Below, one piece after another: positions 1-64,000 of a stretch of DNA of 64,000 nt (position 1 is its first letter; every line of letters begins with the position of its first letter). A program made the translations under genes and the position numbers. The notes beneath the pieces were generated by a model. That model saw nothing but the letters and a program-made list of their open reading frames with translations. It had not been told where the DNA came from and searched no databases. Source of the stretch: Chitinophagales bacterium. GTDB lineage: Bacteria; Bacteroidota; Bacteroidia; Chitinophagales; UBA10324. The stretch is taken from assembly GCA_019694975.1 (NCBI GenBank), contig JAIBAY010000005.1:186001-250000 (forward strand). The letters run 5' to 3'.

Positions 1-29
1 GCACCTAACAACAGGATTCTATTCATCAT
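1..29 (-). CDS. 5' end of a reverse-strand gene cut by the window edge
   Basis: Reading the minus strand from position 29 gives an ATG followed by a second ATG and then MMNRILLLG before the sequence leaves the window. A hydrophobic stretch so early suggests a signal peptide. It is divergent from the cytidine deaminase gene. In several Flavobacteria cdd lies beside the T9SS genes porU and porV, so an exported T9SS component is one guess, but nine residues cannot show this. The only real support is the start codon and the promoter-like box just upstream. Confidence 0.35.
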
Positions 30-46
30 CAAAAAAAATTAACTTG

Positions 47-54
47 CAAAAGTA
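47..54 (-). promoter_or_regulatory. Bacteroidota -7 box (TACTTTTG) for the edge gene
   Basis: The minus strand carries TACTTTTG, an exact match to TANNTTTG, 18 nt ahead of the ATG at 29. No convincing TTTG was seen about 19 nt further upstream, so only half of the promoter is supported. The same octamer in the same local context precedes the SRP RNA near 60375. Confidence 0.35.
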
Positions 55-125
55 ATCAACCGGCAGGTGACCTTTTAGCAATCAACATAAAATGATTTTC
101 ACCTTTGCGATGCGAATAAACTGAT

Positions 126-614
126 ATGAAGGAAACGCAACTGATCGTCGCTTATAAAGAACTGGAACATGCCGGTGAACTACCACCTGTCTTCCAGGAA
201 CTATTGCGGAAAGCCAAAGAAGCGGTGGGTGATGCCTATGCTCCATACTCCAATTTTTATGTAGGTGCCGCAGCGTTATTAGCAAATGGTGTGATGGTGA
301 AAGGCAGTAACCAGGAGAATGCATCATCGCCGGTTGGCATCTGTGCCGAGAGAGTAACCTTATCCGCTGTTTCTGCAATGTATCCCGGCATTGCCATTGA
401 AGCACTTGCCATTTCCGCAAAACCACTTAACCATACTTTGAACGAACCGGCGGCGCCTTGTGGCATTTGCCGGCAAACGATTGCTGAATATGAAGAGCGT
501 TTTAAGAAAAACATACAGATAATTCTGCAGGGAGAATCAGGTAAAATTCTATGGCTGCAGTCCGCACAAATCCTGTTACCGTTTTCTTTTGGAAGAGATG
601 ACCTGAACCCTTGA
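126..614 (+). CDS. cdd: cytidine deaminase
   Basis: Zinc hydrolase that deaminates cytidine and deoxycytidine to uridine and deoxyuridine in cytosolic pyrimidine salvage. The 162-residue protein has the family signature in order: a substrate-binding segment around APYSNFYVGAA, the catalytic zinc motif CAER (Cys ligand and proton-shuttle Glu) and the second zinc motif PCGICRQ with two Cys. It ends in the usual LLPFSFG tail of short homotetrameric CDAs, so it is complete, with a slightly long N-terminus. It is divergent from the edge gene and followed after about 100 bp by a disrupted glycosyltransferase. Identification is secure; the exact start is less so. Confidence 0.93.
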   Translation: MKETQLIVAYKELEHAGELPPVFQELLRKAKEAVGDAYAPYSNFYVGAAALLANGVMVKGSNQENASSPVGICAERVTLSAVSAMYPGIAIEALAISAKPLNHTLNEPAAPCGICRQTIAEYEERFKKNIQIILQGESGKILWLQSAQILLPFSFGRDDLNP

Positions 615-712
615 TCAACGCAGGCAACGTCTTTCCATAACCTGGCAACTTGCCATGAATGTTGTTTATCGGTTCTGATATGCCACGAAAAGAAGCTGCT
701 GTTGCTTTTTGA

Positions 713-1330
713 ATGCTCTGCCTGAGCCTGCTGCTGCTGTGGCTCTACAAATTTCCATTTCTCGGTTTAACTTACTTCTGGGATGAGAGTTGGTCATATG
801 GCGTCGCTATCAATAAAGTGGCGGAAGGCACTCCCAGTCTCCTGCCCTCCAGCCTTTCTCCCGAACTCTCGCGCGGACATCCGCTCATGTACTATTTTAT
901 CAATGCGATTGTTGCCAAAACATTTGGGTTCTCACCTTTTGTAATGCATACCTTTTCGCTGCTTATCGCTTCCGCTTTCCTCATCGCATTTTTTTTCATG
1001 CTGCTTCGATTTTCAAACCCTGCATTCGCCTTGCTTGGTTCCCTCCTCCTATTGACACAGGAAGTTTTTATCGTACAATCGTCATTTATGCTGCCCGAGG
1101 TTTTTATCTCCTTACTGGTGATGACAACGATCTTTCTCCTGGTCACTGACCGCATTTTTCTTTACATCATCTCTGCTACTTTACTGGTTTTAACCAAAGA
1201 GTCGGGACTTGTGGTCGCTACCGCTACAGGAATCGTTTATGCCGTACAACTTCTCAGACAGCAGTACTCCGAGAAAAAGTATTCACTGACAACCCTGTTA
1301 AAAAAAGTCTGCCGGTATTTCTTCCCGTAA
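713..1330 (+). CDS. GT39/ArnT-like membrane glycosyltransferase, N-terminal fragment (frameshifted)
   Basis: Hydrophobic 205-residue reading frame with several membrane segments. The N-terminal WDESWSYG segment recalls the acidic DE motif in the first periplasmic loop of GT39/GT83 lipid-linked sugar transferases (PMT/ArnT type), which use polyprenyl-phosphate sugars at the outer face of the inner membrane. The frame stops at 1330, while the rest of the protein continues in the -1 frame (next entry). The break lies at an A7 run at about 1300-1306: zero frame TTA AAA AAA GTC. An in-frame ATG at 680 is separated from the ATG at 713 by ten codons and a TGA, so the true N-terminus may also be broken. 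It is a pseudogene, a sequencing error in a homopolymer, or a case of slippage. Sugar donor and acceptor are unknown. Confidence 0.6.
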   Translation: MLCLSLLLLWLYKFPFLGLTYFWDESWSYGVAINKVAEGTPSLLPSSLSPELSRGHPLMYYFINAIVAKTFGFSPFVMHTFSLLIASAFLIAFFFMLLRFSNPAFALLGSLLLLTQEVFIVQSSFMLPEVFISLLVMTTIFLLVTDRIFLYIISATLLVLTKESGLVVATATGIVYAVQLLRQQYSEKKYSLTTLLKKVCRYFFP

Positions 1331-1350
1331 TAACAGGAATTCTCTTTTAC

Positions 1351-2127
1351 GTGATCCAGAAATTAACGTACGGCTGGTTCCTTTTTCCATTACATGTTCA
1401 GATGGCGGATTTCAGTTGGGCTAAGATCAGCAATCACTTGCTGGTGGTGTGGCTATTTGTTTTTTGGGGCTATGGGAGAGAGGAACTTTTTGTATTGGTG
1501 GCATTAACAGTTTGCCTGGTATCAATTTCCTGTTTGTGGCAGCATAAAAAATACAACAAGCAACTGTGGAAAGTTACGATAACGGCCTGCTTTGTTTTCT
1601 GCTGTTATACTGCTTTTACGGCCATCAACTTTATTTCTCTACGATACCTGATTCCACTCATTTCCCTGTTAATTTTCCTGGTAAGCATTTGGGGATATCA
1701 TTTGTATTTGAAGGGATATAAGTTTACAGGCTTCTTGCTTGCTATATGCATCGCATTTGCATTCCACCATGATTTTACTTCGGAACCTACCTGGATGGAT
1801 GATGTTTCCCTCAACTATGCAGATAATATTACCGTGCAACAAGCCGCAATCGGTTACATGGAAAGCACTTCAGTCAGAACTGCAAGCATCTGCACCAGCT
1901 ATACGTTGTACTTTTTATTGACACACCCTGAACTTTCCGCACTTGACGGTCCAGCCTTTTCTAATGTAATGGGCGATACCTTGAACTACAATGCGGATTA
2001 TTTCATCTTCTGTAATTATCCATTGATCGGAAGTTACTATGATGCAGTGAAATCGGATGAAGAATTTTATTCGGTCAAAAGATTTGAACATGGCAATGCC
2101 TGGTGCGAGATTTTTGCCCGGAAATAA
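1351..2127 (+). CDS. GT39/ArnT-like membrane glycosyltransferase, C-terminal fragment
   Basis: Continuation of the preceding reading frame. It is written from a GTG at 1351, but the frame is open further upstream and reads SLPVFLPVITGILFYVI directly from the A7 run near 1305, so this is not an independent gene. The 258 residues hold several membrane helices, the IQKLTYGWFLFP segment commonly seen in the middle of GT39-like proteins, and a soluble C-terminal domain of about 100 residues. Joined by a one-base shift the product would be about 470 residues, normal for the family. The expression state is undecidable from sequence alone. Confidence 0.6.
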   Translation: MIQKLTYGWFLFPLHVQMADFSWAKISNHLLVVWLFVFWGYGREELFVLVALTVCLVSISCLWQHKKYNKQLWKVTITACFVFCCYTAFTAINFISLRYLIPLISLLIFLVSIWGYHLYLKGYKFTGFLLAICIAFAFHHDFTSEPTWMDDVSLNYADNITVQQAAIGYMESTSVRTASICTSYTLYFLLTHPELSALDGPAFSNVMGDTLNYNADYFIFCNYPLIGSYYDAVKSDEEFYSVKRFEHGNAWCEIFARK

Positions 2128-2290
2128 CATCAACCCGGTTCCGCCATGTGTTGCAGATCTTATAGCAGGTGTTTCATTTTAACGACGGGGTTTTATTTAC
2201 CATTTACTTCCGGTAACTTCGCCAACCTGCAGCAGTGCGGATTATAAAGACTGTTTCATTCCAGATTAGTTCATCTACAAACGACAACAC

Positions 2291-3508
2291 ATGATTGAAA
2301 CTTTAAAAGTCAATCACATCGAACTTGAAGAAAAATACGGTGCACACAACTATCATCCATTACCGGTGGTGTTGGCAAAAGGAAAAGGTGTTTTCGTATG
2401 GGACACTGATGGCAAGCGGTATTTTGATTTCCTTTCTGCCTATTCGGCCGTCAACCAGGGCCATTGTCATCCGCGTATTATAGATGCGTTAACGGAACAG
2501 GCGCAGCAACTCACGCTGACCTCCAGGGCATTCTATAATAACGTGCTCGGTGAATATGAGCAGTATGTTACCACGATGTTCGGCTATGATAAAGTGATGC
2601 CTGTAAATTCGGGCGCTGAAGCAGTGGAAACAGCACTCAAACTTTGCCGCAAGTGGGGACATAAAGTGAAAGGTATTGCGGAGGGCACGGCTAAAATTAT
2701 TGTTTGCTCAGAAAATTTTCACGGCCGGACGATTGGCATCATTTCATTCTCCAGTGATCCGCCATCAAAAGACGGATTCGGGCCGTTGCTGCCGGGCTTT
2801 GTAACCGTGCCCTACAATAATCTGCCTGCACTGCATGAAGCCTTGCAGGATCCGTCGGTTGCCGGATTCCTGGTAGAACCTATACAGGGTGAAGCAGGTG
2901 TGCATGTGCCGGATGACGGTTACCTGGCCGGTGCATATAAAATGTGCAAGGAAAAAAATGTATTGTTTTTGGGTGATGAAATTCAAACCGGCCTTGCCCG
3001 CACCGGCAGAATGCTGTGCTGCGATTATGAAGATGTACATCCTGACATCTTAATACTTGGGAAAGCGCTTTCAGGCGGCGTGCTGCCGGTTTCTGCCGTG
3101 CTTGCCAATGATGAGATTATGCTCACTATAAAACCCGGAGAGCATGGCTCAACTTATGGCGGCAATCCGCTTGCCTGCAAAGTGGCCATCGCAGCCCTGG
3201 AAGTGATTAAGGATGAACAGCTGGCTGAACGTGCCTTTTACCTGGGAAATCTGCTGCGGGCAGCACTGAGCAGCATCAATACTGATGTTATTAAACTGGT
3301 GAGAGGAAAAGGATTATTAAATGCAATTGTGGTGCAACCCGGCAATGGAAAAGAAGCATGGGATCTCTGCCTGGCATTAAAGGATAACGGATTGCTTGCC
3401 AAGCCAACACATGGAGATAAAATCAGATTCGCCCCACCGTTGGTAATTACTGAAGAACAATTGATGGAATGCGTGGAGATCATACGGCGCACGGTAGCAT
3501 CGTTTTGA
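2291..3508 (+). CDS. rocD: ornithine--oxo-acid transaminase
   Basis: PLP-dependent class III aminotransferase that transfers the delta-amino group of ornithine to 2-oxoglutarate, giving glutamate semialdehyde in arginine/ornithine breakdown and proline formation. The 405-residue length is normal. Visible features: the N-terminal [16 protein letters not shown] segment characteristic of ornithine aminotransferase, [10 protein letters not shown] (phosphate/cofactor region, about 106-115), the LGDEIQTGL aspartate that contacts the PLP ring (about 228-236), and the Schiff-base lysine in ILGKALSGG (Lys258). It stands alone, more than 150 bp from its neighbours. Specificity for ornithine rather than another omega-amino acid rests on overall similarity to the OAT subgroup. 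Confidence 0.92.
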
Positions 3509-3636
3509 TGCGCAGTTGAATCGCAGTCTGTATACAAAACACTTTCAAAATTCAGGAATCGTCACCTGCATAAAATGTCAGGATTCACCTGCTGTAATCA
3601 AAAACTGAACACTTAAAGCTCAGGACTAACTACTCA

Positions 3637-4041
3637 CTACTTTATCATCACCCCGCGTTTTCCAATCACCGGTATCTCCGTAAAATTATTTTCCACAATA
3701 CTTTCCGTAACAAATACATAACGCTTGTCGAAGAGTGTGCCCTGGTACCAGAAGCTCACCCAAAATTCATTCGTGATGCCAAACAGGCGCTTGTCAATCC
3801 ATTCCACTTTTACATATTGTCCTGCGCTTACATGTTCAAAAAACTGGCGGAGCGTGCTGGTCTTTATTTCCCTGCCTTCGAGGTTACCATAGCCCTGCGA
3901 ACTGATCAGGACACCATCAATCCGGCCATTTTTCATATTGATGAGATACACGTTCCATTCTTCCAACCCTTTTTCATCGAGGTCAGGAATTACTGCCACT
4001 GCAACATCCTGCACTTTTTCAATCAAAATATCTTTAATCAT
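3637..4041 (-). CDS. conserved hypothetical protein, 134 aa
   Basis: A soluble, mixed-charge 134-residue protein without signal peptide or membrane segments. It starts MIKDILIEKVQDVAVAV and ends with GKRGVMIK. Regularly spaced aromatic and beta-prone stretches (WNVYLIN, YVKVEW, FWVSFWYQG) suggest a compact beta-rich fold. I do not recognise a Pfam family, though I have the impression of similar short proteins in other Bacteroidota. It lies alone between rocD (convergent) and the serine hydrolase. Coding quality looks good, with plausible amino-acid composition and a clean start, but no function can be assigned. Confidence 0.65.
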   Translation of the reverse strand: MIKDILIEKVQDVAVAVIPDLDEKGLEEWNVYLINMKNGRIDGVLISSQGYGNLEGREIKTSTLRQFFEHVSAGQYVKVEWIDKRLFGITNEFWVSFWYQGTLFDKRYVFVTESIVENNFTEIPVIGKRGVMIK

Positions 4042-4267
4042 CTTATTTACCTTTTCATAAACTGATTAAAATTAGAACATAAAAATCCGACAATCATTGC
4101 AATTGATGACGGATAATCATTTGCAAAATTCCGGGAGAAAATAAAACGAACAAGATTTATTCCCGGGCCTTTTTATAAAGCAATACCGAAAGCTCCATTG
4201 TTATGCACTTCCGCTAATGAGTGTTGCAGTGCAGTCGGCTTTGATTCCGGGGTCGCAATGCTCATCC

Positions 4268-5401
4268 TTAAAAAACGGCTATGGCCCAATCAACCATGTC
4301 ATATACTTCGCGGTAGGCATTGAGCATTTTTGGTCCCCGCTGATGTCCGAGCCTGACGATAACCATGTGCTTATCCGGGATACAGATGATCCATTGTCCG
4401 TTCAGACCACGTGCATAAAAAATGTTTCCTCGCTCTGGCATGAGCCACCATTGATAGCCGTAATAATCAGTCACTTTGCCTGTTTCATCGGGTAAATTCA
4501 CCGGCGAAAGCGATTGCTGCACATAACCGGCAGAAACAATTTGCGTACCGCGCCAGTTGCCATGATGCAGATACAGATCACCGATGCGCGCGAAATCACG
4601 TGCATTGGAATTAAAACAGCAATAAGCTTTTTCAATGCCTCCGTCATGATCGAGCGACCATAACGCATCCTGCTCCGCTCCGATCGGTTGCCATAATTTA
4701 AGAGAGGCATAGTCACTGATCGTTTGCCCGGTTGCAGCCTGCAATACCATCGATAACAACTGTGTATCGCCGCTGCGGTAGGCGAAGGTTTTGCCCGGTG
4801 CTCCGGTCAGCCGCAGTTCACTCATCTGTTGGTATAAAGAAGTTCCGTAGTATCCCTTTGTCGTCTGCGAGAGCAGTCCTGAATAGCTCTCGTCCCAATC
4901 GGTACTGCTGCTCATCATCAGCAGGTTCCTGATGGTCACCGATTTCATTGCAGGATCCATAAAATCCTTTATATAGTCTCCTATAGGATCATCGAGTGAC
5001 CGGATGGCTCCTTCGTCCAATGCAATGCCTGTCAATATTCCAATAATTGATTTTGAACAGGAGAATGAATTCGATCGTGAAGATGCACTGTAGTGATCCC
5101 AATATTCTTCGTAACAGATTGAATCATTTTTCAAAACAACAAAAGCCACGGTTTTTATTGAATCCAATTCGTGGCGCAGCGCTGCCGGCGGCCTTATCTT
5201 ATTGTAGTTTATGGCAAGCGGCCATGGTTGCGCTGCGCCAGCTTTCACGGTTCGATTGGAAAAGAGCAGATAGTCATCTATATCTGCATAGTTGTAAACG
5301 ATCGCCTTATAGATGTAATTGTTACCCGTCAGCGTTGTGTACAGCAATACCAACGCCGCCATCAGTGGCAATGCAAGAAAGATCCATCTGCGGCGCCTCA
5401 C
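4268..5401 (-). CDS. serine hydrolase, class C beta-lactamase/PBP-like family
   Basis: A 377-residue protein anchored by one N-terminal membrane segment (about residues 5-25 after RRRR), so the catalytic domain should sit outside the inner membrane. It has the serine beta-lactamase fold signature: SxxK as SCSK (Ser114, Lys117), followed by a YRSGDTQLL segment in the place of the Tyr motif, and a late GLNGQWI segment where the KTG-like motif usually lies. Such proteins include esterases, D-aminopeptidases and 6-aminohexanoate hydrolases, so the substrate is open; a true beta-lactamase is less likely. The start is a GTG that overlaps the lipB stop by 4 nt (GTGA), indicating translational coupling with lipB. 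Confidence 0.82.
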   Translation of the reverse strand: MRRRRWIFLALPLMAALVLLYTTLTGNNYIYKAIVYNYADIDDYLLFSNRTVKAGAAQPWPLAINYNKIRPPAALRHELDSIKTVAFVVLKNDSICYEEYWDHYSASSRSNSFSCSKSIIGILTGIALDEGAIRSLDDPIGDYIKDFMDPAMKSVTIRNLLMMSSSTDWDESYSGLLSQTTKGYYGTSLYQQMSELRLTGAPGKTFAYRSGDTQLLSMVLQAATGQTISDYASLKLWQPIGAEQDALWSLDHDGGIEKAYCCFNSNARDFARIGDLYLHHGNWRGTQIVSAGYVQQSLSPVNLPDETGKVTDYYGYQWWLMPERGNIFYARGLNGQWIICIPDKHMVIVRLGHQRGPKMLNAYREVYDMVDWAIAVF

Positions 5402-6159
5402 CGTTTTTCATCTGTTAAACGCGCCTGGAAAACTGCCGCAAAATGAGACCGCAACTGTGCTTTAACAGTTTCGAAGTTCAATGGTTCGCCTAATTCCTTT
5501 TGCATGGAAGTGACACTTTTATCATAAATGCCACAAGGAATAATATGATTGAAGTAACCGAGATCAGTATTCACATTAAATGCGAAACCGTGCATCGTAA
5601 CCCAGCGGCTGCAACGGACACCAATAGCACATATTTTCCTGGCGCGCGAAGGCTTTTCAGGATCAAGCCATACACCGGTTTCCCCCTTCGAGCGGCCTGC
5701 GGTGATGCCATATTCCTGTAAGGTGAGAATGACGGATTCTTCCAGCAGCCGAAGGTATTTTCCAATATCTGTAAAAAAATAATCGAGGTCAAGTATCGGG
5801 TAGCCGACGATTTGGCCCGGCCCATGATATGTGATATCGCCGCCACGGTTAATCCTGAAAAAAGTGATGCCTTTTTCACGCAACCCTTCCTCATTGATCA
5901 GCAGGTTACTCATTGAACCGCTTTTACCCAGTGTATAAACATGCGGATGCTCGCAAAAAAGAAGAAAATGCCTCGGCTGAAAATCAGGATCAGGATGACT
6001 CCGCTGTGCAATCTTTCCTTTTATGATGCCGGAGAATAAAGCCTCCTGGTAATCCCAGGCTTCTTTATATCCGATAATGCCAAGGTCACGGAATTCAACA
6101 TCCTGCAAGGCAGGATGATTTATGCTATGGATTTCTGTTATTGCTTTATCGCTTTGCAT
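5398..6159 (-). CDS. lipB: lipoyl(octanoyl) transferase
   Basis: Moves octanoate from octanoyl-ACP to the lipoyl domains of 2-oxo acid dehydrogenases and glycine cleavage H protein, the first step of endogenous lipoate synthesis in the cytosol. The 253 residues include the family signature RGGDITYHGPGQ (about 105-116), the catalytic Lys in ARKICAIG (Lys175) and the acyl-accepting Cys in IIPCGI (Cys209). It is slightly longer than E. coli LipB owing to an N-terminal extension of about 30 residues. It is the first gene of a two-gene unit with the serine hydrolase. No lipA is present in the window. Confidence 0.93.
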   Translation of the reverse strand: MQSDKAITEIHSINHPALQDVEFRDLGIIGYKEAWDYQEALFSGIIKGKIAQRSHPDPDFQPRHFLLFCEHPHVYTLGKSGSMSNLLINEEGLREKGITFFRINRGGDITYHGPGQIVGYPILDLDYFFTDIGKYLRLLEESVILTLQEYGITAGRSKGETGVWLDPEKPSRARKICAIGVRCSRWVTMHGFAFNVNTDLGYFNHIIPCGIYDKSVTSMQKELGEPLNFETVKAQLRSHFAAVFQARLTDEKR

Positions 6160-6272
6160 CTGTTATATGAATTTATCTGATCGGCACATTTGGATTCACT
6201 CTGTGTAAGGATTTCTTTGGACTCCCTGCAGAACAGTTAACCACATAAAATAATTCATCCGTTCTCCTGCCC

Positions 6273-6316
6273 TTATAAAAACATCCCCGCCTGTTTACTG
6301 AAAGCAAGCGGGGATG
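6273..6316 (-). terminator. intrinsic terminator after the SIS isomerase gene
   Basis: CATCCCCGC at 6282-6290 and GCGGGGATG at 6308-6316 form a perfect 9-bp stem. On the minus strand it is followed by a U-rich tract (TTTTTATAA), a standard Rho-independent terminator 20 bp past the isomerase stop. Confidence 0.85.
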
Positions 6317-6337
6317 AGATCACAACAAAAACCAATT

Positions 6338-7318
6338 TTAATTTGCCAGTTCAGCTTTAAGATATTCAATCACATTTACTTCAACGGGATCCACCTTCCT
6401 GATTTCAGCAAGGTAATAAGAAACCCAATCACCAAGATGAATCAGGTACAATGCCTTTTCGATGATGCTGTCGCCTTTCGAATACACTTCAATAATGTTG
6501 GGAGTGTATTGAGAGATGATATTCTTTGCGATGTTCATCCTTTGCTGTATCCTGGGATAATCGGTATCATTTCTCAGTAAAACCACCGCATATTTACCGG
6601 ATGCCCTCCAGCCTACCAGTTCATTATGATTCATTTCAGGAATTACATGGTGCCAGCACAATACTTTTGAATTTTCATTTAATTGCTGTCTCCACCGCAT
6701 TGCCACTGCCTCCATACTGGCAGCACTGTAAATCACTGTCATTTTCTTATTCATTTTCCTGGCAATGGACTTTGCCAGTTTCATAATGCGTTTCTCCTCT
6801 TTGTTCAAGTGTGCGATAGCTTCCTGTATTCCCACTATGAAGCCATCATCAATCAGGTTATAATAAGAGAGAATAAACAACTGCTGCATGAAAGAATAAG
6901 CCAGGCAAGCACGTGGTGGCATGCCTCCTGGAATAGTGACATAGTCAAGTCCGGCGGTTTTGGCAATAGACATCATGGAGCCACCGGAAGTGACACAAAC
7001 GATCTTACAGTTTTTCTTAATGCCGTCTTCCATGGCATGCAATGTTTCTTCTGTATTCCCAGAATAAGAAGAAGCGATCAGCAAGGTATGTTCATCTGCA
7101 AACTCGGGAAGCAGGTAATCCTTACAAACAATGAATGGCAGTTTCATCTTTTCAGATATCAATTCCGCCACGAGGTGAGCTCCGATACCGGAACCGCCGA
7201 GCCCGGCAACAACAACATTGCGAATCTCTTTGTGCCGTGGCGATAACTTTATTTTCCGGCCGATTTCTATGGCCTCTGCCATCTGCTTTGTAAAATTTGC
7301 GATCAGGTTATCCATCAT
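6338..7318 (-). CDS. bifunctional phosphoglucose/phosphomannose isomerase (SIS domain)
   Basis: A 326-residue protein with two SIS (sugar isomerase) subdomains. The first has GLGGSGIGAH (about 39-48) and the phosphate-binding SSYSGNTEET (about 83-92), with a further CVTSGGSM loop. The C-terminal half carries the PMNHNELVGW-type segment (here EMNHNELVGW) that marks the archaeal/bacterial bifunctional PGI/PMI family. It interconverts glucose-6-P or mannose-6-P with fructose-6-P in the cytosol. Its start is only 33 bp from the divergent yraN start, so the two promoters must overlap. Family assignment is firm; dual specificity is inferred from the family. Confidence 0.88.
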   Translation of the reverse strand: MMDNLIANFTKQMAEAIEIGRKIKLSPRHKEIRNVVVAGLGGSGIGAHLVAELISEKMKLPFIVCKDYLLPEFADEHTLLIASSYSGNTEETLHAMEDGIKKNCKIVCVTSGGSMMSIAKTAGLDYVTIPGGMPPRACLAYSFMQQLFILSYYNLIDDGFIVGIQEAIAHLNKEEKRIMKLAKSIARKMNKKMTVIYSAASMEAVAMRWRQQLNENSKVLCWHHVIPEMNHNELVGWRASGKYAVVLLRNDTDYPRIQQRMNIAKNIISQYTPNIIEVYSKGDSIIEKALYLIHLGDWVSYYLAEIRKVDPVEVNVIEYLKAELAN

Positions 7319-7351
7319 AATTTATTATTTTTAGTTACAATTTCCGAATCA

Positions 7352-7717
7352 ATGAGTAAACATAATGAATTGGGGGTGAAAGGTGAAATATTAGCACTTG
7401 AATTTCTGGAAAAAAAGGGATATACGGTGCTGGAAATCAACTGGCGGTTTGAAAGAACGGAAATTGACATCATCGCCCGGCAGCAAAATACACTGGTCAT
7501 TATTGAGGTAAAAACAAGAACCGGCAATCACTTCGGGTTTCCTGAACAGGCCGTAGGAGCTGAAAAACAACGGAATATCGCTGTTGCAACCGAAGAATAT
7601 CTCGAACGCAACAATCTTGACATGGATGTGAGGTTTGACGTCATTTCCATCACCTTTAAAAATGATATCCCGGAAATATTTCATATTGAGGATGCCTTCT
7701 TCCCCTATGAAATATGA
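7352..7717 (+). CDS. YraN family (UPF0102) nuclease-fold protein
   Basis: A 121-residue protein of the restriction-endonuclease-like superfamily. It shows the family core: an N-terminal helix (LGVKGEILALEFLEKKGY), the E-D-ExK active-site arrangement in RTEIDIIARQ (Asp) and LVIIEVKTRTG (Glu and Lys), and the C-terminal VRFDVISI strand. The normal length is 115-125 residues. YraN proteins resemble Holliday-junction resolvases and are often near rnhB or DNA-processing genes, but the physiological role is not established. It is divergent from the isomerase, with 33 bp between starts. Confidence 0.88.
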   Translation: MSKHNELGVKGEILALEFLEKKGYTVLEINWRFERTEIDIIARQQNTLVIIEVKTRTGNHFGFPEQAVGAEKQRNIAVATEEYLERNNLDMDVRFDVISITFKNDIPEIFHIEDAFFPYEI

Positions 7718-7813
7718 GCAACGGCTTATTCATTGAATACTGATCCGCCTGATGCAACCGGCTAAGGTTATCTAATCTGCAATTTGTCTTTTCTTTCCTT
7801 CCTAATACAACAT

Positions 7814-7847
7814 ATAAAAAACTGCCTCCGCAATGTTGCAGAGGCAG
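7814..7847 (-). terminator. intrinsic terminator of the M4 protease gene
   Basis: CTGCCTC (7822-7828) pairs with GAGGCAG (7841-7847), with an inner GCAA/TTGC extension. Read on the minus strand the stem is followed by six T residues (7821-7816). It lies 28 bp beyond the protease stop and has no T run on the plus-strand side. Confidence 0.8.
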
Positions 7848-7874
7848 ATTACGGTTTTAACTATTGATGCAAAA

Positions 7875-10800
7875 TCAGTTTACGCGCACCAGTTTTTTCC
7901 AAATCAGGGTGTCTCCTACGGCAATTCTTACCATATAAATGCCAGCTTCTACGGCAGAAACCGGGTAAGTGTAAGAGCCGGCCTGTTGCGTTGCATTATC
8001 GACGATGCTGCTGACTTTCTGACCTAGCGCATTCCAAAGATCAATGTTCACAGTTTCACCGGCAGGCAAAGTATACTGAATAATGGCCTGCGTGTTGAAA
8101 GGATTTGGATATATAACAAATGACAGTTCGTAATCAGGTTCATCAATACCAACATGAAGGATGTTGATAGATTCTGTTTTAGTTTCAGTACAGCCTGCCG
8201 CATCATGCACGATCAGTGTCACAGTGTAAATTCCGCCGGCCGTATAGACATGCGTTGGGTTTTGTTGCGTTGAAGTTCCGCCGTCACCGAAATTCCAGTT
8301 CCAGGAAACCGCCCCTGAAGAATTACTGTTGAAGGAAACGATTTCATTTTCATAAACTACAGCCGGTGAATAATCAACTGCCGCAGCAAGAATGACCACG
8401 TCTACATTCTGATTCACCGTATCGCAGCCATCCGGACCGCAGGCAATCAGCTGAACTGCATAACTGCCGCTGTTAGTGTAGGTGTGGCAAGGATCATTCT
8501 GTGAAGAGATTCCGCCATCGCCAAAACTCCAGGTAACAGACGTCGTTGTTGCCGGCACAGAGTCATCAAAACAAACCATTCCTTCGCATGAATGAAATGC
8601 ATTGAAGGAAGAGCAATTGTCCTGATCAACTGTGACGGTTAAATGTACGGTATCAGTAGGATGTGTCGGGTCGTTGCTGTTGACTATTATATATTCCGTG
8701 TAAATACCATCAGCCAGGTCTTCACTGTTTACCGTCACATTAATTATCTGTGAATTGCCCGGTTCCAGGGTACCGTTTCCGGATGGATTCAGGGATACCC
8801 AGTCGCTCACCAGCATCGAATTCACCCATGACAGTGTATTTCCTATCACCGTGCCGGAAGGGGTTTCGACGATCTTATAATCAAATCCAAGATAAACGAT
8901 ATGACCATATCCAACATCCTGGTAACCTACCACTGCGGCGCCTGCATAAGTGATAAGGTCATTAATTGGTGATGTCAGGTTAAGGGAATGAGAATTCTTC
9001 GGGCCATCTGCAATTTCACTGCCCAGCGATTGTGTAATCGGATGCGTGGTATTAACAACGGGCAACACAAAATTGGTAGCAACGGCACCGTAGGTTCCGG
9101 CCAGCAAACCGGTATTCCAGAGGCAACTAACTTTCGAACTGGTGGTGCCGCAAAAAATTACGGTTCCTCCGTTATTCACAAAATTCTGTAATGGTATCGC
9201 GAAATTCAGATAGTCGGAAGCCGTACCTACGGCTTTTGTAATAAGGCAAACATTTTTACCGACCAGCGCTGCTGCCAGGTCCTCAGAGTTGGTTGTGTTG
9301 ATTTCAGCTAACGTAGTCGTTCCCGGATAATAGGAATTGATGGCACTGATTGTATTTGGGTAAGATTCAAAGGCATCGGCTCCATAGGTAAGCGCAAGGA
9401 TGTTGGGTTTGTCTCCCTGGAAATTATATTCCAGTTCATGTATGTCATACACGAGGTCACCGGCACCTTCATTGCTGATGGTAACAGGAACCGTAGCGCT
9501 TGTAGTATTGCAGTTGAGCGAAATATTCAGACTACTGGGATTCACCTTAATGATAGGAGCTGCCTGCACCACCACTGTTTTCGTAATGGTATCTGATCCA
9601 CCGCAGTTGGATGAAATCAATTGCACGAGATAAGAACCTGATCCCGGGAAGGTATGTGAAGGGTTCGGGGAGACTGATGTTCCGCCGTCACCGAAATCCC
9701 ATGCATAATCAATCGGGTTGTTAGTAGAAATATCGGCAAAGTCAACCTGCTGTCCGTAGGCCGGGTTGCTGTTGCTTATGGTGAAGTCAGCTACCGGTGT
9801 AACTGTGCCTCCTACCACTGACGTAAAGTTGGCTGCGTAGCCGGCATTAGCCTGTGAAGAATTGGATGTCCAGGTTATGTATAGCTTTCCTGATGTGCCA
9901 GTCACGGAGGGATATGGGAAAGGGAAGCCGGAAACGCTGAGTAAAAGCGGTGCAGAAGCATCTACACCATCATACACTTTTAGATAATCGTTGTTCGCCT
10001 GTGATGCAAAAGAAGTAAAGGTAAGAGTGATACTTCCTGCGCAGGGTGGAGAAATCAGGAGTGTGCAGTTTTCATTGTTCTGATAATTGCCGGAAGGTCC
10101 GCCGGTATCATAGAATGTTCCGCTCGTGAGGCCGACTGCAGACAGGTCACATACATTAAATACAGGATCCACCGTTATGTAATCAGGTTTAACAATGGTA
10201 TGCGTGCCGAAAGAATTGGTCACCTTCAGCGTCACATCATAGGTGCCCACATTATTATATACGATGCCGGTTGGATTCTGTGCCGTTGAGGTGGCGGGCA
10301 ATCCTCCCTCAAAGGTCCATTCCCAGCTTGTGGGAACATTGGTACTCAGATCAAAGTAATTCACTGCTCCGCCAAAATTCACACTGGTAACATCAGATGT
10401 GAAATCAGCGACAGGCGCGGCATTCGCGGCCTGAAAAATCACGGAGTAATCTTCAGCCTGGCCGAATTGCGGGTTATAGCATGAACCGGTAATGCTATTG
10501 GCGCCCTTATCATCTGTAACACGCATGCGCAACGGTGTATTCAATACAGCAGTCGCGGAAGTATAAATGATACCGCTGTGTACACCGATCACGGCATTGT
10601 CCTGGTAAATCAATTCGTTGGTTTCATTAAATGCACCATCACCGTTGTAATCGAGCCATACACGCAGGTCCTCACTCTTCCCTGCTCCTGTTGTTACGGA
10701 AAGTAAAACAGGATCGCCCGCTACGAGGTGTGTGAAATCGGAGCAGGAAAAGTCCTGGTACCCTTCGGTGCTTCCAATGCTCGTCTTGTCAATTTCATTC

Positions 10801-12740
10801 AGGTTTACTTTGAACACACCGAAGCCGGAAGAAGGCTGCGTGGTCACGGGTGTACAGGCCGCACCGGTAGGTTGTCCTACATTTTCGATGGTGATATAAT
10901 CCGTTTTCACCAGGGTATCAGAAGTGTTGCAAAGAGCAAGTCCGTTAACAATCAGCGTAACGGTGTAGACGCCAACTCCGGGATAGGTGTGCACGGGATT
11001 TTGTGCTGTTGAAGTGGTTCCATCACCGAAGTCCCACAGATAATCTGTGGCATTCAGGCTGCTGCTGAAAAATGATACTGCGGCAGAAGCAGTGCAAAAT
11101 GAAGTTTGCGGGGCGGAAAATATCGCCGTTACGGCATCATCAAATGGTCCGCCTACATTCACGGCATACCATGCATTAACGGTTTGCACTGCCTGGTTGG
11201 AGCAATCACCGAAGAGATCCTGCGCTGCCTGCAATGAAAGATCCCTGAAGTCGGCGTATTCAGAATTTGGCGTCAGGTAAACTGTGTTGCAACGGAAAGC
11301 AATTGCACCGGCATCCAATAAACCAAGGCCTTCCACAAAGTAACTGTTGCCTACATCATTCACGCCTTCTCCTCCTTCCGTAAGCAAGTAATACCAGAAA
11401 TTACCTACACCGCTTCCCGAATGCACCTCCGGGCAATTAGACCAATACAAACCTCCATAACAATCAGGATTGCTGAATTCATTGGGGTTGGCCATATTCC
11501 TGATAAGATAATTGAACTGATCACCGAGGTACCAGGTCGAGTTGGGAACATTCAAGAAGCGGATGGTGATACCGAAAATATCTGACAATGATTCATTCAT
11601 ACCACCGGGTTCACAGGAATAAACGAGACCTGAGGAATGTTCAGTAACGCCATGAGTCAGCTCATGCCCGCATACTTCCAGCGAAGTCAGCGGTGTAACA
11701 CCCATGCCTGCATCGCCATCAAGATAACTCATGTACGTGCCATCCCAGAAGGCATTGATGCCTCCGCCGGCATGCACCAGGCTTTTCAGTTTCTGAAGGC
11801 CTGCTCCATCCACTGATTTCCATCCGTAATGATCATTGTAATAATCGTAGGTAGCTTCGGCGCCAAAATGCGCATCCAAAGCATACGTGTCGAATCCGCC
11901 GTTGTAGTTCCAGTTTTTACTCGGACCGGTAAAGTCATTTGGCTCTGAGGCATTAAAAGTTTCCACCCCTGCGCCACGCGTATACTCCCGAAGGCGGAAA
12001 TTATTCGTCTGGAAGCTGTCACAAACGATGGGCTGTGTGCCGCAATAGGCGGTGACGGCTGTACCCGGAACATCCGTTTCGTGAATGCGCGATTCAGCCT
12101 TCACCACCGAACCATTCTGTGCATCCACGTAGATCCATTCCCGTTTCCAGGGGTCTTTCGCATACACATCGCATTTATACACCAGGTGATAATTACCATT
12201 ATCAGGCAAGATCATCAGTTTGTTATTATCTGTTTCTTCACGGTCATGCCACCAGGTTTTGGCATTCATATAGTTGCAGGCAGACTGATAAGCCTGTGCG
12301 GCGGTAATGGCAGGTGAGGTAGAAATTGAAATGCCATCATACCATTCACCATTGGCAGATTTCACCTTGTTATCCTTTGCATGTACATAGTATACACCAT
12401 ATTCTACCGGCACACCTTTGAAATGTTCGCGGTAACGTATGTGGGTGAAACCACTTTTATCATTGAATTGCTGGTAGGCAACAAGGTCGGTGCCTGCCGC
12501 AGGTTTCAGCACCTGGTTTTTCAGCCAGTCTTTAGCTGATAGAAGCGGTACATGCTCCTGTTCCTGTAATCGAATAAAGGAAATGGTATTCCGTTTTTGA
12601 TTGACATATACCTGCGATGCGCCCTGGTAATACGGAGTGGCAGCTGTGCCTGTGTAGTGCCTGGATCCCTGCTGTGCGAATGTGTTGAACGTAAATACGC
12701 ACACAATTGCCATTGATAGTACAGTAATGATTTTATTCAT
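7875..12740 (-). CDS. giant secreted M4 (thermolysin-like) metalloprotease with PKD, GEVED and CUB-like modules and T9SS sorting domain
   Basis: A 1621-residue exported zinc protease. Approximate layout: signal peptide 1-22; FTP/PepSY-type propeptide 45-215; M4 catalytic domain 220-545, with zinc motif HELTH at 360-364 and the third-ligand Glu in GGMNESLSD about 20 residues later; a first PKD domain 555-630; a GEVED-like segment 640-780; a second PKD about 785-870; a CUB-like beta-sandwich 875-995; a third PKD about 1000-1080; a long beta-rich region 1085-1385; two more PKD domains 1395-1545; and a C-terminal T9SS type A sorting domain (IYPNPFNTQAIIQYTLP through GIYMVRI). It should be exported by Sec and then T9SS to the surface or medium to degrade proteins. 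Single-gene unit with its own terminator; PKD count and boundaries are estimates. Confidence 0.92.
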   Translation of the reverse strand: MNKIITVLSMAIVCVFTFNTFAQQGSRHYTGTAATPYYQGASQVYVNQKRNTISFIRLQEQEHVPLLSAKDWLKNQVLKPAAGTDLVAYQQFNDKSGFTHIRYREHFKGVPVEYGVYYVHAKDNKVKSANGEWYDGISISTSPAITAAQAYQSACNYMNAKTWWHDREETDNNKLMILPDNGNYHLVYKCDVYAKDPWKREWIYVDAQNGSVVKAESRIHETDVPGTAVTAYCGTQPIVCDSFQTNNFRLREYTRGAGVETFNASEPNDFTGPSKNWNYNGGFDTYALDAHFGAEATYDYYNDHYGWKSVDGAGLQKLKSLVHAGGGINAFWDGTYMSYLDGDAGMGVTPLTSLEVCGHELTHGVTEHSSGLVYSCEPGGMNESLSDIFGITIRFLNVPNSTWYLGDQFNYLIRNMANPNEFSNPDCYGGLYWSNCPEVHSGSGVGNFWYYLLTEGGEGVNDVGNSYFVEGLGLLDAGAIAFRCNTVYLTPNSEYADFRDLSLQAAQDLFGDCSNQAVQTVNAWYAVNVGGPFDDAVTAIFSAPQTSFCTASAAVSFFSSSLNATDYLWDFGDGTTSTAQNPVHTYPGVGVYTVTLIVNGLALCNTSDTLVKTDYITIENVGQPTGAACTPVTTQPSSGFGVFKVNLNEIDKTSIGSTEGYQDFSCSDFTHLVAGDPVLLSVTTGAGKSEDLRVWLDYNGDGAFNETNELIYQDNAVIGVHSGIIYTSATAVLNTPLRMRVTDDKGANSITGSCYNPQFGQAEDYSVIFQAANAAPVADFTSDVTSVNFGGAVNYFDLSTNVPTSWEWTFEGGLPATSTAQNPTGIVYNNVGTYDVTLKVTNSFGTHTIVKPDYITVDPVFNVCDLSAVGLTSGTFYDTGGPSGNYQNNENCTLLISPPCAGSITLTFTSFASQANNDYLKVYDGVDASAPLLLSVSGFPFPYPSVTGTSGKLYITWTSNSSQANAGYAANFTSVVGGTVTPVADFTISNSNPAYGQQVDFADISTNNPIDYAWDFGDGGTSVSPNPSHTFPGSGSYLVQLISSNCGGSDTITKTVVVQAAPIIKVNPSSLNISLNCNTTSATVPVTISNEGAGDLVYDIHELEYNFQGDKPNILALTYGADAFESYPNTISAINSYYPGTTTLAEINTTNSEDLAAALVGKNVCLITKAVGTASDYLNFAIPLQNFVNNGGTVIFCGTTSSKVSCLWNTGLLAGTYGAVATNFVLPVVNTTHPITQSLGSEIADGPKNSHSLNLTSPINDLITYAGAAVVGYQDVGYGHIVYLGFDYKIVETPSGTVIGNTLSWVNSMLVSDWVSLNPSGNGTLEPGNSQIINVTVNSEDLADGIYTEYIIVNSNDPTHPTDTVHLTVTVDQDNCSSFNAFHSCEGMVCFDDSVPATTTSVTWSFGDGGISSQNDPCHTYTNSGSYAVQLIACGPDGCDTVNQNVDVVILAAAVDYSPAVVYENEIVSFNSNSSGAVSWNWNFGDGGTSTQQNPTHVYTAGGIYTVTLIVHDAAGCTETKTESINILHVGIDEPDYELSFVIYPNPFNTQAIIQYTLPAGETVNIDLWNALGQKVSSIVDNATQQAGSYTYPVSAVEAGIYMVRIAVGDTLIWKKLVRVN

Positions 12741-13075
12741 GAAGTATGATTTGAGGGTTACGAGTTTAAATTTAGTGATTCATTTATCCTAAACAAATAA
12801 AGTTTATCCGCGACACATTTTCAAGAACAGAAATAAAAGAGGAATCATGCACTTGACAAAATTATTCCGGCAAATGCTGCAACCTAATCTCCGCTAATGA
12901 TTGAACTTAATTTGACAACGGATGCCAGCATAGCAAAGAGATGAGTTATGAGAATCTCTCCTGTTCAAGGCCAACATTATCCAATATAACCGCTTCACGC
13001 AGGCATTGAATTTTGATCATATTCTGCCAGTGATATTGCTGATAAAAGGCTTGCTGTTGCAGCAGCATCCCGGTC
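12741..13075. other. intergenic region, protease to pyrB
   Basis: This 335-bp non-coding stretch holds the upstream region of the protease gene at its low end and the 3' flank of pyrB at its high end. A weak stem (TGCTG/CAGCA near 13053-13068) with a short T run may end pyrB transcription. I see no gene, RNA or strong promoter match. Confidence 0.5.
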
Positions 13076-14005
13076 TTATGCTTCTTTCCTTCCGCTCAGC
13101 AGATATAAAACTGCCATACGGACGGCGACGCCATTTTCCACCTGATCTAATATGATGGAGTGTTCAGAGTCGGCCACATCACCGGTAATCTCTACGCCAC
13201 GGTTTATCGGCCCGGGATGCATGATGACGATATCTTTCCCTATTTCTTCCAGCAGCCGCTTGTTGATACCGAAATACAATGCGTATTCACGTAATGAAGC
13301 GAAGTATTGAATCTCCTGCCGTTCCAGCTGAATCCGCAGGATATTCGCCACATCACACCAGGCCAGTGCTTTACGCACATCGTATTCCACCTTTACACCC
13401 AGTGATTCAATATACATCGGAATTAATGTGGGTGGCCCGGCCACCATCACTTCGGCACCGAGTTTTTTAAGACAGAATATATTCGAGAGCGCTACCCGTG
13501 AATGACGGATGTCACCGATAATGGCAATCTTTTTCCCTTCCACTTTTCCCAGTTTTTCCCGGATGGAATAGGCATCAAGCAGAGCCTGTGTAGGATGCTC
13601 ATGCGTACCGTCACCGGCATTGATGATGCTCGCATCAATGTGCTTTGAAAGAAATATGGGAGCACCAGGGCTTGGATGCCGCATCACGACCATGTCTACT
13701 TTCATTGCCAGGATATTGTTGACCGTATCAATCAGCGTTTCTCCCTTTTTTACCGAAGAACCTGAAGAAGTGAAATTGATTGCATCTGCCGACAACCGCT
13801 TTTCCGCCAGCTCAAATGAGATCCTTGTCCGCGTGGAATTTTCATAGAAGAGATTCACAATAGTGGTGTCACGCAAAGAAGGCACCTTTTTTATTGGCCT
13901 GTTCAGCACTTCTTTAAATTCATCGGCTGATTCAAAAATTATCTCAATATCCTCGCGGGTGAGATACTTAATGCCCAGCAGATGTTTTACGCTCAGTGCA
14001 TTCAT
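13076..14005 (-). CDS. pyrB: aspartate carbamoyltransferase, catalytic chain
   Basis: Condenses carbamoyl phosphate with aspartate to N-carbamoyl-aspartate in de novo pyrimidine synthesis (cytosol). The 309-residue length is typical of the catalytic chain. Visible motifs: the carbamoyl-phosphate loop YENSTRTRISFE (about 54-65), GDGTHEHPTQALLD, the linker GDIRHSRVA and the aspartate-side HPGPINRGVE. The start overlaps the pyrR stop by 4 nt (ATGA), so translation is probably coupled. No pyrI regulatory chain is adjacent, and control is expected through PyrR or nucleotide levels instead. Confidence 0.95.
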   Translation of the reverse strand: MNALSVKHLLGIKYLTREDIEIIFESADEFKEVLNRPIKKVPSLRDTTIVNLFYENSTRTRISFELAEKRLSADAINFTSSGSSVKKGETLIDTVNNILAMKVDMVVMRHPSPGAPIFLSKHIDASIINAGDGTHEHPTQALLDAYSIREKLGKVEGKKIAIIGDIRHSRVALSNIFCLKKLGAEVMVAGPPTLIPMYIESLGVKVEYDVRKALAWCDVANILRIQLERQEIQYFASLREYALYFGINKRLLEEIGKDIVIMHPGPINRGVEITGDVADSEHSIILDQVENGVAVRMAVLYLLSGRKEA

Positions 14006-14553
14006 AGCTCATTTTGTTTTGCCGGAACAATCCAGATACGATCGGCCCCTTCACTTTTTTCCCAATCAACTTTTACACGTTCCGAGGTAAGGGAATCGAT
14101 GGAAATACCAATATAGTCAGGCTGAATGGGAAGCTGCCGGGTAAAACGCCTGTCAACCAGCACGAGCAACTCCACCTTGGCCGGCCTGCCAAAGTCGAGC
14201 AATGCGTCCATGGCCGACCGGATGGTTCTTCCTGAAAACAACACATCATCAATCAGTACCACCTTTTTGTTTTCGGTTGAGAACCTGATGCTTGTGGCTT
14301 TCGGTGTCAGTTGCTTTTCCGCGGTACGGTAATCGTCACGGTAAAATGTGGGATCAATAATGCCGTAAAGGATATTCTTGCCGGTAATCTCAGTCAGCCT
14401 GCGGTGAATCCTGTCGGAGAGATAAATGCCGCGCGGCTGCACGCCAATAATTGCCGTATCGGTAAAATCCTTTTGCGTTTCTATTAGCTGAAAACAAAGC
14501 CGGTTGAGCGTGAGAAGGAATCGTTTGCTGTCAAGAATGATCCGCGGCTGCAA
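14002..14553 (-). CDS. pyrR: bifunctional pyr operon regulator/uracil phosphoribosyltransferase
   Basis: Type I phosphoribosyltransferase-fold protein with the PRPP loop in VVLIDDVLFSGRT and the PyrR-type AIIGVQPRGIYLSDRI and LVLVDRRFTRQLPI segments. In Gram-positive bacteria PyrR binds pyr mRNA to control attenuation and also has UPRT activity; the role in Bacteroidota is less clear. The start is set here at TTG 14553 because the product then begins MQPRIILDSKRF, the usual family N-terminus, and because a promoter-like element with -7 box at 14578-14571 would place transcription initiation downstream of the alternative TTG at 14601. It is the first gene of pyrR-pyrB with a 4-nt overlap. Confidence 0.9.
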   Translation of the reverse strand: MQPRIILDSKRFLLTLNRLCFQLIETQKDFTDTAIIGVQPRGIYLSDRIHRRLTEITGKNILYGIIDPTFYRDDYRTAEKQLTPKATSIRFSTENKKVVLIDDVLFSGRTIRSAMDALLDFGRPAKVELLVLVDRRFTRQLPIQPDYIGISIDSLTSERVKVDWEKSEGADRIWIVPAKQNEL

Positions 14554-14570
14554 GCTGAAATAAGTTTCGG

Positions 14571-14601
14571 CAAATATAGCACTTCGCCAAAACACGGGCA
14601 A
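14571..14601 (-). promoter_or_regulatory. promoter-like element of pyrR-pyrB
   Basis: On the minus strand TTG (14601-14599), a 20-nt spacer and TATATTTG (14578-14571) fit the Bacteroidota TTTG-N18-20-TANNTTTG pattern. The expected transcription start is about 10 nt upstream of the proposed TTG start codon, leaving a very short leader with no room for a classical PyrR attenuator. Confidence 0.5.
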
Positions 14602-14868
14602 GATAGTTTATCACCTCTTTCATCATTGTATGATTGAAAGCGCTTATTAGTTAAGGATGGCTTTCTGCAACACGTCATTGTAACACGAAGACAGGCAGCA
14701 TTGCTTTTAAAAAAAACGTGAGTGGCAATAAGGCAATATCGCGATGAATCCGCTTTCCGAGATATTTAATGCAACCGGTTCATGGTGCACTTTTTTGAAT
14801 CACTATTAAATTTTAACTTAGATGCCGCGAAGATATTTCGCCTGTATTCTTATCTATATATAATATCT

Positions 14869-16974
14869 ATGCATCACTGGAATGAATATCCTTTTGTCCG
14901 TATTCTATTACCTTTTTTAGCCGGACTGCTCACTTGCGTTTTTACGCCACTACACCTTCCATTCTTTTTGTTGCCTTGCCTCCTTTTGGTGGTGATGCTC
15001 CTGCACTTTTCCACAAAAAACAAAACATTCAGGCTCTATAAATATGCCGCCTGGCTGGGTTGCTGCTTTCAGCTGTCCATCTTCACGGCAGGCAATATCC
15101 TGGCGCATCAGCGTATTGATGCATACCATCAGGAGCAGTTTGTGCATCACCTGCAACAGGCTGATTTTTTCCGGGTAATCATCACAGAACCACCGGTTGA
15201 AAAAGAGCGCACCTATAAAGCAGTGATATCAGTAGTGGAGATGAACAGCCATGAATCCATGATGCCAGTTGCAGGCCGCTCTGTCCTTTACCTTGAAAAA
15301 AACGAGCAATCGGCAACACTGCAATATGGGGATGTGCTGTTGGTTAAAAATTCTTTTCAGCTCGTGGCAGGCCCTGCTAACCCTGATCAGTTTGACTATA
15401 AAGAATATCTATGGTACCGGGAAATTTACGCTACTGCCTTCCTTCAATCTGATGACTGGATGAAACTGTCATCAGGCAGCGGCAATTTCTTAATTGCATT
15501 CACCTTTAGATTAAGGGACCTGTCGCTGCAAGCTATTCAAAAGCATATTTCATCAGCGCGGGAAGCCGGCGTGGTGGAAGCGCTTGTGATCGGTTACCGG
15601 GACCATATGTTGGCAGAAACCACGCAATCTTACACCGCAGCCGGCGTCGTACACGTGCTGGCAGTATCAGGCTTGCATGTTGCTATTTTATTTGCCCTGC
15701 TGCATCAACTCTTATTTTTTCTTAACAGGAAAAAGCACGGTAAAGCAATACAATCCATCGTCATTCTGTCGGCCATCTGGATCTTTACACTGGTTACCGG
15801 ATTATCGGGTTCAGTGCTGCGCGCCGCTGCCATGTTTTCCTTCATTACCATCGGCAAAAACATGAAACGGCCGGTGAACTTATTCAATATCCTTTCCTGC
15901 TCCGCTTTTGCCATCCTGCTGGCTGATCCGCTGCTGGTGATGGACGTAGGTTTTCAGCTTTCTTACCTTGCAGTAACCGGCATCGGCACATTGAACAAAT
16001 ACATTGATCAATGGCTTCCCAGGGAAAATAAAATCATAGATTTCCTGTGGAAGATGATGGCTATGTCACTGGCGGCGCAGATCGCAACTTTCCCGCTGAC
16101 AACCTTTTACTTTCACCAGTTTCCATTGTATTTCCTGCCCGCCAACATTGTGGTAATACCTGCAGCCGGTATCATCCTGCATCTCGGTCTGGCCATTATA
16201 GCACTTCAATTTATACCAGTGTTAGCAACACTAACCGGCGAAGCAGCGCAATGGATTACCTATATTATGAATGAATTTATTCTGCGGATTCAAAGCCTGC
16301 CTGCCGCTATCATTCATCTCGCCGGCACGGATTTTACGCAGATGCTGCTCACCGGCGCACTGATCATTTTTATCAGCAGATATTTTATTACCAGGTCCAG
16401 GAACTGGATGTTCGCAACAGCCGTCAGTTTTGTTTTCTTACTCACCCTGCATTGCATACACGCTTGCAGCATTTTCGGACAGCATTCTTTTACGGTATAC
16501 GCCTTTAAAAAGACAGGTGTGCTGGAATTCAGATCACAAAATGAAGCGGTGATGTACCAGGCTGCAGGCTCCATATCCGGTGGTGACTCCTTATACCTGG
16601 TGCAACACTGGCGGCTGCACCAAATCACTCCTGCCACAAGCAGTCACACAACAGGTGCTATCAGTGAAAAGGTAATTTCAGCCATATCACCCGACTGCTC
16701 TTTTTTTCAATTCTATAATTACAAAATAGCCCTCGTCAACAGGCCCTTACCAGCGAATAAAACAGGAAGCAGACTGAAAGTGGATGCCTTACTGATTTCC
16801 GGCAATCCCTCCATTAGCATGCATGACCTGACCAACTATTTTGAAACTACTGCCATTATTTTTGATGGCTCGAACAACAGCTACAAGGTCAGCAAGTGGC
16901 AGCGAGAAGCCGAAGAACTTGGCATGGCGACACATGATGTAATGAAAGACGGGGCTTATATCCGGCATATCTGA
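14869..16974 (+). CDS. comEC: ComEC/Rec2-family DNA-uptake channel protein
   Basis: Polytopic inner-membrane protein that in competent bacteria moves single-stranded DNA into the cytoplasm. From the ATG at 14869 (MHHWNEYPFVRILLPFLAG) it has 702 residues; an in-frame ATG at 14782 would add 29 atypical residues. It has an N-terminal DUF4131-like region with several helices and an OB-like part (about 1-200), then the Competence domain with the signature VHVLAVSGLHVAIL (about 260-273) and about ten membrane helices. The C-terminal metallo-beta-lactamase domain of Bacillus ComEC is absent; only a short soluble tail remains, as in many Bacteroidota homologues. Divergent from pyrR. Confidence 0.9.
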   Translation: MHHWNEYPFVRILLPFLAGLLTCVFTPLHLPFFLLPCLLLVVMLLHFSTKNKTFRLYKYAAWLGCCFQLSIFTAGNILAHQRIDAYHQEQFVHHLQQADFFRVIITEPPVEKERTYKAVISVVEMNSHESMMPVAGRSVLYLEKNEQSATLQYGDVLLVKNSFQLVAGPANPDQFDYKEYLWYREIYATAFLQSDDWMKLSSGSGNFLIAFTFRLRDLSLQAIQKHISSAREAGVVEALVIGYRDHMLAETTQSYTAAGVVHVLAVSGLHVAILFALLHQLLFFLNRKKHGKAIQSIVILSAIWIFTLVTGLSGSVLRAAAMFSFITIGKNMKRPVNLFNILSCSAFAILLADPLLVMDVGFQLSYLAVTGIGTLNKYIDQWLPRENKIIDFLWKMMAMSLAAQIATFPLTTFYFHQFPLYFLPANIVVIPAAGIILHLGLAIIALQFIPVLATLTGEAAQWITYIMNEFILRIQSLPAAIIHLAGTDFTQMLLTGALIIFISRYFITRSRNWMFATAVSFVFLLTLHCIHACSIFGQHSFTVYAFKKTGVLEFRSQNEAVMYQAAGSISGGDSLYLVQHWRLHQITPATSSHTTGAISEKVISAISPDCSFFQFYNYKIALVNRPLPANKTGSRLKVDALLISGNPSISMHDLTNYFETTAIIFDGSNNSYKVSKWQREAEELGMATHDVMKDGAYIRHI

Positions 16975-17056
16975 TGGTGGAAGTATATAATGCGGCAGGA
17001 TTGGTTACCAGCCAAAGCGCTTGCACGCCCTTTGCGGAAACCCTTACCATGCAGGT

Positions 17057-17086
17057 TTTGGGCTATTAATTGAAATAGTACATTTG
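17057..17086 (+). promoter_or_regulatory. promoter of the enoyl-CoA hydratase gene
   Basis: TTTG (17057-17060), an 18-nt spacer and TACATTTG (17079-17086) match the Bacteroidota housekeeping promoter exactly at both boxes. It lies 16 nt before the ATG at 17103. Confidence 0.65.
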
Positions 17087-17102
17087 TTAAACAAGCTATC
17101 GT

Positions 17103-17882
17103 ATGAATTTTTCATTGATAAAAACAGAGCAACACGACCGGTTGTATTATATCACGCTCAGCAGGGCGGAGAAAAAAAATGCACTGAATTCGCTATTGGT
17201 AACTGAGCTGACCGCAGCATTGCAAATAGCGGAAAATGAAGCAGCTGTTAAGATAGTAATTCTAAAGGCTGAAGGTGACGTGTTCAGCGCCGGTGCAGAC
17301 CTTGAATATCTGCAGCAGCTGCAGCATTTTTCCTATGAAGAAAACCTGGCCGATTCGTCACTTTTAAAAACGTTGCTTCTAAAAATACATACGCTTAAAA
17401 AAATAGTGATTGCCCAGGTGGAAGGCCATGCTATTGCCGGTGGCTGCGGGCTGGCTGCTGTTTGCGATTTTTGTTTTGCCGTGCCGGAAGCAAAGTTTGG
17501 ATATACAGAGGTTAAAATCGGTTTCATACCTGCGCTCGTAATGGTTTTCCTGTTAAGAAAAATCAGCGGTGTAAAAACAAGGGAATTGCTTTATACCGGT
17601 AAATTAATCAGCGCTGATGAAGCGGTTGATTACGGACTGATCAACATGGTTGTTGCAAAAGATGAAATTGCCGGCTATGTAAAAGCTTTCGCCACCAGGC
17701 TCTCTGAAGAATCATCTGCACAATCGCTGGCAGCCACCAAGGAAATGCTGACAAAGGTACCGGGCATGGAACTGCATGAGGCACTCCAATATGCTGCTGA
17801 GATGAATGCAACAACGAGAAGCAGTGATGATTGCAAAAAAGGAGTTGGTGCATTCCTTAGCAGGGAAAAATTCAAGTGGTGA
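17103..17882 (+). CDS. enoyl-CoA hydratase/isomerase family protein
   Basis: A 259-residue crotonase-fold enzyme acting on CoA thioesters in fatty-acid or branched-chain amino-acid breakdown. The oxyanion-hole segments are FSAGADLEYLQQL (about 61-73) and EGHAIAGGCGLA (about 108-118). The catalytic Glu of the second active-site position is present in GYTEVKIGFIP (Glu136), but the position equal to rat Glu144 is Gly (AGGCGLA). A single acid is seen in enoyl-CoA isomerases and some other family members, so a plain hydratase role is not certain; methylglutaconyl-CoA hydratase-like activity is an alternative. Single gene with its own promoter. Confidence 0.87.
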   Translation: MNFSLIKTEQHDRLYYITLSRAEKKNALNSLLVTELTAALQIAENEAAVKIVILKAEGDVFSAGADLEYLQQLQHFSYEENLADSSLLKTLLLKIHTLKKIVIAQVEGHAIAGGCGLAAVCDFCFAVPEAKFGYTEVKIGFIPALVMVFLLRKISGVKTRELLYTGKLISADEAVDYGLINMVVAKDEIAGYVKAFATRLSEESSAQSLAATKEMLTKVPGMELHEALQYAAEMNATTRSSDDCKKGVGAFLSREKFKW

Positions 17883-18069
17883 TGAAGATGAAATGCAGCT
17901 GAGATCTTCCTGTGCGGAAGTGCCAGCGTGTAACAGCTGAATATTAATAGCTGCTTATAGAAGCAGGAACTGCTTATGCCGCAAGAACATAACTCATCTT
18001 CCATTGACTATCTGCAGCATGAAATTAGCACATGACCTACAACCTGGTATTTCACTTTAGTTCACCGGT

Positions 18070-19263
18070 TTACGAGGTTAATTTCTTCAGTGCGCCTTGC
18101 AAATTTTTCACATTACTTTTTCCGAATTCTATTTTTATGCAGCCGTTAAATGCTGCAAATTGTTTCAGTTTGCCGGCAAATGCAGTCAGCATTTCGTCAT
18201 CCGGTTGTATTCCTTTTTCAAAAACCAGATTCTTAATATAAAAAACTCTTTGCTGCCGGTCGGCTTTGGGATCCATCCGTGCAATAAAACTATTGCCATA
18301 CAATACCGGCAAGGTGAAATAACCGAATTTTCTTTTGTGTTCCGGCAGATAACATTCTATCGTATAATCAAAATCAAAGAGCCTTTTCAGCCTGCTGCGT
18401 TGTATCAGGAGATTATCAAACGGAGAAAGAATTTCCACTTCCTGTTGCGGCATCCTTGTAGCAGGATGAAATGCTGTGCCCGCAGCACAATAGCATTTTA
18501 CCGCTTCATGTCCTTCCATCCTCCACTCCGTTACCTGCCCTTCCTTCAGCATCCTGCGCACGGCTTTGCTTACATACTCGCTCCAGCCGCCACGCTGGTA
18601 ATACATTTCTTTCTCCGTCAGTATGCCATGCGCACGAATGGATTGTTCTGCCAGGTGCATTGCATATTCCATTTTCGTCGGCAACGCTGTATTTACTGCA
18701 GTGGGCAATATATTTTCCGTGAGGTCGTAAACCTTTTGAAACCCCTGCCGGTGGCTAACCATCAGCTTGCCTTCCATGAACAGTTGTTCAAGCGCACGTT
18801 TTGCAGGTTTCCAGTAATACCAGCTTTGCCGGTTCTCCTCCGGTGCTTCAAAATCCTTTGACTGAAGCGGCCCTTCCCGCTTAATACGGTTCAGCACATA
18901 GCGCTTCACTTTTTTGTCCTGAGCAAACCAATGAGATTTGCCTTTGGCATATTCCGATTTACGGATCAGGGAAAAACGGAAATCCTTCATGGGCAGATAA
19001 GCTGCGGCATGCGACCAGTACTCGAAAATTTTCTTTCCATGCAGCAAGTCAGACAACCAGGCCTGCTTGTATCCGCCCATCCTCGACCACAGCACGTGAT
19101 GATGCGCGCGTTCCACGACCGACAAGGTGTCAATCTGTACGTACCCTAAATGCTCCAAAGTGCTGAGCACAGTTTCCTTACTGGCCAGTTGACCGCCGCA
19201 CTGCAGCCACTGACTGTTTATGGCCAGTGTTGCAGCATCAGAAATAGTAATAACCTTTTTCAA
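18070..19263 (-). CDS. YcaQ/AlkX-type winged-helix DNA glycosylase
   Basis: A 397-residue protein of the HTH_42 (DUF1006) superfamily, whose characterised members, E. coli YcaQ and Streptomyces AlkZ, unhook DNA interstrand crosslinks and remove N7-alkylpurines. The family signature is clear: YVQIDTLSVVERAHHHVLWSR with the catalytic QxD motif (Gln43-Ile-Asp45), then YWSHAAAYLP and, later, LSPFDNLLIQRSRL. Length and domain order (three winged-helix units plus a beta-barrel) fit YcaQ. Whether it is the crosslink-specific or the monoadduct-type enzyme is open. Convergent with the enoyl-CoA hydratase; a single gene. Confidence 0.85.
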   Translation of the reverse strand: MKKVITISDAATLAINSQWLQCGGQLASKETVLSTLEHLGYVQIDTLSVVERAHHHVLWSRMGGYKQAWLSDLLHGKKIFEYWSHAAAYLPMKDFRFSLIRKSEYAKGKSHWFAQDKKVKRYVLNRIKREGPLQSKDFEAPEENRQSWYYWKPAKRALEQLFMEGKLMVSHRQGFQKVYDLTENILPTAVNTALPTKMEYAMHLAEQSIRAHGILTEKEMYYQRGGWSEYVSKAVRRMLKEGQVTEWRMEGHEAVKCYCAAGTAFHPATRMPQQEVEILSPFDNLLIQRSRLKRLFDFDYTIECYLPEHKRKFGYFTLPVLYGNSFIARMDPKADRQQRVFYIKNLVFEKGIQPDDEMLTAFAGKLKQFAAFNGCIKIEFGKSNVKNLQGALKKLTS

Positions 19264-19478
19264 CTAAGCGCAATTCTTGGTGGAAAGTTAACAGACCGCG
19301 ATGATTCCTGCTAAAGAAGATAAAAAATACCGGTTTCCAAATTGACATCAGTGTTGGCCCATACTCAGGAAAGGCAACGAAATCGGGTGCCGGTTTACTA
19401 AATGAGATCGGGAAATACACTTAGCTTAACAGCATGCATCCAGCCGGACGAATTGTATTCCCTCAGTTTCAAAACAAG

Positions 19479-19606
19479 AAGCTATCTCAAAACAGGCAAT
19501 CAATGCGGTGATGCCGAATTTATTCCGGTAGCTGTCAATGAATGGAAGAGATCCTGATCTCGATCAATCGGGACAGGATGACGCCAGGCATTTTGTGATA
19601 ACTTCT
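19479..19606 (+). repeat. dispersed palindromic repeat, copy A
   Basis: A 128-bp element with imperfect terminal inverted repeats (GAAGCTATCTCAAAA at the left; the right end reads TTTTGTGATAACTTC). Two further inverted repeats lie inside: ATGCCGAA...TTCCGGCAT near 19511-19530 and a TCCTG...CAGGA stem near 19551-19578. Copies B (21529-21648) and C (25169-25296) share the plan. It fills much of the 383-bp gap between the glycosylase and prsW. It resembles the GTCATGCTGAA...TTCAGGATGAC type intergenic repeats I recall from Bacteroidota genomes. No coding capacity. Confidence 0.8.
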
Positions 19607-19646
19607 AAAAATCGCAATGCAGCAGAGCGTTAATACCTGCCTGCGT

Positions 19647-20318
19647 TTAAATAAATGGTGATTGCTGCTGATGCAGCCGGATGGCCAATAATGAATAACG
19701 GATGCCGAGTATCAGCGAAACGATTGCTCCGCCGGCAATCAGCGGAATATTGTCAGCCATGAGAAAAAAATCATACGCGCCATGCATGAGTGCTGCAAAC
19801 AGGAATCCTTGCAACAACAGTAAGAACGAACCCTTCCTGAATTTGGCAAGCCCGACATAATAGCCCATGATCACACCGAATGTGGCATGGGCGGGCACAG
19901 CGGTGAACATCCGCAGCAATGCATTTCCCATTCCATACTGACTGACGTAAAATATATTTTCCAGTGTGGCGAACCCCATACTGATCATTACAGAATAGGT
20001 TATTCCATCGAATGGTTCATTGAATTCCTTTCGCCTGTAGGCATATGCAACCAGTATTAAATATTTCATCAGCTCTTCGCTGCCACCCACCACTACAAAG
20101 GCCAGCAATGCTGTCCGCTGCGTTGAATCAATAAGTGGTAACCAGGAGCTTCCGGCTTGCTCCATCAGGATGGCAGGTATAGTCGCCGTCATGCCCATCA
20201 GAAAAGATATGATGAGCAGTTTCCTGGGTTCACGGTCATATTTATCCTTGCTGTATACAAAGATTGCAATAGCGATGCCCGGAGCAATGGCTACTGCCAA
20301 TGGCAACAACGGATGCAT
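19647..20318 (-). CDS. PrsW family intramembrane metalloprotease
   Basis: A 223-residue polytopic protein with about seven membrane helices, of the PrsW/CAAX-protease-related (abortive-infection) clan. The conserved motif GGSEELMKYL contains the EExxK glutamates, and later FATLENIFY and a HATFGVIMGYYVG segment (metal-ligand His) follow. In Bacillus PrsW cuts the anti-sigma factor RsiW at site 1. It lies about 215 bp downstream of an ECF-like sigma gene on the same strand, which makes a regulatory link tempting, but no anti-sigma gene is present. Classification is firm; the substrate is unknown. Confidence 0.85.
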   Translation of the reverse strand: MHPLLPLAVAIAPGIAIAIFVYSKDKYDREPRKLLIISFLMGMTATIPAILMEQAGSSWLPLIDSTQRTALLAFVVVGGSEELMKYLILVAYAYRRKEFNEPFDGITYSVMISMGFATLENIFYVSQYGMGNALLRMFTAVPAHATFGVIMGYYVGLAKFRKGSFLLLLQGFLFAALMHGAYDFFLMADNIPLIAGGAIVSLILGIRYSLLAIRLHQQQSPFI

Positions 20319-20533
20319 TTGTAATTTTTTGAAAAAATAGACAGAAACAACAGATATACCTAATTGATTAGCCGGTAAGCAATTCCTTCTGTTAAGGTGG
20401 GGATGAAATCAGCGAAGCATATTAATAAATACCAGTTACAGCGGCAAGGAGCGGCCGTATGCTATCATTCCTATTCTTTCTGCTGATCCTCTCTTACCTT
20501 CAATGGAACAGATAGCGCCACACACGGCTGTTG

Positions 20534-21034
20534 TTAGTGCCGACGAAGTCTTCTTTGCAGCTCTTTGCGCGCAAAAAATATTCTGCTCTTTACAGTGCCT
20601 AATGGTATGGAGAGATGATCTGCAATTTCATTGTATTTGTAACCCTCATAGTACATCAGAAAAGGAACGCTGATACTTTCATCAATATCTGCTATGGCCT
20701 TTTCTATCTCCTGCATACCAAGCCTCACCTCTCCGCCATTCACGGTCGTAACTGCCCGGTTATTCACCACAAATTCATTCGCGTCGGAATCTGTCAGCGT
20801 CGGCCGCTTCTGATTGCGACGGTAGTTATTGATGAATATGTTACGCATGATGGTGTACAGCCATGCCTTCAGGTTAGTGCCAATCCTGAATTTATCGCGG
20901 TTCAGCAAGGCACGGTAAACTGTTTCCTGGATAAGGTCTTTGGCATCTTCGATGTCACGTGTAAGGCTGAATGCAAAAGCATAGAGCGATTGTGAAGATT
21001 GCTCCACCTGGTTATTAAATTCCAATGTTGACAT
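20534..21034 (-). CDS. RNA polymerase sigma factor, sigma-70 family (ECF-like)
   Basis: A 166-residue two-domain sigma factor. Region 2 contains the DAKDLIQETVYRALLNRDKF and NLKAWLYTIMRNIFINNYRR core-binding and -10-recognition segments (about 28-75). Region 4 is the HTH FLMYYEGYKYNEIADHLSIPLGTVKSRIFFARKEL (about 123-158; split here only for orientation). It has no C-terminal extension and no adjacent anti-sigma gene. It belongs to a common Bacteroidota ECF group, of which relatives often sit beside MerR/B12 regulators and carotenoid genes; here the upstream gene is such a MerR regulator but no carotenoid gene is seen. Confidence 0.93.
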   Translation of the reverse strand: MSTLEFNNQVEQSSQSLYAFAFSLTRDIEDAKDLIQETVYRALLNRDKFRIGTNLKAWLYTIMRNIFINNYRRNQKRPTLTDSDANEFVVNNRAVTTVNGGEVRLGMQEIEKAIADIDESISVPFLMYYEGYKYNEIADHLSIPLGTVKSRIFFARKELQRRLRRH

Positions 21035-21071
21035 AACTGCAAGAGTTAGACATTAACAATTATTGACCGGA

Positions 21072-21101
21072 CAAAGCTACAATATTTGTTTATCTTTTCA
21101 A
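21072..21101 (-). promoter_or_regulatory. promoter of the sigma-factor gene
   Basis: TTG (21101-21099), a 19-nt spacer and TAGCTTTG (21079-21072) on the minus strand fit the phylum consensus. The expected start site is about 30 nt ahead of the ATG at 21034. Confidence 0.6.
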
Positions 21102-21528
21102 TCTTTTTCTTAAACATTTATTTTATGCAATCTTTGGAGACTACTCCTTATTGTTCAATGACCATGCCAGTATCCTTATAAATTCACCAGCAATCCGTCA
21201 CAAAACGGTCAATAAAAAAACTGCATAGCCGATATCCGGAGTGAAACATGCTCTCCTTTTTTGTTTATTTTTTATATAAATTGCTTACACATTTTGCAAA
21301 TGGTTGCAGTTTAATAAACCGTCCGCTCAATATCGCTTCATCTCTGCAGTAAGGTTCAATGTACCACCAGACAAATTACGCCTGCTGCGGATGTTCTGAG
21401 AATACAATTCAAACTTTCAATGACATACCGGCAGGCTGCTATCAATACAAACAATTGAATTACCTAAGCGCAATAGAGTATGCAATGACATAGGTAATAT
21501 ATGAACGTCCGGATACTGAATAACCCGA

Positions 21529-21648
21529 AGCCATCTCAAAACAGGTAATCAATGCGGTCATGCTGAATTGATTCCGGCATTTGTTAATCAATTGCAGAGA
21601 TCCTGATCAATCTGGACAGGATGACTTCAGCTATCTTGAGACAGCTTC
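21529..21648 (+). repeat. dispersed palindromic repeat, copy B
   Basis: 120 bp bounded by GAAGCCATCTCAAAA and its inverted partner ending CTTGAGACAGCTTC. The internal segments (AATCAATGCGGTCATGCTGAA, split at a central ATT loop, and GATCAATCTGGACAGGATGAC) align with copy A in the same orientation with scattered substitutions and one short deletion. Confidence 0.8.
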
Positions 21649-21724
21649 ACTTTAAATCATTGAAAGGAGAACACTTTTCAGGAAGAAGGAGGTACCTAAA
21701 TAATAACGACATCAGTCAGTGGGA

Positions 21725-22603
21725 TTATGCAGAGATGACTGATTTTATAGCTGCCCATTCCCTGATCAACTCAACGTTAGCGGGAAGTTTGATCTTTTGT
21801 CGCAATAAAAGATTGCCGGACAAATAAATCCGCCCTTTGGGAAGAAGTTTCGACAGCTTACTCACGTAAGCGGATAGTTGCATTGGTACCGGACAACTGG
21901 TGAATACGCTGAACAGCTGGTTGGGCCGGAATAATGTTACCACTTTTTCAATATCCCGGAATGGTACATTTTGTCCGAGGTATAGTACATGATGGTTGTT
22001 TTTGCGCAGCAGATAGTTGAGGAAAAGCAAACCCAACTCATGCAGTTCACCTTCCGGCAGGAACAAAAGCGATTTGCTGATCAGCTTCTCCTTTTCCAGT
22101 TGCAGCCTGTCAATGGCTGCAATTAACTTTTGTCTTACAAGGTTCGAAATAAAATGCTCCTGTGCCGGATTTACCGATCCTGTCTGCCACATGATGCCAA
22201 TCTTTTGCAGGAAGGGAAAGACGACCATTTCCATAGTTGATTCAAACCCTGCTTGTGCGATATTGATATTGATGATCCTGTCAAAAGCCGCCTCATCGAG
22301 CTCCACCATCGCCATCGTCAGTGCATCTACCTGGTTCACATGCTCGAAATTGCTGGAAGTGATGATTCTTACCTGTTCCTCCATCTCACTGCGCTGCATC
22401 TTCGCCAGTTGTGAAATCTTAAACCCGTTTCTATTGAGCAAAGAAATATTGAGCAGCATCAAAAGTTCATCATCGCTGTATTGCCGGATATTGGTATCAG
22501 TACGCGTAGGTTTCAGGAGGCCATAGCGTTGCTCCCAAATGCGTATCGTGTGCGCCTTTATGCCCGACAATGCCTCAAAGTCCCTGATGTGATAGCTGGC
22601 CAT
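21725..22603 (-). CDS. MerR-family regulator with cobalamin-binding domain (CarH/LitR-like)
   Basis: N-terminal MerR winged helix (YHIRDFEALSGIKAHTIRIW, then QRYGLLKPTRT), a four-helix cap and a C-terminal B12-binding Rossmann domain. The two hallmarks of light-sensing, AdoCbl-dependent CarH are present: W-x9-EH (MWQTGSVNPAQEHF) in the cap and ExHxxG (ELHELG) in the cobalamin domain. CarH represses its promoter in the dark and is released by light. ATG 22603 (MASYHIRDFE) is preferred over ATG 22618. No phytoene synthase, desaturase or photolyase gene is adjacent, so the target is unknown; the sigma factor 690 bp downstream is a candidate. Confidence 0.88.
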   Translation of the reverse strand: MASYHIRDFEALSGIKAHTIRIWEQRYGLLKPTRTDTNIRQYSDDELLMLLNISLLNRNGFKISQLAKMQRSEMEEQVRIITSSNFEHVNQVDALTMAMVELDEAAFDRIININIAQAGFESTMEMVVFPFLQKIGIMWQTGSVNPAQEHFISNLVRQKLIAAIDRLQLEKEKLISKSLLFLPEGELHELGLLFLNYLLRKNNHHVLYLGQNVPFRDIEKVVTLFRPNQLFSVFTSCPVPMQLSAYVSKLSKLLPKGRIYLSGNLLLRQKIKLPANVELIREWAAIKSVISA

Positions 22604-22618
22604 CGTGTGAATCAGCAA

Positions 22619-22985
22619 AAAATTTCATGTTAATGAATAATTGAACATCATACAGCAAGATAAGATCTTCGAAATTGCCGGCATCATGCTACCCGCTTCG
22701 AGCCTTAAAACAATCATGCAGTCAAAATGTTTTAGCGGTCAATATGATGATGATCTTCATCCACCCTGCCACCGGTTAACCAATGGGCATTCCGCTCCCG
22801 GAATATGACGTGAGTACTGCACGATTTTTCTGAGTTGCCTGTCAAACCGCGTTGGTTGCCAGCAATACATGGCTTCATCACGCCTTGTAAGGTTTATAAT
22901 CGGTGTGCAGTGAGAAAACAACTTGAAAACCCAATCCTCCTTCGATGCATTTTTCATTACCGCTATTTGTCATTTCCCTTTCGAT
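22619..22985. other. intergenic region between the arylsulfotransferase and the MerR regulator
   Basis: This 367-bp stretch contains the region upstream of the MerR gene and the 3' flank of the first arylsulfotransferase. A 66-codon reverse open frame (22757-22957) exists, but has no recognisable similarity, hydrophobic segment or ribosome-binding site, and I do not call it. No RNA gene was recognised. Confidence 0.5.
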
Positions 22986-25082
22986 CTATTCGATAACGAT
23001 TTTCATGGCAGACTCCGTGTTGCCGGATTTCAAAAGCAGGCAGTAAATACCAGCTGGAAAATCTTTCACGGGAAGGGTAAGCAGGTTGCCGGAAACCGAA
23101 GCGATGAAAACATCCTGATATAGCACAACACCTAACAGGTTCTGCAGTTGTACCGATATGTTTTGCTGTATTCCATCTTCCAGTGCAATATGCACTACAT
23201 CCTTCGCAGGGTTCGGATAAACGGTTGAAGCTATTGTTAATGCAGTTGCTGCCTGCTTTTGTGGTAATGTGGTGAATGTGGCCATGTCAGTATATGGCGA
23301 GGTGACACCATTACTGCAAATCGTTTGCACATGCCATTCGTACGTTGTTGCAGGCTCAAGGTTTTTCAACAATTTTGCACTGCTTCCGTCATCAATGGTT
23401 TTATTCGACCATTGGGTTGTGCCCACTTCACGGTGTTGCAGCTTATAGGCAGTGGCACCATTGGCATCGTGCCATTCCAGGTTGGCGGATGTAGCCGTAA
23501 TATCTTTAGCTTTCATTTTTGATGACAACGTGCGCGCGCAGGGATTCCATTCATATTTATGAGCACGGTAAATGACATCATTGTATTTATCTTTCAGCTT
23601 CATCTCCCATACGATTTCACCTTCCGGCGTAACCTCTGTAAGATTGGGAAAATCCTTTCCCGGCAAGATACCACCCCAGTTGATAAATGAATTACCATTG
23701 CTCAGGCGCTGCACACTTCCCAGGGCAGAACCATATACATGCTTGCCATTGACGTCGGGATGTTTATATGACCATACCAATGTAGCTGTTTTGTTTACCA
23801 CGTCGAGCGCATACTCTCGCGCATAGGAACATTGATCTGCATGAAAATTCCCGTTGTCAAAAAGGGTGATGTGTCCATCGGGCAATTGCCGCACATCATG
23901 CTGATACGTGAACCAGATGGAATCATTCAATAAAGTAAATTCGTTCTTTACACCACCCAGCCGCCAGATAAAATTGCCTGTATTCACATCTAGCTTATTC
24001 ACCTGGTCGAGATGACGGCAGGAGATGATAATATTGCCATCGAGATCTTCCTCTATGGCATTGCCATGCACGTAATCAATGGTGGGATTACCGAAATAAG
24101 CATGCGGTGCTTCAATCACCGGAATATGGTCTATGCTGCGCCATTCAAAAAGCAGGTTTTTGTCCTTATCAAATTTCTGAATCACGAGACCGGTGATCAG
24201 CGCATTTTTATTATAGGAAGGATCATAGACTGAAAGATCCATAAAGGTGTTGGAGTATGCCTGCAGATAATAGTGCCCATCGGGAAATATCTGGAATTCG
24301 TGTATATCCGTGAGGTAACCGTTTTTAGTGAGGTAACTGCCAATTTGTATGAAGGAAGAATCAAAACTCTCAAACTTTGGCGGAAAATTCCTGTACATCG
24401 TCAGGTAACCATTCTTATTGATTTTAAAATCCCATCCTATGTTATTTGCACCACTGGAATAAATGGAATCACCGTTATTGGTAATGATACAATGGTGATA
24501 TGTTTCGTACCCGTAAAAATTATAGTTATGAAAAAATATCTCACCCGGCGACGGGTTGGTATTGGTAGTAATATAGAATGGCGGTAGTGAAGTGCCTGCA
24601 TTGTCACCGGATTTCTCATTGCCCGTGCCCATGACTTGATTACCAAACTCCTGTTCCCACTGCTCCGCTCTCGCGGCGTTGATTCTGCTCATTTCACCGG
24701 TATCATATTTACGGTGAATGGAAAAATGAAATGTATAAGCCGGCGCGGCAGTGCCATCCAAACGCTGCAATCCGTTTCCGATGTTCACTGTTACCGTTTC
24801 TCCTTCCGTAAAAGCAGTTAGTGGGTTGAGCAGGATGGTCCGCTGATCCCGGCACAACACGATATCAAAATCATGAATACCGCTCAGTGAACCGTGTATG
24901 GAAAAGAGGTTTTTTCTGTTCACAATCGCAGCATCCATCAGGTTGCCATCGCGAATGATGATGTTTCTGTCGGGGTTGTGGTCCGTTGATCCGGGTAACG
25001 GCGCAATAAACTGGTATTGTGCCAAGGAAGCATGGCTGTAAAAAAAAGCAGCCAACACAATCAGGAAAGCAGCATTCCTCAT
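22986..25082 (-). CDS. secreted arylsulfotransferase (ASST) with fibronectin III and T9SS sorting domain
   Basis: ASST-fold beta-propeller enzyme expected to move sulfate between phenolic compounds by a His-sulfate intermediate, outside the cytoplasm. From the ATG at 25082 (MRNAAFLIVLAAFFYSHASLAQ, a clear signal peptide) it has about 698 residues; an earlier ATG at 25148 would precede the signal. The propeller (about 130-530) has the VHGNAIEEDLDGNIIISCRH segment and YQHDVRQLPDGHITLFDNGN, both typical of ASST with His/Arg active-site candidates. A fibronectin III domain (about 535-615) and a T9SS type A tail (VYPNPAKDVVHIAL to GIYCLLLKSG) follow. Paralogue of the next gene. Confidence 0.85.
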   Translation of the reverse strand: MRNAAFLIVLAAFFYSHASLAQYQFIAPLPGSTDHNPDRNIIIRDGNLMDAAIVNRKNLFSIHGSLSGIHDFDIVLCRDQRTILLNPLTAFTEGETVTVNIGNGLQRLDGTAAPAYTFHFSIHRKYDTGEMSRINAARAEQWEQEFGNQVMGTGNEKSGDNAGTSLPPFYITTNTNPSPGEIFFHNYNFYGYETYHHCIITNNGDSIYSSGANNIGWDFKINKNGYLTMYRNFPPKFESFDSSFIQIGSYLTKNGYLTDIHEFQIFPDGHYYLQAYSNTFMDLSVYDPSYNKNALITGLVIQKFDKDKNLLFEWRSIDHIPVIEAPHAYFGNPTIDYVHGNAIEEDLDGNIIISCRHLDQVNKLDVNTGNFIWRLGGVKNEFTLLNDSIWFTYQHDVRQLPDGHITLFDNGNFHADQCSYAREYALDVVNKTATLVWSYKHPDVNGKHVYGSALGSVQRLSNGNSFINWGGILPGKDFPNLTEVTPEGEIVWEMKLKDKYNDVIYRAHKYEWNPCARTLSSKMKAKDITATSANLEWHDANGATAYKLQHREVGTTQWSNKTIDDGSSAKLLKNLEPATTYEWHVQTICSNGVTSPYTDMATFTTLPQKQAATALTIASTVYPNPAKDVVHIALEDGIQQNISVQLQNLLGVVLYQDVFIASVSGNLLTLPVKDFPAGIYCLLLKSGNTESAMKIVIE

Positions 25083-25168
25083 CAGGTATAATTTTAGAAA
25101 GTTAAAAGACAGGTTAAGCCGAAAGTTAGAAAACTTCTGCAGAAACATGAACGCGCCTGTTAGTCCTG

Positions 25169-25296
25169 GAAGCTATCTCAAAATACCCGGAGTCAACCTG
25201 TCCCGATTGGCCAGGATCCGGATCTCTTCCGTTCATGGACAGATGCCAAAATAAATTCGGCATGACTACATGGATTGCCTGTTTTGTGATTGCTTC
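25169..25296 (-). repeat. dispersed palindromic repeat, copy C (inverted)
   Basis: 128 bp, read on the minus strand as the same element as copies A and B: it ends in GAAGCTATCTCAAAA on the plus strand and in GAAGCAATCACAAAACAGGC on the minus strand. It lies between the two arylsulfotransferase paralogues. Confidence 0.8.
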
Positions 25297-25416
25297 TCTT
25301 TGTTGAATATCGAAACCATGTTGAAGGCATGCATGCTACTGCTAGACTAAATGAATCCCGCTCACGGGCGGAGAGTGCCATGCACCCATATTTGCGGAAA
25401 GTGACCCAACAAAAGA

Positions 25417-27498
25417 TTACTGTTTCAATATTTCAACAGTTTTAATCAGCTGCTTTTCATCCTGCACTATCTTCAGGAAATAAATTCCGGGTAACAAGTT
25501 GTTGATATTAAAGGTGCATGTTTCACCGGCAACCGAGCATGAAGCGAGCACCATTCTGCCCCAGACATCAAACAGTGTGATATGGTTATCGATTCCGTTT
25601 AACCCATCAATCGTCAGATAACTGTTTGCCGGATTCGGGTAAACATGGATATCCGATTCATCCGCAATAACCGCGGCATTCTTCTGCGGCAGTGTGGTAA
25701 ATTTCTTCCATTTACTTGTTGCTGATGTAACTGTTGGTATCGTATCACACTTGGTTTGAATATACCATTGATACACTGTGCCCGGCAACAAATCATTCAG
25801 GACCTTGCTCGTTCCTGAAGCCGATTTTGAACTCCATACTGAATCGGTAAGCGATTTGTAAAAAATGGTATAGCCGGTTGCATTTGTTGCATGGCCCCAG
25901 GTGAGTTTCGCACTGCTTTCAGTAATATTTTTTGATTTGAGTGTATTTTCTGTTGGCCTTGCACAAGGCTCCCATACATACCGGTGTGCGCGGTAAATAA
26001 CACCTTTGGTGCTTTGATCCAGTGTCATTTCCCAAACAATATTGCCAAGACTGTCCACTTCCGTCAGGTTAGGTGATCCTTTACCCAGCACGCTGCCGAT
26101 ATAGATCGACCCCCAGTTGATAAAGGTGTTGCCATTGGGAAGTCGTTGCATATTTCCCATTGCAAAGCCGCGCACCGTTTTTCCGTTGATGAAAGGATGA
26201 GTGTATGACCATACTTTGGACGCGGTCATGTTTACTTCATCCAGCCTGTACTCCTTGGCGAAGGAAGTTTTCACAGGGTGATAATTACCGTTATCATACA
26301 ATGTGATATTACCATTGGCAATTCTGCGAGCATCGTGCTGATAGTTGAAGCCAAGTGTATCATTCAGGAAAGTGAACTGGTTCATCACACCCCCAAGCCG
26401 CCAGATCATATCACCTGTGTTCCGGTCAATCTTAATTACCTGGTCGAGGTGGCGGCAGGAGAGCAAAATATTTCCATCTGTATCAATATCTATAGAATTC
26501 GCATGCACATAATCAATAAAACTGAAGAAGAGCGATTCATGCAGGGCTTCAGGAATATCGACATAATCCCAGCTGCGCCACTCAAAGATCACGTTCTTTG
26601 AAGCATCAAGTTCCTGTAATACCGCTCCTATCACTGTAGCATGCGGACTGTAATTGGGGTTATATACCGTCATGTCAACCGTTTGATAATCGAGGCCGAT
26701 GATAAAAGAATGCCCGTCAGGGAGAATGACAAACTCATGAATATCGGTAATATAACCGTTACCTGCCTGGAATGAATTGATCACATTATAATTGGAATCC
26801 AGCAACTGGTAGCTTGCCGTGGTTTCATCGTACAGCGTGAGATAACCGTTGCGGTTGATGTCGAAGTTCAGTCCTTTCACCTGCGATTCTGTTCTCATAA
26901 GAAAATGGCCGTCGCTGCTCATAATAGCAGCCTGTTCCACCGGTGCACCTGTCAGGCTGATGCTATGAAAAAATACTTCGCCCGGTGCAGGATTAGTGTT
27001 CACGTTGATTTCAAGTGGTGGCGACTGCAAGGAAGGATCAGTCAAGCCGTCTTCACTGCTGCTACCTGAAAGTTCCTCCATCATCTTCTTTCTGTACTTT
27101 TCAAACTCAAGCGTGGCTTCCGCAGTTGGTGCAGGACAGGTATGGAAACGGAAGACAAAACCCTGTAACTCCTCTCCTGCCTGCGTCCTGATACCATTGG
27201 AAATGTCAACTGTAATCTCCTCATTAAATGAAAACGGTGTAACAGGCTGTATTAAAATAGTTTTACCATCATCAGAAAGCCGGCAGTTCACTTCATGATA
27301 TCCGCTCCGCGAACCTGAGATCTTAAAAAGTGCCGGCTGTTGAATGGAAACTTCATCTATCTCACGACCATCGCGTAAAATGATATTACGCTCGGGGTGT
27401 TGGTAGATTGAACCGGGTTGCGGTGAGATGTATCGGAATTGCGCATAGCCCGGCAGTGCAATATTGAACAATAAAGCAAAGAGTACGCATTTATTCAT
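25417..27498 (-). CDS. secreted arylsulfotransferase (ASST) paralogue with T9SS sorting domain
   Basis: 693 residues: signal peptide (MNKCVLFALLFNIALPGYA), an N-terminal beta domain beginning QFRYISPQPGS, the ASST propeller with VHANSIDIDTDGNILLSCRH, LGFNYQHDARRIANGNITLY and INGKTVRGFAMGNMQRLPNG, one fibronectin III domain (about 530-605) and a T9SS tail (VYPNPANSYLTIDGL to GIYFLKIVQD). The same plan as the neighbouring gene and high similarity along the whole length point to tandem duplication. It should act at the surface or outside the cell; donor and acceptor are unknown, and no sulfatase or sulfate-activation gene is nearby. Confidence 0.85.
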   Translation of the reverse strand: MNKCVLFALLFNIALPGYAQFRYISPQPGSIYQHPERNIILRDGREIDEVSIQQPALFKISGSRSGYHEVNCRLSDDGKTILIQPVTPFSFNEEITVDISNGIRTQAGEELQGFVFRFHTCPAPTAEATLEFEKYRKKMMEELSGSSSEDGLTDPSLQSPPLEINVNTNPAPGEVFFHSISLTGAPVEQAAIMSSDGHFLMRTESQVKGLNFDINRNGYLTLYDETTASYQLLDSNYNVINSFQAGNGYITDIHEFVILPDGHSFIIGLDYQTVDMTVYNPNYSPHATVIGAVLQELDASKNVIFEWRSWDYVDIPEALHESLFFSFIDYVHANSIDIDTDGNILLSCRHLDQVIKIDRNTGDMIWRLGGVMNQFTFLNDTLGFNYQHDARRIANGNITLYDNGNYHPVKTSFAKEYRLDEVNMTASKVWSYTHPFINGKTVRGFAMGNMQRLPNGNTFINWGSIYIGSVLGKGSPNLTEVDSLGNIVWEMTLDQSTKGVIYRAHRYVWEPCARPTENTLKSKNITESSAKLTWGHATNATGYTIFYKSLTDSVWSSKSASGTSKVLNDLLPGTVYQWYIQTKCDTIPTVTSATSKWKKFTTLPQKNAAVIADESDIHVYPNPANSYLTIDGLNGIDNHITLFDVWGRMVLASCSVAGETCTFNINNLLPGIYFLKIVQDEKQLIKTVEILKQ

Positions 27499-27613
27499 AG
27501 CTGTGATTTGACTTCAAAATAATTAAAAAAAATGTGACCGTCAGATGTAAGGTTGCCTTTTAGAGAGAAATGGTTGATTGACAGATGGTCAATACCATCA
27601 TATCGGCATATAC

Positions 27614-28303
27614 CTAACCAATGGTGCCGGATAATCTTTCCACTGTCCAATACATAGCAATGACAGCGATGCAACAGGAAAGTGGTATAACAATTCTTTT
27701 CCGGTACCAGGGATACTGGCCAAACCATTTACCGAATAAAAAATAAGCAAGTAGAATAATGGTAATCTGCCCCAGCTCAACCCCGATATTGAAAGTGATG
27801 AGCCCGGTCAGGAATTCCTTTTGTGGCAGTCCCAGCCCGATTAGCACACTGGCGAAACCCATACCGTGCACGAGTCCGAAAAGGAATATGATAAAGATGC
27901 GCCATGGATGTAACTCTGCAGTGATGATATTTTCAAAAGCCACCAATACAATGGATAAAGCTATTACCGGCTCAACAATAGCGGAAGGTGGTGTGATTAG
28001 TCCATACATCGCCAATCCGAGCGTTATGGAATGCGCAATGGTAAATGCGGTGGCCTGCCATATCACCTTAGTAAGGTTGCTTGAGAGTAAAAAGATGCTG
28101 AGAATAAAAAGCATATGATCTGCTCCAGCCGGAATAATGTGCCGGAAGCCCAGTAGCAGATACGCCAGCCCGATATCAGTTCTCGACATCTTGCTGAAAT
28201 CATAATTCATCGAATGAGCATAAACAGCCGCACCGCCTGCCATTACGATAGCCACTGTAAGCAAGGTGGCCTTTATGCTAATTGCCGCTACGGAATTTTT
28301 CAT
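27614..28303 (-). CDS. HupE/UreJ-like membrane protein
   Basis: A 229-residue protein with a signal-like first helix and about six further membrane segments. The family motif is FRHIIPAGADHMLFILSIFL (His and Asp in the HxxxxGxDHxLF motif), followed by AHSITLGLA and LFGLVHGMGFA, which together make the conserved His-rich core of HupE/UreJ nickel/cobalt permease-like proteins. No hydrogenase or urease genes are in the window, so the cargo is unknown; another divalent metal is possible. It forms a unit with the TPR gene (45 bp apart). Confidence 0.82.
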   Translation of the reverse strand: MKNSVAAISIKATLLTVAIVMAGGAAVYAHSMNYDFSKMSRTDIGLAYLLLGFRHIIPAGADHMLFILSIFLLSSNLTKVIWQATAFTIAHSITLGLAMYGLITPPSAIVEPVIALSIVLVAFENIITAELHPWRIFIIFLFGLVHGMGFASVLIGLGLPQKEFLTGLITFNIGVELGQITIILLAYFLFGKWFGQYPWYRKRIVIPLSCCIAVIAMYWTVERLSGTIG

Positions 28304-28348
28304 GCTGTTTGCCGGTAAAATTGCGTCATTCCAGGTTGATTTAATTTC

Positions 28349-29725
28349 CTACATCACTAAAGTTGCAGCCCCGCCTTCCTGTTTCGTGGCCGGCAGTGTA
28401 ATCAATGCACTTGCTTCCTCCGCAAGGTCTCCGGCAAGATAAGGATTGATCTCAAATGCCTGCTGCAGCAGTGTCTTGCCTTTCTCATACTGATTATTTT
28501 TACAATAGATCAGGCCTGCTCTACAGAGCAGCACCGGATTCCGTGAACCAGTGCGCATTGCTTTTTCTAAATACGGAATGCCTGCAGCGCTGTCACCACG
28601 CTTATAATAGATCCATGCCATAAGCTCATTCACCTCAATATTGTCAGGGCGGCGCTTGTATTCGGCCATAGCATGTTTCAATGCCGCATCTTTATCATTC
28701 ATTTTAAGGTAAACAGTGGCCAGCTCCTTATCTGCATAGTGGCCGGCATCGCCGTTTTCATCATTGGAATTTGCATGTTGCTTCAACAGTTTGATCGTCT
28801 CCTTACCTATCGAATCGGCCTTTTCAGTTTGTCCTGTCAGCCTGTACAGATCCATCAGTTCATCACCAAATGCATAGTCCTTCACCAGTGAAGCGGCCTG
28901 TTCAAAGTACATGATAGCATTACTGTAGTTTTTTCTGGCCTGTTCCACCCGTCCCAAAGCGGCAATCGCATAGGCATAATTAGGACGCAGCTTATTGGCT
29001 GCCTTGTAATACATTTCAGCTGTATCAATCTTGCCATTGATCTCATATAATCTTCCGAGGTACACACGCACCCATTCTGTTTGTTCCAGGCCCGGCACTC
29101 CGGCATCTACCGCCATCTTCATCACCTCTATGGCACCCGGGACATCGCCAAAAATTTCACGGAGATATGAAATCCTCGAATAGGAACGCAAATCAGGCCT
29201 GATGGCACACATGGAATCTGCCATGTACACTGCACTGTCATACTTTCCAAGCTCTACGTATCCGTCGGTCAGCACACCATACACAAATGCCGCATGCGGG
29301 TTGATGCGCTGCGCTGCTTTACCCATATCGAGGCCTTGCTGAAAATGATGCTGCGACAGGTACACTGTCGCCAGAGTGGCCAGGGCTTCATAATTTTTCG
29401 GATCATTGCTGATCAAACCGTTCAGGAGTTTGATACAGGCCATATCGTAATAGTTATAATCTCCCGTCACACGGGCTTCCTGAATATATGCCTGTGCAAG
29501 CTGAATTTTTGACCTGGCGTCATCGGGGTTCTTACGGATCTTTTCCAGTAATCCTTCAATGGCAGCTTTGGTGTTCAACCATTCATTGCCCATAGAAGTG
29601 CCGCCGATACGGTTCTTAAGTGGCAGCACATCCGGCTCCTCTTTACGAAAGGCAACAATTACTCCTACAAAAAGGATGAGAATAATCGCAGAGATTATGT
29701 AAAAGTTTTTTTTTATCAACTCCAT
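28349..29725 (-). CDS. membrane-anchored tetratricopeptide-repeat protein
   Basis: From the ATG at 29725 (MELIKKNFYIISAIILILFVG) the product has 458 residues: a single N-terminal membrane anchor, a linker of about 50 residues, then 9 to 10 TPR-type helical pairs (for instance ARSKIQLAQAYIQEARVTGD, YEALATLATVYLSQHHFQQG, AYAIAALGRVEQARKNYSNA, PVLLCRAGLIYCKNNQYEKG). An ATG at 29767 would add 14 residues before the anchor. TPR arrays serve as protein-binding scaffolds. Transcribed together with, and upstream of, the HupE-like gene; function unknown. Confidence 0.8.
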   Translation of the reverse strand: MELIKKNFYIISAIILILFVGVIVAFRKEEPDVLPLKNRIGGTSMGNEWLNTKAAIEGLLEKIRKNPDDARSKIQLAQAYIQEARVTGDYNYYDMACIKLLNGLISNDPKNYEALATLATVYLSQHHFQQGLDMGKAAQRINPHAAFVYGVLTDGYVELGKYDSAVYMADSMCAIRPDLRSYSRISYLREIFGDVPGAIEVMKMAVDAGVPGLEQTEWVRVYLGRLYEINGKIDTAEMYYKAANKLRPNYAYAIAALGRVEQARKNYSNAIMYFEQAASLVKDYAFGDELMDLYRLTGQTEKADSIGKETIKLLKQHANSNDENGDAGHYADKELATVYLKMNDKDAALKHAMAEYKRRPDNIEVNELMAWIYYKRGDSAAGIPYLEKAMRTGSRNPVLLCRAGLIYCKNNQYEKGKTLLQQAFEINPYLAGDLAEEASALITLPATKQEGGAATLVM

Positions 29726-29987
29726 GGTATATTTTTTTGAGTGGAAAGTTTTTTTGCCGACAGGCAAAGGGAGATACGAAATCCGGATGCACTGCGATTT
29801 AAAAAACTGAAAAATATTTTACGGGGATGAAAAGTCAACTATTTTCGGCCTTAACCTGATTTTTCTTCTTTGTTTTCTTTAAAAAACAATAATGAAAGGA
29901 ACACCAGGTCCCTTTACCCTGATATTTTGAGATAACTTACAATTATTCTACCTTGAACCAGCCTCAAAAAAGTAAAGTAACCTTCGC

Positions 29988-32900
29988 GTGATGGGAAAAA
30001 TTCTACCACTAATTGCCCTCTTGCTGCTGTTTGGTGCCGGTTACGCCTTTTCACAGGTATCAGACATTACCGGCACTGTTACTTCTGCAGAAAACGGACA
30101 ACCACTTTCTTTCGTCACCATAGTAGTAAAGGGCACCACCAATGCAGTGAACTCCGACGCTGATGGTAAATACACGCTCCGCCGGGTTATGGCAGGCGAT
30201 ACCATCCTTTTCAGTTTTGTCGGATATGCGACACGGGAAATAATTGCGGGAACACAAAATGTTGTAAATGTCACCCTGCAACCCAATTCAGAACTTGATG
30301 AAGTGGTGGTAACAGCGCTTGCACTGAACCGGCAAAAACGCGAGCTCGGCTACTCCACTGAAAAAGTCAGCGGCGACGAAATCAGGCAATCCAATTCGCC
30401 AAACGTCCTCAACGCGCTCACCGGCAAAGCCGCAGGCGTTCAGATAGCTAACCCCGACGGTGTGGACGGCGGAACCACACGCATCACCATCCGCGGCAAC
30501 AACAGTATCGGTGGCAATAATCAGCCATTGATCGTGGTAGATGGTATTCCCATCAGCAACGATCCCGGAATGGTGGATGTAGGAAGGGGCCGTGACTGGG
30601 GTTCCGCCATCAACAACATCAATATGGAAGATGTGGAAGACATACAAATACTGAAAGGCGGTGCGGCTTCAGCATTGTATGGCTCAAGGGGAGCCAATGG
30701 CGTGGTGCTGATCACCACTAAAAAAGGCAGGCAGCAAAAAGGACTTGGTATTTCTTATAACCTTTCCTATAAAATTTCGGATCCATACCGCTACCGCGAC
30801 GTGCAAAATACTTATGGTGGAGGCGCGCCTTCCACGCTGTACACTGCACCTGATTTCACCTATAGTTCCGATGGCACTCCAATGTTACCATCTTTATCAA
30901 CCGATGCGGAATTCGGTTATCCCGGATCAGCTGTTTCCTGGGGACCCGCTTATAACGGCCAGATGATACTATGGTGGGACAGTGTGATGCGCCCATGGTC
31001 ACCACAGCCGGAAAACCTGCAGATTCCCTTCCGAACCGGCCATACGGCAACACACAATCTGTCAGTAGAAGGTGCAGGCGAAGCTGGCTCACTCCGGGTT
31101 TCACTTACCCGCACCGATAATAGCCCAATAGTTTACAACAGCAATTACAACCAAACCACCCTGAGCACCAATTCCAACCTGAAGGTTTCTGACCGTATCA
31201 GCCTGGGTTTATCGGCAGCTTATACTGATTATCACCGGCTGAACAGCCCTATGCTGGGTGAAGATCCCAGTTCATTCAGCAAAGGACTATTGTATTCATG
31301 GCCTCGAAGTTACCTGGGTGAAGACCTCAGCCATTACACACTGCCCGACGGAACACGCGATCCGCTCGAAGGGTATCCGTATTTGTATATCGATCAGTAC
31401 CTCTGGTGGAATTATTATAATAACAATACAACGCTTGACCGGATTAAGCTGACCGGCGGCCTCACCCTTAACTATGCCATTACTGATTGGCTCTCTTTTA
31501 CCGGCCGCACTGGTATTGATTATACGGGTGATGAGTTTGAACAGAAAAATAAACCTGCCGATCTGATTGGTCTCTTAGGCGGATATTATGCCGTAACACA
31601 GCAACGCGACCGGAGTTATAACAATGAGTTTCTGCTGACGGCAACAAGGAATAAGATCTTCAACTCCGGTATTAATGCCTCCGTCAATTTCGGCGGCTCC
31701 AGCTGGGACCGGAATATGCGTAACCAAAGTGCGCATTCAGGAACATGGTATTTCCCCAACTGGTATAGCCTCTCCAATTATACGCCAACTGTATACGGAC
31801 AGGATGCTGACGGCAACACCATCGTCATCAGCAAAGGAGATGATCCGGCATCGCTCATTCCTCAGGCAACCTTTTACAGGAAACGAATCAACTCACTCTA
31901 TGCATTTCTGAATCTATCCTACAAAAATTTCCTTTTTGCAGAACTCACGGGCCGCAATGATTGGTCGTCCACGCTGCCGGAAAATGCCAACTCATATTTT
32001 TATCCGGGCATCTCCGTCAGTTTTATAGCATCCGATGCATTCAACTTTAGGAATGACTGGCTCAGCTTCTTTAAGATAAGGATGGGTGCCGCACAAACTG
32101 CTACCGATACCGATCCCTACCTCACTGAATTTTATTACACCACCGGTTTGTGGGGCGGAGATCAGTACTCCTTGTATCCGGGAACCATTCCTCCTGTAGC
32201 GCTAAAACCACAAAGGGTGAATTCTTATGAAGCCGGCACCAGCCTCGGCTTCAACAACGATCGTATCACGCTGGACTTTACCTATTACTACAAATACTGC
32301 TTCGATCAGATCATCTCCCTTCCGTTGCCCGCTTCCTCCGGTGCACCGCTGGTATCTATTAACGAAGGCGTACTCAGTAACCGGGGATGGGAAGTCACGC
32401 TTAGCGCTACGGTGTTGCAGCAAAATCATGTAGCCGTGAAAACAGGATTGAATATTTCCAGAAACAGGAATAAAGTAGTCAGCCTCGGTGATTTTGCCGA
32501 CACATACATTCTTGCCGACATCTGGGGTGAAAACGGTCCACAGATGGCATTGCATGCAGGAGATGATTTTGGAACCATCCTCGGATGGGACTACGTGTAT
32601 AAAAATGGTCAGCCTGTAGTGAGTGATGATGGAAAAAAATATGAGATCACCGATACGCGTGTTCCTATCGGGAATGCTGCACCGGACTTTCTTGCGGGTT
32701 GGACCACCGAATTCCGGTATAAGAATTTCACTTTGCGCACACTGATAGATACCAAGTGGGGCGGAGATATCTACTGCGGTTCCTATGTCATCGGTTTGCA
32801 GACGGGGCAAAGTCCTGCAACACTCACTGAGCGCGACGGAGATGCACTTCCGTTTACAGATACCGAAGGCAATGAAAGCAATTCGGGTGTAATCCTTCCG

Positions 32901-33260
32901 GGTGTGCATGAAGACGGCACACCCAATGAAACGGTGGTTCATTATTACTACAAATACATGCCGAATGCCGGCGGATGGGGACATTTCCTGTCAACGCCGG
33001 GCATTGTGGAAGATACGTGGGTCAAGTTTCGCGAAGTGAGCTTATCGTACAGCCTTCCTGCCAGCGCTGTCAAAAAGCTGAAAATCTTCCGTGAGTTGTC
33101 TGTTTCGGTGACAGGGCGCGACCTGTTTTATATTTACAATACACTACCCGACCATATCAATCCCGAAGGCATCATGGGTGCAGGTGATGCACAGGGATTT
33201 GAATGGGCTTCATTGCCCGGTGTGCGGTCGTTTTCATTTTCACTCAACGCTGGGTTTTAA
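29988..33260 (+). CDS. SusC/RagA-type TonB-dependent outer-membrane transporter
   Basis: A 1090-residue outer-membrane channel for TonB-driven uptake of oligosaccharides, peptides or other large nutrients. Order: signal peptide (1-22), a carboxypeptidase-D-like domain (ITGTVTSAENGQPLSFVTIV, about 26-100), the plug with the SusC motif ILKGGAASALYGSRGANGVV (about 222-241), then the beta-barrel to a C-terminal aromatic strand (FSFSLNAGF). Length and order are standard. Directly followed by its SusD partner. No glycoside hydrolase of a classical polysaccharide locus is adjacent, so the substrate could be a glycoprotein or peptide. Confidence 0.93.
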   Translation: MMGKILPLIALLLLFGAGYAFSQVSDITGTVTSAENGQPLSFVTIVVKGTTNAVNSDADGKYTLRRVMAGDTILFSFVGYATREIIAGTQNVVNVTLQPNSELDEVVVTALALNRQKRELGYSTEKVSGDEIRQSNSPNVLNALTGKAAGVQIANPDGVDGGTTRITIRGNNSIGGNNQPLIVVDGIPISNDPGMVDVGRGRDWGSAINNINMEDVEDIQILKGGAASALYGSRGANGVVLITTKKGRQQKGLGISYNLSYKISDPYRYRDVQNTYGGGAPSTLYTAPDFTYSSDGTPMLPSLSTDAEFGYPGSAVSWGPAYNGQMILWWDSVMRPWSPQPENLQIPFRTGHTATHNLSVEGAGEAGSLRVSLTRTDNSPIVYNSNYNQTTLSTNSNLKVSDRISLGLSAAYTDYHRLNSPMLGEDPSSFSKGLLYSWPRSYLGEDLSHYTLPDGTRDPLEGYPYLYIDQYLWWNYYNNNTTLDRIKLTGGLTLNYAITDWLSFTGRTGIDYTGDEFEQKNKPADLIGLLGGYYAVTQQRDRSYNNEFLLTATRNKIFNSGINASVNFGGSSWDRNMRNQSAHSGTWYFPNWYSLSNYTPTVYGQDADGNTIVISKGDDPASLIPQATFYRKRINSLYAFLNLSYKNFLFAELTGRNDWSSTLPENANSYFYPGISVSFIASDAFNFRNDWLSFFKIRMGAAQTATDTDPYLTEFYYTTGLWGGDQYSLYPGTIPPVALKPQRVNSYEAGTSLGFNNDRITLDFTYYYKYCFDQIISLPLPASSGAPLVSINEGVLSNRGWEVTLSATVLQQNHVAVKTGLNISRNRNKVVSLGDFADTYILADIWGENGPQMALHAGDDFGTILGWDYVYKNGQPVVSDDGKKYEITDTRVPIGNAAPDFLAGWTTEFRYKNFTLRTLIDTKWGGDIYCGSYVIGLQTGQSPATLTERDGDALPFTDTEGNESNSGVILPGVHEDGTPNETVVHYYYKYMPNAGGWGHFLSTPGIVEDTWVKFREVSLSYSLPASAVKKLKIFRELSVSVTGRDLFYIYNTLPDHINPEGIMGAGDAQGFEWASLPGVRSFSFSLNAGF

Positions 33261-33319
33261 ACAGAAAGATGCAGACACCTGTTCACATTCGTAAAAACCG
33301 CTTGCAATATGCATTTGTC

Positions 33320-34936
33320 ATGTTGCATAAGCATTTTATTTACCTTATGCTGATAGCGGTGGTCTTCAGCTCTTCCTGCAGAAAAGATTTTGATGAGATC
33401 AATAAAAATCCCAATGGCTTTAACACGGCAAGCGATGGCGCACTGTTCAACGCAGTCATCAGCTCACTTCAGTCGGGATGGAATGAGCAGCTGTATGTAA
33501 ACATTTCCGTATTGTATAAAGAGACGCAGCTGGTGGCGCTGCCTCAGGTGCGGTGGAATAATTACACGCTTGGAACGGAAGAAATATGGGACAACTATTA
33601 CACCATGCTGCCGAATCTGCGTGAGCTTGAAAAACGGTTTCAATCGCTCGATACTGCTGCGGCTGAAGTGAAAAATATGATGGCGATGGAAAAGATCATC
33701 CTCGCTTATAAAACCTTCAAGGTCACCGACCTCTTCGGCGACATTCCTTTTTCTGATGCCGGTTTTGGTTTCCAGGATGTAACAAGGCTGCATCCGAAGT
33801 TTGATACGCAGGAATCCATTTATAAAAACTTGCTGAAAGAATTGGAATGGGCAGCAAATCATATTGATCCCGCTGCCACTGCAAAAGAACCGATACTAAC
33901 TTTTAAAAACTTCGACAACTTGTTTTTCGGCGACCTTGGCAAATGGCAAAAGTTTGCCAACTCGCTGCGGCTGCGTTATGCGATGCGCATGGTAAATAAA
34001 GAACCGGTATTGGCGGGAACTATCATCAAAGATATTTTTGATAATCAGCGGCCTGTATTCGGACTGAATGAATTCGGACAACTGAACAATGATGCCGGTG
34101 AATGTGCAGCATTATATCCTTACCGGCTGGGCTATCGCAATGAAAGCAAGGGATGGTCCTTCAACCAATCGAAAGATGTGCGGATGGGAACAACGATGTG
34201 GCATCAGTTATCCAGCCACGACAGCACCGATGGCAGTGGCATCTTCGATCCACGGGCCTATTATTTTTTTGAGACTAATAACAACAATGGCTGGATGGCA
34301 TTTCCCAACGACCCGCCGGCTGCAACGCCGGATGGCGGCATTCCTTATGAATATCATCGCGACATCAACTACACCATCAAAGGTTCCGACTGCCTTTATT
34401 CACCGGTCAATTATTATCTCTGCCGTGATATGGATTATCAGCCTGACATATTGATAACCGGAGCAGAAGTAATCTTCATCCGTGCTGAAGCCTTCCTTCT
34501 GGGTATTGGCGTGGCAAAGGATCAGGGCATGGCGGGTTCGGCTTTCCTTGATGGCATACAGTTCTCGCTCAATTTCTGGCAGACGGTGATGAACAATTCG
34601 CACCTGCCACCGGGCACGCTGTTTTCCGCTAACATCACAGTGCCTGCTAATCTTGATTTCATATCCGTACAAAATAATGTTGACTTCTTCACCGGCAGCG
34701 AAGAAGTGCAGCTGAGGGAAATATATGCGCAAAGCTGGATTGATTTCTTCCGCCAGCCGCAGGAAGCATTTGCCTTGGCAAGAAGAACGGGACTGACACC
34801 GTATGAAGGATCGGCCAGTGATGTTTACCGCTTCCCGATTCCACCTTCCGAAGTAGCCTACAACCAGGATAACTGGATGAACGCCATTGGCGCGTCAGGC
34901 GATGACCAGGATGCAAAGGTCTGGTGGATGAAATAA
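33320..34936 (+). CDS. SusD/RagB-like substrate-binding lipoprotein
   Basis: Outer-membrane lipoprotein that acts as the lid of the SusC channel. The start at ATG 33320 gives MLHKHFIYLMLIAVVFSSSC, a compact lipoprotein signal ending in Cys20. ATG 33269, 8 nt past the SusC stop, is an alternative, and earlier in-frame starts overlap susC. The mature protein begins RKDFDEINKNPNGF, typical of the SusD-like subgroup, followed by TPR-like helices (FKVTDLFGDIPFSDAG) and the C-terminal YAQSWIDFFRQPQEAFALAR helix. About 539 residues from 33320. Cotranscribed with susC. Confidence 0.88.
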   Translation: MLHKHFIYLMLIAVVFSSSCRKDFDEINKNPNGFNTASDGALFNAVISSLQSGWNEQLYVNISVLYKETQLVALPQVRWNNYTLGTEEIWDNYYTMLPNLRELEKRFQSLDTAAAEVKNMMAMEKIILAYKTFKVTDLFGDIPFSDAGFGFQDVTRLHPKFDTQESIYKNLLKELEWAANHIDPAATAKEPILTFKNFDNLFFGDLGKWQKFANSLRLRYAMRMVNKEPVLAGTIIKDIFDNQRPVFGLNEFGQLNNDAGECAALYPYRLGYRNESKGWSFNQSKDVRMGTTMWHQLSSHDSTDGSGIFDPRAYYFFETNNNNGWMAFPNDPPAATPDGGIPYEYHRDINYTIKGSDCLYSPVNYYLCRDMDYQPDILITGAEVIFIRAEAFLLGIGVAKDQGMAGSAFLDGIQFSLNFWQTVMNNSHLPPGTLFSANITVPANLDFISVQNNVDFFTGSEEVQLREIYAQSWIDFFRQPQEAFALARRTGLTPYEGSASDVYRFPIPPSEVAYNQDNWMNAIGASGDDQDAKVWWMK

Positions 34937-35462
34937 AGAATGTACCGGCTGCTATTTCTTTGCTGTCTTATACGGTCAAATTATTTTTAAGTCATGTATC
35001 ATTAGGGTGTCTTGTAAATTGAATTCTCAATTTTGATTATTGAGCAAGTTGATACCCATCAGTGAACCTTTTCATTCTTGTATCACATCACCTCCAAGCC
35101 ACTCCGTTTTTTGCCGTTGAATAAATTCAATGGCAAGGGATAACGGTATAGCTAATCGGAACATCGTTTCTTGAATGATCTTCAATCATCCGGGAATCAA
35201 GTTGATCGAATTGAATATTGAATATTGAGTGATCAATTTCCACCATTGACAAATTCAAAAGAAGCAGCGCATCACCGCCAGGCCACTCCGTTATCCTTTG
35301 CCGCCCGTTCTAACCGGCGGCAAAAAATTTGATCATGAATGATTAACAGCGGCTAATCACCGAACCAGAACCCTAATCTTCTATCTCCCGATATTTTTTT
35401 TCATAATCCGATATTGAATAACTTTGGCCACTTCGTGAATCAACAAAAACTATAACAGCACC
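34937..35462. other. intergenic region with a duplicated hairpin unit
   Basis: 526 bp without a gene. Two related units each begin with GCCACTCCGTT and run into a strong hairpin: unit 1 at 35096-35136 (TTGCC...GGCAA with TTGAAT/ATTCAA inner stem) and unit 2 at 35280-35324 (TTTGCCGCC/GGCGGCAAA, perfect 9-bp stem). Neither is followed by a T run on the plus strand. A short TATTGAA heptad run occurs near 35213-35227. The right end holds the promoter-like box of the next gene. Confidence 0.65.
35419..35426 (+). promoter_or_regulatory. -7 box of the cyanophycinase-like gene
   Basis: TAACTTTG matches TANNTTTG exactly and lies 36 nt ahead of the ATG. The -33 position has only a T run (TTTT, 19 nt upstream) instead of TTTG. 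Confidence 0.5.
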
Positions 35463-36551
35463 ATGATGAAGTCAATTAAGAAAACCAGTTTACAAGGCAC
35501 TTTCACAACACACAGCAAATCTTTCCTGCTCCTGTTCCTGCTTGCTTTCATGTTCAGTTGTAATAAAGCTGAGCAGCCGCTGCCGGCAGCTGGCAATTCA
35601 ATCACAGAGGAAAAAGATGGTGACCAGACTTCACTGATCGGAGATAATGGCGATGTGCAGACAGTCACCGAATCAGGCTTTGTGCTGATGGGCGGAGGAA
35701 CCGATGTGGATGAGGCATTTAAATGGATGATCGACCGCTGTGGCGGAGGCGACTTTGTGGTGATACGTGCCACAGGCACGAATGCATACGACAGCTACAT
35801 TTACGGGCTTGGCAATGTGAACTCCGTTGAGACCATCATCATCAATTCCGTAAACAAAGCCAACAAGGCCAATATTGAAAAGAAAATCAAAAATGCGGAG
35901 GCACTTTTTATTGCCGGCGGTGATCAGTGGGATTATGTGAAGTATTGGAAAAATACAAAGGTGGAAGATGCTATCAACTACCTGATCAATACGAAGCATG
36001 TGCCGGTTGGAGGAACGAGCGCAGGTTGTGCCATACTGGGCAATGTTTATTTCTCCGCGCAATACGGCACGGTTACTTCTTCACAGGCACTGAACAATCC
36101 CTATAATCAGAAAGTCGCACTGGGAAAAGATGACTTCATCAGTATTCCCATCCTATCACAAACTATCACTGATACTCATTTTGATAACCCTGATCGCCGC
36201 GGTAGAACAACAACATTTCTTGCGCGCATGATGCAGGACTGGAACATGAATGCCAAAGCCATTGCCTGCGAAGAGAAAACCGCTGTTTGTATTGATGCCA
36301 ATAATATAGCCACCGTGTTTGGTTATAACAATGGAACTGCCTTCTTCATGCAGCCCTCAGACCTTGGACCTGAAATATGTATTCCCAATACCAAATTAAC
36401 CTGGAACAGGAACAACCAGGCCGTTAAAGTTTATAAAATTGAAAATGAGGTGAATGGCAACGGATCATTCGATCTGAGCGACTGGTCAACCGCTTCCGGT
36501 GGTACCTGGACCTATTTCTGGGTGGATAATGGTGTGTTTCACGAAAACTGA
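35463..36551 (+). CDS. cyanophycinase-like S51 peptidase, lipoprotein
   Basis: 362 residues with a lipoprotein signal (LLLFLLAFMFSC, Cys33) and a class-I glutamine-amidotransferase-like fold. The S51 signature is present: FVLMGGGTDVDEAF at the start of the domain, LFIAGGDQWDYVKYW (about 149-162) and the nucleophile elbow GGTSAGCAI with Ser186. Cyanophycinases cut multi-L-arginyl-poly-L-aspartate to beta-Asp-Arg; secreted homologues in heterotrophs degrade it outside the cell. The lipoprotein signal places it in the periplasm or outer membrane. It follows susCD with its own promoter; whether cyanophycin or an isoaspartyl peptide is the substrate is not shown. Confidence 0.82.
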   Translation: MMKSIKKTSLQGTFTTHSKSFLLLFLLAFMFSCNKAEQPLPAAGNSITEEKDGDQTSLIGDNGDVQTVTESGFVLMGGGTDVDEAFKWMIDRCGGGDFVVIRATGTNAYDSYIYGLGNVNSVETIIINSVNKANKANIEKKIKNAEALFIAGGDQWDYVKYWKNTKVEDAINYLINTKHVPVGGTSAGCAILGNVYFSAQYGTVTSSQALNNPYNQKVALGKDDFISIPILSQTITDTHFDNPDRRGRTTTFLARMMQDWNMNAKAIACEEKTAVCIDANNIATVFGYNNGTAFFMQPSDLGPEICIPNTKLTWNRNNQAVKVYKIENEVNGNGSFDLSDWSTASGGTWTYFWVDNGVFHEN

Positions 36552-36614
36552 AACAGAGTATCCGAATCTTAACATTAAGTATTGGTTGTCACATTCACAT
36601 AATAGACTGGTCAT

Positions 36615-36712
36615 TATCGGCTATCGGCTATCTACTATTGAATATTGAATATTGAATATTGAATATTGAATATTGAATATTGAATATTGACCATTGACCA
36701 TTGACTATCGAA
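36615..36712. repeat. heptanucleotide tandem array (consensus TATTGAA)
   Basis: Fourteen contiguous 7-bp units: TATCGGC twice, TATCTAC, TATTGAA seven times, TATTGAC, CATTGAC twice, then TATCGAA. The central seven are identical. It is between the cyanophycinase stop and the next gene, ending 113 bp before the proposed ATG at 36826. Part of it lies in an open frame that begins at 36694, which is not considered coding. Confidence 0.9.
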
Positions 36713-36825
36713 CTCCTTTTGCCGCGACAGATCACCAAACTCAATTCACTGCCCCGGCTTTCACAGATTCGGGATTTTCATGCTACATTTACTTTCATTC
36801 GCTAACAGAAAGCATAAGCCATCCT

Positions 36826-39330
36826 ATGAAAAAAAGTTACACTGCGTTTCTTTCCCTCGTCTTCATCTCTTTTTTCCTTTTGCCATTCAAGCTGCAGGCA
36901 CAATCCAATCAATACCTCGATTTCGATGGTGTGGATGATTACGTGAGCGTGACGAATGGTTCAACTGCAATCGCCGGTTCTTCAGGTATCACTATGACAG
37001 GCTGGTTTTATGATAATGCCCTCGGCTATGGTCAGGGTATGATGGGCTTCCGTGCCACTTCCTGCGGATTTTATATGATTCAGCTGAATAATGGCTCCAT
37101 CGAATGCCGGTTTATCAATTCATCGAACACATTATACGAGTATGTTGCGCCCAACTTTACCACCGTTCCGCAGGTATGGCAGCATTTTGCCTGGGTTTAC
37201 AACGGCTCACAACTGACACTGTATGTGAATGGCAATCCTTCCGGAAGCAGCGCTGCATCAGGAAGCATTACCAACACCACTACACCCTTCGCTATCGGTA
37301 AAAGTATTCTGAGCGGTTTCAACTTCAATTATAACGGGCACATTGATGAAGTGTCAGTCTGGAACAAGGCGCTCTCACAGTCGGAGATACAGGATTTGAT
37401 GACTAATGAACTCACCGGCACTGAACCAAACCTGCAGATGTATTATAAATTCAACCAGGGAGTACCCGGCGCCGACAATACGGGCATCAGCGAGTTGCTC
37501 ACCGAAGTGAATTCGCCAACGTATGACGGCGACCTGCTGAACTTTGCACTCACCGGCGCCACATCAAATTTCAATGGCACACTCAATCCTTCTTTTCAGT
37601 CTATCTCCTTCCCTCCCATTGGCACCAAACTCACAACAGATCCTCCATTCGAACTGAATGCCACCGTTACGTCCGGCTTACCCATCAGTTACTCAGTTAT
37701 CTCAGGGCCGGCAACGATAAACGGAAATGTAGTGACACTGACAAGCACTCCGGGCACCGTTGTAGTGCAGGCCGATCAACCCGGCAATGGAACGTATGAT
37801 CCTGCAGCGCCGGTGACCAATGCATTCGCCGTCGTGGATCCTGCATTAAACGTTCCCGTTGTGGATGCACTCAACCCGGTTGCCGCTTCCAGCATCTATA
37901 TGCCGCAGCTGGCTGCCATGCAACTCGCTGCCATGGTAACGATACCTGATACACCACTCTTTTCGGTGCAGAGCGTGCAGTTTATTATCAACGGACAATC
38001 TTTTCCCGCTGCCAGTCATCCGGGCAACCACTTCACCGCCTGGTGGACACCGCCGGCCTATGGAAACTACACCATTAAAATTGAAGCCACCAGTAACTTT
38101 GGTGCCGTCTATACGCAAAACGTGGATGCCACGGTAGTACAAGGCGTTGCAGATATCAATAATGTTGCTGCCTTTAACGGGCTGTGGCTTGATTCAGGCA
38201 CACCTTCACTGATTGCGACCGGAAATCTTCCCTCCTATGTTGGCGCATTCGATACAATTATTGCAACGCTGTCCGTTACCTGTCCGACCGGTGGCTGTGA
38301 TCCATGGGACCGTGTTGCCAGCGTAGACGTCATGAGTCATGAAGGCGAATGGTTCGAGATAATCCGTTACATCACGCCCTATGGCGTTCCCTGTTCACAC
38401 AGCATTAATCTGGCTGATTATATGTCATTGCTGCAAGGCAAGGTTACGTTCAGGGCAAATTGCCTTACACTTACCAATGGATATCTGTATGAATTGAAAT
38501 TTGATTTCAAAGAAGGTGCTCCTCCTCATAACTATAGCAAAGTAACGCAGGTGTGGAAAGAAATCTATCCGTTTGGTGATTATGCAAATCTTCAACCTGT
38601 TCCTGATTTCAATTTTACCTATCCTCCGCTTACCGTCGCGTCCACGCTCAAACTCGTAAGCACCGGCCATGGCTGGGGCACATTGAATACCGGCAATGCA
38701 GCTGAATTCTATAATGCCACGCATGATATCCAGGTGAATGGCAGCAATGCTTTCTCGCAGCATAACTGGACAACCTGCAATCCTAATCCCGATGATTGCT
38801 CGCCGCAAAACGGTACCTGGACTTACAGCCGCGCCGGATGGTGCCCGGGTTCCATCGCACGTTATTTTGATTTTGATATGACGCCTTATATCGCAACATC
38901 CAATGTAAGTCTTGGCTATAAATTTCTCTCAACGTATGTGGATCAATGCCATCCGGATAACCCGAATTGCGTGACAGGCACCACCTGCTCCAATTGCGAT
39001 GATGGATTCAATCCCACACTGGATGTTAACTGTAACCTCATTACCTGGTTTGATGATCCTTCAGGGATAACAACTGCCGGTGAAATCAAAAATTTTGATT
39101 TCGCCTTGTATCCTAATCCGTCGAATGGCACATTCATTATCACCGGCGCTAATCATCCTGATAAAGATTTCAGGGTTTCTGTGTTCGATGTGATGGGTCA
39201 TTTGGTGAAAGAGCTGAACTGGAACGGGCAGAAGACAATACTGGATCTTAATGGTTTTGCCAAAGGAATTTACGTGGTGCAGGTGAGAGATGAAAATCAA
39301 ACACTGGTGAAGAAAATAGTGTTGCAATAG
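36826..39330 (+). CDS. secreted LamG-domain protein with PNGase F-like module and T9SS sorting domain
   Basis: The ATG at 36826 gives a signal peptide (MKKSYTAFLSLVFISFFLL to LQAQ) and 834 residues; earlier in-frame starts lie in the repeat-rich leader. Order: LamG/concanavalin-like domain (about 27-215), Ig-like beta domains (about 250-440), then a region resembling the two eight-stranded domains of peptide-N-glycosidase F: GGCDPWDRVASVDV in the first and GHGWGTLNTGNAAEF...GTWTYSRAGWCPG in the second (about 455-740). A T9SS tail (LYPNPSNGTFIITGA to GIYVVQVRDE) ends it. PNGase F removes N-glycans from glycoproteins by cleaving the Asn amide bond. With susCD nearby, glycoprotein use is plausible. 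Confidence 0.82.
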   Translation: MKKSYTAFLSLVFISFFLLPFKLQAQSNQYLDFDGVDDYVSVTNGSTAIAGSSGITMTGWFYDNALGYGQGMMGFRATSCGFYMIQLNNGSIECRFINSSNTLYEYVAPNFTTVPQVWQHFAWVYNGSQLTLYVNGNPSGSSAASGSITNTTTPFAIGKSILSGFNFNYNGHIDEVSVWNKALSQSEIQDLMTNELTGTEPNLQMYYKFNQGVPGADNTGISELLTEVNSPTYDGDLLNFALTGATSNFNGTLNPSFQSISFPPIGTKLTTDPPFELNATVTSGLPISYSVISGPATINGNVVTLTSTPGTVVVQADQPGNGTYDPAAPVTNAFAVVDPALNVPVVDALNPVAASSIYMPQLAAMQLAAMVTIPDTPLFSVQSVQFIINGQSFPAASHPGNHFTAWWTPPAYGNYTIKIEATSNFGAVYTQNVDATVVQGVADINNVAAFNGLWLDSGTPSLIATGNLPSYVGAFDTIIATLSVTCPTGGCDPWDRVASVDVMSHEGEWFEIIRYITPYGVPCSHSINLADYMSLLQGKVTFRANCLTLTNGYLYELKFDFKEGAPPHNYSKVTQVWKEIYPFGDYANLQPVPDFNFTYPPLTVASTLKLVSTGHGWGTLNTGNAAEFYNATHDIQVNGSNAFSQHNWTTCNPNPDDCSPQNGTWTYSRAGWCPGSIARYFDFDMTPYIATSNVSLGYKFLSTYVDQCHPDNPNCVTGTTCSNCDDGFNPTLDVNCNLITWFDDPSGITTAGEIKNFDFALYPNPSNGTFIITGANHPDKDFRVSVFDVMGHLVKELNWNGQKTILDLNGFAKGIYVVQVRDENQTLVKKIVLQ

Positions 39331-39550
39331 AAACCTGCTTTATGCAGGAAAAGTAAACCAGCATATCGTATTGAGAATGATCAATGGTTTTCTTCCACGT
39401 TGCAATCTGCTGATCAATTATAAATCAATTCCCTTGTCTGCTAATCTATATTGCCACGGCAGTTTTGCATCATCATCAAGGGGAATTTTTCCTTTGTAAC
39501 GCATGCCTTAATCTTTGTCAGACATAAAGTATCCTGGTTAATGTTATGTA

Positions 39551-39592
39551 AAAAAAACCGGATGGCTGAAAATTCAGCTCATCCGGTTTTTT
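39551..39592. terminator. bidirectional intrinsic terminator
   Basis: An almost perfect inverted repeat, AAAAAACCGGATG...CATCCGGTTTTTT, with inner GCTGAA/TTCAGC stem. It has T runs on both strands and sits between the convergent PNGase F-like and DUF4331 genes. Confidence 0.9.
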
Positions 39593-39610
39593 GCAAGATA
39601 CCACGGTGAG

Positions 39611-41710
39611 TTACTTCACATGATTGATTTTCATGGTAGCATTAATGATTCCATTGTAAGCAACCGTGGCAATGTATACTCCGGTAGGCAGGCCGGAAGG
39701 AACATGCCAGCTTACTTCATAACTGCCTGTTTTCTTTGGTTGATCTTCAACCGTAGCAATGAATTTACCGGTGAGGTCAATGATGCGTATTGTTACGCGG
39801 GCATCAGTGGATAAACGGTATTTGAAGTTGGTTACTTCCGTAAACGGATTCGGATAATTTTGCACGGCCACCATTTCAGGCGCTCCGATATCCAAACCTC
39901 CTGTCCTCATACCGGTCAGGTAAACACCGGCAGGCCCACTGCATTTTCCATAACCACTCCATGGTACCTGCACATATGGGAATGCTGTGCGAAATGCCGT
40001 ATCATTCTTCTCAACACCTGTAGTATAGGTGAGCACATCCAGCAAGTCAGTGGTAACAGGACTCTGCCCGGTGCCAATCGTATGATCATCGTACCAGAGT
40101 CCGATAGCCGCAAGTGCTACACCGCTTACTGCCTGTAACTCGATGCGTGTAACATCATCCTCCAGTCTCCTTCCATTCGGGAATCCGTCCATGTTGGGAA
40201 TAAACTGAAGGGCCGTAGATGTATTGTATGCCGGATCAGTTAATCCAAGTACTGCCGCCTGAATCAAACCTTCTGAACTGAACTGAGGATCATCGCGCGG
40301 TGTGGGAGGAACCGCCATGTTCAGCCGCAACATATCACCAAACGTTGGCAGGAAATTATTCACAAATGGCTTGCCGGGCGCCAGTGGATTGCCGTCAGGT
40401 TTGCCGACTGCCAGCTGATACGGTGCCAGGTTCGGAACGCCGGTGTAGAAGATCGGTAACAAATCAACTGATCTTGGCTGACCTTTGCGAAGCAGATAAC
40501 CGCCAAAAATATTCGGATCCAACGCTGTTCCCGTTGTGGCAGCATTGCCATACAGTACAAATAATCCGTCAGCACCATTGGTGAAGTCAACATTGCCTAA
40601 TACCGTTTGCGAAGCTTTCTGAATGCGCAAAGGAGCCAGTCCGGGCACGGCACCGCCAAACAGATCATCATCCATGTACAGGCCCAATTCGGGATTGCAG
40701 AAGTATGACTCAAAGTCTGCATCGTCATAAGGTGAAGCAGCATTCCATTTATCCTTGTCACCGATCGGAATCACGGCTTCATTGGTCAAAGGCATGCCTA
40801 AACGCGATACCTGAACAAATGGCGCTTGTCCTGATATGGATACCGTGGACCCGTTGGACTTGAGTGTAGTGATCTTCTTACGGCTGGCTGAAGCCCATAC
40901 GCCTATGACAAAATCACCGTCCAGTATATTCGCCGCCTGGCTCACATTTTTACCGTCCTTTTGTAGGGTGGAAATCGGAATCTTCATGGCAATAACATGC
41001 ACATTATGGCAGGCAACCGCATCAACCGGTGCATTCACGCCGGTACCGCCTGCACGGGTCTGCCCGAGATCAAACACACCGCCAAGATCAACAAAGAACG
41101 GATCATCAGCCGGCCCGCAATAGATGATTTCACCACCCGAACCCGTAGCTGTTGTCACCGCTGAAGTGTATAATTGTTCGTACGTGCTTCCTAATCCCAG
41201 TGTTGGATCTTCTATAGAACGCGGCCCGATATTCGGCGGCGGCACTGTTCCATTGGCAACAATATTTTTTGAAATTCCATTTTCCGTTTTATAACAGGAA
41301 TATGTTGTCTTCAGGTTCTGTGCTCCCAGGCGGATGTTGAAGAACGTGGAAGGATCTTCATTTACCTTGCGGAAACGAAACTGGTATCTGATGTCGTCGC
41401 CCGTAGTTGATGCATCATTCTTGATATGAATCTCGTAGGAGACATCAGTACCGAATGAATTGTAGTTTGGCCCTCCCTGCGGCAGCTCCAGCGGAACATA
41501 ACCGGCAATGATAGTGATGTAATTCGGATCATCAGGGCTCCTGAATGCATACAGGTCGGTATTGTCGGCCAATGGATCATTGGCAATCATCGGCGCTTCG
41601 CGGTGGCTCGATGCTTCAAGATCTGTATGCCTGGAGGAGAAATACAGTAAAGCCCCGATGACACCGGTCACAAGCACCGCTTTAGCAGCAATTTTTATGA
41701 TTGATTTCAT
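39611..41710 (-). CDS. DUF4331 protein with T9SS sorting domain
   Basis: 699 residues. A signal-like hydrophobic segment (residues 8-24) is followed by the DUF4331 start ASSHREAPMIANDPLADNTD and the domain over about 33-600, with conserved stretches such as EIHIKNDASTTGDDIRYQF, PVDAVACHNVHVIAMKIP and FLPTFGDMLRLNMAVP. The end is a T9SS type A tail (VQNYPNPFTEVTNFKYRL to GVYIATVAY). No enzymatic function is known for DUF4331 proteins, to my knowledge. It is the second gene of a tandem pair, 33 bp after its paralogue, in what looks like one transcript. Confidence 0.88.
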   Translation of the reverse strand: MKSIIKIAAKAVLVTGVIGALLYFSSRHTDLEASSHREAPMIANDPLADNTDLYAFRSPDDPNYITIIAGYVPLELPQGGPNYNSFGTDVSYEIHIKNDASTTGDDIRYQFRFRKVNEDPSTFFNIRLGAQNLKTTYSCYKTENGISKNIVANGTVPPPNIGPRSIEDPTLGLGSTYEQLYTSAVTTATGSGGEIIYCGPADDPFFVDLGGVFDLGQTRAGGTGVNAPVDAVACHNVHVIAMKIPISTLQKDGKNVSQAANILDGDFVIGVWASASRKKITTLKSNGSTVSISGQAPFVQVSRLGMPLTNEAVIPIGDKDKWNAASPYDDADFESYFCNPELGLYMDDDLFGGAVPGLAPLRIQKASQTVLGNVDFTNGADGLFVLYGNAATTGTALDPNIFGGYLLRKGQPRSVDLLPIFYTGVPNLAPYQLAVGKPDGNPLAPGKPFVNNFLPTFGDMLRLNMAVPPTPRDDPQFSSEGLIQAAVLGLTDPAYNTSTALQFIPNMDGFPNGRRLEDDVTRIELQAVSGVALAAIGLWYDDHTIGTGQSPVTTDLLDVLTYTTGVEKNDTAFRTAFPYVQVPWSGYGKCSGPAGVYLTGMRTGGLDIGAPEMVAVQNYPNPFTEVTNFKYRLSTDARVTIRIIDLTGKFIATVEDQPKKTGSYEVSWHVPSGLPTGVYIATVAYNGIINATMKINHVK

Positions 41711-41743
41711 GTCTGTTTATTTTGTGGTAGTTGACAAAAGTGA

Positions 41744-43516
41744 TTAGTACGTGTAGTTGTAATGATAGTCGTATCCGTTCCACGGACTGGCCACGAAGGG
41801 GAATGATGTTTTGAATGGTGCGTCATTGGATTCCACACCGGTGGAATAGGTCAGCACATCCAACAGGTCTTGCGTTACAGGACTTTGGCCTGTTCCGATA
41901 GTATGATCATCATACCAGAGACCGATCGCTGCGAGTGCTACACCACCTACCGCCTGCAGTTCGATACGGGTAACATCATCTTCCAGCCTTCTTCCGTTAG
42001 GAAAGCCATCCATGTTAGGAATGAATTGCAGATCTGTTGTTCCATTGTATGCAGGATCTGTTAAACCCAAAACCGCCGCCTGTATCAGGCCTTCAGAACT
42101 GAATTTGGGATCATCACGTGGTGTGACCGGCACAGCCATGTTCAGGCGAAGCATATCACCGAATGTCGGCAGGAAATTGTTGACGAATGGTTTGCCAGGT
42201 GCCAGCGGATTGCCATCCGGCTTGCCTACTGCCAGCTGATAAGGAGCAAGGTTCGGAACACCGGTATAGAAGATAGGCAGAATGTCAACAGAACGTGGCT
42301 CGTTATCGCGCAAGAGGTATCCGCCAAAAATCGCAGGATCCAATGCTGTTCCTGTTGTGGCGGCATTTCCATACAATACATAAAGGCCGTCATTTCCGTT
42401 TCCGAAATTCACGTTGCCCAATACAGTTTGAGATGCCTTTTGAATGCGCAGTGGCGAGAATGCCGGCACAGCAGTTCCAAACAAAGCATCGTCCATATAA
42501 AGCGCCAGCTCAGGATTGGTAAAATACTGTTCGAACTGGGCATCATTGTAAGGCGTCGTCCAGTTCCATAGATCTTTTTTACCGATTGGTATTACTGCTT
42601 CATTGGTCAAAGGCATGCCAAGGCGCGAAACCTGCACATATTTTCCAGTGCTTACGGCACCGCCTTCGCCATCGAGTGTCTTCACCTTCTTACGGCTTGC
42701 AGAAGCCCATACACCGATGACATAATCACCGTCGAGAATATTGGCGGCCTGCTGCACGCTCTTACCGTCTTTTTGCAGTTTGTTTATAGGAATGCTCATG
42801 GCAATCACATGCACATTGCGGCCTGCTATACCGTCACGTGCCGCATCAGCTCCTGTTCCTCCGTTGCGCGTTTGTCCGAGATCAAAAATACCGCCGAGGT
42901 CAACAAAAAAAGGATCATCAGCAGGACCGCAGTAGATCTGCGAACCATCGTCGGCCGTTGTGATGGCATCACTAATCAGCTGATCATAATTTGTTCCTAA
43001 ACCCACTACAGGATCTTCAATGGAGCGCGGACCGATGTTATTGGGCGGAACAGGTCCTTCAGCAATCTTTTGAAATGCACCACCTGCTGTGCTTTTCAGG
43101 CATTTATAAGTGGTCTTGATGTTTTGCTGCGCGAGCCGTATGTTAAAGAAGGTTGTTGGATCTTCATTAACCGCTTCGAACTTAAACCGGTAGGTGATAT
43201 CATCACCCGTTGTAGCTGCATTGTTTTTAATGTGGATCTCATAATTGATATCCTGGCCAAAAGTGTTGTAGTTAGGACCACCCATGGGCAGCTCCAACGG
43301 TATGTAGTTGGCCATGATGATGATCCGGTTAGGATCTTCCGGAGAACGGAAGCAATAAAGATCCGTGTTGTCTGCCAGCGGATCATCTGAGATGAGCGGT
43401 GCTTCGCGATGGCTGGACGCTATCAGCTGATCGCGGTGACTGCCGGTGTAAAGGAGACAGCCGGTTACCAGTAACATAAGGCCTGCCTTTACCAGGGTGT
43501 TGAGCTTTTGTTTCAT
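41744..43516 (-). CDS. DUF4331 protein, paralogue without sorting domain
   Basis: 590 residues with an N-terminal hydrophobic signal (LVKAGLMLLVTGCLLYTG) and the same DUF4331 domain (ASSHREAPLISDDPLADNTD onward). Long stretches are identical or nearly so to the following gene, for example the segments around PNLAPYQLAVGKPDG and FLPTFGDMLRLNMAVP. It ends at ASPWNGYDYHYNYTY, where its paralogue continues into a T9SS tail, so this copy should stay in the periplasm or be released by another route. It is first in the pair and divergent from the lipoprotein cluster starting at 43694. GCLLYTG contains a Cys, but the lipobox is not convincing. Confidence 0.87.
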   Translation of the reverse strand: MKQKLNTLVKAGLMLLVTGCLLYTGSHRDQLIASSHREAPLISDDPLADNTDLYCFRSPEDPNRIIIMANYIPLELPMGGPNYNTFGQDINYEIHIKNNAATTGDDITYRFKFEAVNEDPTTFFNIRLAQQNIKTTYKCLKSTAGGAFQKIAEGPVPPNNIGPRSIEDPVVGLGTNYDQLISDAITTADDGSQIYCGPADDPFFVDLGGIFDLGQTRNGGTGADAARDGIAGRNVHVIAMSIPINKLQKDGKSVQQAANILDGDYVIGVWASASRKKVKTLDGEGGAVSTGKYVQVSRLGMPLTNEAVIPIGKKDLWNWTTPYNDAQFEQYFTNPELALYMDDALFGTAVPAFSPLRIQKASQTVLGNVNFGNGNDGLYVLYGNAATTGTALDPAIFGGYLLRDNEPRSVDILPIFYTGVPNLAPYQLAVGKPDGNPLAPGKPFVNNFLPTFGDMLRLNMAVPVTPRDDPKFSSEGLIQAAVLGLTDPAYNGTTDLQFIPNMDGFPNGRRLEDDVTRIELQAVGGVALAAIGLWYDDHTIGTGQSPVTQDLLDVLTYSTGVESNDAPFKTSFPFVASPWNGYDYHYNYTY

Positions 43517-43693
43517 AAAGGATTTTTTATTTGGGTGAAGAAAATTGCGGTAATTACGAATCCGGCAACACCTTGGATTTTTATTTTAAAAAAAAATCAT
43601 GTAATGCAACCAATGATGTATTGCAACAAGATCCCGGCAATGCCGTTTTGATATCATAAAACTGCGGTTCATCTATTATTTGTAAATTGACGC

Positions 43694-44596
43694 ATGCGAT
43701 TTCCCATCCTGCTGTTTTTTTCAATGCTCTTGTTGTCTGCCGCCTGGTTGAGCTGCACGAAAGAGTCAGCTGATGCACTTCACATCGATACAGTTATTAC
43801 CGGAAATAATCCTCCACCATACAATGGTGTTTCTGAAGCACAGATCAACGGCTATATCAACAGGATGTATATTGATCTGATGGGAAGGGCGCCAACACAG
43901 CAGGAAATCATCAGCAACCGTCTTTACCTGATCAATAATAAACTGAGTGATGCTGCAAAGGATACGGTTATCCAACTGCTCATGAATACAAAAGACTATT
44001 ACCGGGTGCTGTTCAGCATTGCCAGTGCAGATTTCATTAATGCAGCAGACAGTGCGGCGCTCGCGCAGGAAGTAAAGCTGATAACATTGATATATTACTA
44101 CGATTCACTGGCCGGCAACGTGGATAATTTCATTTATTACCAGTACGAGCTGAACAGATTCTACGTGCTGCAAAATATAACTGATGCATTCATGATTGGC
44201 GAAGCAACGCTGAATGAATTTTACGCGGCATTCCTCAACAATTATTTTTATGACATGACCAACATGGGCTCGGAAAATTTTGTAAAAGGGGCTTTCAGCG
44301 ATTTATACAGGCGATCACCAACTCAATCTGAACTGATCAATGGTACAACGATGGTAGATGGCAACCCGGCATTCCTTTTTCAGCAGGATGGTAACAGCAA
44401 AGGTGACTTCATTTACATCGCAACGGTTAACAATGAATTTTATGAAGGACTCGTAATCAAAGCATACAGTCAGCTGCTCTTGCGTGATGCTACCTCCCAG
44501 GAACTTTCGGAAGGTGCCGCTTTGCTGCAACTGAACAAGGATTATCCGGCGTTTCAAAAACAATTGATTAAAACGGCAGAGTATGCTGGATTTTAG
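43694..44596 (+). CDS. DUF1549-like lipoprotein, first gene of an unusual cluster
   Basis: 300 residues with a lipoprotein signal (LLLSAAWLSC, Cys21). The mature part has the phrase INRMYIDLMGRAPTQQEI, close to the INRLYLDLLGRxPT segment that opens planctomycete DUF1549 domains. It is repeated later in a weaker form (FVKGAFSDLYRRSPTQSELI and AYSQLLLRDATSQELSEG). It looks like several copies of a helical unit that ends in an R-(x)-P/A-T-x-x-E turn. No catalytic residues are evident. It is the first of five plus-strand genes with overlaps or short gaps, and divergent from the DUF4331 pair. Confidence 0.75.
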   Translation: MRFPILLFFSMLLLSAAWLSCTKESADALHIDTVITGNNPPPYNGVSEAQINGYINRMYIDLMGRAPTQQEIISNRLYLINNKLSDAAKDTVIQLLMNTKDYYRVLFSIASADFINAADSAALAQEVKLITLIYYYDSLAGNVDNFIYYQYELNRFYVLQNITDAFMIGEATLNEFYAAFLNNYFYDMTNMGSENFVKGAFSDLYRRSPTQSELINGTTMVDGNPAFLFQQDGNSKGDFIYIATVNNEFYEGLVIKAYSQLLLRDATSQELSEGAALLQLNKDYPAFQKQLIKTAEYAGF

Positions 44597-45128
44597 GCAA
44601 ATTCACATGGAGCACCGCATTCAATTCGCAGCATGGCTGTTATTGTTTTGCGGATGCATTTTATCCGGCAGTTGTAAAAAAGACATTTCCCAACAGGTGA
44701 TTTATGACAATGTCATTTATGAAATAACACCGGTAAGTGTTTACGCGAACAATGCGGAAAAGACAAAGCAAAAAAGCGCTGAACACTTTATCTCCATTCT
44801 TTATTCCAATCTGACAGACAAATCCATTCCGGCAGATGATCTGGGAAATCTTGCAGAACTCGCTCTTTCCGTTGGCGATAAAGAACTCATGAACCGTGTA
44901 TTGCTGGAGAATATGCTGGCTGATCCGCAGATCAGTATTCCTTCGAATGAAGAGATGCGCAGCAACATTACAGCCTTCGTGAACGGGACTTACCTGAAAT
45001 TCTACCTCCGGAATCCAACCGCTTATGAAGCCTATTACTTCCAGGACCTGATCAATCATGACAGCACCATCACGAGTGAAATGGTTTATGCTGCTTTTGC
45101 TCAGTCAAATGAATATTTATTCTATTAA
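44583..45128 (+). CDS. lipoprotein, short relative of the preceding gene
   Basis: 181 residues from the ATG at 44583 (overlap of 14 nt with the previous gene) or 173 from ATG 44607. The lipobox is ILSGSC. The mature part is mostly helical and contains TAFVNGTYLKFYLRNPTAYE, another copy of the helix plus R-N-P-T-x-x-E unit seen in the preceding lipoprotein, followed by YYFQDLI and a terminal FAQSNEYLFY. It is best read as a second helical lipoprotein of the same kind. No function is known. The overlap shows translational coupling. Confidence 0.72.
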   Translation: MLDFRQIHMEHRIQFAAWLLLFCGCILSGSCKKDISQQVIYDNVIYEITPVSVYANNAEKTKQKSAEHFISILYSNLTDKSIPADDLGNLAELALSVGDKELMNRVLLENMLADPQISIPSNEEMRSNITAFVNGTYLKFYLRNPTAYEAYYFQDLINHDSTITSEMVYAAFAQSNEYLFY

Positions 45129-45146
45129 TACGGTTCAAACTGATCT

Positions 45147-46481
45147 ATGAAAAGAAGAGCATTTATCAGGAAAGCAGGTTTGGCAACAGCAGGCATGTTT
45201 GCAGCACCTTACCTGCTGCCGGAAGGCCGTTTATTCGCCGGCACCGGTGACCGTATTGTGAATCATGTAGTGGTGGTTTTATTTGCCGGCGGTGTCAGGC
45301 AACAGGAATCAATTGATCAGGCCTATCTGTCTGCACAGGGCTTATCTACTACTGGTAACCTGTTACGTAACATGCTCGTTGGCAATGAACCTTCTTCCAA
45401 CCTCGTTTATATGCCATGGCAACCGGTGCTTACCACACCACTCGCCAAGCAAGGCACCTTATTTAAAGAAATGCGTTATGCATCGGGGCCGACCGGCCAT
45501 TTCAACGGGCATACGGCAGCCATCACCGGCAATTATACCCAATCATCCCTTGACCTTAATCAAAATCCGGATTTTCCGACCGTGTTTGAGTATTACCGCA
45601 AGCATACCGATCCGGCGAGAAGCGCTGTCAATTGCTGGTGGATGAGTGAAGGGCTTGGCCCATATCCTGCTTTAAACTACAGCCGCAACGGAATGTATGG
45701 CGCAATGTATGGTGCAAATTATATCAGACCGGCAACCACCTTCGGCAGTTATGGTCTCGACTATTTAAATGATGCCATCACCTTTCAGCCGGATGATGTC
45801 ACGAAGATCGAATCCATAAAAAGTTTCCTGGATAAAAACTTTGACCGAACCGCGGCTGATTATCCCGGCATCATTAATACGGCAGATGACCGCGAAAAAA
45901 TCAAAGCCTTCATTTATGATACGCTGAACAAAACATCTGCCGGTCAAATTGAATGGCCCCTGCCACCCGGCATCAGTACCGCTGAATTAACCGGTGATCT
46001 GACTAACATCGCTTACGCATGGCAGGTACTGCAAAAATTTATGCCTGAACTGCTTGTCATCAACAGTTTCGATCTTGATGCCTGTCATTTCAATTTTACC
46101 AATTACCTCAGCTATATGCATAAAGCAGATTACGGTGTTGGCTGGCTTTGGAATAAAATTCAACAGGATCCTGTATTGAAGAATGATACCATCATGATCT
46201 GCATGCCGGATCATGGCCGAAATGAATTACCGAACAGTGTGTATGATGTAAATGGTTTGCGGGCTTTCGATCATACCAGTGATAACAATTCGCGAAGACT
46301 CTTCGGACTCATTGTGGGGCCTGCAGGTAAAGTGAAGCAGGACCAGGTGGTAGGCAATGATGCTGATCCTGTGGGCGAAACAATTGACCTCGTGCCAACC
46401 ATTGCCCGTATTCTCGGCTTTCATGAATACATTCCTGCAGGATTGTTGCCCGGAAGAATTTTAGAAGAGGCATTTGTATAA
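45147..46481 (+). CDS. Tat-type exported DUF1501-like protein (alkaline-phosphatase clan)
   Basis: 444 residues beginning MKRRAFIRKAGLATAGMFAA, a twin-arginine signal (RRAFI plus hydrophobic stretch). The mature protein has alkaline-phosphatase/sulfatase-fold features: HVVVVLFAGGVRQQESID where such proteins bind the first metal, GHFNGHTAAITGNYTQ, FDLDACHFNF, and MPDHGRNELPNS with a metal-binding Asp-His. A late DPVGETIDLVPTIARILGF stretch is typical of DUF1501 and sulfatase-like proteins. Usual catalytic residues could not be assigned confidently. It follows the DUF1549-like lipoproteins by 18 bp, the same pairing as in Planctomycetes. Confidence 0.75.
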   Translation: MKRRAFIRKAGLATAGMFAAPYLLPEGRLFAGTGDRIVNHVVVVLFAGGVRQQESIDQAYLSAQGLSTTGNLLRNMLVGNEPSSNLVYMPWQPVLTTPLAKQGTLFKEMRYASGPTGHFNGHTAAITGNYTQSSLDLNQNPDFPTVFEYYRKHTDPARSAVNCWWMSEGLGPYPALNYSRNGMYGAMYGANYIRPATTFGSYGLDYLNDAITFQPDDVTKIESIKSFLDKNFDRTAADYPGIINTADDREKIKAFIYDTLNKTSAGQIEWPLPPGISTAELTGDLTNIAYAWQVLQKFMPELLVINSFDLDACHFNFTNYLSYMHKADYGVGWLWNKIQQDPVLKNDTIMICMPDHGRNELPNSVYDVNGLRAFDHTSDNNSRRLFGLIVGPAGKVKQDQVVGNDADPVGETIDLVPTIARILGFHEYIPAGLLPGRILEEAFV

Positions 46482-46513
46482 ACAGCTAAAGCGAACAGGT
46501 TATCATCATCATC

Positions 46514-47503
46514 ATGCACCAAAGCCTTATTGAATCAAACAATTCAGCCCGCATCACGCTGAACAGGCGGTTTCTTTTGCCGTGTATGTTGGCTTGCCTG
46601 TTTTTTTCCTGCAACCGGAATCCCATTGCAGAACTGCCGGAACTTCCTTTCAATCCATTCGACACCATCACCTACGATCAGGACTTAGTACCCGTGGTGC
46701 CACCCGACTCATCTACATTCGCAGGTATTCATCAGTATATTCTTGCGGTGAAATGCGCAGTCAGCGGCTGTCATGACGGAACTTTTGAACCGGACTACCG
46801 CACCGTGCAAAGCGCTTACAATACGCTTGTGCTTGCGGCGGTGCTGAAAAACACTGCGGATTCCTTTTTCACGTACAGGGTGGTACCCAACGATACATCA
46901 GCTTCCTGGTTATGGTACCGTTTAACCACCAATGATGCCACATTAGGCAAGATGCCGCTCTATGATACTCTATATCCAACTCAAAGGGAGAAGATCAGCC
47001 AATGGATCATGCAAGGTGCGCCTGATCTCTTCGGCAATTCTCCATCCATTCCCAATTATCAGCCGGCATTGTACGGGCTCGTTGCTTACCTGCCCGATCA
47101 GGGTGATTACAGGGTGGATACTTTGCGCGGTGGTATTACCACCAACCCATTTATGGTAACACAAAATACAAACGTGAAAATCTGGATTGGCATTTACGAT
47201 GATCTTACGCTGCCCTTCCAGTTTACTTTCAATATAGTTAAATTCTCAACCGATCCGTTTGACTGGAGTGAGGCGCTTGAAGTGCCATTACAATTGCAGT
47301 TTGCTCCGCATATTGAGCATCTGTTTGGCCAGGACCTTCCATTCTATCTCTCCTGTGTTGTGAATACCGCTTCATTTGAACATAATGACATCGTTTACAT
47401 GCGAGCCTATGTTCAGGATCAGGACCACAGCTCGCCTACTGAAATTCCGGAAAACGGATCCCAGCTATACATTCAAACTTATTGTTCCTTTATCGTGCAA
47501 TGA
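46514..47503 (+). CDS. cytochrome c-like (PSCyt1-like) lipoprotein
   Basis: 329 residues. Lipoprotein signal around LPCMLACLFFSC. A c-type heme motif of CX4CH form (CAVSGCHDGTF, about residues 82-92) follows IHQYILAVK, and later GKMPLYDTLYPTQREKISQW supplies the probable axial Met (KMP) and the WI-x-x-GA helix end typical of planctomycete PSCyt1 domains. The second half (about 170-329) is a beta-rich domain without recognised family. Likely an outer-membrane or periplasmic redox lipoprotein; the CX4CH spacing is unusual, and heme attachment is an inference. 32 bp after the DUF1501-like gene. Confidence 0.72.
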   Translation: MHQSLIESNNSARITLNRRFLLPCMLACLFFSCNRNPIAELPELPFNPFDTITYDQDLVPVVPPDSSTFAGIHQYILAVKCAVSGCHDGTFEPDYRTVQSAYNTLVLAAVLKNTADSFFTYRVVPNDTSASWLWYRLTTNDATLGKMPLYDTLYPTQREKISQWIMQGAPDLFGNSPSIPNYQPALYGLVAYLPDQGDYRVDTLRGGITTNPFMVTQNTNVKIWIGIYDDLTLPFQFTFNIVKFSTDPFDWSEALEVPLQLQFAPHIEHLFGQDLPFYLSCVVNTASFEHNDIVYMRAYVQDQDHSSPTEIPENGSQLYIQTYCSFIVQ

Positions 47504-47970
47504 AAAATTCCGGCCAAAGTATTTTGAAGCAATTATTACTGCTCGCGATGCTGTGCTTTCTTCATTCGTGCAAGAAGGACGATTCTGCAAATCCTCCGGT
47601 AAGCATCGTTCCGGAAATCGCGCTATTCTCCGTTGCACCGTCTGTTGTGCACAATCTGCAGGATTCACTTTTATTTGTCGTAAGTTACATTGATGGAGAT
47701 GGCGACCTTGGCGACTATGCCGCAGACTCCTTATCGCTATGGATAACAGATAACCGGTTTCCGCTGACGGAAAAATTTCACATTATTCCACTTGCTCCGC
47801 AAGGTTCCTCCCTTGTAATTGCCGGTGAATTAAAGGTGATACTGGAACATATTATCCTGAAAGATCAGACGGCAACTTCAGAAGAGGCAACTTTCACGGT
47901 GCAGCTGAAAGACAGGGCCGGGCATTGGAGTAACAGTGTGACATCACCGGTCATTATGATCGTGCAATAG
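47500..47970 (+). CDS. small beta-sandwich lipoprotein
   Basis: 156 residues starting at ATG 47500, which overlaps the stop of the preceding gene (ATGA). Signal and lipobox: LLLLAMLCFLHSC. The mature part begins KKDDSANPP and continues with alternating beta-strand stretches (LLFVVSYIDGDGDLGDYAAD, EATFTVQLKDRAGHWSNSV), suggesting an Ig-like fold with a calcium-type DGDGD loop. It is the last gene of the five-gene cluster and ends 20 bp before the convergent SDR gene. No function known. Confidence 0.75.
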   Translation: MKNSGQSILKQLLLLAMLCFLHSCKKDDSANPPVSIVPEIALFSVAPSVVHNLQDSLLFVVSYIDGDGDLGDYAADSLSLWITDNRFPLTEKFHIIPLAPQGSSLVIAGELKVILEHIILKDQTATSEEATFTVQLKDRAGHWSNSVTSPVIMIVQ

Positions 47971-47990
47971 TGCATGAATGATAACAGTCC

Positions 47991-48686
47991 TCATGCATTG
48001 CCATATACCTTTAGCACCGTTTCTCGCAGCGAGTCTCCTGTTGCTGAACAGACCATTTCCATCACGTCAGCAATCGCTTCTGGCTTTACCCAATCATCAA
48101 AATTTGCATTGGGCATGCTCTTCCTGTTTGATAGCGTATCAATAGTGCTGGGTACAATTACTGTTGCCGTAACATTTGTCCCCTTTGCATCGGCATTTAA
48201 TAATTCAGCCAGCCTAATCACCATTGATTTGGAAAGTGCATACGCAATCGCAGACTTACCTGCTGCTGCATCGAGACCCGGCCGCGCTCCTACAAAAATG
48301 AGGCGACCATAACCCTGTTCTTTCATGTGCAAAAACATCGGGCGGGCAATATTATACGCCGTTTCAAAATTCAGGTTGTACATCTTTATCAACTCATCGC
48401 CGTTTGTTTTTGCCACGTCTCCGGCTGCAAATCCTCCGGCCAGCATCAATACGCCTTCCACCGATTGATATCTGGCAATAACAGAGGCCGCAAAATCAGC
48501 GGTGGCGCCTTCATGCAACAAATCCACCGCATTAACTTCCAGCCTTTCATTCTTCTCAAAAGCATCGAGCATGCTTTCGTGTAACACCGTTGCAACAACC
48601 TGATATCCGTTCTGTAAAAATTTCGACACCACTGCCGTTCCTAAATTGCCGTTGGCGCCCGTTATGATGACTGTTTTATTTTTCAT
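47991..48686 (-). CDS. short-chain dehydrogenase/reductase
   Basis: 231 residues of the classical SDR fold: NAD(P)-binding ITGANGNLGTAVV (about 8-20), the central LAGGFAAGD in the place of NNAG, and the catalytic YxxxK in IAYALSKSMV. The active-site Ser of the usual triad is not obvious in the RLIFVGARPGLD segment, where Ala or Gly is found. The substrate is unknown. It lies 190 bp beyond nuoK on the same strand, at the place where nuoL, nuoM and nuoN would normally follow, but nothing suggests a role in complex I. Confidence 0.85.
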   Translation of the reverse strand: MKNKTVIITGANGNLGTAVVSKFLQNGYQVVATVLHESMLDAFEKNERLEVNAVDLLHEGATADFAASVIARYQSVEGVLMLAGGFAAGDVAKTNGDELIKMYNLNFETAYNIARPMFLHMKEQGYGRLIFVGARPGLDAAAGKSAIAYALSKSMVIRLAELLNADAKGTNVTATVIVPSTIDTLSNRKSMPNANFDDWVKPEAIADVMEMVCSATGDSLRETVLKVYGNA

Positions 48687-48876
48687 GTTGAAGAGAAGTG
48701 AACAGTAAGAGATAGGTTGTGAATTACTATTTCAGTAAGACGATAAGCCTGGTAAAAGCAAAACAAACTGGCTAAAAATTATGCTGCTATCGTCATGCAC
48801 TTGCTGCCGGGAACCTGTTGTCCTGTAAAATTGCCAGGGCCATGCTTACATCCCAGCGCTTTACATTTCCAATAAT

Positions 48877-49197
48877 CTAACCTTTCATCCTGCTCATGTC
48901 ATTAATATCCACCGAATGTGTATTCCTGTAAATCATGGTAATGATGGCTAGACCGACAGCCACTTCAGCAGCAGCCACTGCCATAATGAAGAATACAAAA
49001 ATCTGTCCTGCGGGATCCTGGTGGTAGGCAGAAAAAGAAACCAGCAGCAGGTTAACGGCATTCAGCATCAGTTCAATACTCATAAAAATAATGATGGCAT
49101 TGCTGCGTGTCAGTACGCCGGCAACGCCAATTACAAATAAGACAGCACTGAGGTAAACAAAATGTCCTATCGGAACAGTATGGAAAATTTGCGGCAT
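48877..49197 (-). CDS. nuoK: NADH-quinone oxidoreductase subunit K
   Basis: A 106-residue membrane protein with three helices, including the conserved helix-2 Glu in [19 protein letters not shown] (about 34-52), which takes part in proton translocation, and the third-helix [17 protein letters not shown] with its second Glu. Length is normal. It is the last recognised subunit gene of the reverse-strand operon; the usual nuoL is not found downstream. Confidence 0.93.
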
Positions 49198-49255
49198 CTT
49201 GGTTTCAGGTTGAAGGGTAACTGACGGATTAGCTGCGTTCGAAAATTTTGATTTA

Positions 49256-49792
49256 TTATTTCACAGGTTCCAAACCAATTGTCTTTGGTGATGCATCCCT
49301 TTTGCCCAGCACTACAGCACCAATCATAGCAACCAGGAAAAGGATGGAGGCTATTTCAAAGGGTAACTGGTACCTGGAATAAAGGATGAGGCCAAGTGTC
49401 TTGATGCTGCCGGTTTTTATTGCGGCTGCCGACGTATCAGGGTTGGTCTGAAGGGCTGCATCTTTCAAAGCGGATACAAGCACCAGCAGCAGCAATCCCG
49501 CCGCAACAGCAGCACTTACCTTGAACATCAACGATCGCTTTTGCTCCGTCACACGGTCGAGATTCATCATCATCAGCACATACAGAAACAACACCATGAT
49601 GGCCCCGGCATAAACAATCACATTTACCATACCGATGAAGGTTGCGTCGAGCATGAAAATATAATTGGCAGAAATGCAGAAAAAGGTAAGCACCAGGTAC
49701 AGTACACTGTGAATCGGGTTCCTCGAAACGACTACCATCAGTGCAAAAAAGATGGTTACAAATGCGAGGAAGTAGAAAGCGGAAGTTAGCAT
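49256..49792 (-). CDS. nuoJ: NADH-quinone oxidoreductase subunit J
   Basis: A 178-residue membrane subunit with five helices. The signature [20 protein letters not shown] is near the N-terminus, followed by the helix-3 segment [20 protein letters not shown], which carries the characteristic kinked helix. Length and order are normal for complex I. 58 bp separate it from nuoK and 55 bp from nuoI. Confidence 0.93.
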
Positions 49793-49847
49793 GGGATCAT
49801 TCTATTAAAAATTATTGATGAACATCACAACCTGATTCTTTCCGCAA

Positions 49848-50381
49848 TTATGCATCTTTTAACGTGGTGATGGGAGGTATGATCTCATTGCGCTTGTAGC
49901 CTTCCACCAGCCTGTCCTTGGCATAAATAAAATCATTCCTGTTGAAACTCGCCGGCGCGAATGTAGTTTCCAGGAAGATCGCCTCCTTAGGGCAGGCATC
50001 TTCGCAAAATCCGCAGAAGATGCACCGCAACATATTGATCTCATACTTCACAGCATACTTTTCTTCACGGTAGAGATGTTCTTCTCCCGGCTTACGCTCT
50101 CCTGCTTCCATCGTAATCGCTTCTGCTGGGCAGGCCACTGCACATAACCCGCATGCGGTGCATCTTTCAGCACCGTTTTCATCACGGCGCAACACGTGCA
50201 GGCCGCGATAAACAGCCGGCACTGCCCGTTTCGTTTCAGGGTATTGTATTGTTGCCTTCCGTTTGAAAAAATGCCGCATGGTAATGGCCATACCCTGGAA
50301 GATGGCCGGCAGGTACATCCGTTCCACCAGCGTCATTTTTTTCTGCTCGAGTACTTTTCTTCTATTGGTAAGTGCTTGCAT
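49848..50381 (-). CDS. nuoI: NADH-quinone oxidoreductase subunit I
   Basis: A 177-residue ferredoxin-like subunit holding clusters N6a and N6b. The two 4Fe-4S motifs are CTACGLCAVACPAEA (about 81-95) and CIFCGFCEDACPKEA (about 123-137). An N-terminal amphipathic helix docks it to the membrane arm. It passes electrons from NuoG to NuoB in the peripheral arm. Confidence 0.95.
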   Translation of the reverse strand: MQALTNRRKVLEQKKMTLVERMYLPAIFQGMAITMRHFFKRKATIQYPETKRAVPAVYRGLHVLRRDENGAERCTACGLCAVACPAEAITMEAGERKPGEEHLYREEKYAVKYEINMLRCIFCGFCEDACPKEAIFLETTFAPASFNRNDFIYAKDRLVEGYKRNEIIPPITTLKDA

Positions 50382-50434
50382 TGCTTCTTTTAATTACAAC
50401 ATGATCATCTTTAACATCTGCCTTGCCTCCCGGT

Positions 50435-51472
50435 TCAACTGCGGAATATCATCAGTCCTGCGGCCGTAGCCACTATATTAATTAATGCCAGCGGGATCAA
50501 CCCTTTCCAGCCAAGGTTCATCAGCTGATCATAGCGAAAACGCGGTATCGTCCACCGTACCCACATAAAGAAAAAGATGAAGAAAAAGATTTTCAGGAAA
50601 AGGAAAACCAGTCCTGTCAGTGTCACCAGGTTCTGGGAGCCTGTTGCCTGCAAGAGTGCATCCATAAACGGGAAATTATATCCGCCGAAATACAAGGTAG
50701 CCATGATGGCACCGGAAATAAACATATTGATGTATTCGGAAAACAGGTAGAATCCGAGTTTCATGGAACTGTACTCAGTGTGATATCCTCCTACCAATTC
50801 GGTTTCGCACTCTGGTAAATCAAATGGTGTGCGGTTGGTTTCAGCAAAAGCGCACACTAGGAAAAGCAGGAATCCCAAAGGCTGGTAAAAGATGTTCCAG
50901 TGCATGCCATGTTGTTGGCTAACAATTTCATGCAGGCTCATGGTACCGGTCACCAGCAATAATGCCACGATGGCAAGTCCCATGCTGAGCTCATAGCTGA
51001 TGATTTGCGAGGAGGCACGAATAGCGCCCATCAGTGAAAACTTGTTGTTGGAGGCCCAGCCGCCAATCATGATACCATAAACTCCTACCGATACAACTGC
51101 AAATACATATAAAATACCTATGTCGAGATCAACAATCTGTAACGAAACGGTGGTGCCAAAAACAGTCAGCGTATCGCCCCAGGGAACAACGATGCCTGTC
51201 ATCAGTGCACAGGTGATGGCAATGGATGGACCAAGGACAAAAAGAAATTTATTCGAGGCAACGGGAATTACTTCTTCTTTCATGAAGAATTTTAATCCGT
51301 CGGCCAATGGCTGAAATATGCCACCAGGTCCGGCACGGTTGGGCCCAATCCTGTCCTGCATAAAAGCAGCCACCTTGCGTTCGGCAAAAGTTGAGTAAAG
51401 GGCAACCAGCATCGTCACGGCAAATAAGGCAACGATTAATATCAATGTAGGAACTAATCCAAGCAATGTCAT
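50435..51472 (-). CDS. nuoH: NADH-quinone oxidoreductase subunit H
   Basis: A 345-residue membrane subunit with about eight helices that forms part of the quinone chamber. Seen: AERKVAAFMQDRIGPNRAGP (about 30-49), FVLGPSIAITCAL, the ETNRTPFDLPECETELVGGY stretch with the acidic loop, and the MWVRWTIPRFRYDQLMNLGW C-terminal signature. All are standard. Confidence 0.95.
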   Translation of the reverse strand: MTLLGLVPTLILIVALFAVTMLVALYSTFAERKVAAFMQDRIGPNRAGPGGIFQPLADGLKFFMKEEVIPVASNKFLFVLGPSIAITCALMTGIVVPWGDTLTVFGTTVSLQIVDLDIGILYVFAVVSVGVYGIMIGGWASNNKFSLMGAIRASSQIISYELSMGLAIVALLLVTGTMSLHEIVSQQHGMHWNIFYQPLGFLLFLVCAFAETNRTPFDLPECETELVGGYHTEYSSMKLGFYLFSEYINMFISGAIMATLYFGGYNFPFMDALLQATGSQNLVTLTGLVFLFLKIFFFIFFFMWVRWTIPRFRYDQLMNLGWKGLIPLALINIVATAAGLMIFRS

Positions 51473-51557
51473 CCGATCTGATTAAGTTATAGACGATCTT
51501 TTAGTCCGTTAAAAATTCAGGAAGCCCGGCATTCTTCTGCAAATGCCACATTCGTGT

Positions 51558-52547
51558 TTAAGTCACCCCTTCAAACGCATCCCATTTCGTATTGTCCAGT
51601 TTGGAATAAAGCTGATCGGGAAGTTCCACAGTTTCTTTCGTGTATTTATTGGCTGTGATTACCGACCATTTCTCCACTGTGCGCGGTCCTTCCACCACCC
51701 AGTCTTTAGTTTCAAAATGTTCCCAACGACACTCATTGCAGATAAAATCCTTCACCTCATCATACTGATCTTTACGTGCAGTTACCCGGTACACTTCTTC
51801 GCCACGAAGCCACAACACAACTTTTCCTGAACATTTAGTACAGTGACGGTGTGCATCCATCGGGTTCAGGAACCAGACGCGGTTTCTGAAACGGAAGTGA
51901 CGGTCGGTGAGCGCCCCTACCGGGCAGACATCAATCATATTCCCTGAGAAATCATTCTCTACGGCTTTCTGAATATAGGTGGAAATTTCAGAGGCCTCTC
52001 CTCTCCAGAGTACACCATGCACCCGTTCGTCGGTCAGCTGATCCGCAACCTGTGTACAACGGTAACAGAGAATGCAGCGCGTCATGTGCAGTTTAATATG
52101 CGGACCGATGTCAATGGGATCAAACTCCCTTCGGTGAAATTCACTGCGTGTCTTTTGCAGTCCATGCTCAAAAGCGAAATTCTGCAGCTCACATTCTCCT
52201 GCCTGATCACAGATCGGGCAATCGAGCGGATGATTTACCAAAAGGAACTCCACGATACTACGCCTCGTTTCCAGCACTTCCGGTGATGTAGAATTGAGCA
52301 CTACCATACCGTCTTGAACGGGTGTGCAACAGGAGGCAACAAGTTTGGGCATGGGCCGCGGATCTTTGGCCGAACCCTGTGCCACTTTCACCAGGCAGGC
52401 ACGGCACTTGCCGCCACTTCCTTTTAATGAAGTATAGTAACACATGGCAGGCGGAACCACGTCGCCGCCAATCCTGCGTGCAGCATTCATAATGGTAGTT
52501 CCTTCTTCAACTTCCAGTGCTATGCCGTCAATGGTGACTTTGATCAT
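51558..52547 (-). CDS. nuoG: NADH-quinone oxidoreductase subunit G, short form
   Basis: A 329-residue iron-sulfur protein. It has the N-terminal 2Fe-2S ferredoxin domain (CYYTSLKGSGGKCRACLVKV and ASCCTPVQDG), the His-Cys N5-type motif (HPLDCPICDQAGECELQNFA), and the following 4Fe-4S cysteines (CILCYRCTQVAD and DVCPVGALTD). A last segment has CTKCSGKV and ICNECRW. It ends there: the C-terminal molybdopterin-oxidoreductase-like domain found in E. coli NuoG (908 residues) is missing. To my knowledge short NuoG proteins are common in Bacteroidota, so this is not a truncation in this genome. Confidence 0.9.
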   Translation of the reverse strand: MIKVTIDGIALEVEEGTTIMNAARRIGGDVVPPAMCYYTSLKGSGGKCRACLVKVAQGSAKDPRPMPKLVASCCTPVQDGMVVLNSTSPEVLETRRSIVEFLLVNHPLDCPICDQAGECELQNFAFEHGLQKTRSEFHRREFDPIDIGPHIKLHMTRCILCYRCTQVADQLTDERVHGVLWRGEASEISTYIQKAVENDFSGNMIDVCPVGALTDRHFRFRNRVWFLNPMDAHRHCTKCSGKVVLWLRGEEVYRVTARKDQYDEVKDFICNECRWEHFETKDWVVEGPRTVEKWSVITANKYTKETVELPDQLYSKLDNTKWDAFEGVT

Positions 52548-52622
52548 ATTGCTACTAACCGCTGTTTTGCCATCCGGTTATGATGTGGTAAATAATTTTG
52601 CTGACTGACTTTGTGAACCATT

Positions 52623-53963
52623 TTACACTGTTGCAACTGTTGCTTCCGGTAATCCGTAATTTCTTACCAGGCATTCTTTCGGCTCCCGAACATGCCATTC
52701 AAACTCATCCCTGAAATGCCTGATGGCGGCAGCTACCGGCCAGGCAGCCGCATCACCCAGCGGGCAAATCGTATTGCCCTCAATTTTTCTCTGCACATCC
52801 CAAAGCAGATCGATATCGGATAGCTTTCCATGACCGTATTCAATGTTATGCAGAATACGTTCCATCCACCCGGTGCCTTCGCGGCAAGGTGAACACTGAC
52901 CACAACTTTCATGATGATAGAAGCGGGTGAAATTCCACGTGTTCCGCACAATGCACTGATCCTCATCATACACGATAAAACCGCCGGAACCCAACATGGT
53001 ACCGGTAAGAAATCCGCCGTCTGACAACGATTCATAACTCATCAATCGCGGTTCACCATTAGCTGTTTTGAGAATCAGGCCGGCAGGAAGTATTGGCACG
53101 GAACTGCCACCTGCCACCACAGCTTTCAGCCTTTTACCATCCTTTATGCCACCACAATAAGAAGGTGAAAAAATAAATTCTTCAACTGGCAGGCCCAGCT
53201 CAATTTCATATACGCCCGGATAATTAATATTTCCGCAGGCAGAAATCAGCTTTGTTCCCGCGCTCTTCGGTGTGCCTATTTTTGCATAGGACTCGCCGCT
53301 GTTATTCACAATCCAGGGCACCGCAGCGATGCTTTCGACATTATTCACCACAGTTGGATTACCATACAAACCGCTTACAGCCGGAAAGGGAGGTTTCAGC
53401 CTTGGATTGCCACGCTTGCCTTCAAGCGATTCAATCAATGCCGTTTCCTCGCCGCAGATATATGCACCTGCGCCTGTTTGAACGACGATCTCCAGGTTAT
53501 ATCCGGAACCCATGATATTTTTTCCCACCAATCCCGCTTCCTTTGCTTCCGCTATTGCTTTTTCCAGAATAGCTATGATCCAACGGAATTCTCCGCGCAC
53601 GTAGATAAAAGACAAGTTGGCCTCCAATGCATAACTGGAAGCCACGATACCTTCAATCAGCAAGTGTGGCATTTTCTCCATCAGGTACCGGTCTTTGAAT
53701 GTTCCCGGTTCACTCTCATCTGCATTTACAACAAGATATCTCGGCCTGCCTGATTTCTTATCGATGAAACTCCATTTCATTCCGGTAGGAAACCCCGCGC
53801 CGCCTCTGCCCCTCAAACCGGATTTCTTTACTTCTTCCACCACATCAGCCGGTGCCATTTTCAATACTTTCTCCACAGCCGAATAACCACCGTGCGCACG
53901 ATATACCGGCAAGGTTTCAATTCCTGCAACGCCCACTTTATCAAGTAATATTTTCATACTCAT
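52623..53963 (-). CDS. nuoF: NADH-quinone oxidoreductase subunit F
   Basis: The NADH-oxidising, FMN-containing subunit, 446 residues. NADH site: GLRGRGGAGFPTGMKWSF (about 49-66). FMN-binding segment: AGAYICGEETALIESLEGKR (about 180-199). The N3 4Fe-4S motif is ESCGQCSPCREGT with a fourth Cys in NTICPLGDA. Length is normal. The gap to nuoE upstream is 138 bp, the widest in the operon. Confidence 0.96.
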   Translation of the reverse strand: MSMKILLDKVGVAGIETLPVYRAHGGYSAVEKVLKMAPADVVEEVKKSGLRGRGGAGFPTGMKWSFIDKKSGRPRYLVVNADESEPGTFKDRYLMEKMPHLLIEGIVASSYALEANLSFIYVRGEFRWIIAILEKAIAEAKEAGLVGKNIMGSGYNLEIVVQTGAGAYICGEETALIESLEGKRGNPRLKPPFPAVSGLYGNPTVVNNVESIAAVPWIVNNSGESYAKIGTPKSAGTKLISACGNINYPGVYEIELGLPVEEFIFSPSYCGGIKDGKRLKAVVAGGSSVPILPAGLILKTANGEPRLMSYESLSDGGFLTGTMLGSGGFIVYDEDQCIVRNTWNFTRFYHHESCGQCSPCREGTGWMERILHNIEYGHGKLSDIDLLWDVQRKIEGNTICPLGDAAAWPVAAAIRHFRDEFEWHVREPKECLVRNYGLPEATVATV

Positions 53964-54101
53964 TATTCTCGCTTACTGTTTGCTCACGAAAAATGCCCTC
54001 GGAACAGTTACGCTTGCCATCCTTCACCTAGATAAATTTATAACCAGTACTCAAGTTTCACTAACCAATAACACTGATTACAAGCTTTGCACAATTGATA
54101 A

Positions 54102-54629
54102 TCAATTATTCAACTGCGCCTTTTGCCGAAGTTCGTTCAGCAACTGATCCACCTTTTCATCTGAATCAAGGAACTCATGATAGTGATCGCCGCACTGTAA
54201 CATAGGGGCATACCCGCAGGCAGCTAAACATTCCACTGTTTTTACAGTAAACAGGCCATCGGCAGTGGTCTGCCCGGTTTTAATCTGCAGCTTTTCCTCC
54301 AGCCTGCTAACAAGCTTTTCGGCTCCGCGAATCATGCAAGGTCCTGTCTGACATACTTCCAGCAAAAAACGGCCAACAGGCTTCAGGTTATACATGCTGT
54401 AAAAGGTAGCCACTTCATACACTTCAATAGGCTGAATATGAAGCAGGCGGCTTACATAATCCATAGCTTCTACGCTCAGCCATCCGCCAAATTCATCCTG
54501 CGCCAGGTGCAACAATGGCAGCAATGCCGATTTTTGTTTTCCTTCCGGATAGCGGTTGATAATCTCCGTCACCTTTTGCAAAGTTGCTTCAGAGAATTCA
54601 ACCTTTTTTCCTGTGCGAATAGCAAGCAT
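54102..54629 (-). CDS. nuoE: NADH-quinone oxidoreductase subunit E
   Basis: A 175-residue thioredoxin-like 2Fe-2S (N1a) subunit. The four cluster cysteines are in EVCQTGPCMIRG (two) and VECLAACGYAPML (two). The N-terminal helical part (YPEGKQKSALLPLLHLAQDE) is typical. It partners with NuoF in the NADH-binding module. Confidence 0.95.
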   Translation of the reverse strand: MLAIRTGKKVEFSEATLQKVTEIINRYPEGKQKSALLPLLHLAQDEFGGWLSVEAMDYVSRLLHIQPIEVYEVATFYSMYNLKPVGRFLLEVCQTGPCMIRGAEKLVSRLEEKLQIKTGQTTADGLFTVKTVECLAACGYAPMLQCGDHYHEFLDSDEKVDQLLNELRQKAQLNN

Positions 54630-54683
54630 ATTATCTGGCAGTTACTTACAAAGCAAATGTTTATTGAATCAATACAAGCGTCA

Positions 54684-55907
54684 TCAGGCATCCAATTCCC
54701 CTGCTATCACGTTCAGGCTGCTGAGTGTTACGATTGCATCTGAGATCAATGAACCTTTCACCATTTCGGTGAAAGCCTGGTAATAAATGAAACATGGCCT
54801 GCGAAAGTGCAACCTGTACGGCGCTCTTCCCCCATCACTGATCAGGTAAAAACCCAATTCACCATTGCCCCCTTCTACGGCGTGATATACTTCACCTTTC
54901 GGTGCATCAATTTCACCCATAACAATTTTAAAATGATAGATCAGCGCCTCCATGTTGTTATACACTTCTTCCTTCACCGGCAAATAATAAGCAGGCACGT
55001 CGGCATGAAAAGTGGTTTTGTCATCAAGCGATGCCAGCTTCTGCATGGCTTGCTGAATGATGCTGAGCGATTGCCACATCTCTTCTTCCCTAACCTGGAA
55101 TCGGTCGAGCGTATCACCCTTCGTTCCTACCGGCACATTGAATTGAAAGTCTTCATAAGAGGAATAAGGATTCATGGCACGAACATCATAGTCTACACCG
55201 GTTGCGCGCAGGTTAGGCCCGGTAAAGCCGTAACTCATGGCACGCTCCGCACTGATGGCGCCTGCACCTGCAGTTCTTTCTATAAAAATCCTGTTACGGA
55301 CAACCAGGCTTTCAAATTCCTTTAATACTCTTGGGAATTCGGCCACAAAATTTTCAAGCTTTCGGAAAGCGATGTCATTGAAGTCACGTTCCAGGCCACC
55401 CACGCGGCCAATATTGGTTGTCAACCTGCTGCCGCAAACTTCTTCCCAAATCTCATAAATTTTTTCACGCTGCTGCATGCAGTATAAAAATCCGGTATAG
55501 GCGCCGGTATCAACCACCAGTATGGAATTGCAGATAAGATGATCAGCAATTCGCGCCAGCTCCATGATGATAACACGAAGGTAGTCGACCCGCTTCGGCG
55601 TCTTGATACCCAGCAGCTTTTCAACTGTCAGGTGCCAGCCCATATTGTTGATGGGGGAAGAACAGTAGTTCAGCCTGTCAGTCAGCGGCGTGATCTGATA
55701 AAACGGACGATGCTCTGCAATCTTTTCAAATGCACGGTGGATATAGCCGATAGTAGATGTTCCACTTACGATACGCTCTCCGTCAATCTCCACAATGTTC
55801 TGAAAAACGCCATGCGTGGCAGGATGTGTCGGACCTATATTGAGCGTGATGGTCTCCTTCTCCAGATCCTGCGAAGCAAGCTTGATGTGTTGATTGTCCG
55901 TAAGCAT
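54684..55907 (-). CDS. nuoD: NADH-quinone oxidoreductase subunit D
   Basis: The 49-kDa subunit that, with NuoB, forms the quinone-binding site. Started at ATG 55907 (MLTDNQHIKLASQDLEKETI) it has 407 residues; ATG 55940 would add 11. Signature segments: LNIGPTHPATHGVFQNIVEI with the quinone-site His, IGYIHRAFEKIAEHR, and near the C-terminus GELGFYLISDGGRAPYRLHF. NuoC and NuoD are separate genes here, not fused as in E. coli. Confidence 0.95.
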   Translation of the reverse strand: MLTDNQHIKLASQDLEKETITLNIGPTHPATHGVFQNIVEIDGERIVSGTSTIGYIHRAFEKIAEHRPFYQITPLTDRLNYCSSPINNMGWHLTVEKLLGIKTPKRVDYLRVIIMELARIADHLICNSILVVDTGAYTGFLYCMQQREKIYEIWEEVCGSRLTTNIGRVGGLERDFNDIAFRKLENFVAEFPRVLKEFESLVVRNRIFIERTAGAGAISAERAMSYGFTGPNLRATGVDYDVRAMNPYSSYEDFQFNVPVGTKGDTLDRFQVREEEMWQSLSIIQQAMQKLASLDDKTTFHADVPAYYLPVKEEVYNNMEALIYHFKIVMGEIDAPKGEVYHAVEGGNGELGFYLISDGGRAPYRLHFRRPCFIYYQAFTEMVKGSLISDAIVTLSSLNVIAGELDA

Positions 55908-55985
55908 CTTTAATTGTCTGTAGTATCTTTCTTTATTCAATCTCAGACAGCAGCCTCAAACAGGATGCTGCCAAATCTTAATTAA

Positions 55986-56513
55986 TCAATTGCCAGCCAG
56001 GATAAGTTTTGGATCCCTGCCAAACATTTCATCATTCTTGTCTTTCCTGGTATTGTCTTCCAGCGGATATTGTTTTCTCATCGGAAAGATCGTCATCTCA
56101 TCCACATTAAGTATTCTTTTCAGGTTTGGATGGCCTTCAAATATTATCCCATAGAAATCATAAGTCTCTCTTTCCATCCAGTTGGCAGATTCAAAGACAA
56201 CGGTAGCGGAAGGTATTGACGGAGGATCATGCAGCGCCACTTTAATTCTCAGCCTTACATTGTTAGTAAAACTGTGCAGGTGATAAACCACCTCAAAGTG
56301 TGCCGCACGGTGCGGGTAGTGTACGCCACAAAGGTCTGTAAGAAAAGTAAAGGCAAGCGTTTCATCGTCACGTAAATATTCCAGCAACGGAATGATCTTA
56401 TCCTTGGTACAATTCACGGTCAATATGCCGAAAGACTCCCCGGACGATGAAACCAAATCGCCAAAACGGTTCGTTACTTTATCCAGTATTAATGCAGCAT
56501 CAATGACTGACAT
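55986..56513 (-). CDS. nuoC: NADH-quinone oxidoreductase subunit C
   Basis: A 175-residue 30-kDa-type subunit of the peripheral arm. Recognised by LTDLCGVHYPHRAAHFEVVY, then LRIKVALHDPPSIPSATVVF and the signature MERETYDFYGIIFEGHPNLK (about 131-150) with a terminal YPLED segment. Separate from nuoD by 45-80 bp depending on the nuoD start. Confidence 0.94.
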   Translation of the reverse strand: MSVIDAALILDKVTNRFGDLVSSSGESFGILTVNCTKDKIIPLLEYLRDDETLAFTFLTDLCGVHYPHRAAHFEVVYHLHSFTNNVRLRIKVALHDPPSIPSATVVFESANWMERETYDFYGIIFEGHPNLKRILNVDEMTIFPMRKQYPLEDNTRKDKNDEMFGRDPKLILAGN

Positions 56514-56595
56514 GATTGTACATTTCTTTTCTGATGTAAACTATAACAATTAATAATCAGCAATGTCCTTTTGAAGCATTCCCATTCACGTTTTA

Positions 56596-57174
56596 CTAAG
56601 CACCCTTCACCACTTCTATCCCATACGACTTCAACAATGCCTGGTACTCAGGCGAGTTTCTTCTTCCTAATGATTCATTGGCTACTAAATCCTGGATACG
56701 CATCAATCCGTCGATAATCTGCTCTGGCCTTGGCGGACATCCAGGAACATAGACATCAACAGGAATAATCTGATCAATACCCTGCAAAACTGAATATGTA
56801 TCAAAGATGCCTCCACTTGATGCACAGGCACCCACGGCTATCACCCAGCGAGGTTCAGCCATCTGCTCATATACCTGTTTAAGGATAGGTCCCATTTTTT
56901 TGGCGATCGTTCCCATCACCATCAGCAAATCGGCTTGCCGTGGAGAAAAACTCACTCTTTCTGCTCCGAACCTCGCGAAGTCATAATGAGAAGCCATGGA
57001 AGCCATAAACTCAATGCCACAGCAGGATGTAGCAAATGGCAATGGCCATATCGAGTTTTTCCTCGCCAGTCCCACTACCTTATCTAAACTTGTGGCAAAA
57101 AAGCCCGCACCAGAGATGCCTTCAGGGGCTTCTGCAACTGTAATTTTCCGGTCTGAATTGATAGTTGTTTCCAT
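56596..57174 (-). CDS. nuoB: NADH-quinone oxidoreductase subunit B
   Basis: 192 residues with cluster N2: the tandem cysteines in PFATSCCGIEFMA, a Cys in IAVGACASSGGIFD and another in VDVYVPGCPPRPEQIIDGLM. N2 is the last electron carrier before quinone. The length is a little above the minimum owing to an N-terminal extension of about 20 residues. Complete and conserved. Confidence 0.96.
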   Translation of the reverse strand: METTINSDRKITVAEAPEGISGAGFFATSLDKVVGLARKNSIWPLPFATSCCGIEFMASMASHYDFARFGAERVSFSPRQADLLMVMGTIAKKMGPILKQVYEQMAEPRWVIAVGACASSGGIFDTYSVLQGIDQIIPVDVYVPGCPPRPEQIIDGLMRIQDLVANESLGRRNSPEYQALLKSYGIEVVKGA

Positions 57175-57280
57175 ACTCTAATCTTTATCAATTCCTTTTA
57201 AAAAACAATTCGCGCCGGTTTGTTCATTATGATTCAAACAAGCACGTCTATCTGATCCGCTTACCCGTCTGTCAAAGCTC

Positions 57281-57676
57281 CTATTCCCAATCCAGGGCAC
57301 CTGACTTTACAATGTAAATAAAACCTGAAAGCAAAAGTCCCATAAACAGTCCCATCGCAATGATACCGTTCCATCCCAAATCCGAAAAATTCACGGCCCA
57401 TGGGTAGAGAAAGACAATTTCCACATCAAACAAAACAAATAAGATGGCCGTCAGGAAATACTTAATGGCGAAAGGCTGCCTTGCATTGCCAACAGATTTC
57501 ACGCCGCTCTCAAAAGCCTTCAGTTTCTTATTCGTCTGCAACTTAGGCCCTAAAAAATGCGTTCCGACCATGGTGGTTGCCACAAAACCGCCAGCAAAAA
57601 TAAACTGTAATAAAATCGGAAAATAATTGACAACTGTTGGACTCACAGATTCATTTGCAGCTTGCAATAGTATCAT
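57281..57676 (-). CDS. nuoA: NADH-quinone oxidoreductase subunit A
   Basis: A 131-residue membrane subunit with three helices. The loop signature KKLKAFESGVKSVGNARQPF (about 55-74) and FLTAILFVLFDVEIVFLYPW (about 79-98, with the conserved Asp-Glu) are typical of NuoA. First gene of the operon, with a promoter-like element 36 nt upstream. Confidence 0.95.
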   Translation of the reverse strand: MILLQAANESVSPTVVNYFPILLQFIFAGGFVATTMVGTHFLGPKLQTNKKLKAFESGVKSVGNARQPFAIKYFLTAILFVLFDVEIVFLYPWAVNFSDLGWNGIIAMGLFMGLLLSGFIYIVKSGALDWE

Positions 57677-57712
57677 TACCGGCAGTATTTAGCGCCTCAA
57701 TCGGAAGGCTCA

Positions 57713-57744
57713 CAAAGGAACGAACGAAATGCGAGATAAGCAAA
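57713..57744 (-). promoter_or_regulatory. candidate promoter of the nuo operon
   Basis: TTTG (57744-57741), a 20-nt spacer and TTCCTTTG (57720-57713) on the minus strand: perfect -33 box and one mismatch in the -7 box. The start site would fall about 30 nt ahead of the nuoA ATG. Confidence 0.45.
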
Positions 57745-58089
57745 TAGCATTGCGACCACAAAATAGGCGCTGCCGGCGCATGGAACAGATTAAAATTATG
57801 CAGGGGATTTATGCTAATACTTTACTTCGTTTTCAGCGATGCTTTAAAAGGCTGATCATTTTTCGATATAGTACACTTACCAGGATTCTTATTACATCAT
57901 TGATGAAACAATATCCGAAGGATTATTTCACAATTAATGAAGGGCGGTTACAATCCGGAAATGGATGAAGGCACGGAATACATAGTGATTACACCTGCTT
58001 ACAAAAATGAGCGGTGTATTTGCCAATCAGAAGAACACTTATAGTAACTGTTAATAAAATGAAGATGTGTTATGTTCTGCTGCCACCGA
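57745..58089. other. intergenic region upstream of nuoA
   Basis: Between the nuo promoter and the 3' end of the permease gene I see no supported gene. A 79-codon plus-strand frame (57729-57968) overlaps the promoter, lacks a ribosome-binding site and resembles nothing known to me. Confidence 0.5.
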
Positions 58090-59514
58090 TCAGGAAGCAT
58101 CCTTTTCAATACCGGATTTGTAAAATGGCCATTCGGCCAAACTGCGCGCTCTTAGCAGGAAAATGAAACAGCCAGCCAGGATGATGCCTGAAGCGCCAAG
58201 AATATAATTCCATCCGCTGGAAAAGAAAATGAATAACCAGATGATAATAGCGGAAACGGCCGGCACAGGGTAAAGCCACATCCGATAAGGAAGCTGCAAC
58301 GGATCTTTTTTATGCCTCAGGTAAATCACGCCGGCAGCCTGACCGACAAACTGTATGAGTATCCGCATTACGATAATGGCGGTGATCACTTCTTTCAGCT
58401 TGAACATTAAGCTGAAAACAAAAGCCGTGGCGGCAAGAATCATCAGGGAGATATGCGGTATCTTCTTGACCGGATGCACCCGGGCAAAAACAGAGAAGAA
58501 GTTGCCATCCACGGCCGCTGCATAAGGTACCCGTGAATATCCAAGCATGACGGCAAACAACGATGAAAGGGCGATCCATAGAATCATGACCGTAGCTATG
58601 GTTGCGGCGGTCTTGCCATAGATGGCTTCAAAAAACAAGGATACTATAAATGATGAATCGCGTGCCTGTTCCCAGGGAATGACACCCAAAATGCAGATTT
58701 GCATCAATAAATACAAACTGGCAATGCCGGCAATGGAAATAAAGATGCTTCTTGGAATATTCTTTTCAGGCTGCCTGATCTCTCCTCCCAAATGACAGAC
58801 GTTATAGTAACCTAAATAAGAATAAACGGTTTTAATTGAAGCATTGCCCAGGCCCGCAAAAAAAAGCATATTGAATTGAAATGCATTTTCCGGATATGTA
58901 AATGCCAGCACCGGATCAAAATGAGAAAGCCCGCCAAAAATTAACCAGCCAATGGTAAAAATAACACCGGTCCACAGAAGTACTGATAACCGTCCAACGG
59001 AAGCAATGCGCCTGTTGAGCAAAACATAAATAACAATAATAACACCGCCAGCCACTACTTTTTGCTCAAAGGCTGACAAAGGAATCAGGTATTGTGCATA
59101 CATGGCAAAGCCAATTGCTCCGGAAGCAATCACCAATGGCGCCTGTATGACGGTTTGCCAGATGTACAGGAAAGACATCAGCAATCCCCATTTTTTCTCT
59201 CCGTATATTTTGCGGAGAAACTGATAGCTGCCACCTGCCATCGGCATGGCAGCACCCAGTTCACTCCACACAAATCCATCCATGAATGCCAGCAGAGCAC
59301 CCAGTAACCATGCAAGAATAGACTGTGGCCCGTTCATGGCGCCAATGATTAAAGGAATGGTGACGAACGGTCCGATGCCAACCATATCGATCATATTAAT
59401 AGCGGTAGCCTGCATGAGGCCAAGTCCGCGAACGAGCCGCTGATCGGAAGGTGGATGGGTCAAAGCAACAGATGGATAAGGATGACAAGATACCCGCAAA
59501 ATTGAGGAAGGCAA
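58090..59514 (-). CDS. APC-superfamily amino-acid permease
   Basis: 474 residues with about twelve membrane helices. The start of helix 1, LVRGLGLMQATAINMIDMVG, and the unwound IGPFVTIPLIIG stretch, followed by WSELGAAMPMAGGSYQFLRK (helix 2-3 region), are typical of amino acid/polyamine/organocation transporters such as the LAT-like group. The substrate is unknown. The start is uncertain: in-frame candidates upstream of the conserved region are all TTG (59514, 59499, 59463), and 59514 falls inside the T run of the neighbouring terminator, so 59499 or 59463 is more likely. Confidence 0.85.
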   Translation of the reverse strand: MPSSILRVSCHPYPSVALTHPPSDQRLVRGLGLMQATAINMIDMVGIGPFVTIPLIIGAMNGPQSILAWLLGALLAFMDGFVWSELGAAMPMAGGSYQFLRKIYGEKKWGLLMSFLYIWQTVIQAPLVIASGAIGFAMYAQYLIPLSAFEQKVVAGGVIIVIYVLLNRRIASVGRLSVLLWTGVIFTIGWLIFGGLSHFDPVLAFTYPENAFQFNMLFFAGLGNASIKTVYSYLGYYNVCHLGGEIRQPEKNIPRSIFISIAGIASLYLLMQICILGVIPWEQARDSSFIVSLFFEAIYGKTAATIATVMILWIALSSLFAVMLGYSRVPYAAAVDGNFFSVFARVHPVKKIPHISLMILAATAFVFSLMFKLKEVITAIIVMRILIQFVGQAAGVIYLRHKKDPLQLPYRMWLYPVPAVSAIIIWLFIFFSSGWNYILGASGIILAGCFIFLLRARSLAEWPFYKSGIEKDAS

Positions 59515-59542
59515 AAAAAACTCCCCCGAAGAATCGGGGGAG
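59513..59542 (-). terminator. intrinsic terminator of the transaldolase gene
   Basis: CTCCCCCGA (59521-59529) and TCGGGGGAG (59534-59542) form a perfect 9-bp stem with an AGAA loop; eight T residues follow on the minus strand. It lies 36 bp past the transaldolase stop. Confidence 0.92.
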
Positions 59543-59577
59543 AAAAAGTCCTAACTATGGCTACTAGTTTCGGCTTT

Positions 59578-60234
59578 TTATTGTTGGCTTTTCTTATGGT
59601 CGGCCAGGAACTTCTCCAGGCCAATATCTGTAAGCGGATGTTTCAGTAATCCCAAAATCGAATCCAGCGGGCAGGTACAAACATCAGCGCCTGCTTCAGC
59701 ACAACGAACGATGTGTAACGGATTTCTGATCGAAGCAGCTAAGACTTCTGTCTTATATCCATAGTTGCCGTATATGTGCACGATCTGTTCAATCAACTGA
59801 ACACCATCCCAGCTTGCATCATCAATTCTACCTATAAACGGAGATACGAAGTTGGCGCCGGCTTTGGCGGCCATAATGGCCTGCCCTGCTGAAAACACCA
59901 GTGTGCAATTGGTTTTTATTCCATTGTCAGAAAACCACTTCAGCGCTTTAATACCATCTTTGATCATCGGCACCTTTACTACGATAGCAGGATGAAGTGC
60001 TGCAAGCTTTTTTCCTTCTGCAACCATGCCGGTAAAATCGGTCGAAATCACCTCCGCGCTAACATTCTTTCCCACCAGATCACAAATCTTAGAATAGTGT
60101 TTCAGAATATTTTCTTCTCCTCTAATACCTTCCTTTGCCATCAGAGAAGGATTGGTAGTCACCCCATCCAGTATGCCGAGATCATTCGCCTCCTCAATCT
60201 GACTGATATTTGCCGTGTCGATGAAAAACTTCAT
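59578..60234 (-). CDS. fsa: transaldolase, fructose-6-phosphate aldolase-like (TalC type)
   Basis: 218 residues from ATG 60234 (MKFFIDTANISQIEEANDLG); an open frame reaches back to 60303 but would run into the SRP RNA. It is the short class I transaldolase/FSA subfamily: GVTTNPSLMAKEG, the Schiff-base Lys in VVKVPMIKDGIKALKWF, TLVFSAGQAIMAAKAGANFV and VSPFIGRIDD. It moves dihydroxyacetone units in the pentose phosphate pathway or cleaves fructose-6-P; the two are not distinguishable by eye. It has its own terminator and lies 35 bp downstream of the SRP RNA. Confidence 0.92.
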   Translation of the reverse strand: MKFFIDTANISQIEEANDLGILDGVTTNPSLMAKEGIRGEENILKHYSKICDLVGKNVSAEVISTDFTGMVAEGKKLAALHPAIVVKVPMIKDGIKALKWFSDNGIKTNCTLVFSAGQAIMAAKAGANFVSPFIGRIDDASWDGVQLIEQIVHIYGNYGYKTEVLAASIRNPLHIVRCAEAGADVCTCPLDSILGLLKHPLTDIGLEKFLADHKKSQQ

Positions 60235-60269
60235 ACCGGATATAAACTGTTTTTTAATTGGAGAAAAGT

Positions 60270-60366
60270 GGGCAAGATACTTACATCGCACCGCTACAAC
60301 CATCTACCCTTGCTGCCTTCCGACCCTGGGGGAGTTCAACGGGAGCTGGTCGTATAAGCCTTGCCC
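60270..60366 (-). ncRNA. ffs: small signal recognition particle RNA (4.5S type)
   Basis: On the minus strand, GGGCAAG at the 5' end (60366) pairs with CTTGCCC at the 3' end (60270). The central part shows the domain IV hallmark: GGGTCGGAAGGCAGCAAGGG, with the GGAA-type tetraloop region and the asymmetric AGCA loop that binds Ffh. At 97 nt it is the small bacterial form. SRP RNA with Ffh guides membrane and secreted proteins to the Sec translocon. It is transcribed towards fsa. Confidence 0.92.
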
Positions 60367-60370
60367 GCGA

Positions 60371-60378
60371 CAAAAGTA
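60371..60378 (-). promoter_or_regulatory. -7 box of the SRP RNA gene
   Basis: TACTTTTG on the minus strand is an exact TANNTTTG match, ending 5 nt before the proposed 5' end of the SRP RNA. No good -33 box at normal spacing was seen. Confidence 0.55.
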
Positions 60379-60769
60379 ATCTGAAAAGCAGCAAAAAGAA
60401 GGGGCGGTGAAAAAAATAGTTTTAAACAACAAACACGGAAATGCTGTGTAAAAGAAATCCGGCGAAAAATCAGGAATATACGAATCAGAAATTTCACTAA
60501 CCAAAAAACATTTCAATACAAATATTTGATTATCAATGGCTAAATTACTATCTACTAAATTAACACTCTGCATACTTGATCCTGCTCAGAAAGCCTTTAG
60601 AGACCGGATTTAGGTCGTATGCCATCCTTAAAATCATCTTAGCATGACTATATAAATGCGTTATGAGGCAGTGTCATTAGTCATTAAATATGGAGCGATT
60701 TAAGAAGAAGAAGGCACCAAAGCAACCATTTTTGGTGAACTGACCTATCTTTATCCAAAACCGATATTT

Positions 60770-61786
60770 CTGGATACAATTACGCATATCGTCCTTGGCG
60801 CAGCAATCGGCGAAGCAATTGCCGGCAAAAAAATGGGTAAGCGTGCCATGTTGTGGGGCGCATTAGCCAATAATGCGCCTGACCTGGACGTATTTCCAGG
60901 CTTGCTGCAAAGCGTGCCGGATTCCTTGCTTTCTCACAGGGGATTCACCCATTCCATCACATGCGCGCTCATCATACCTCCTCTCCTTGCCTGGCTATTT
61001 CAGCGATTATATCAGAAGAAGAACTTCGGCTACACAACCTGGTATCTCATTTTTGCAACCGGATTTTTCGCTCATATTTTTATAGATTCCCTGACCAATT
61101 ATGGCACAGGGTGGTTTGAGCCATTCAGCCATTACAGGGTATCTTTTAACACCATTTTCGTATTAGACCCATTCTATACGATCTCGCTGCTGCTGTCATT
61201 TATCATCCTGCTGCTACTGAAATTCAGGGCGCCTTCGCGAAAGTATTTTTTGTATGGCGGCTTAATCATAAGTACAGCATACCTGCTCTTTACAGTGGTT
61301 AACAAGATTTCTGTCGACCAGTTTTTTGAGCAATCTCTGCATACAAATGAGATAGCAGCAGATGATTTTATGACCACTCCAACACCGTTAAACAACTTTC
61401 TCTGGTACGATCTTGCCAAAACTGACAATGGATTCTATATTGGTTATCATTCCATATTTGACACCAAACCTGATATGGAGCTAACCTTCATTCCAAAAAA
61501 CGATTCATTACTGGGCGATTTCCGTAATGACCCGGGCGTGCAAAAGCTCATACGTTTCTCCCAGGATTACTATTGCATCACGCAGAATGACTCCGCCGGA
61601 ATTGACTTTCATGATATGCGATTCGGGCAGGTTGGCGGATGGGATAACCCGTATGCCGGTTTTGTATTTTCATACAACATCACCAAAAACGCACAACAAA
61701 AGGCCAATATCAATCAGGGCAGGTTTGAAGCATCAACAGGCGAAGCATTTCATTCACTGGTGAGGCGAATTAAGGGTATTCACTGA
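60770..61786 (+). CDS. YdjM-type membrane-bound metal-dependent hydrolase
   Basis: A PF04307-like integral membrane protein. The family N-terminus (usually MDxITHxVLGAAxGE) is present as DTITHIVLGAAIGEAIAGKK, directly after a CTG codon at 60770; the first ATG (60833) would remove it, and no ATG, GTG or TTG occurs in frame between the stop at 60701 and 60833. CTG is therefore taken as the start, giving 338 residues. Conserved metal-site candidates: NNAPDLDVF, LSHRGFTHSIT and HIFIDSLTNYGTGWFEPF. Four or five membrane helices are followed by a C-terminal soluble domain (about 200-338). The enzymatic activity has not been established for the family. Confidence 0.82.
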   Translation: MDTITHIVLGAAIGEAIAGKKMGKRAMLWGALANNAPDLDVFPGLLQSVPDSLLSHRGFTHSITCALIIPPLLAWLFQRLYQKKNFGYTTWYLIFATGFFAHIFIDSLTNYGTGWFEPFSHYRVSFNTIFVLDPFYTISLLLSFIILLLLKFRAPSRKYFLYGGLIISTAYLLFTVVNKISVDQFFEQSLHTNEIAADDFMTTPTPLNNFLWYDLAKTDNGFYIGYHSIFDTKPDMELTFIPKNDSLLGDFRNDPGVQKLIRFSQDYYCITQNDSAGIDFHDMRFGQVGGWDNPYAGFVFSYNITKNAQQKANINQGRFEASTGEAFHSLVRRIKGIH

Positions 61787-62093
61787 TGTCAGCAATCGGG
61801 TTCCACAGCCGAACTTTCACCGGCACTTAAAGTAGTCAAACGGTAATTTCAAACACAACCAATTTTATTTGATTTCGGAAAGCTGAATACAAAAGATTGT
61901 TACCCGACAGCACCTTAATCAGTTGCTTGCTTATGCAAACAATGCGCTACTTCAACCAAATGTCAAAGGCAAGGTTTATAGGCTTAACGAAGATTTAATT
62001 CCTGTATAATCAGGGTATTTATACTGGATCGGAAAAATGAAATAATAGTAATTACTTTTAAGACTCCATCCAGCAACCTTAATTTGTCAATCT
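61787..62093. other. intergenic region upstream of the TIR-like gene
   Basis: 307 bp, AT-rich. A weak -7-like TTAATTTG (62079-62086) lies 8 nt before the TIR start, with a T run 19 nt upstream of it. Otherwise I see nothing in it. Confidence 0.4.
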
Positions 62094-62636
62094 ATGGCCG
62101 GCATTTCTGTTTTTTTCAGCTACCCGAATCCCTTTCTGCAAAGCCAGGTCAACTTTGTGAATGAAATTGAGCAGTACCTCATAAGTCGCGGACTTCAACC
62201 CCGTACCATAGGTAAAACTGATTACAGCACACGCGAGCCGCTGACAGGTATTCGCAGACTGATGCTCGAATCAAATGGCCTGATCAGTGTGGCGCTCAAA
62301 AGAATATCGATAGAAAAGGGTACCGCTAAACCAAACAGCGATCTAAATCAATCATCAACCGACTTTTCCGGGCGATGGCTGTCGAGTCCATGGTGCCATA
62401 TTGAAGTGGCTATGGCTTTTCAGATTGGCCTGCCTATCCTGATTTTTCGGGAAAAAGGAGTGATTGATGATGGCATCCTGGAGAAAGGAATATCAGGCAT
62501 CTATCTGCCGGAATTTGATTTAACAAAAGATGAGAACTACCTCCAAACGGATGAATGGCGGCAGATTATCGGAGAATGGGAAGGATATGTCCGCAGCGTG
62601 GTGTCAACCAAAGGCAAACCACCGAAGCTTTATTGA
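62094..62636 (+). CDS. TIR-like domain protein, stand-alone
   Basis: 180 residues, soluble, with no signal. TIR-like features: an early strand ISVFFSYPNPF (residues 4-14), a long helix QVNFVNEIEQYLISRG, a second strand region, GLISVALKR (about 62-70), and the SSPWCHIEVAMAFQIGLPIL segment (about 97-116) in which Glu104 fits the catalytic glutamate of TIR NADases in a W-C-x-x-E context. This single-domain protein lacks a visible sensor partner. In defence systems such as Thoeris a TIR protein makes a signal molecule for a neighbouring effector; no such effector is adjacent here. A deoxyribosyltransferase-like fold is the main alternative. Confidence 0.65.
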   Translation: MAGISVFFSYPNPFLQSQVNFVNEIEQYLISRGLQPRTIGKTDYSTREPLTGIRRLMLESNGLISVALKRISIEKGTAKPNSDLNQSSTDFSGRWLSSPWCHIEVAMAFQIGLPILIFREKGVIDDGILEKGISGIYLPEFDLTKDENYLQTDEWRQIIGEWEGYVRSVVSTKGKPPKLY

Positions 62637-62863
62637 ATTGTAATGCCAGCATAAGATCTGACGGGACCATACATTGCTTTCTCCCAGGTGAAAAGTTTAT
62701 TTCTATGCATTACCATGCAACTTACATTGATCCGTTTCAGAGCAAAGAATTATTGCTAAACAAACAACTCCGGATAAAATCCGCTTTGAACATTATTAAA
62801 GTAAGATTGATTGTTGTTTGCTGAATACTCACTCATTTCACAATATCTATTTACCCTTCCATC

Positions 62864-63838
62864 TCAATCCTTTTTCACCTCATGCGGACCGCCAAGTGAT
62901 TCACGCATCGAAGTATCAGCCTGGATATTTTTCATTTTGTAGTAATCCATAATACCCATATTGCCGTTTCTGAATGCCTCTGCCATAGCTTGCGGAATGA
63001 GTGCCTCCGCTTCGATCACTTTTGCCCTCATCTCTGTTCCACGGGCCTTCATTTCCTGTTCGGTGGCAACCGCCATAGCACGGCGTTCTTCCGCCTTCGC
63101 CTGCGCAATATTCTTGTCTGCATTGGCCTGATCCATCTGCAGCTGTGCACCGATATTCTTACCGACATCAATATCTGCAATGTCGATCGACAAAATTTCA
63201 AATGCCGTCCCTGCATCAAGCCCTTTCGCCAGCACTACCTTGGATATAGAGTCAGGGTTTTCCAGTACATCTTTATGCGACATGGCAGAACCAATACAAC
63301 TCACAATACCTTCACCCACCCGCGCCAGCACTGTTTCTTCCCCGGCACCACCCACCAGTTTATTGATGTTAGTTCTTACCGTGACACGTGCTTTGGAAAT
63401 AAGCTGAATACCGTTTTTGGCTACAGCAGTCACCGGTGGTGTATCAATTACCTTAGGCTGTACCGACATCTGCACCGCTTCAAATACATCACGCCCGGCC
63501 AGGTTAATGGCAGTGGCCATTTTCCAATCCAATGGAATATTTGCTTTGTCAGCCGATATGATAGCCCGTATAACCTGGTTAACATTACCTCCGGCCAGGA
63601 AATGTGTTTCAATTTCATTGGAAGAAACATGCAAGCCGGCCTTGGTGGAATTGATGAGTGCATCCACCACCAAAGCAGCCGGCACCTTCCGGATACGCAT
63701 GGCCACCAGTTGCCCGATGCCAATCGGCGCGCCGGCTACCAATGCCCTTATCCAAAGGTTCAGCGGAACGATATACAGAAACAAGAATATCAGTATGATG
63801 ACCAGCACCGCTACTATTCCTAAAAAGACCGGATCCAT
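62864..63838 (-). CDS. floA: flotillin-like protein FloA
   Basis: 324 residues of the UPF0365/FloA family (Bacillus YqfA): one N-terminal membrane hairpin (about residues 5-28), the SPFH-like domain ([20 protein letters not shown] to [20 protein letters not shown]) and a C-terminal Ala/Glu-rich coiled coil ([20 protein letters not shown]). Flotillin-like proteins form membrane foci and influence protein secretion and signalling complexes. Complete. It follows an NfeD-type gene by 3 bp, the standard partnership. Confidence 0.93.
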
Positions 63839-63841
63839 AGT

Positions 63842-64000
63842 TTATGTTTTTTGCCTGATGAAAATTTTATTCATAGAAATCTTTATCACTTCAATGGGTT
63901 TACCTTCGTCAATATACTCCCCCATTGACTGCACTTCATACGTTACATCGTTAAATAATCCCTTACCGATGAAGCTGATCTTAGAGAGTGCGATACCGCT
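63842..64000 (-). CDS. NfeD-like protein, C-terminal part cut by the window edge
   Basis: Reverse-strand frame of 52 codons ending at 63842. It reads SGIALSKISFIGKGLFNDV and continues to YIDEGKPIEVIKISMNKIFI, the OB-fold of NfeD proteins (GIALTxLRPxGKV...I..G..VEVV). NfeD partners flotillin or stomatin family proteins, and the gene is only 3 bp from floA, so it forms one operon with it. The rest lies beyond the window. Confidence 0.8.
   Translation of the reverse strand, partial: SGIALSKISFIGKGLFNDVTYEVQSMGEYIDEGKPIEVIKISMNKIFIRQKT

Follow-up and report, generated by a model that had tools for sequence, protein, structure and literature searches.

The question raised by this locus is whether five short adjacent genes of a Chitinophagales bacterium belong to a single cell-envelope system, and whether that system is kin to the PSCyt1/DUF1549/DUF1501 proteins of Planctomycetes. 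Within the window (the whole 64,000-nucleotide stretch analysed), the five plus-strand open reading frames described in the initial annotation at 43694-47970 were all found in place, with short gaps or overlaps between them. They encode, in order, A (43694..44596), a helical lipoprotein of 300 aa that contains three units of DUF4214/phycobilisome-linker-like type; B (44583..45128), a helical lipoprotein with a DUF4214 domain; C (45147..46481), a 444-aa Tat-exported, DUF1501-like protein with a predicted alkaline-phosphatase fold; D (46514..47503), a 329-aa lipoprotein with a predicted mono-haem cytochrome c domain and a C-terminal Ig-like sandwich; and E (47500..47970), a small lipoprotein, probably beta-rich and Ig-like. 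B measures 181 aa, or 173 aa when read from 44607; the latter start may be the correct one, and B thus either overlaps A or begins just after it. For E, a longer open reading frame opens at TTG 47482, the start initially chosen, which is likely too early; the ATG at 47500, which forms an ATGA overlap with the stop codon of D, is more likely.

The proposed export signals were recovered, with lipobox-type signals in A, B, D, and E, and a Tat-type RR signal in C (39 out of 40 relatives). Features of surface-export signals, a lysine in position +3 and an acidic residue in +4, were common in the cassette lipoproteins; the complete C-X-K-(D/E)2 surface-export motif was present in only 5-7 members per family. 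Moreover, the same genome encodes TatC and cytochrome-c assembly genes.

To determine how widely the module is conserved, we surveyed related genomes. C was found in 72 of the 247 genomes of the same class, in 71 of the 149 genomes of the same order (E<=1e-10; about one fifth to one quarter of these being weak partial matches), and in 3 out of 296 well-completed genomes across the phylum, one of these three matches being weak and partial. Judging from genome quality, C appears to be mostly confined to uncultured lineages. A protein search of the genome contigs returned only 2 relatives. Full-length D was present in 67 genomes of the class, 66 of which also carried C, a co-occurrence with a hypergeometric P of ~1e-51 when phylogeny is ignored. 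All five genes were called in the order A-B-C-D-E at 36 of the 42 loci surveyed, as the clustering postulated at the outset would predict, with median intergenic gaps of -4, 5, 3, and -4 bases; two of the six exceptions (L044 and L048) were artefacts of open reading frame calling, matches to C and D being present there. The trees of the five genes were congruent, their pairwise distances correlating at 0.76-0.93, and one clade, here called type 2, was monophyletic in all five. The five genes are inherited as one unit. No paper describing this five-gene cassette was found in the literature searched, and the module is real, conserved, and apparently undescribed.

Type 2 cassettes were followed by a gene encoding a protein of ~1170 aa which, in the three examples scanned, carried a CHU_C type IX secretion signal together with CUB and/or PKD domains. 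The addition of this type IX-secreted protein suggests a use at the cell surface. At the equivalent locus of two genomes (G002 and G137), a shortened C was all that remained of the five genes, and in two others (G179 and G118) C and D were located on different contigs; C can therefore exist without the other genes. At L121 (7627-8721) and L122 (7547-8557), the C-family protein was shortened and had none of A, B, D, or E as neighbours; it adjoined genes for an M20 peptidase and a LEA-type protein, the rest of the cassette having apparently been lost. Genes of the same kinds as the M20 peptidase and small LEA-type lipoprotein genes found beside shortened C in G002 and G137 also flank a complete cassette in G150. 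Overall, M20 peptidase, LEA_2, Wzi, and glycosyltransferase neighbours recurred in few lineages or were seen in one only, and the co-occurrence of heme-copper oxidases was uninformative, as these were present in 238 of the 247 genomes.

In the window itself, a tandem pair of DUF4331 genes, divergent from the cassette, lies upstream of A (39611..43516, minus strand). This pair, noted initially as adjoining the cassette, is real (PF14224, 416 bits each) but is not part of the system and is not a conserved neighbour, since, of the loci compared, only that of the window had it next to the cassette. The DUF4331 protein at 39611-41710 bears a type IX secretion tail, as does a LamG/PNGase F-C-terminal protein (36694-39330) next to a cyanophycinase-like/peptidase S51 lipoprotein (35463-36551) further upstream. 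Sulfatase-family matches number 18 in the genome, several of them being 730-760 aa long, and most of those checked carry the Cys of formylglycine sulfatases; these matches suggest the use of sulfated polymers.

Among the lipoproteins, A and B were expected to share a repeated helical motif. By inspection, three units of the YxxLxGRxPTxxE type were recognized in A (LMGRAPTQQE, LYRRSPTQSE, and LLLRDATSQE), and one or two copies in B. B passed the Pfam cut-off for DUF4214 (PF13946; 26.9 bits versus 23.2), the sole above-cut-off match among the five cassette proteins of the window. The A protein of the window did not match DUF4214, a match found for 31 of its 38 relatives at E<=0.1 (best 8.5e-9). 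Other Pfam families matched by the A relatives were the phycobilisome linker (14 of the 38), DUF1553 (10), DUF1549, also named PSCyt2 (5), and DUF1800 (one, E 0.04). The hhalign score between A and B was 93%. Moreover, A matched phycobilisome (PBS) linker chains in the PDB with an E of 4.2e-8. A and B thus resemble phycobilisome linker/DUF4214 repeats, but differ from them in being exported lipoproteins in a non-photosynthetic context.

The haem-like site reported initially in D, CAVSGCH (C-x4-CH) with a downstream Met-Pro (KMP), was invariant in all 38 full-length relatives, and the extended motif C-x4-CHDGxFEPDFR plus Met-Pro was invariant or nearly so. C-x4-CH has been included among haem motifs in other published work (PMC5566968). 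On the basis of this motif and of the maturation genes, D is likely a c-type cytochrome with a putative haem attachment site. Its predicted model (pLDDT 88) ends in an Ig-like sandwich at about residues 181-329, for which the fold search gave a best Z of 8.8 with many unrelated folds tied and no functional lead. Two short open reading frames of the same genome (245 and 275 aa) showed weak matches to the D cytochrome domain (C2:101887-102057 and C4:216680-216847). For E, 38 syntenic relatives were identified, with no Pfam family (one insignificant match) and no convincing PDB match; its description as a small lipoprotein holds through its lipobox, and its Ig-like type is probable, by inspection only.

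The predicted model of C (pLDDT 85) confirmed its placement in the alkaline-phosphatase clan, with a VIA-align Z of 27.8 to PafA over 307 residues (rmsd 3.8) and Z values of 24-28 across PafA, NPP, and sulfatases. In Pfam, its relatives matched Phosphodiest (18 of 40), Sulfatase (12 of 40), and DUF1501 (2 of 40, best E 0.0032). Members of this superfamily have their nucleophile ten residues ahead of the glycine of a conserved (T/S)G (Thr in NPP, Cys in sulfatases). The controls were consistent with this rule: own-genome sulfatases whose motif was readable had Cys at this position, and two phosphodiesterases (L142 and L124) had Thr. In C, this position was His in 40 out of 40 members (His118 in the window), and the beta-1 metal Asp, present in L124, was replaced by Ala or Gly in all 40 (Ala47 in the window). 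C therefore shares the fold of catalytic members of the superfamily (PafA, NPP, sulfatases) but differs from them in its nucleophile and in one metal ligand, having neither a Thr/Ser/Cys nucleophile nor the beta-1 metal Asp. Residues D311, H314, R358, D375, H376, and D379 were invariant, and H356 was replaced by Cys in six type 2 members. From its sequence, C is predicted to have kept one metal half-site while the canonical catalytic half was rebuilt. It is probably not an ordinary hydrolase, because His replaces the nucleophile and one metal-binding Asp has been lost.

With DUF1501 proteins, C shares a His ten residues before (T/S)G, DxxH, [DE]xGR, and DH. The nucleophile-position His was observed in 21 of 22 PSD1-linked DUF1501 proteins (INHDPA...TG; the 22nd open reading frame was mis-called) and, as RSHF, in five out of eight members of a second DUF1501 group. 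To evaluate the link to the planctomycete families, we compared profiles by hhalign, using profiles that we made from the DUF1501 and PSCyt1-DUF1549-DUF1553 proteins of Bacteroidota. C matched DUF1501 (96.7%, E 3.4e-10, 124 columns), D matched PSCyt1 (97.4%, E 1.4e-11, 87 columns, part of which may be generic class I similarity), and A matched DUF1549 (80.7%, E 1.3e-5) over the first ~55 columns only. Non-corresponding family pairs scored about 1% or less, except for weak similarity of A and B to DUF1553 (PSD1) at the C-terminal GRxP-type unit (13-18%, E ~1e-3). Scores of 58-90% were also obtained within the cassette for A-D, A-E, B-D, and D-E; these probably come from common lipoprotein signal regions.

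The Pfam profiles of PSCyt1, DUF1549, and DUF1501 gave none of the five cassette proteins of the window above cut-off. A reached 14.5 bits against 29.8 for DUF1549 (PF07583), PSCyt1 (PF07635) was matched by one of the 38 D relatives (E 0.032) with no Pfam match for D of the window, and DUF1501 (PF07394) was matched neither by C of the window nor across its genome. Thus, the family assignment made initially stands as distant profile kinship of D with PSCyt1, of C with DUF1501, and of A with the N-terminal DUF1549 unit, and does not extend to membership at the Pfam cut-offs. Nor is the cassette simply the planctomycete cluster in its "Bacteroidota version". Indeed, of 198 Bacteroidota genomes, 22 encoded canonical DUF1549 proteins, mostly of 730-1150 aa, some of these genomes belonging to the same order; a DUF1501 gene commonly lay within a few kilobases. 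As these canonical fused PSCyt1-DUF1549-DUF1553 and DUF1501 pairs occur in Bacteroidota, the cassette is a separate, split relative. The two resemble each other in having, at each locus, a cytochrome domain, a GRxPTxxE helical unit, and a Tat-exported DUF1501-type partner of alkaline-phosphatase fold, in addition to the profile similarity to D, A, and C. They differ in that the cassette distributes these parts among four lipoproteins and a single Tat protein, short separate genes being found throughout and a fused polypeptide in no cassette. Moreover, all 38 full-length D relatives have C-x4-CH in place of the C-x2-CH of PSCyt1, and A, whose single Cys in the window is that of the lipobox, has neither the full ~209-residue DUF1549 domain nor its C-x2-CHDHK haem site. 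DUF1501-DUF1800 pairs, which adjoin bacterial chitin synthases (PMC5122149), also carry a Tat-exported DUF1501 protein, with RSHF and EFGR where C has GHF and EHGR, but their partner is DUF1800 and no cytochrome or lipoprotein genes have been described with them.

Several explanations of the cassette can be weighed against these data. That five unrelated genes are adjacent by chance has practically no probability and is refuted by the conserved order, the gene overlaps, and the congruent trees, with nothing in its favour beyond the absence of a known function. C might instead be an ordinary metal-dependent hydrolase, phosphodiesterase- or sulfatase-like, acting on a surface polymer, with D and the lipoproteins as accessories and no redox chemistry; its fold and the Phosphodiest and Sulfatase matches of its relatives point this way, but the uniform replacement of the nucleophile and of the beta-1 Asp, together with the invariant haem site of the co-encoded D, makes this unlikely. 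It is also rather unlikely, if slightly less so, that C is a dead pseudoenzyme in a surface structure or an adhesion/sensing complex, in which the haem of D would be a ligand sensor or structural. Such a role would agree with the loss of canonical catalytic residues, the CHU_C/CUB/PKD surface protein that type 2 cassettes precede, and the likeness of A and B to scaffold linkers; however, several polar residues around the site are invariant in 40 diverse relatives and partly common to DUF1501, which suggests a working site.

The reading that we prefer, tentatively and at somewhat less than even chance, is that the five genes form a co-inherited operon for a cell-envelope complex, with A and B as scaffold, C as metal-dependent catalytic or binding component, D as electron carrier, and E as accessory. 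Weighing against it are the genomes in which C occurs without the other genes or on another contig than D, the ambiguous surface-export signals, and heme-copper oxidases too widespread to discriminate. This proposal builds on order, co-occurrence, congruent trees, export signals, and folds, all reported above as results, and it is the roles of A to E that we infer. In such a complex, A and B would anchor and scaffold the assembly at a membrane, and C, through its rewired metal site, would bind or modify an extracytoplasmic substrate. As C is Tat-exported, it would probably be folded with its cofactor before export. Through its c-type haem, D would exchange single electrons with C or with the substrate of C, and E would serve as an Ig-like accessory. 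A bolder extension, which we regard as quite doubtful, is to view both C and all of the DUF1501 superfamily as metalloenzymes that use the alkaline-phosphatase fold for redox or other non-hydrolytic chemistry. The His at the nucleophile position would then form, with D311, H314, and H376, a metal site of three His and one Asp, and the co-encoded cytochrome would serve this site.

Planctomycetes and Verrucomicrobia are rich in PSCyt and DUF1501 genes, which have no function known in the literature; for PSCyt genes, a role in carbohydrate metabolism has been proposed from gene context (PMC5615132). The five-gene, separately encoded form described here is far easier to express or delete than fused proteins of ~1000 residues, and the conserved replacement of the nucleophile by His offers a specific, testable idea on the chemistry of the DUF1501 family. 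If the non-hydrolytic metalloenzyme reading were true, it would provide the first function for DUF1501/PSCyt systems.
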